A stretch of DNA of 10,867 nucleotides from the NCBI GenBank assembly GCA_030631975.1, contig DAOVKD010000011.1:1-10867 (forward strand), in the 5' to 3' direction. Position numbers and translations under genes: made by a program. Below, piece by piece: positions 1 to 10,867 of the stretch; position 1 is the first letter of the stretch, and each line of letters begins with the position of its first letter. The DNA comes from Candidatus Woesearchaeota archaeon. Its GTDB lineage: Archaea; Nanobdellota; Nanobdellia; Woesearchaeales; GW2011-AR4. Under the pieces are notes generated by a model that was given only the letters and a program-made list of their open reading frames with translations, was not told the origin of the DNA and did no database searches.

Positions 1-143
1 ACGACATGCGGCAGTGTCATCTTATGCATATTCAATTTTGCAGGCAGATTATTAAGAATATCATAAACAAAACTTTGCCCAGTCAATTTTCTCCTGTTGC
101 ACAATGACGCATCAATCGTTAGATGCTGGCCGAATTCACCCAT
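1..143 (-). CDS. speD: S-adenosylmethionine decarboxylase family protein, N-terminal part
   Basis: Only the first 47 codons are present; the gene runs off the left edge. The visible protein starts MGEFGQHLTIDASLCN, continues with LTGQSFVYDILNNLP and ends MHKMTLPHV. This order (G-x-HL-x-x-D, then CN, a helix ending in NLP, then M-x-K-hydrophobic-x-x-P-hydrophobic-V) is the N-terminus of small archaeal/bacterial AdoMet decarboxylases. Family knowledge: these enzymes process themselves to a pyruvoyl cofactor and make decarboxylated AdoMet as aminopropyl donor for polyamines. The self-cleavage serine and catalytic residues lie outside the window, so activity cannot be judged. ATG at 143 is the only start before an in-frame TAG at 159-161. 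It lies downstream of the DUF1461 membrane-protein gene, 52 nt away on the same strand. A related non-catalytic SpeD-fold protein is the main alternative. Confidence 0.72.
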   Translation of the reverse strand, partial: MGEFGQHLTIDASLCNRRKLTGQSFVYDILNNLPAKLNMHKMTLPHV

Positions 144-191
144 TTTTTTAAAACAAAACTATTTTATCAGAAATTTATTATTTTAAAAGAA

Positions 192-200
192 GTATTTAAA
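192..200 (-). promoter_or_regulatory. Possible TATA box for the speD-like gene
   Basis: On the minus strand this reads TTTAAATAC, a fair archaeal TATA box, about 50 nt upstream of the speD start. It would give a leader of about 25 nt. It overlaps the stop codon of the upstream membrane-protein gene. The surrounding DNA is very AT-rich, so chance occurrence is quite possible. Confidence 0.35.
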
Positions 201-930
201 GCTTTCTGTTTTTCATTTTTCCCGTCGGTATTTTCCTAAAAAAAATTTTAAAAAATCTAATTTTTAGAAAAAATGAAAATGTTATGCAAAAAAATAATAT
301 TGATACCGACGTGATAATTGTACTGGCAGCTATTTTAATTAAGGCATCAAAAAACAAATTTTTGGGATACAAAACAACAATATTTTCAAACTCTGGGTTA
401 AAGATGTAACTGCCAAAATCAAAAAAACTTTTATGAAATAAATCAAAAACAAAATTAAAGTTAAAATTAGATAAAATAAAAAACAAAACAGCGTCTAATA
501 AAGTCAAAAAACTTCCAGCCAATAAGATAATAAAAAATCTTTTTGCAATCTTTAAAAAATTAAAATTTGATAATAAGATTAATAAAATAAATAATAACAA
601 AAATAAAATTGCAGAAGAACAGTATATTGACAGAACTTTTGAAATCAAAATTTTTACATCCAATAAATGAGTCTTTTCTCTTTCATTAAAGAAATCATTT
701 TTTATTAGTTCATTATTTTTTCCAAACTGCAAATAATTTAAAACATCATTATTAATGCTTTCAATATCATAATTCCTTAGATTATTGTGAACATTATATT
801 TTAAAAACTCTTTTTTATAGAAATCCTTGTCAAAAGTGATAGAGTTAAAGTTATATCCATAAATAATAAGTGGAATTAGTAATATCATCAAAACAGAAAC
901 AATAAGCGCAAATAGTTTTTCGTGTTTCAT
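196..930 (-). CDS. DUF1461 / TIGR01906 integral membrane protein
   Basis: A 244-aa membrane protein with hydrophobic segments at about residues 7-27, 98-121, 131-155 and 195-222, and a basic tail (KIPTGKMKNRKL). Two landmarks place it in DUF1461 (TIGR01906): ERE-x-x-H-x-x-DVK at residues 83-93, straight before the second membrane segment, and a long extracytoplasmic loop with FHKSFFDFGSYIFNP (165-179) followed by VVLYPKNLFFDALIK (185-199). This corresponds to the family's F-H-x-x-F-F ... P ... P-x-x-F-F-D region. Length is typical. The biochemical role of the family is not known to me. ATG at 930 lies about 30 nt from a TATA-like box, with no Shine-Dalgarno sequence, so the mRNA is probably leaderless or nearly so. 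Phe and Leu content is high and the gene is very AT-rich. Confidence 0.83.
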   Translation of the reverse strand: MKHEKLFALIVSVLMILLIPLIIYGYNFNSITFDKDFYKKEFLKYNVHNNLRNYDIESINNDVLNYLQFGKNNELIKNDFFNEREKTHLLDVKILISKVLSIYCSSAILFLLLFILLILLSNFNFLKIAKRFFIILLAGSFLTLLDAVLFFILSNFNFNFVFDLFHKSFFDFGSYIFNPEFENIVVLYPKNLFFDALIKIAASTIITSVSILFFCITFSFFLKIRFFKIFFRKIPTGKMKNRKL

Positions 931-952
931 TGAGCAGTTAAAGAATTAACAC

Positions 953-965
953 CTTAATATAATTT
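953..965 (-). promoter_or_regulatory. TATA box for the DUF1461 gene
   Basis: Minus-strand AAATTATATTAAG is centred about 29 nt upstream of the ATG at 930, the distance expected for a transcript starting at or just before the start codon. It overlaps the last codons of the csaA-like remnant. Confidence 0.45.
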
Positions 966-1166
966 ACTGCCCGGATCCACATCTTTTTCAGGAATAACTA
1001 AAACACATTCTTTATTTTTACCCAGAACCCCTAATATCAGGACTTCTGATAAAAATGGCCCTATTTGTTTAGGTGGAAAATTTACAACTCCAAAAACTAA
1101 CTTTCCTTTTAATTCCTCTTTTGAATAATTTGCAGTTAACTGTGCGCTTGATTGTTTTACTACAAT
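954..1166 (-). pseudogene. CsaA-like tRNA-binding domain, C-terminal remnant without a start
   Basis: An open frame of 70 codons follows an in-frame TAG (1167-1169). It reads KQSSAQLTANYSKEELKGK, then VVNFPPKQIGPFLSEVLILG, and ends IPEKDVDPGSKLY. This is the C-terminal two thirds of the CsaA-type OB-fold: SSAQ-hydrophobic-T, Y-x-x-EEL-x-GK, VVNFPP-x-QIGPF-x-SEVL-hydrophobic-LG, and a P-x-G-x-x-hydrophobic end. Full CsaA proteins are about 110 aa, so some 40 N-terminal residues are missing. There is no ATG, GTG or TTG near the beginning of the frame, and TGA and TAG stops lie just upstream. The 3' end of the neighbouring hypothetical gene overlaps it by 7 nt, and that protein does not carry the missing CsaA half. 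I read it as a remnant left by deletion or replacement. The SSAQ and NFPP wording favours CsaA over the tRNA-binding domain of methionyl-tRNA synthetase. Confidence 0.7.
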
Positions 1167-1639
1167 CTATTTTCAAAAATAATTGTTCTTTTTCTTTTCC
1201 TTAGCAGCAGCACATCCTCAAACTCTATCCTTACTCTTTTGCCTCTAACCTGTTTTTGGGCATTTTCAATTTCTTTTATTGCTTCTTTGCGCATCCTGTC
1301 CATTAACTTTTGCTTTAATTTTCCAGGAACTGTCTGAGATTCATCTTCTTTTCCAACGCCATCTGCAGCAGCAAAAGATGATGGAATGTAAAACTCAATT
1401 GGCGGACCGTTTAAAGATTGCTGTATTTCCCTTGAATTGCTGTAGTCCTGCTCAAAATTTCCGTATTTTATTGAAGTTATCATTTCATGCTCAGTAGGGC
1501 TGTAAAACATTGCTGCATAATCAGGAAAATCATTAGTAATAAGATAAGCAGCAGTATTGCTTAAGCTTCCATGAGAATCTATGCTATAGCCGCTCTTGCC
1601 TAGAACTTCATAACCAGGTGTAAATGGATTTTGGTACAT
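1160..1639 (-). CDS. Hypothetical protein, Tyr/Ser-rich N-terminus and basic helical C-terminus
   Basis: I do not recognise this protein. From the ATG at 1639 it has 159 aa and starts MYQNPFTPGYEV. The first 90 residues are rich in Tyr, Ser, Gly and Asn. There follows a linker (FAAADGVGKEDESQTVPGK), a strongly charged probable helix (KQKLMDRMRKEAIKEIENAQKQVRGKR) and a basic tail (LLLRKRKRTIIFENRL). There is no signal peptide or membrane segment, so it is probably cytosolic. An in-frame ATG at 1651 would add four residues (MLIK) and overlap the upstream gene. I prefer 1639 because the upstream neighbour starts with the same block (ATGTACCAAA) and because its TAA at 1641-1643 sits one base from this ATG, a good arrangement for coupled translation. 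It is co-directional with and directly follows the 149-aa gene. Its stop overlaps the csaA-like remnant. Confidence 0.6.
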   Translation of the reverse strand: MYQNPFTPGYEVLGKSGYSIDSHGSLSNTAAYLITNDFPDYAAMFYSPTEHEMITSIKYGNFEQDYSNSREIQQSLNGPPIEFYIPSSFAAADGVGKEDESQTVPGKLKQKLMDRMRKEAIKEIENAQKQVRGKRVRIEFEDVLLLRKRKRTIIFENRL

Positions 1640-1640
1640 T

Positions 1641-2090
1641 TTAATCAACATGCACTATTTCCTTCTCTTCCTTTATTGCCTCTTTAATTGCCTCCTCTAT
1701 GGACATATTCTGATTCTTTTTTGAATTTTTATTTTTATCCCTGCTGTCTTCAATTATTTTATTATTTTGTATGCCTTCCGCAATGCTCTTGAATTGTTCT
1801 TCTTCCTGCTCTTTTTTCTGGTATTTTTCTTCCTGCTCTACTGCATCAACAATAGTTTTTTCTTTCTCTTCAGTTTCTTTTTCTTTCTTTTTATCTTCTT
1901 CCTGCTTTTCATCAGCCCTGTAAGAATCTTTTATTTTATCCTCATCCGGCTTATTAGCATTATACGCATTGTTTTTATGGTAGTCCTGTACAGATTCATT
2001 GGAACTATGGCCGGCATAGCCGCTGCTGCCACTGCCAGTGCTATGAATATCCCATTTATCCTCATCCCATATATCATGTCTTTGGTACAT
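1641..2090 (-). CDS. Hypothetical Glu/Lys-rich coiled-coil protein
   Basis: An unrecognised 149-aa protein in two parts. Residues 1-45 (starting MYQRHDIWDEDKWDIH) are rich in Gly, Ser, Asn, Asp and Tyr and probably disordered. From about residue 50 to the end it is dominated by Glu, Lys and Gln with Ala/Ile spacing, reading as a long charged coiled coil. The last part (SIEEAIKEAIKEEKEI) has a regular helix pattern. No catalytic motif, signal peptide or membrane segment is visible. It begins with the same MYQ block as the next gene and is separated from it by one base if that gene starts at 1639. Together they look like an operon-linked pair, perhaps a two-part assembly, but that is inference. 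The opposite strand gives a long Phe-rich open frame, which is only a mirror of the Lys/Glu codons. Confidence 0.6.
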   Translation of the reverse strand: MYQRHDIWDEDKWDIHSTGSGSSGYAGHSSNESVQDYHKNNAYNANKPDEDKIKDSYRADEKQEEDKKKEKETEEKEKTIVDAVEQEEKYQKKEQEEEQFKSIAEGIQNNKIIEDSRDKNKNSKKNQNMSIEEAIKEAIKEEKEIVHVD

Positions 2091-2141
2091 TTTGTTAATC
2101 CTTATTACAAGGTTAAGATACAGATTTTATACAGCTCCCCC

Positions 2142-2149
2142 TTTATAAA
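2142..2149 (-). promoter_or_regulatory. TATA box for the 149-aa / 159-aa gene pair
   Basis: Minus-strand TTTATAAA, preceded by a purine-rich AAAAG, about 52 nt upstream of the ATG at 2090. It would give a leader of about 25-30 nt. A second candidate, GTATAAAATC (2122-2131), lies closer and would give a leader of 10-15 nt. The 96-nt gap after the NYN gene makes a separate promoter here plausible. Confidence 0.5.
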
Positions 2150-2186
2150 CTTTTCTATTTATTCACCACCCGACAGTAACAGCTAA

Positions 2187-2690
2187 TCAGTATTTAATCA
2201 AAAATTTTCTCTTGTTAGTGTCCATATCTAAAAACTCGTCTGCTTCTGCCCTTAGCTTTGCAGAGCTGCTTGGCCCAATAGCCATTACTTCTATTCTGCA
2301 CCCCATTGCGCGCCTTAAGTGCTGCAGTAAAGGCACAAAATCACCATCACCGCTTACCAATACCAGAGTATCCAGCTTATTTGCCAGTTCAATCATGTCC
2401 ATAGCTATGCCTATATCCCAATCGCCTTTTTTTGCCCCGCCTGCAAATGTCTGCAAGTCTTTTGATTTTACTTCATAACCAATTTTTTCCAGGGCGTCAT
2501 GAAAATTCTTCTCTTCCTTTATGTTTGCTTTTATGACATAGCACATAGCCCTCACCAGTTTTCTCCCAGCAACAGCCTCCCTAAGAACTTGCGCAAAATT
2601 AACCTTTGCCTTATACAAATTCTTTGCAGAATAATAAAGGTTCTGCACATCAACAAAAACTCCTACACGCTGTTCCTTATTTATTTTCAT
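2187..2690 (-). CDS. NYN-domain (PIN-like) protein, TIGR00288 / LabA-like family
   Basis: A 167-aa protein that is almost entirely one NYN domain. Visible landmarks are VGVFVDVQNLYYSA near the N-terminus (acidic D14 and N17), KKGDWDIGIAMDM (D92) and LVSGDGDFVPLLQHLR (D115 and D117). These are the clustered acids that bind metal in the PIN/NYN nuclease fold, and all are present, so an active RNase is plausible. RNA as substrate is a family-level inference. Length agrees with archaeal TIGR00288 proteins, which consist of the domain alone. ATG at 2690 is preceded by a good Shine-Dalgarno sequence (GGTGAG). The 50-aa zinc-ribbon gene ends 34 nt upstream on the same strand, so the two are probably co-transcribed, and the zinc ribbon may be a nucleic-acid-binding partner. 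The product is soluble and probably cytosolic. Confidence 0.88.
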   Translation of the reverse strand: MKINKEQRVGVFVDVQNLYYSAKNLYKAKVNFAQVLREAVAGRKLVRAMCYVIKANIKEEKNFHDALEKIGYEVKSKDLQTFAGGAKKGDWDIGIAMDMIELANKLDTLVLVSGDGDFVPLLQHLRRAMGCRIEVMAIGPSSSAKLRAEADEFLDMDTNKRKFLIKY

Positions 2691-2694
2691 TTAA

Positions 2695-2700
2695 CTCACC
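2695..2700 (-). promoter_or_regulatory. Shine-Dalgarno site of the NYN gene
   Basis: Minus-strand GGTGAG lies four bases upstream of the ATG at 2690 and matches the 16S rRNA 3' end. Most other starts in the window lack such a site, which fits an internal operon gene here and leaderless first genes elsewhere. Confidence 0.6.
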
Positions 2701-2724
2701 TAATCTGTTTGTATTTTGTATTAA

Positions 2725-2877
2725 TTAAATATTTTTTACATTTTGCTCAAAACCGCAGTTAGAGCATTTAATTTTTCCTTCTGCGAATTTTAGGCTTAAC
2801 TCCCCGCATTTAGGGCATTTCTGAACAACCTTAAACTTTTCTATCTGTTTTTTCCAGTCTTCTTCATCATGGTTCAT
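2725..2877 (-). CDS. Small zinc-ribbon protein (50 aa)
   Basis: The frame encodes 50 residues: MNHDEEDWKKQIEKFKVVQ, then CPKCGELSLKF, a short loop, KCSNCGFEQNV and a two-residue tail. The two C-x-x-C-G knuckles (C21/C24 and C38/C41, 13 residues between the pairs) are a complete zinc ribbon of the kind seen in transcription, ribosome and RNA-processing factors. The first 19 residues form a charged helix. Nothing else is in the protein, so the job is probably nucleic-acid or protein binding; the partner is unknown. A strong TATA box centred about 25 nt from the ATG predicts a leaderless transcript that continues into the NYN gene. The codon pattern, intact cysteines and well-placed promoter make this a convincing small gene. 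Confidence 0.78.
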   Translation of the reverse strand: MNHDEEDWKKQIEKFKVVQKCPKCGELSLKFAEGKIKCSNCGFEQNVKNI

Positions 2878-2895
2878 AACAGGGAAGTTTAGCTG

Positions 2896-2907
2896 TTTAT
2901 ATATAAA
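2896..2907 (-). promoter_or_regulatory. TATA box of the zinc-ribbon / NYN operon
   Basis: TTTATATATAAA, a perfect palindromic TATA box, is centred about 25 nt upstream of the ATG at 2877, so transcription should start at or within a base or two of the start codon. Confidence 0.6.
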
Positions 2908-3080
2908 TTTATCGTGAGATAGATACTGCTTATTCTTCGGGATATGATTTTTATGAAATTTTACTTTTAATAACGGAACTTCCCCTTAGTCCTTCGGACA
3001 TTTAGCCTCTACGTAAAACCAATGCAAACCACGTAGATAGTTTTAAGTTAACTGTACAGCATACAAAAAACCCCGACATC
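2908..3080. other. Divergent intergenic region with two small hairpins
   Basis: No gene is seen between the divergent zinc-ribbon and polB promoters. It contains a tight hairpin GTCC-TTC-GGAC (2989-2999) and a 7-bp perfect stem TCTACGT/ACGTAGA (3008-3014 with 3031-3037, 16-nt loop) followed by TAGTTTTAAG. The decamer TTAGTCCTTC (2986-2995) recurs at 6002-6011, just before the double-hairpin element upstream of ileS. A TATA-like CTTTTAATAA (2964-2973) could start a short plus-strand RNA of about 45 nt ending in the T-rich stretch, but this is speculative. No C/D or H/ACA box motifs were found. Confidence 0.3.
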
Positions 3081-3090
3081 TTTATAAATT
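3081..3090 (+). promoter_or_regulatory. TATA box of polB
   Basis: TTTATAAATT is centred about 26 nt upstream of the ATG at 3111, the spacing of a leaderless archaeal transcript. No Shine-Dalgarno sequence lies before the start codon. Confidence 0.65.
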
Positions 3091-3110
3091 GGTAAACCCT
3101 ACCTTAAAGC

Positions 3111-5567
3111 ATGGCAGACAAAATAAGATTCTTTCCTTTAGACGTAATGTACAAGGTAATAGATGAAAAGCCGGTAATCCATTTGTTTGGCAGAACTGCT
3201 GACAACAAGCAGGTATGCGTTCTTTATGATAATTTTGAGCCATACTTTTATGTTATACCAAAAAAGGGTTCTGACATAACAGAGCAATTGAAGAACCTAA
3301 AAATTACAAAAAACGGCCAAACATACACCATAACAAAAGTAGAGGCAGTAAAAAAGAAACATTTCGGCAGGGACATAGATGCAATAAAAGTTTTTACAAA
3401 ACTTCCTGGAGATATTCCTGTTATAAGCAGTGAATTAAGGGCTCTAAGCGGCATCGAATCAATAAACGAAAATGATATACTGTTTACAAGAAGATTCCTG
3501 ATAGACAATAACATAGTGCCTTTGACATTATGTGAAGCTGAAGGCAGCTTCGGCCCGCAAAACCTGAAAGTTCCTGCTTTCAAAGCAGAAAAAATAGAGC
3601 CCTTCGGGACTGAAACTTTCCTGAAACCAAGGATTCTTTCTGTTGACATAGAGACGTATGCGCCTCTTTATAAGGAGATTGCGCCGGAAAAAAATCCAAT
3701 AATAATGCTCTCGCTCTATGCAAAAGACTTTCAAAAAGTATTCGTATGGAAGCGCTTTAAGACAAATCTTGACTATGTCGAGTTTGTTGATAGTGAGTCA
3801 GAGTTGATGGATAAATTCAAAGATGTAATTGAAAGCTATAAGCCTGACATTTTGACAGGATATTTCTCTGACGGTTTTGATCTTCCGTACATAAAAGTCC
3901 GTGCCGGCAAATACAAGATTAAGCTTGATTTAGGCCTCGATTTTTCAGAATTAAAAGTCAGCAAAGGAAAAGTTACCACATCACAAATCACAGGAATTAT
4001 ACACCTGGATATTTTTAAATTTATAAGGAAGGTAATATCAGGGACGCTGGAAACAGAAACCTACAATTTAAATGCTGTTGCCTCTGAACTGCTTGGCGAA
4101 AAAAAGTATGATGTTGATCTGAATGAACTTTCAAAAGCATGGGACAATGAAACAGAGCTCAACGAATTCTGTGAATATAACTTAAACGATGCCAGGCTGT
4201 CCTATAATCTCGCTGAAAAATTAATGCCGACGATAATCGAAATGGTCAAGATAACAGGCCTTACCATATATGATGTAAACAGAATGGGCTTCTCCCAGCT
4301 AGTTGAATGGTATCTGCTAAGGCAGGCCCCTAACTTTAATGAAATAGCCCCTAACAGGCCCTCAAATGACGAGATTATGAAAAGAAGACTGCAGACATAC
4401 AAGGGCGCTTTTGTTTTTGAGCCAAAGCCAGGTTTGTATGATAACATAGTTGTGTTTGACTACCGCAGCCTATACCCAACAATAATAGGCTCTCATAACA
4501 TAGGCCTTGGAACAATTAATTGCGGTTGCTGCGAAGAAGAAGCAAAATTAGCCCCCATGGAAGATAATAAAAAAATCTGGTTTTGCAGCAAAAAGAAGGG
4601 TTTTATACCCACCTTAATAGAGGATTTGATAACCAGAAGAACAAGGATTAAGGAAATAATAAAAGACCAGACAGACGAGAAGTTTGCAATACTCGATGCA
4701 AGACAAAATATCCTTAAGCTTCTTGCAAATTCTTTTTACGGCTACTTGGGATTTTTTGCTGCCCGCTGGTATTCAATAGAATGCGCGCAGGCAACGACAG
4801 CCTTCGGAAGATATTACATAAAAGATGTCATCGAAAAAGCAGAAAAATCCGGATTTAAAGTGCTTTACTCAGACACGGATTCGATCTTTATGGCCCTAGG
4901 TGAAAAAACAAAACAGGATGCTGAAAAATTCTCGGAAAAGGTAAATCAGGAGCTTCCTGGACTGATGGAGCTTGAATTTGAAGGTTTTTACCGGGCAGGT
5001 ATTTTTGTATCAGCAAAAATGGGCGCTTACGGCGCAAAGAAAAAATACGCCCTTATTGATGAAAACGGGATGTTAAAGATCAAAGGCTTTGAGAGTGTAA
5101 GGAGAAACTGGTCAATGATTGCAAAAGAAGTGCAGGAAAAAGTTTTGGCTATCATATTAAAAGAGCGCGATAATGAAAAAGCTGTAGAGTACGCCAAAAA
5201 AGTTGTTGATGACCTGAAAAATAAAAAAATACCCCTTGAAAAAGTAATAATCCATACACAACTGCAAAAAGAAATTTCCGAGTATGATGCCCGCGGCCCT
5301 CATGTTGCTGTCGCGCAAAGACTGAAAAACCAGGGAGTAAATGTTGGTCCTGGATCCATGATAAGGTTTGTTGTTTTGCAGGGAAGCGATATAATAAGAA
5401 ATCGCTCCAGGCTGCCTGAGGAAGTCAAAGGAAATAACTATGATGCAGACTATTACATAAACAACCAGGTTATTCCTGCTGTTGAAAGAATTTTCAATGT
5501 TCTGGGCTACACAAAAGAAGACTTGCTGGAAATAAAAGAGCAGACTAAATTAGGAGGGTATTTCTGA
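3111..5567 (+). CDS. polB: Archaeal family B DNA polymerase
   Basis: An 818-aa replicative or repair DNA polymerase with 3'-5' exonuclease, of normal single-chain length. The N-terminal domain is at about 1-170. The exonuclease domain has Exo I SVDIETY (D179, E181), Exo II GYFSDGFDLPY (D257) and Exo III YNLND (Y356, D360). The polymerase domain has motif A FDYRSLYPTII (D450), motif B KLLANSFYG (K536 to G544), motif C YSDTDS (D588, D590) and the DNA-contact KKKYALID. The chain ends in QTKLGGYF (811-818), a PCNA-interacting box, so it should work tethered to the sliding clamp. In Exo II the usual Asn of the YNGDxFD pattern is Phe-Ser here, although all catalytic acids remain. Cysteines at 471, 473, 474 and 492 lie between motif A and the fingers, where euryarchaeal enzymes carry a cysteine pair. 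The gene stands alone behind its own promoter, divergent from the zinc-ribbon/NYN operon. Confidence 0.97.
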   Translation: MADKIRFFPLDVMYKVIDEKPVIHLFGRTADNKQVCVLYDNFEPYFYVIPKKGSDITEQLKNLKITKNGQTYTITKVEAVKKKHFGRDIDAIKVFTKLPGDIPVISSELRALSGIESINENDILFTRRFLIDNNIVPLTLCEAEGSFGPQNLKVPAFKAEKIEPFGTETFLKPRILSVDIETYAPLYKEIAPEKNPIIMLSLYAKDFQKVFVWKRFKTNLDYVEFVDSESELMDKFKDVIESYKPDILTGYFSDGFDLPYIKVRAGKYKIKLDLGLDFSELKVSKGKVTTSQITGIIHLDIFKFIRKVISGTLETETYNLNAVASELLGEKKYDVDLNELSKAWDNETELNEFCEYNLNDARLSYNLAEKLMPTIIEMVKITGLTIYDVNRMGFSQLVEWYLLRQAPNFNEIAPNRPSNDEIMKRRLQTYKGAFVFEPKPGLYDNIVVFDYRSLYPTIIGSHNIGLGTINCGCCEEEAKLAPMEDNKKIWFCSKKKGFIPTLIEDLITRRTRIKEIIKDQTDEKFAILDARQNILKLLANSFYGYLGFFAARWYSIECAQATTAFGRYYIKDVIEKAEKSGFKVLYSDTDSIFMALGEKTKQDAEKFSEKVNQELPGLMELEFEGFYRAGIFVSAKMGAYGAKKKYALIDENGMLKIKGFESVRRNWSMIAKEVQEKVLAIILKERDNEKAVEYAKKVVDDLKNKKIPLEKVIIHTQLQKEISEYDARGPHVAVAQRLKNQGVNVGPGSMIRFVVLQGSDIIRNRSRLPEEVKGNNYDADYYINNQVIPAVERIFNVLGYTKEDLLEIKEQTKLGGYF

Positions 5568-5602
5568 AGATTATGTAAAGTAAACTTGTTAAGTATACAG
5601 TA

Positions 5603-5812
5603 AGGGCTGTGCCTAATTTAGGGGAGGCGGGTGGGAAAAATCATGTTTTATCTGAAATTAAAATGCTGTGTATCTGAACGTAAAACTTTTTAGAAGGTTT
5701 GCGTTAGCAAGCCCAGAAAACCGAGTCAATTAGTCTGTTGGTTTTCGCTGTAAAATCAAGATGCAGCATTTTGACTAAAGTTTGCTCTGGCACAGCCCTA
5801 AACTCCCACTCG
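5603..5812. other. Nested inverted-repeat region: structured RNA or MITE-like element
   Basis: The outer arms AGGGCTGTGCC (5603-5613) and GGCACAGCCCT (5789-5799) are perfect 11-bp complements. Inside them AAAATGCTG (5660-5668) pairs with CAGCATTTT (5764-5772), and ATCT (5672-5675) with AGAT (5759-5762). AACGTAAA (5677-5684) pairs with TTTGCGTT (5698-5705, one G-U), and GAAAACC (5716-5722) with GGTTTTC (5740-5746). CGGGTGGGA (5628-5636) can also pair with TCCCACTCG (5804-5812, one G-U), crossing the outer helix as a pseudoknot. Either strand could be the RNA; on the minus strand a TTATATG lies about 26 nt before the right arm. The arms also resemble insertion-sequence terminal repeats, but no target duplication is visible. 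RNase P, SRP and tmRNA consensus motifs are absent. Confidence 0.45.
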
Positions 5813-5896
5813 TAACTGGCAAAGCATATAACAGCAATTTTGCGATGTTAAATTAACTAAAGATTCTGTGCTTAAAAATAAGAAATAAGTAAAAGA

Positions 5897-5906
5897 TTTA
5901 AAAAGG
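5897..5906 (+). promoter_or_regulatory. Possible upstream ileS promoter
   Basis: TTTAAAAAGG follows a purine-rich stretch. Transcription starting about 25 nt downstream would give a long ileS leader of roughly 270 nt that includes the 16-codon frame and all three hairpins. The consensus match is modest. Confidence 0.3.
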
Positions 5907-5954
5907 CAGATAATTTCTCGTTTACAGGCATAATTATTGATAAAACAATCAACC

Positions 5955-6005
5955 ATGAAAATAATTATAGCGGAAAAACTAAATAATCGTATAAAATTTG
6001 TTTAG
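5955..6005 (+). CDS. Possible 16-codon Ile-rich leader peptide upstream of ileS
   Basis: The frame encodes MKIIIAEKLNNRIKFV and stops with TAG. Four of its 16 residues are Ile, three of them consecutive near the start (ATA ATT ATA). Its stop codon adjoins the segment that leads into the double-hairpin element. The layout resembles a translation-dependent leader for an isoleucine-responsive gene. Arguments against it: no Shine-Dalgarno sequence, a frame short enough to arise by chance in DNA with this base composition, and a better TATA box (5990-5997) lying inside it, which would bypass it. Confidence 0.2.
   Translation: MKIIIAEKLNNRIKFV
5990..5997 (+). promoter_or_regulatory. Probable TATA box of ileS
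   Basis: TATAAAAT has its centre about 26 nt before 6019, where the double-hairpin element begins. If used, the ileS mRNA would start almost exactly with the element and carry a leader of about 178 nt. Confidence 0.45.
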
Positions 6006-6018
6006 TCCTTCCTGATAC

Positions 6019-6073
6019 ACTAAGAAATGCTTTGCATTTCTGGTGTCCCAAAAATCTACGATTTTTGAGGATA
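6019..6073 (+). promoter_or_regulatory. Double-hairpin leader element, copy A (upstream of ileS)
   Basis: After ACTA, hairpin 1 is AGAAATGC-TTT-GCATTTCT (6023-6041, 8 bp). A GG linker follows, then hairpin 2 spans 6044-6073: TGTCC plus CAAAAATC, loop TAC, GATTTTTG, a bulged A at 6068, then GGATA. All pairs are canonical except one G-U. The same architecture recurs at 9440-9496 with different but compensating bases, which argues for selection on the folded RNA. It lies in the leader of ileS, 124 nt from the start codon. The function is unknown; regulation, mRNA stability and processing are all possible, as is a mobile palindromic repeat. Confidence 0.6.
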
Positions 6074-6114
6074 GCAAACGCAGCATTTATACGGAAATTT
6101 AGTGCATTTGCTAT
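6071..6114 (+). promoter_or_regulatory. Third hairpin of the ileS leader, overlapping hairpin 2
   Basis: ATAGCAAACGCA (6071-6082) pairs with TGCATTTGCTAT (6103-6114): 12 positions with one mismatch and a 20-nt loop. Its first three bases are shared with the 3' strand of hairpin 2. TTAGTG (6099-6104) can instead pair with CACTAA (6018-6023). The leader therefore has mutually exclusive folds. This hairpin has no counterpart after copy B. Confidence 0.45.
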
Positions 6115-6196
6115 AAATCAAAAAATAAAACAATTTAAAACAACATCCAACAGAAATAAAAACCCAATAAAAATAAATTAAAAATAACTAATAGAA

Positions 6197-9100
6197 ATGC
6201 AAAAATACGAACCTCTAAAGCAGGAGCCTGAAATTTTGAAGTTTTGGAAAGAGCAAAGAATATACGAAAAAGCCAAAGAAAAGAACAAGGGTAAAAAGAA
6301 GTTCTATTTTCTTGACGGTCCTCCTTATACTTCTGGAAAAGTGCATTTAGGAACAGCGTGGAACAAATCCCTAAAGGATATGGTATTAAGGTACAAAAGA
6401 ATGCAGAGCTTTGATGTATGGGATCGCGCAGGATACGACATGCATGGTATGCCCATAGAGCAAGGCACTGAAAAAAAATTAGGGATAAAAAGCAAGAGCG
6501 AAATACCAAAATTTGGAGTTGCAAAGTTTGTAAAAGCCTGCAGAAACTTTGCAATAAGCAACATGAAGCTAATGAACCATGACTTCATAAGAATAGGAGC
6601 ATGGATGGATTTTGAGAACGCTTATCAGTCTGTTAAAAACGAATACATGGAAGGTGAATGGTGGTTAATAAAAAAAGCGCATGAAAACAAAAGATTGTAT
6701 GAAGGAGAAAAAACAATGCATTGGTGCGGTAAATGTGCAACAGCGCTTGCAAAGCATGAACTGATATATAAAAACATAAAAGAGTCTTCTATTTTCGTAA
6801 AATTTCCCTTAAGGGACAAAAAGAATGAATATTTAATTGTCTGGACCACAACACCATGGACAATTCCATTCAACTTGGGAGTCATGGCCAATCCAGACTT
6901 GGATTATACAAGAGCAAAAGTAGGGGATGAAGTCTGGATTGCCGCCAAAGCATTGTCCGCTCCCTTAATAAGCAGTTTACTTGACAAGCAATTTTCAGTT
7001 CTGGAAGAATTTAAGGGCAGGAAGCTGCTTGGATTAAAATACAGGCATCCATTTGAAAATGATTTCCCAAAATTAAAGGAATTAAGCGAGAAAAATGAAA
7101 AGGTCCACACAGTTGTTCTAAGCCAGGAATATGTGGACACGAGCGCAGGTTCCGGGCTGGTGCATATGGCGCCTGGCTGCGGTCCTGAGGACTATGAAGT
7201 AGGGCATAAAAATAACATTCCGCCATTTAATACCTTAACTGAAAATGGTGTTTTTGATGAAAACAGCGGCATTTTTAGCGGTCTAACTGCAAAAAAAGAC
7301 GATAAAAAAATAACAGAGGAGATAAAGAAAAAAGGCTTTTTGCTGGCAGAAACAGAAGTAGAGCATGACTATGCATACTGCTGGAGGTGCAAAACTCCTG
7401 TTATCTACAGAACCACAACACAATGGTTTTTCAAAATAGAAGATTTGAAAGACCGCATGAGAAAACTAAACAAAAACATAAAATGGATTCCTGATTTTGC
7501 AGGCTCAAGAAATTTTGACAATTGGCTTGAAAATTTAAGAGACAACGGCATTACACGCCAAAGATACTGGGGAACTCCGCTTCCAGTGTGGAAATGCAAA
7601 CAATGCAGGGATTTTGTGGTTGTTGGCTCTATTGGGGAATTGAAAAAGCTTGCCGGCAGTATTCCAGAAGATCTGCACAAGCCGTGGATTGATGAGGTAA
7701 AGATAAAATGCAAATGCGGCGGAGAAAAAGAAAGAATCCCCGATATATTAGATGTATGGATAGATGCTGGCTCTGCATCCTGGAACTGCCTTGATTTTCC
7801 AAGAAGAAAGGATTTGTTTGAAAAGCTTTACCCTGCGGATTTTATTTTAGAGGGCATAGACCAGATTAGAGGCTGGTTCAATCTTTTGTTTGTTGCGTCA
7901 ATGGTCGCAATGAATAATAAATCTTTCAATACGGTTTATATGCACGGATTCATTAATGATGCTAAAGGCAGAAAGATGAGCAAGTCCTTAGGAAATTATA
8001 TTCTTCCGCAAGAAGTTGTCAACAAGTACGGGGCAGACACTTTAAGGTACTACATGATAAGCAGCGCTAACCCAGGCATAGATTTGAACTATAATTTCGA
8101 CGACATGAAAGTCAGGCACAGAAATCTTACAGTTCTGTGGAATTTACACAACTATTTAATTGATCTTGCAGGCAATGCAAACATAAATCCCAGAGACTTT
8201 GAAGCAAAGAAAAGTGATATTTCCATAGAGGAAAAGTACATCCTTTCAAAATTAAATTCCACAATAAGAAAAGCCACAAAGCTGTTTGATGACTATAAGC
8301 TGAATGAAGTGCCTCTGCTGGTTGAAGACCTCTTCTTAAAACTAAGCAGGACTTACATCCAGTTAACCCGTGACAAAGCAGGCGCTGGAAACAAGGTCGT
8401 CTTATACACTGTTTATAAGGTATTTATGGAATCCTTAAAGATGCTTGCCCCAATTGCCCCTTTTATAACAGAAAAAATCTATCAGGACCTTAAGGAACAA
8501 TTTGAGCTTAAAGAGGAAAGCATACATTTTTACTTATGGCCAAAATATGATGAAAAATACATTAGCAAAGAGCTTGAACTGGAGATGGATAGTATAGGCA
8601 ATGTTATACAAACTATCCTCGCTTTAAGGGAAAAAATACAGCTTGGCGTAAGATGGCCGCTGCAGGAAGCAGTCATAGCAACTAAAGATGAAAAAACAAT
8701 AAAGGCTGTTGAGCGCTTAAAAGGAATAATAAAAAAACAAGCTAACATCAAAGAACTTGATGTGCAGCAATCATTGCCTGGAATAAAGCTGGACATCAAG
8801 GCAGATTACTCGCAACTAGGCCCTGACTTTGGAAAAAAAGCTCCCCAGATTATAACAAAGCTTATGGCAGAAAGCCCTGAAGCCATCCTATCTCATTTGG
8901 AAAAAGAAGGAAAATACACAATAAAGCTGGACAAAGAGAAAGTAAACATTGTAAAAGAGCATTTAATTATTACAAGAAATGTTCCAGCACCCTACATAGA
9001 AGGAAGCTTCAAAAATGGCTTTATTTACCTAAACAAAGATGTTAATGAAGAGCTTGAAGCAGAAGGTTATGTTCGCGAGCTAATGCGGCGCGTCCAGGAA

Positions 9101-9325
9101 TTAAGGAAAACAGCAGGGCTGCAGAAAAAAGACAAAATTTCCTTATTCATAAAAACAGATGAAGATCTCAGGGACATGCTCAATAACTTCTACAGCGCAA
9201 TAAAAGGAAAGGTTGGAGCATCCGCATTAAAGATTTCCTACCTTAAGCCAAGCAAAAAACACAAATTTACAAGCAGGGAAAAAGTAAGGGATAAAGTATT
9301 TGAATTGTCTTTGGACAAGGTTTAG
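6197..9325 (+). CDS. ileS: Isoleucyl-tRNA synthetase, archaeal type
   Basis: A 1042-aa class I synthetase that joins isoleucine to tRNA-Ile in the cytosol; length is normal. The signature HIGH box appears as GKVHLGTAWNK (H50 to T53), the HLGT variant usual in archaeal IleRS. The CP1 editing domain starts around EYLIVWTTTPWTIPFN (211-226). Metal-binding Cys pairs are seen at WCGKC (177-180), CWRC (395-398), CKQC (467-470) and CKC (505-507). The catalytic core continues with DVWIDAGS (519-526), the LEGIDQIRGWF block (551-561) and KMSKS (593-597). The anticodon-binding helical domain and C-terminal extension follow. ATG at 6197 is the first start after an in-frame TAA at 6185-6187; no Shine-Dalgarno sequence is present. 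The leader carries the double-hairpin element and a G-depleted last 82 nt. Nothing suggests truncation or frameshift. Confidence 0.97.
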   Translation: MQKYEPLKQEPEILKFWKEQRIYEKAKEKNKGKKKFYFLDGPPYTSGKVHLGTAWNKSLKDMVLRYKRMQSFDVWDRAGYDMHGMPIEQGTEKKLGIKSKSEIPKFGVAKFVKACRNFAISNMKLMNHDFIRIGAWMDFENAYQSVKNEYMEGEWWLIKKAHENKRLYEGEKTMHWCGKCATALAKHELIYKNIKESSIFVKFPLRDKKNEYLIVWTTTPWTIPFNLGVMANPDLDYTRAKVGDEVWIAAKALSAPLISSLLDKQFSVLEEFKGRKLLGLKYRHPFENDFPKLKELSEKNEKVHTVVLSQEYVDTSAGSGLVHMAPGCGPEDYEVGHKNNIPPFNTLTENGVFDENSGIFSGLTAKKDDKKITEEIKKKGFLLAETEVEHDYAYCWRCKTPVIYRTTTQWFFKIEDLKDRMRKLNKNIKWIPDFAGSRNFDNWLENLRDNGITRQRYWGTPLPVWKCKQCRDFVVVGSIGELKKLAGSIPEDLHKPWIDEVKIKCKCGGEKERIPDILDVWIDAGSASWNCLDFPRRKDLFEKLYPADFILEGIDQIRGWFNLLFVASMVAMNNKSFNTVYMHGFINDAKGRKMSKSLGNYILPQEVVNKYGADTLRYYMISSANPGIDLNYNFDDMKVRHRNLTVLWNLHNYLIDLAGNANINPRDFEAKKSDISIEEKYILSKLNSTIRKATKLFDDYKLNEVPLLVEDLFLKLSRTYIQLTRDKAGAGNKVVLYTVYKVFMESLKMLAPIAPFITEKIYQDLKEQFELKEESIHFYLWPKYDEKYISKELELEMDSIGNVIQTILALREKIQLGVRWPLQEAVIATKDEKTIKAVERLKGIIKKQANIKELDVQQSLPGIKLDIKADYSQLGPDFGKKAPQIITKLMAESPEAILSHLEKEGKYTIKLDKEKVNIVKEHLIITRNVPAPYIEGSFKNGFIYLNKDVNEELEAEGYVRELMRRVQELRKTAGLQKKDKISLFIKTDEDLRDMLNNFYSAIKGKVGASALKISYLKPSKKHKFTSREKVRDKVFELSLDKV

Positions 9326-9340
9326 TGCTAGTTCTCAAAT

Positions 9341-9355
9341 AAATGTATAACATTT
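9341..9355 (+). terminator. Small hairpin after ileS
   Basis: AAATGT-ATA-ACATTT is a perfect 6-bp palindrome 15 nt after the ileS stop. It is AT-only apart from one pair and lacks a T run, so a role in 3'-end formation is only possible. Confidence 0.22.
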
Positions 9356-9363
9356 CCGCAACC

Positions 9364-9371
9364 TTTAAATA
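9364..9371 (+). promoter_or_regulatory. Possible TATA box for the ribbon-helix-helix gene
   Basis: TTTAAATA in a slightly GC-richer context (preceded by CGCAACC) is the clearest TATA box after ileS. It would give a leader of about 110 nt that includes double-hairpin copy B. A run of AT-only sequence at 9410-9439 offers alternative boxes that would start the RNA at copy B itself. Confidence 0.4.
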
Positions 9372-9439
9372 CACCATATTATGAAATATATGAAATATAA
9401 TAAAATTTATTAATAAATATAAAATATATTTTATAATAT

Positions 9440-9496
9440 ACTAAGAAATCGCAAAGCGATTTCTGGTATGCAAAAAATCAAAGATTTTTTAGCATA
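9440..9496 (+). promoter_or_regulatory. Double-hairpin leader element, copy B (upstream of the RHH gene)
   Basis: After ACTA, hairpin 1 is AGAAATCGC-AAA-GCGATTTCT (9444-9464, 9 bp). A GG linker follows, then hairpin 2 (9467-9496): TATGC plus AAAAAATC, loop AAA, GATTTTTT, a bulged A at 9491, then GCATA. Compared with copy A, the linker, triloop size, 30-nt length of hairpin 2 and position of the bulged A are the same, while paired bases differ on both sides. It ends 8 nt before the ATG of the 48-aa gene, so it could mask or expose the start. Confidence 0.6.
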
Positions 9497-9504
9497 AATA
9501 ATAA

Positions 9505-9651
9505 ATGAAAAAACCAATAAGCGCAACTATTGATGCTGAACTGATAAAGTGGATAGATAAAGCGCTCCAGGATAAGAAAAAATACAGGAACAAATCCCAT
9601 CTTATTGAAATTGCTTTAGACTTGTTAAAAAACAATAAGGAAAAAATGTAA
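9505..9651 (+). CDS. Small ribbon-helix-helix (CopG/Arc-type) DNA-binding protein
   Basis: A 48-aa protein: MKKPISATIDAELIKWIDKA, a basic turn (KKKYRNKSHLIE), then helix IALDLLKNNKEKM. This is the full ribbon-helix-helix fold: strand KPISATID for the major groove, helix 1 ELIKWIDKALQ, the turn with RNKS at the start of helix 2, and helix 2 SHLIEIALDLL. Such proteins bind DNA as dimers and are often autorepressors or antitoxins. No toxin gene is adjacent: the next gene is a secretion ATPase 178 nt downstream, so an antitoxin role is not supported here. ATG at 9505 comes 8 nt after double-hairpin copy B, without a Shine-Dalgarno sequence. It could regulate its own transcription or that of the downstream ATPase gene; this is inference. 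Confidence 0.78.
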   Translation: MKKPISATIDAELIKWIDKALQDKKKYRNKSHLIEIALDLLKNNKEKM

Positions 9652-9829
9652 TAATAGGAACAATAATAAAAAATTCATTGGAAAAATAAAATAATAATTA
9701 ATAATAAAAATTTTTGAAATAAATAATTAATGAATAATGACATTAGGTATAAAACAATGTAAAGATAAAAAAATAGATGGAAACTAAGAGAATAAAAAAT
9801 TCAATGTAAATAATTAATGGAAACTAAAA
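9652..9829 (+). repeat. AT-rich spacer with imperfect direct repeats and 10-codon frames
   Basis: Recurring blocks include AATAAAAAATTCAATG (9791-9806) with AATAAAAAATTCATTG (9665-9680), AAATAATTAATG at 9721-9732 and 9808-9819, and ATGGAAACTAA at 9777-9787 and 9817-9827. As a result there are three successive 10-codon frames (9730-9762, 9777-9809, 9817-9849). The first two, like the RHH gene, end in ATG TAA, and the third overlaps the ATPase start out of frame. They probably reflect repeat degeneration rather than real peptides. No clear promoter for the ATPase gene can be singled out. Confidence 0.45.
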
Positions 9830-10867
9830 ATGGCCCTATTCGACAATAAAAAACCCTTTTCGTATGATGTTATAAGAGAAGGCGATGATGTAATACTTTC
9901 TGTTAATTTAGAAGACTACCCAAAAGTTCCTTCATTGGAAGATGACCCTGTCGCTATGTCAAAGGCATGTAACATGCTGATAGAGGTAAAAGACGCAACT
10001 AAAATTGTTTTTATTCAAAAAAGAAATTATGAATATGATTACAGCCAAACATCTCTGCTCAAGGAGATAGCAGGGTTATATAAGAAATTAACAAAAAGAA
10101 AAGACATTTTTAGTTATACAGCTTTGCTTTCTGATACAACATGCGCAAGATGGATTAATGCATGGTATTCTGATGTGCAGGATATTATATCAAACCTCTT
10201 AAGATCAGATCCCATAGGAGCTTATGTTGAGTTAATAAGAATTGCCCGCGATGAAAGAATAAAATCAGAAAAATCACTGGACAATGCGTTCATAAAGTGC
10301 TCTAACAAATATCTTGGAATTCTGGATTACATAATAAAAATACTTGAAAAAACGAGATTGATTTCGCTGACAAAGCCTTACCTTGCAGGGCATAAAATTG
10401 GAGACAGGGAAATCTACAGAAGACTCTTCACAGCAGCAATAAGGCCGGATTTTATGTTTACAAAAATAATGGCAACTTTTCCGCATGATGGTGAGGAGAT
10501 TGACAGTTATACTATCAGAGGAGACATAGAAGTAAATATATTTCAGTTTCCTGACACAGTTCAATACCTATACCATATAATCCCGCCAGAGTTTAAATTG
10601 AGTGAAGAAAAATACGAAATACTGGACACTGCAAGAAAAATAATGGCAGAGCACAAGCCAAAAAGAAGCGAATTTGTAGACCCTGAAAGAATGCGCCAGG
10701 TTTTTTTTAATGTCGGCTCGGATTTAATTGATGAATTATCTGCCCAAAAAGATGTAAATATGACTTCTGCTGAGATTGAGCAGTTAACACGTATTCTTGT
10801 CCGCTATACTGTTGGTTTTGGCTTAATTGAGGTTCTGCTGCAGGATGAAAAAGTGCAGGACATAACA
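9830..10867 (+). CDS. Archaeal type II/IV secretion system (pilus/archaellum-type) ATPase, N-terminal part
   Basis: The first 346 codons of a gene that continues past the right edge. The last 120 residues read as the N-terminal part of a GspE/VirB11/ArlI-type ATPase. An IPPEFKLSEEKYEILDTAR segment is followed by a helical region, then TRILVRYTVGFGLIEVLLQDEKVQDIT, which corresponds to the family's R-x-x-VGFGPIE-x-LL-x-D-x-x-V-x-DI block before the nucleotide-binding domain. Walker A, Asp, Walker B and His boxes lie outside the window. The preceding 220 residues form an N-terminal extension that I cannot assign. Known members power assembly of type IV pili, archaella or secretion systems at the inner face of the membrane; a membrane-platform gene of the TadC/GspF type would be expected downstream. 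ATG at 9830 is the only start after an in-frame TAA at 9815-9817. Confidence 0.76.
   Translation, partial: MALFDNKKPFSYDVIREGDDVILSVNLEDYPKVPSLEDDPVAMSKACNMLIEVKDATKIVFIQKRNYEYDYSQTSLLKEIAGLYKKLTKRKDIFSYTALLSDTTCARWINAWYSDVQDIISNLLRSDPIGAYVELIRIARDERIKSEKSLDNAFIKCSNKYLGILDYIIKILEKTRLISLTKPYLAGHKIGDREIYRRLFTAAIRPDFMFTKIMATFPHDGEEIDSYTIRGDIEVNIFQFPDTVQYLYHIIPPEFKLSEEKYEILDTARKIMAEHKPKRSEFVDPERMRQVFFNVGSDLIDELSAQKDVNMTSAEIEQLTRILVRYTVGFGLIEVLLQDEKVQDIT

Follow-up and report, generated by a model that had tools for sequence, protein, structure and literature searches.

Short two-hairpin palindromes upstream of ileS and a putative ribbon-helix-helix gene in a woesearchaeal genome: probable members of a dispersed DNA element family that also enters protein genes

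Introduction

In Rickettsia and Wolbachia, palindromic elements are dispersed between genes and also occur, in frame and free of stop codons, within conserved genes; target duplication is not established for these elements in the reports (PMC2229807, PMC10969869, PMC3767692). The Rickettsia element (RPE) in the guanylate kinase gene is reported to be translated into a protein that stays active (PMC2229807). Among archaea, palindromes fused into protein genes have been reported in Methanocaldococcus jannaschii (cited in PMC2996958). The REP/BIME sequences carry GTAG or CGTC tags (PMC3733652).

We analyzed a 10,867-nucleotide stretch of a Candidatus Woesearchaeota genome (contig DAOVKD010000011.1; the window), in which a two-hairpin sequence occurs twice, as copies A and B. 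Like the RPE, the element that they represent is dispersed, multicopy and palindromic, and it is found in frame and stop-free in conserved genes. The RPE is about 100-150 bp long and belongs to alphaproteobacteria, whereas the present element is archaeal, has a two-hairpin core of 54-60 bp and adds exactly 54 nt in four clean cases. We claim no sequence kinship between them, and both the host (Woesearchaeota) and the length of the core set the element apart, by description, from the named RPE family. The coding palindromes of M. jannaschii, compared by description only, are likewise archaeal and gene-fused but come from another archaeal lineage. The element differs from both in having two hairpins, in forming chains that make up longer units, and in its phylum-wide distribution. 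It shares with REP/BIME short hairpins that are often paired or chained and lie between genes and occasionally inside them; unlike in REP/BIME, no common tag was seen among its aligned copies, and no transposase was found to be flanked by it (12 Y1 loci). Allomyces mitochondrial DNA contains double-hairpin elements, consisting of two adjacent hairpins, that are apparently mobile; they belong to a different type of genome, differ in sequence, and are likened here by general description only. A search limited to a library of open-access papers returned no description of the element in Woesearchaeota or Nanoarchaeota.

Results

The sequence of the window confirmed the original prediction of two copies with a common two-hairpin form and paired changes between them (Table 1), including, in each copy, a 30-nt hairpin 2 that has a triloop and one bulged A. 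The covariance model (R2) scored copy A at 84.5 bits (E 2.6e-16) and copy B at 66.7 bits (E 3.6e-12), with E-values for the genome. The predicted folds had z-scores of -5.5 for copy A, for which 1 of 200 dinucleotide shuffles was equally good, and -5.8 for copy B, for which none of 200 was. The prediction had missed that ACACT before hairpin 1 can pair with GGTGT after it, so that the middle linker is able to extend either hairpin; both pairings covary in 36 aligned copies. It had also missed that copy A is the center of a longer multi-hairpin unit, with flanking hairpins GGAAAAACTAAA/TTTAGTCCTTCC and GCAAACGCA/TGCATTTGC and an outer TATAGC/GCTAT. In a three-way alignment, this unit recurs in two further genomes, G011 (84% identity over query positions 7-156) and G009 (87% over 4-138). 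The core of the element, two hairpins whose joining linkers are complementary to each other, has the consensus NNCACT-hairpin-GGTGTSCC-hairpin-GAGSATG, about 54-60 bp, and such cores may be chained or nested within longer multi-hairpin units.

Table 1. Positions in the window of copies A and B, their parts and the adjacent genes
Feature	Position	Strand	Basis
Longer multi-hairpin unit around copy A	~5966-6114 (ends approximate)	+	Relatives' alignment; hairpins read from sequence
Copy A, two-hairpin core	6016-6073	+ (as modelled; other strand matches too)	Sequence, covariance model R2, fold
Copy A, ACTA	6019-6022	+	Sequence
Copy A, hairpin 1, AGAAATGC TTT GCATTTCT	6023-6041	+	Sequence, fold
Copy A, GG between hairpins	6042-6043	+	Sequence
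Copy A, hairpin 2, bulged A at 6068	6044-6073	+	Sequence, fold
ileS, downstream of copy A (adjacent gene, outside the element)	6197-9325	+	ORF of 1042 aa
Copy B, two-hairpin core	9437-9496	+	Sequence, covariance model R2, empty orthologous site in L068
Copy B, ACTA	9440-9443	+	Sequence
Copy B, hairpin 1, AGAAATCGC AAA GCGATTTCT	9444-9464	+	Sequence, fold
Copy B, GG between hairpins	9465-9466	+	Sequence
Copy B, hairpin 2, bulged A at 9491	9467-9496	+	Sequence, fold
Putative ribbon-helix-helix gene, 48 aa, downstream of copy B (adjacent gene, named after the original prediction)	9505-9651	+	

Covariance-model searches of this and related genomes revealed numerous further copies. At E<=1e-6, the window's own genome had 13 distinct places, and matches were present in 130 of the 371 phylum genomes that were sampled; at E<=0.1, 50 of 59 relatives had matches. 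These E-values are rough owing to the short calibration of the models. Matches lay on both strands, which are equivalent in a palindrome. Copies this numerous, in this many genomes, run counter to the refuting condition set with the original prediction, a lack of additional copies, and support its suggestion that the sequence is a palindromic repeat dispersed in this lineage. In one whole relative (G016), where manual merging reduced the 62 matches of the two strands to 33 places, 22 of the places touched no ORF of at least 90 aa, compared to 7.5% of random 58-mers, showing a strong intergenic bias in that genome. One strict exact pattern had no match in viral contigs, a result that says little given the narrowness of the pattern. 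It is scarcely credible that the copies are hairpins that arose by chance in AT-rich DNA, or intrinsic terminators that act in both directions. AT-rich genomes do make hairpins cheap, and most G016 copies are intergenic, but E-values go down to 1e-16, primary sequence is common across families and some copies lie inside genes; moreover, 241 of the 371 phylum genomes had no match at 1e-6, and 808 kb of ileS loci yielded 10 matches only.

Covariation in the stems was strong: among the 36 aligned copies, both partners vary at 14 of 20 pairs, and there are 114 double-change cells, as compared to 36 after shuffling and 3-14 after sliding. The original prediction took such paired changes as the hallmark of a conserved RNA fold. 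In the core stems, however, 521 cells from 35 of the 36 copies (all but the minus-strand row of L010) comprised 503 Watson-Crick pairs, 5 G-U, 4 A-C and 9 others, with no excess of G-U over A-C of the kind that tolerance of G-U on one strand would leave. The linker pairs contained G-U in 29 and 32 cells. That G-U is as rare as A-C in the core stems agrees with a palindrome maintained as DNA, and together with the gene-internal copies, the matches on both strands and the lack of copies in orthologous leaders it means that paired changes are not diagnostic of RNA here.

We consider it very unlikely that the element is a conserved cis-acting RNA whose fold is under selection, such as a riboswitch-like leader or a signal for processing or stability. 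Such an RNA would account for the covariation, the stable folds and a middle linker that pairs either way, like a two-state switch; copies A and B lie upstream of genes, and the ends of several more copies coincide with a start codon or fall immediately before one (e.g., in L032, L034, L043 and L046). Yet no element match was present in the regions upstream of 23 ileS orthologs, which reach 79% identity in Woesearchaeota. Of two readable loci with orthologs of the putative ribbon-helix-helix gene, L068 (93% identity over 41 aa) is an empty site for copy B. Rfam gave no match in the window at the gathering cut-off, and the 4 matches from a permissive scan of positions 5540-6200 fell far below their cut-offs and were taken as chance. 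Thus the earlier reading of A and B as cis-regulatory or processing leader RNAs was rejected, based on orthologous leaders without copies, in-frame copies within genes, strand symmetry and the pair counts given above. The second readable locus, L069 (81% over 47 aa), carries a different hairpin chain at the exact place of copy B, and in L070 a different palindromic unit lies directly upstream of ileS; these units could point to a preference for certain sites or to some function close to starts. It is possible that copies A and B, as intergenic insertions, affect ileS or the putative ribbon-helix-helix gene.

To describe copies within genes we used 43 of 47 collected copies (the weak L022, L025, L027 and L028 were left out), a set made of own-genome matches and mostly the best match per genome rather than a random sample. 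Twelve of the 43 lie within a long or known ORF, and 10 of these have Pfam or PDB support; gene overlap was sought by open frame, a procedure that would miss frame-breaking insertions. Compared with insert-free orthologs, kae1, gltX, gatE and a nucleotidyltransferase gene, the last of them in the window's own genome, each contain an insert of exactly 18 codons that keeps the reading frame and has no stop codon. In kae1 of G020, all 11 aligned orthologs lack the 54 nt (the motif was present in 12 of 13 loci), and Kae1 in the PDB (2ivn) has the same 18-residue gap. Two further Kae1 proteins (93% and 90% identity; 12 rows chosen from 120 listed) carry the insert, which is thus inherited and not an assembly error. 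An AlphaFold model of the insert-bearing Kae1, built with 12 close sequences, was of low quality (mean pLDDT 57, with residues 130-243 below 50). Similarly, 54 nt of gltX in G028 are missing from 10 of 10 aligned orthologs (11 of 13 loci had the motif), and 18 residues of GatE in G016 from 10 of 10 aligned (11 rows chosen from 120 listed). For the nucleotidyltransferase, 15 rows were chosen from 120 listed, including the query and a protein of 99% identity; the 18 residues are absent in 10 and present in 5. Trm1 of the window's genome contains a longer hairpin chain, which was not counted as a clean case because the insert is not cleanly bounded in a linker of variable length among orthologs, and UppS (L051) was set aside for want of a clean gap against PDB relatives. 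Further gene-internal copies, outside the four clean comparisons, lie in genes for Elp3, a THUMP methyltransferase, a phosphoesterase, L30e and IspDF.

Mitochondrial byp elements are known for ribosome bypassing. It is highly improbable that the gene inserts described here remain untranslated, through bypassing of that kind or through RNA splicing. The exact unit length, the strong hairpins at each insertion and the tolerance of core enzymes for the insert would suit removal or skipping; against this, in the gene copies examined the frame is open across the insert and the net length divisible by three, although an open frame was also a search criterion. In three further proteins, moreover, the nucleotidyltransferase insert has diverged (KSKAF to KKIVF) with its 18 residues and open frame kept, as expected if it is translated.

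The target sites showed no obvious common motif, with two junctions resolved at the DNA level. At the kae1 junction, the check for target duplication, a mark of MITEs, left at most 1 nt ambiguous; the gltX flanks showed no clear duplication, at a divergence too great to exclude one of a few nt. IS200/IS605-type chemistry involves hairpins and no target duplication, and REP transposases are typically flanked by their own REPs. Movement of a REP/BIME-like element by a Y1 (IS200-type or REP-associated) tyrosine transposase that recognizes single-stranded hairpins would agree with the hairpins and with the absence of clear target duplication. Genomes with Y1_Tnp were also richer in matches (median 15, n=27) than those without (7.5, n=32; Mann-Whitney p 0.014, Spearman 0.40), a weak association that is uncorrected for kinship or completeness. 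However, 12 loci around Y1 transposase genes, taken as one class, contained no copy (R2, E<=0.01), 10 of the 32 genomes without a detected Y1 gene, many of them incomplete, have at least 15 matches, and no GTAG or CGTC tag, read by eye, was common to either end of the 36 aligned copies. We regard a Y1 mover as unlikely. The search for an autonomous partner, confined to Y1_Tnp, identified no transposase or other mover.

Discussion

Copies A and B are very probably members of one family of short palindromic DNA elements, dispersed in Woesearchaeota and related Nanoarchaeota, that has spread as mobile DNA and lies partly within coding sequence. Many copies exist in many genomes, the strands are equivalent, and sites are empty in orthologs. 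We propose that the copies would spread as mobile DNA, probably via a single-stranded hairpin form, and that an enzyme or template switching during replication may do the copying. Selection would remove most insertions into genes; judging from the sequences, the survivors would be open-frame 54-nt units in tolerant places, translated as an extra 18-residue segment. A bolder version, which we offer tentatively and consider somewhat doubtful, is a phylum-wide hairpin element that has no dedicated transposase, is copied while folded as a single strand (e.g., by template switching at the replication fork) and is a steady source of 18-residue inserts in translation and tRNA-modification enzymes of DPANN archaea.

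For annotators, the lesson is that paired changes between two palindromic copies are insufficient to call a regulatory RNA. Rickettsia and Wolbachia are known to have coding palindromes, and one methanogen is reported to have them. A phylum-wide family in small-genome, mostly uncultured archaea offers many independent insertions with insert-free orthologs. It becomes measurable where, and in which proteins, an insert of 18 residues is tolerated, and the family also allows measurement of how fast a palindrome decays once translated and of what moves such elements.

Form and distribution of the element

The window is contig C59 of a 937-kb archaeal genome (64% complete), and its ileS has orthologs of up to 79% identity, nearly all labeled Woesearchaeota or Nanoarchaeota. 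The original prediction described copies A and B as one two-hairpin form, and this was borne out: the sequences match the description and fold well beyond shuffles. Across aligned copies, the consensus is NNCACT, hairpin, GGTGTSCC, hairpin, GAGSATG. Using two covariance models, R1 (built on four copies found by exact pattern) and R2 (built on 34 copies from several genomes), which tally both strands of one palindrome as matches and give rough E-values, we found 13 distinct places in the window's own genome (R2, E<=1e-6) and matches in 50 of 59 relatives (R1, E<=0.1). In the phylum sample, 130 of 371 genomes had matches and 241 had none (R2, E<=1e-6); those with matches belong to the order of the window's host and to other orders within the same class.

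Features of the window and of two related loci
Feature	Sequence	Position
Folded stretch between polB and ileS	window	5603-5800 (+)
Copy A	window	6016-6073
ileS	window	6197-9325
AAAATATATTTTATAATAT stretch	window	about 9410-9440
AAAATATATTTTATAATAT stretch	L068	about 8718-8736
AAAATATATTTTATAATAT stretch	L069	about 4019-4039
Copy B	window	9437-9496
Ribbon-helix-helix gene	window	9505-9651
GGGATATCGTAGATATCCC/GCTGTTTTACGGGC unit	L069	about 3905-3955

Insertion between and within genes

In a whole relative, G016, 62 matches collapsed to 33 places, 22 of which touched no ORF of at least 90 aa; for 58-mers drawn at random, the share was 7.5% (p about 1.6e-17). Seven others lay inside and four overlapped such ORFs, some of which are probably spurious; the one verified is GatE. 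Among 43 other copies, 12 were inside a long or known ORF, and Pfam or PDB supported 10 of these 12 ORFs. They encode Trm1, Elp3, a cytidylyltransferase-like protein, a THUMP methyltransferase and a phosphoesterase in the window's genome, and Kae1, L30e, GltX, UppS, IspDF and two unnamed proteins elsewhere. These copies mostly share one reading frame and a recognizable peptide, e.g. LENQRFSGHQKSKGFFSA; over all six frames, any single frame was open in 7 to 24 of 35 copies.

Boundaries against relatives were not clean for Trm1 and UppS; the clean cases are kae1, gltX, gatE and a nucleotidyltransferase gene. Exactly 54 nt of kae1 in genome G020 were absent from 11/11 aligned orthologs, with an 18-residue gap opposite the insert in the Kae1 structure 2ivn, and two more proteins carry this insert (93% and 90% identity). 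Likewise, exactly 54 nt of gltX in genome G028 were absent from 10/10 aligned orthologs, and 18 residues of G016 GatE from all 10 other aligned sequences. The nucleotidyltransferase of the window's genome has an 18-residue insert that recurs in four further proteins (three sharing 71-79% identity, one 99%) and is missing from 10 other aligned proteins. The element is shown to insert, to survive in frame and to be inherited.

In another GatE protein, P0250 (alignment A11), 18 residues unrelated in sequence are inserted almost where the G016 insert lies; they perhaps stem from a different element family. Several intergenic copies (L032, L034, L043 and L046) finish with GAGCATG or a similar sequence, and this ATG serves, or may serve, as the start codon of the following gene, so that hairpin and translation start may overlap.

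Copies A and B at gene starts

For 23 ileS orthologs, the 330 nt preceding the gene contained no R1 match. The promoter-like stretch TTTAAAAAGG upstream of ileS is common to the window and related locus L068, and lies 20 nt from the ileS start in L068 versus 290 nt in the window. Of 80 loci, two had a readable ortholog of the gene downstream of copy B: in L068 the site of copy B is empty, whereas in L069 another hairpin chain occupies it, after TTTATAATAT. On these comparisons, copies A and B are insertions near gene starts. That other palindromes recur there may point to a preference for such sites.

Two genomes have another kind of palindromic unit near gene starts, in L069 and, directly upstream of ileS, in L070. 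It consists of GGGATATCGTAGATATCCC and then a hairpin around GCTGTTTTACGGGC, and is probably another dispersed family of palindromes. The AAAATATATTTTATAATAT stretch upstream of the ribbon-helix-helix gene, conserved in all three loci seen, is possibly an operator for that gene's own product. A ~200-nt stretch between polB and ileS folds strongly (-66.5 kcal/mol), with paired ends GGGCTGTGCC / GGCACAGCCC; an Rfam scan placed no family near cut-off. This stretch may represent a non-coding RNA or, alternatively, a palindromic unit of larger size.

Stem symmetry

Over 36 aligned rows, 14 of 20 stem pairs changed on both sides, with 114 double-change cells versus 35.9 in shuffles and 3 to 14 with the partner slid. 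The middle linker can pair with either neighboring linker, and this alternative pairing covaries as well (99 cells versus 29.0). A selected RNA is expected to tolerate G-U above A-C. Unlike this expectation, the two were equally rare in core stems (5 and 4 among 521 cells), which suggests that the complementarity is DNA-level symmetry. Such symmetry could arise by replication-time correction of imperfect palindromes or, alternatively, by selection for a DNA hairpin.

Assignments to Rickettsia palindromic elements, REP sequences and regulatory RNAs were rejected since the defining features of each failed for the element. In its way of working, it resembles Rickettsia palindromic elements (PMC2229807, PMC10969869, PMC3767692) and the coding palindromes reported for Methanocaldococcus jannaschii.

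Longer units and proposed mobility

Copy A is embedded in a ~150-bp unit common to genomes G009 and G011, and four-hairpin chains occur at L042 and L045. The element would move through a folded single strand. IS200-type or REP-associated (Y1) transposase genes were present in 27 of 59 genomes and correlated weakly with match number; no copy lay beside the 12 such genes examined. In genome G153, most of 13 fetched copies lie within one common ~180-bp unit of chained hairpins, some with other modules on one side. At loci L303-L314, one long unit recurs in near-identical copies, which point to a recent burst within G153, making this genome a good place to seek the element's mover.
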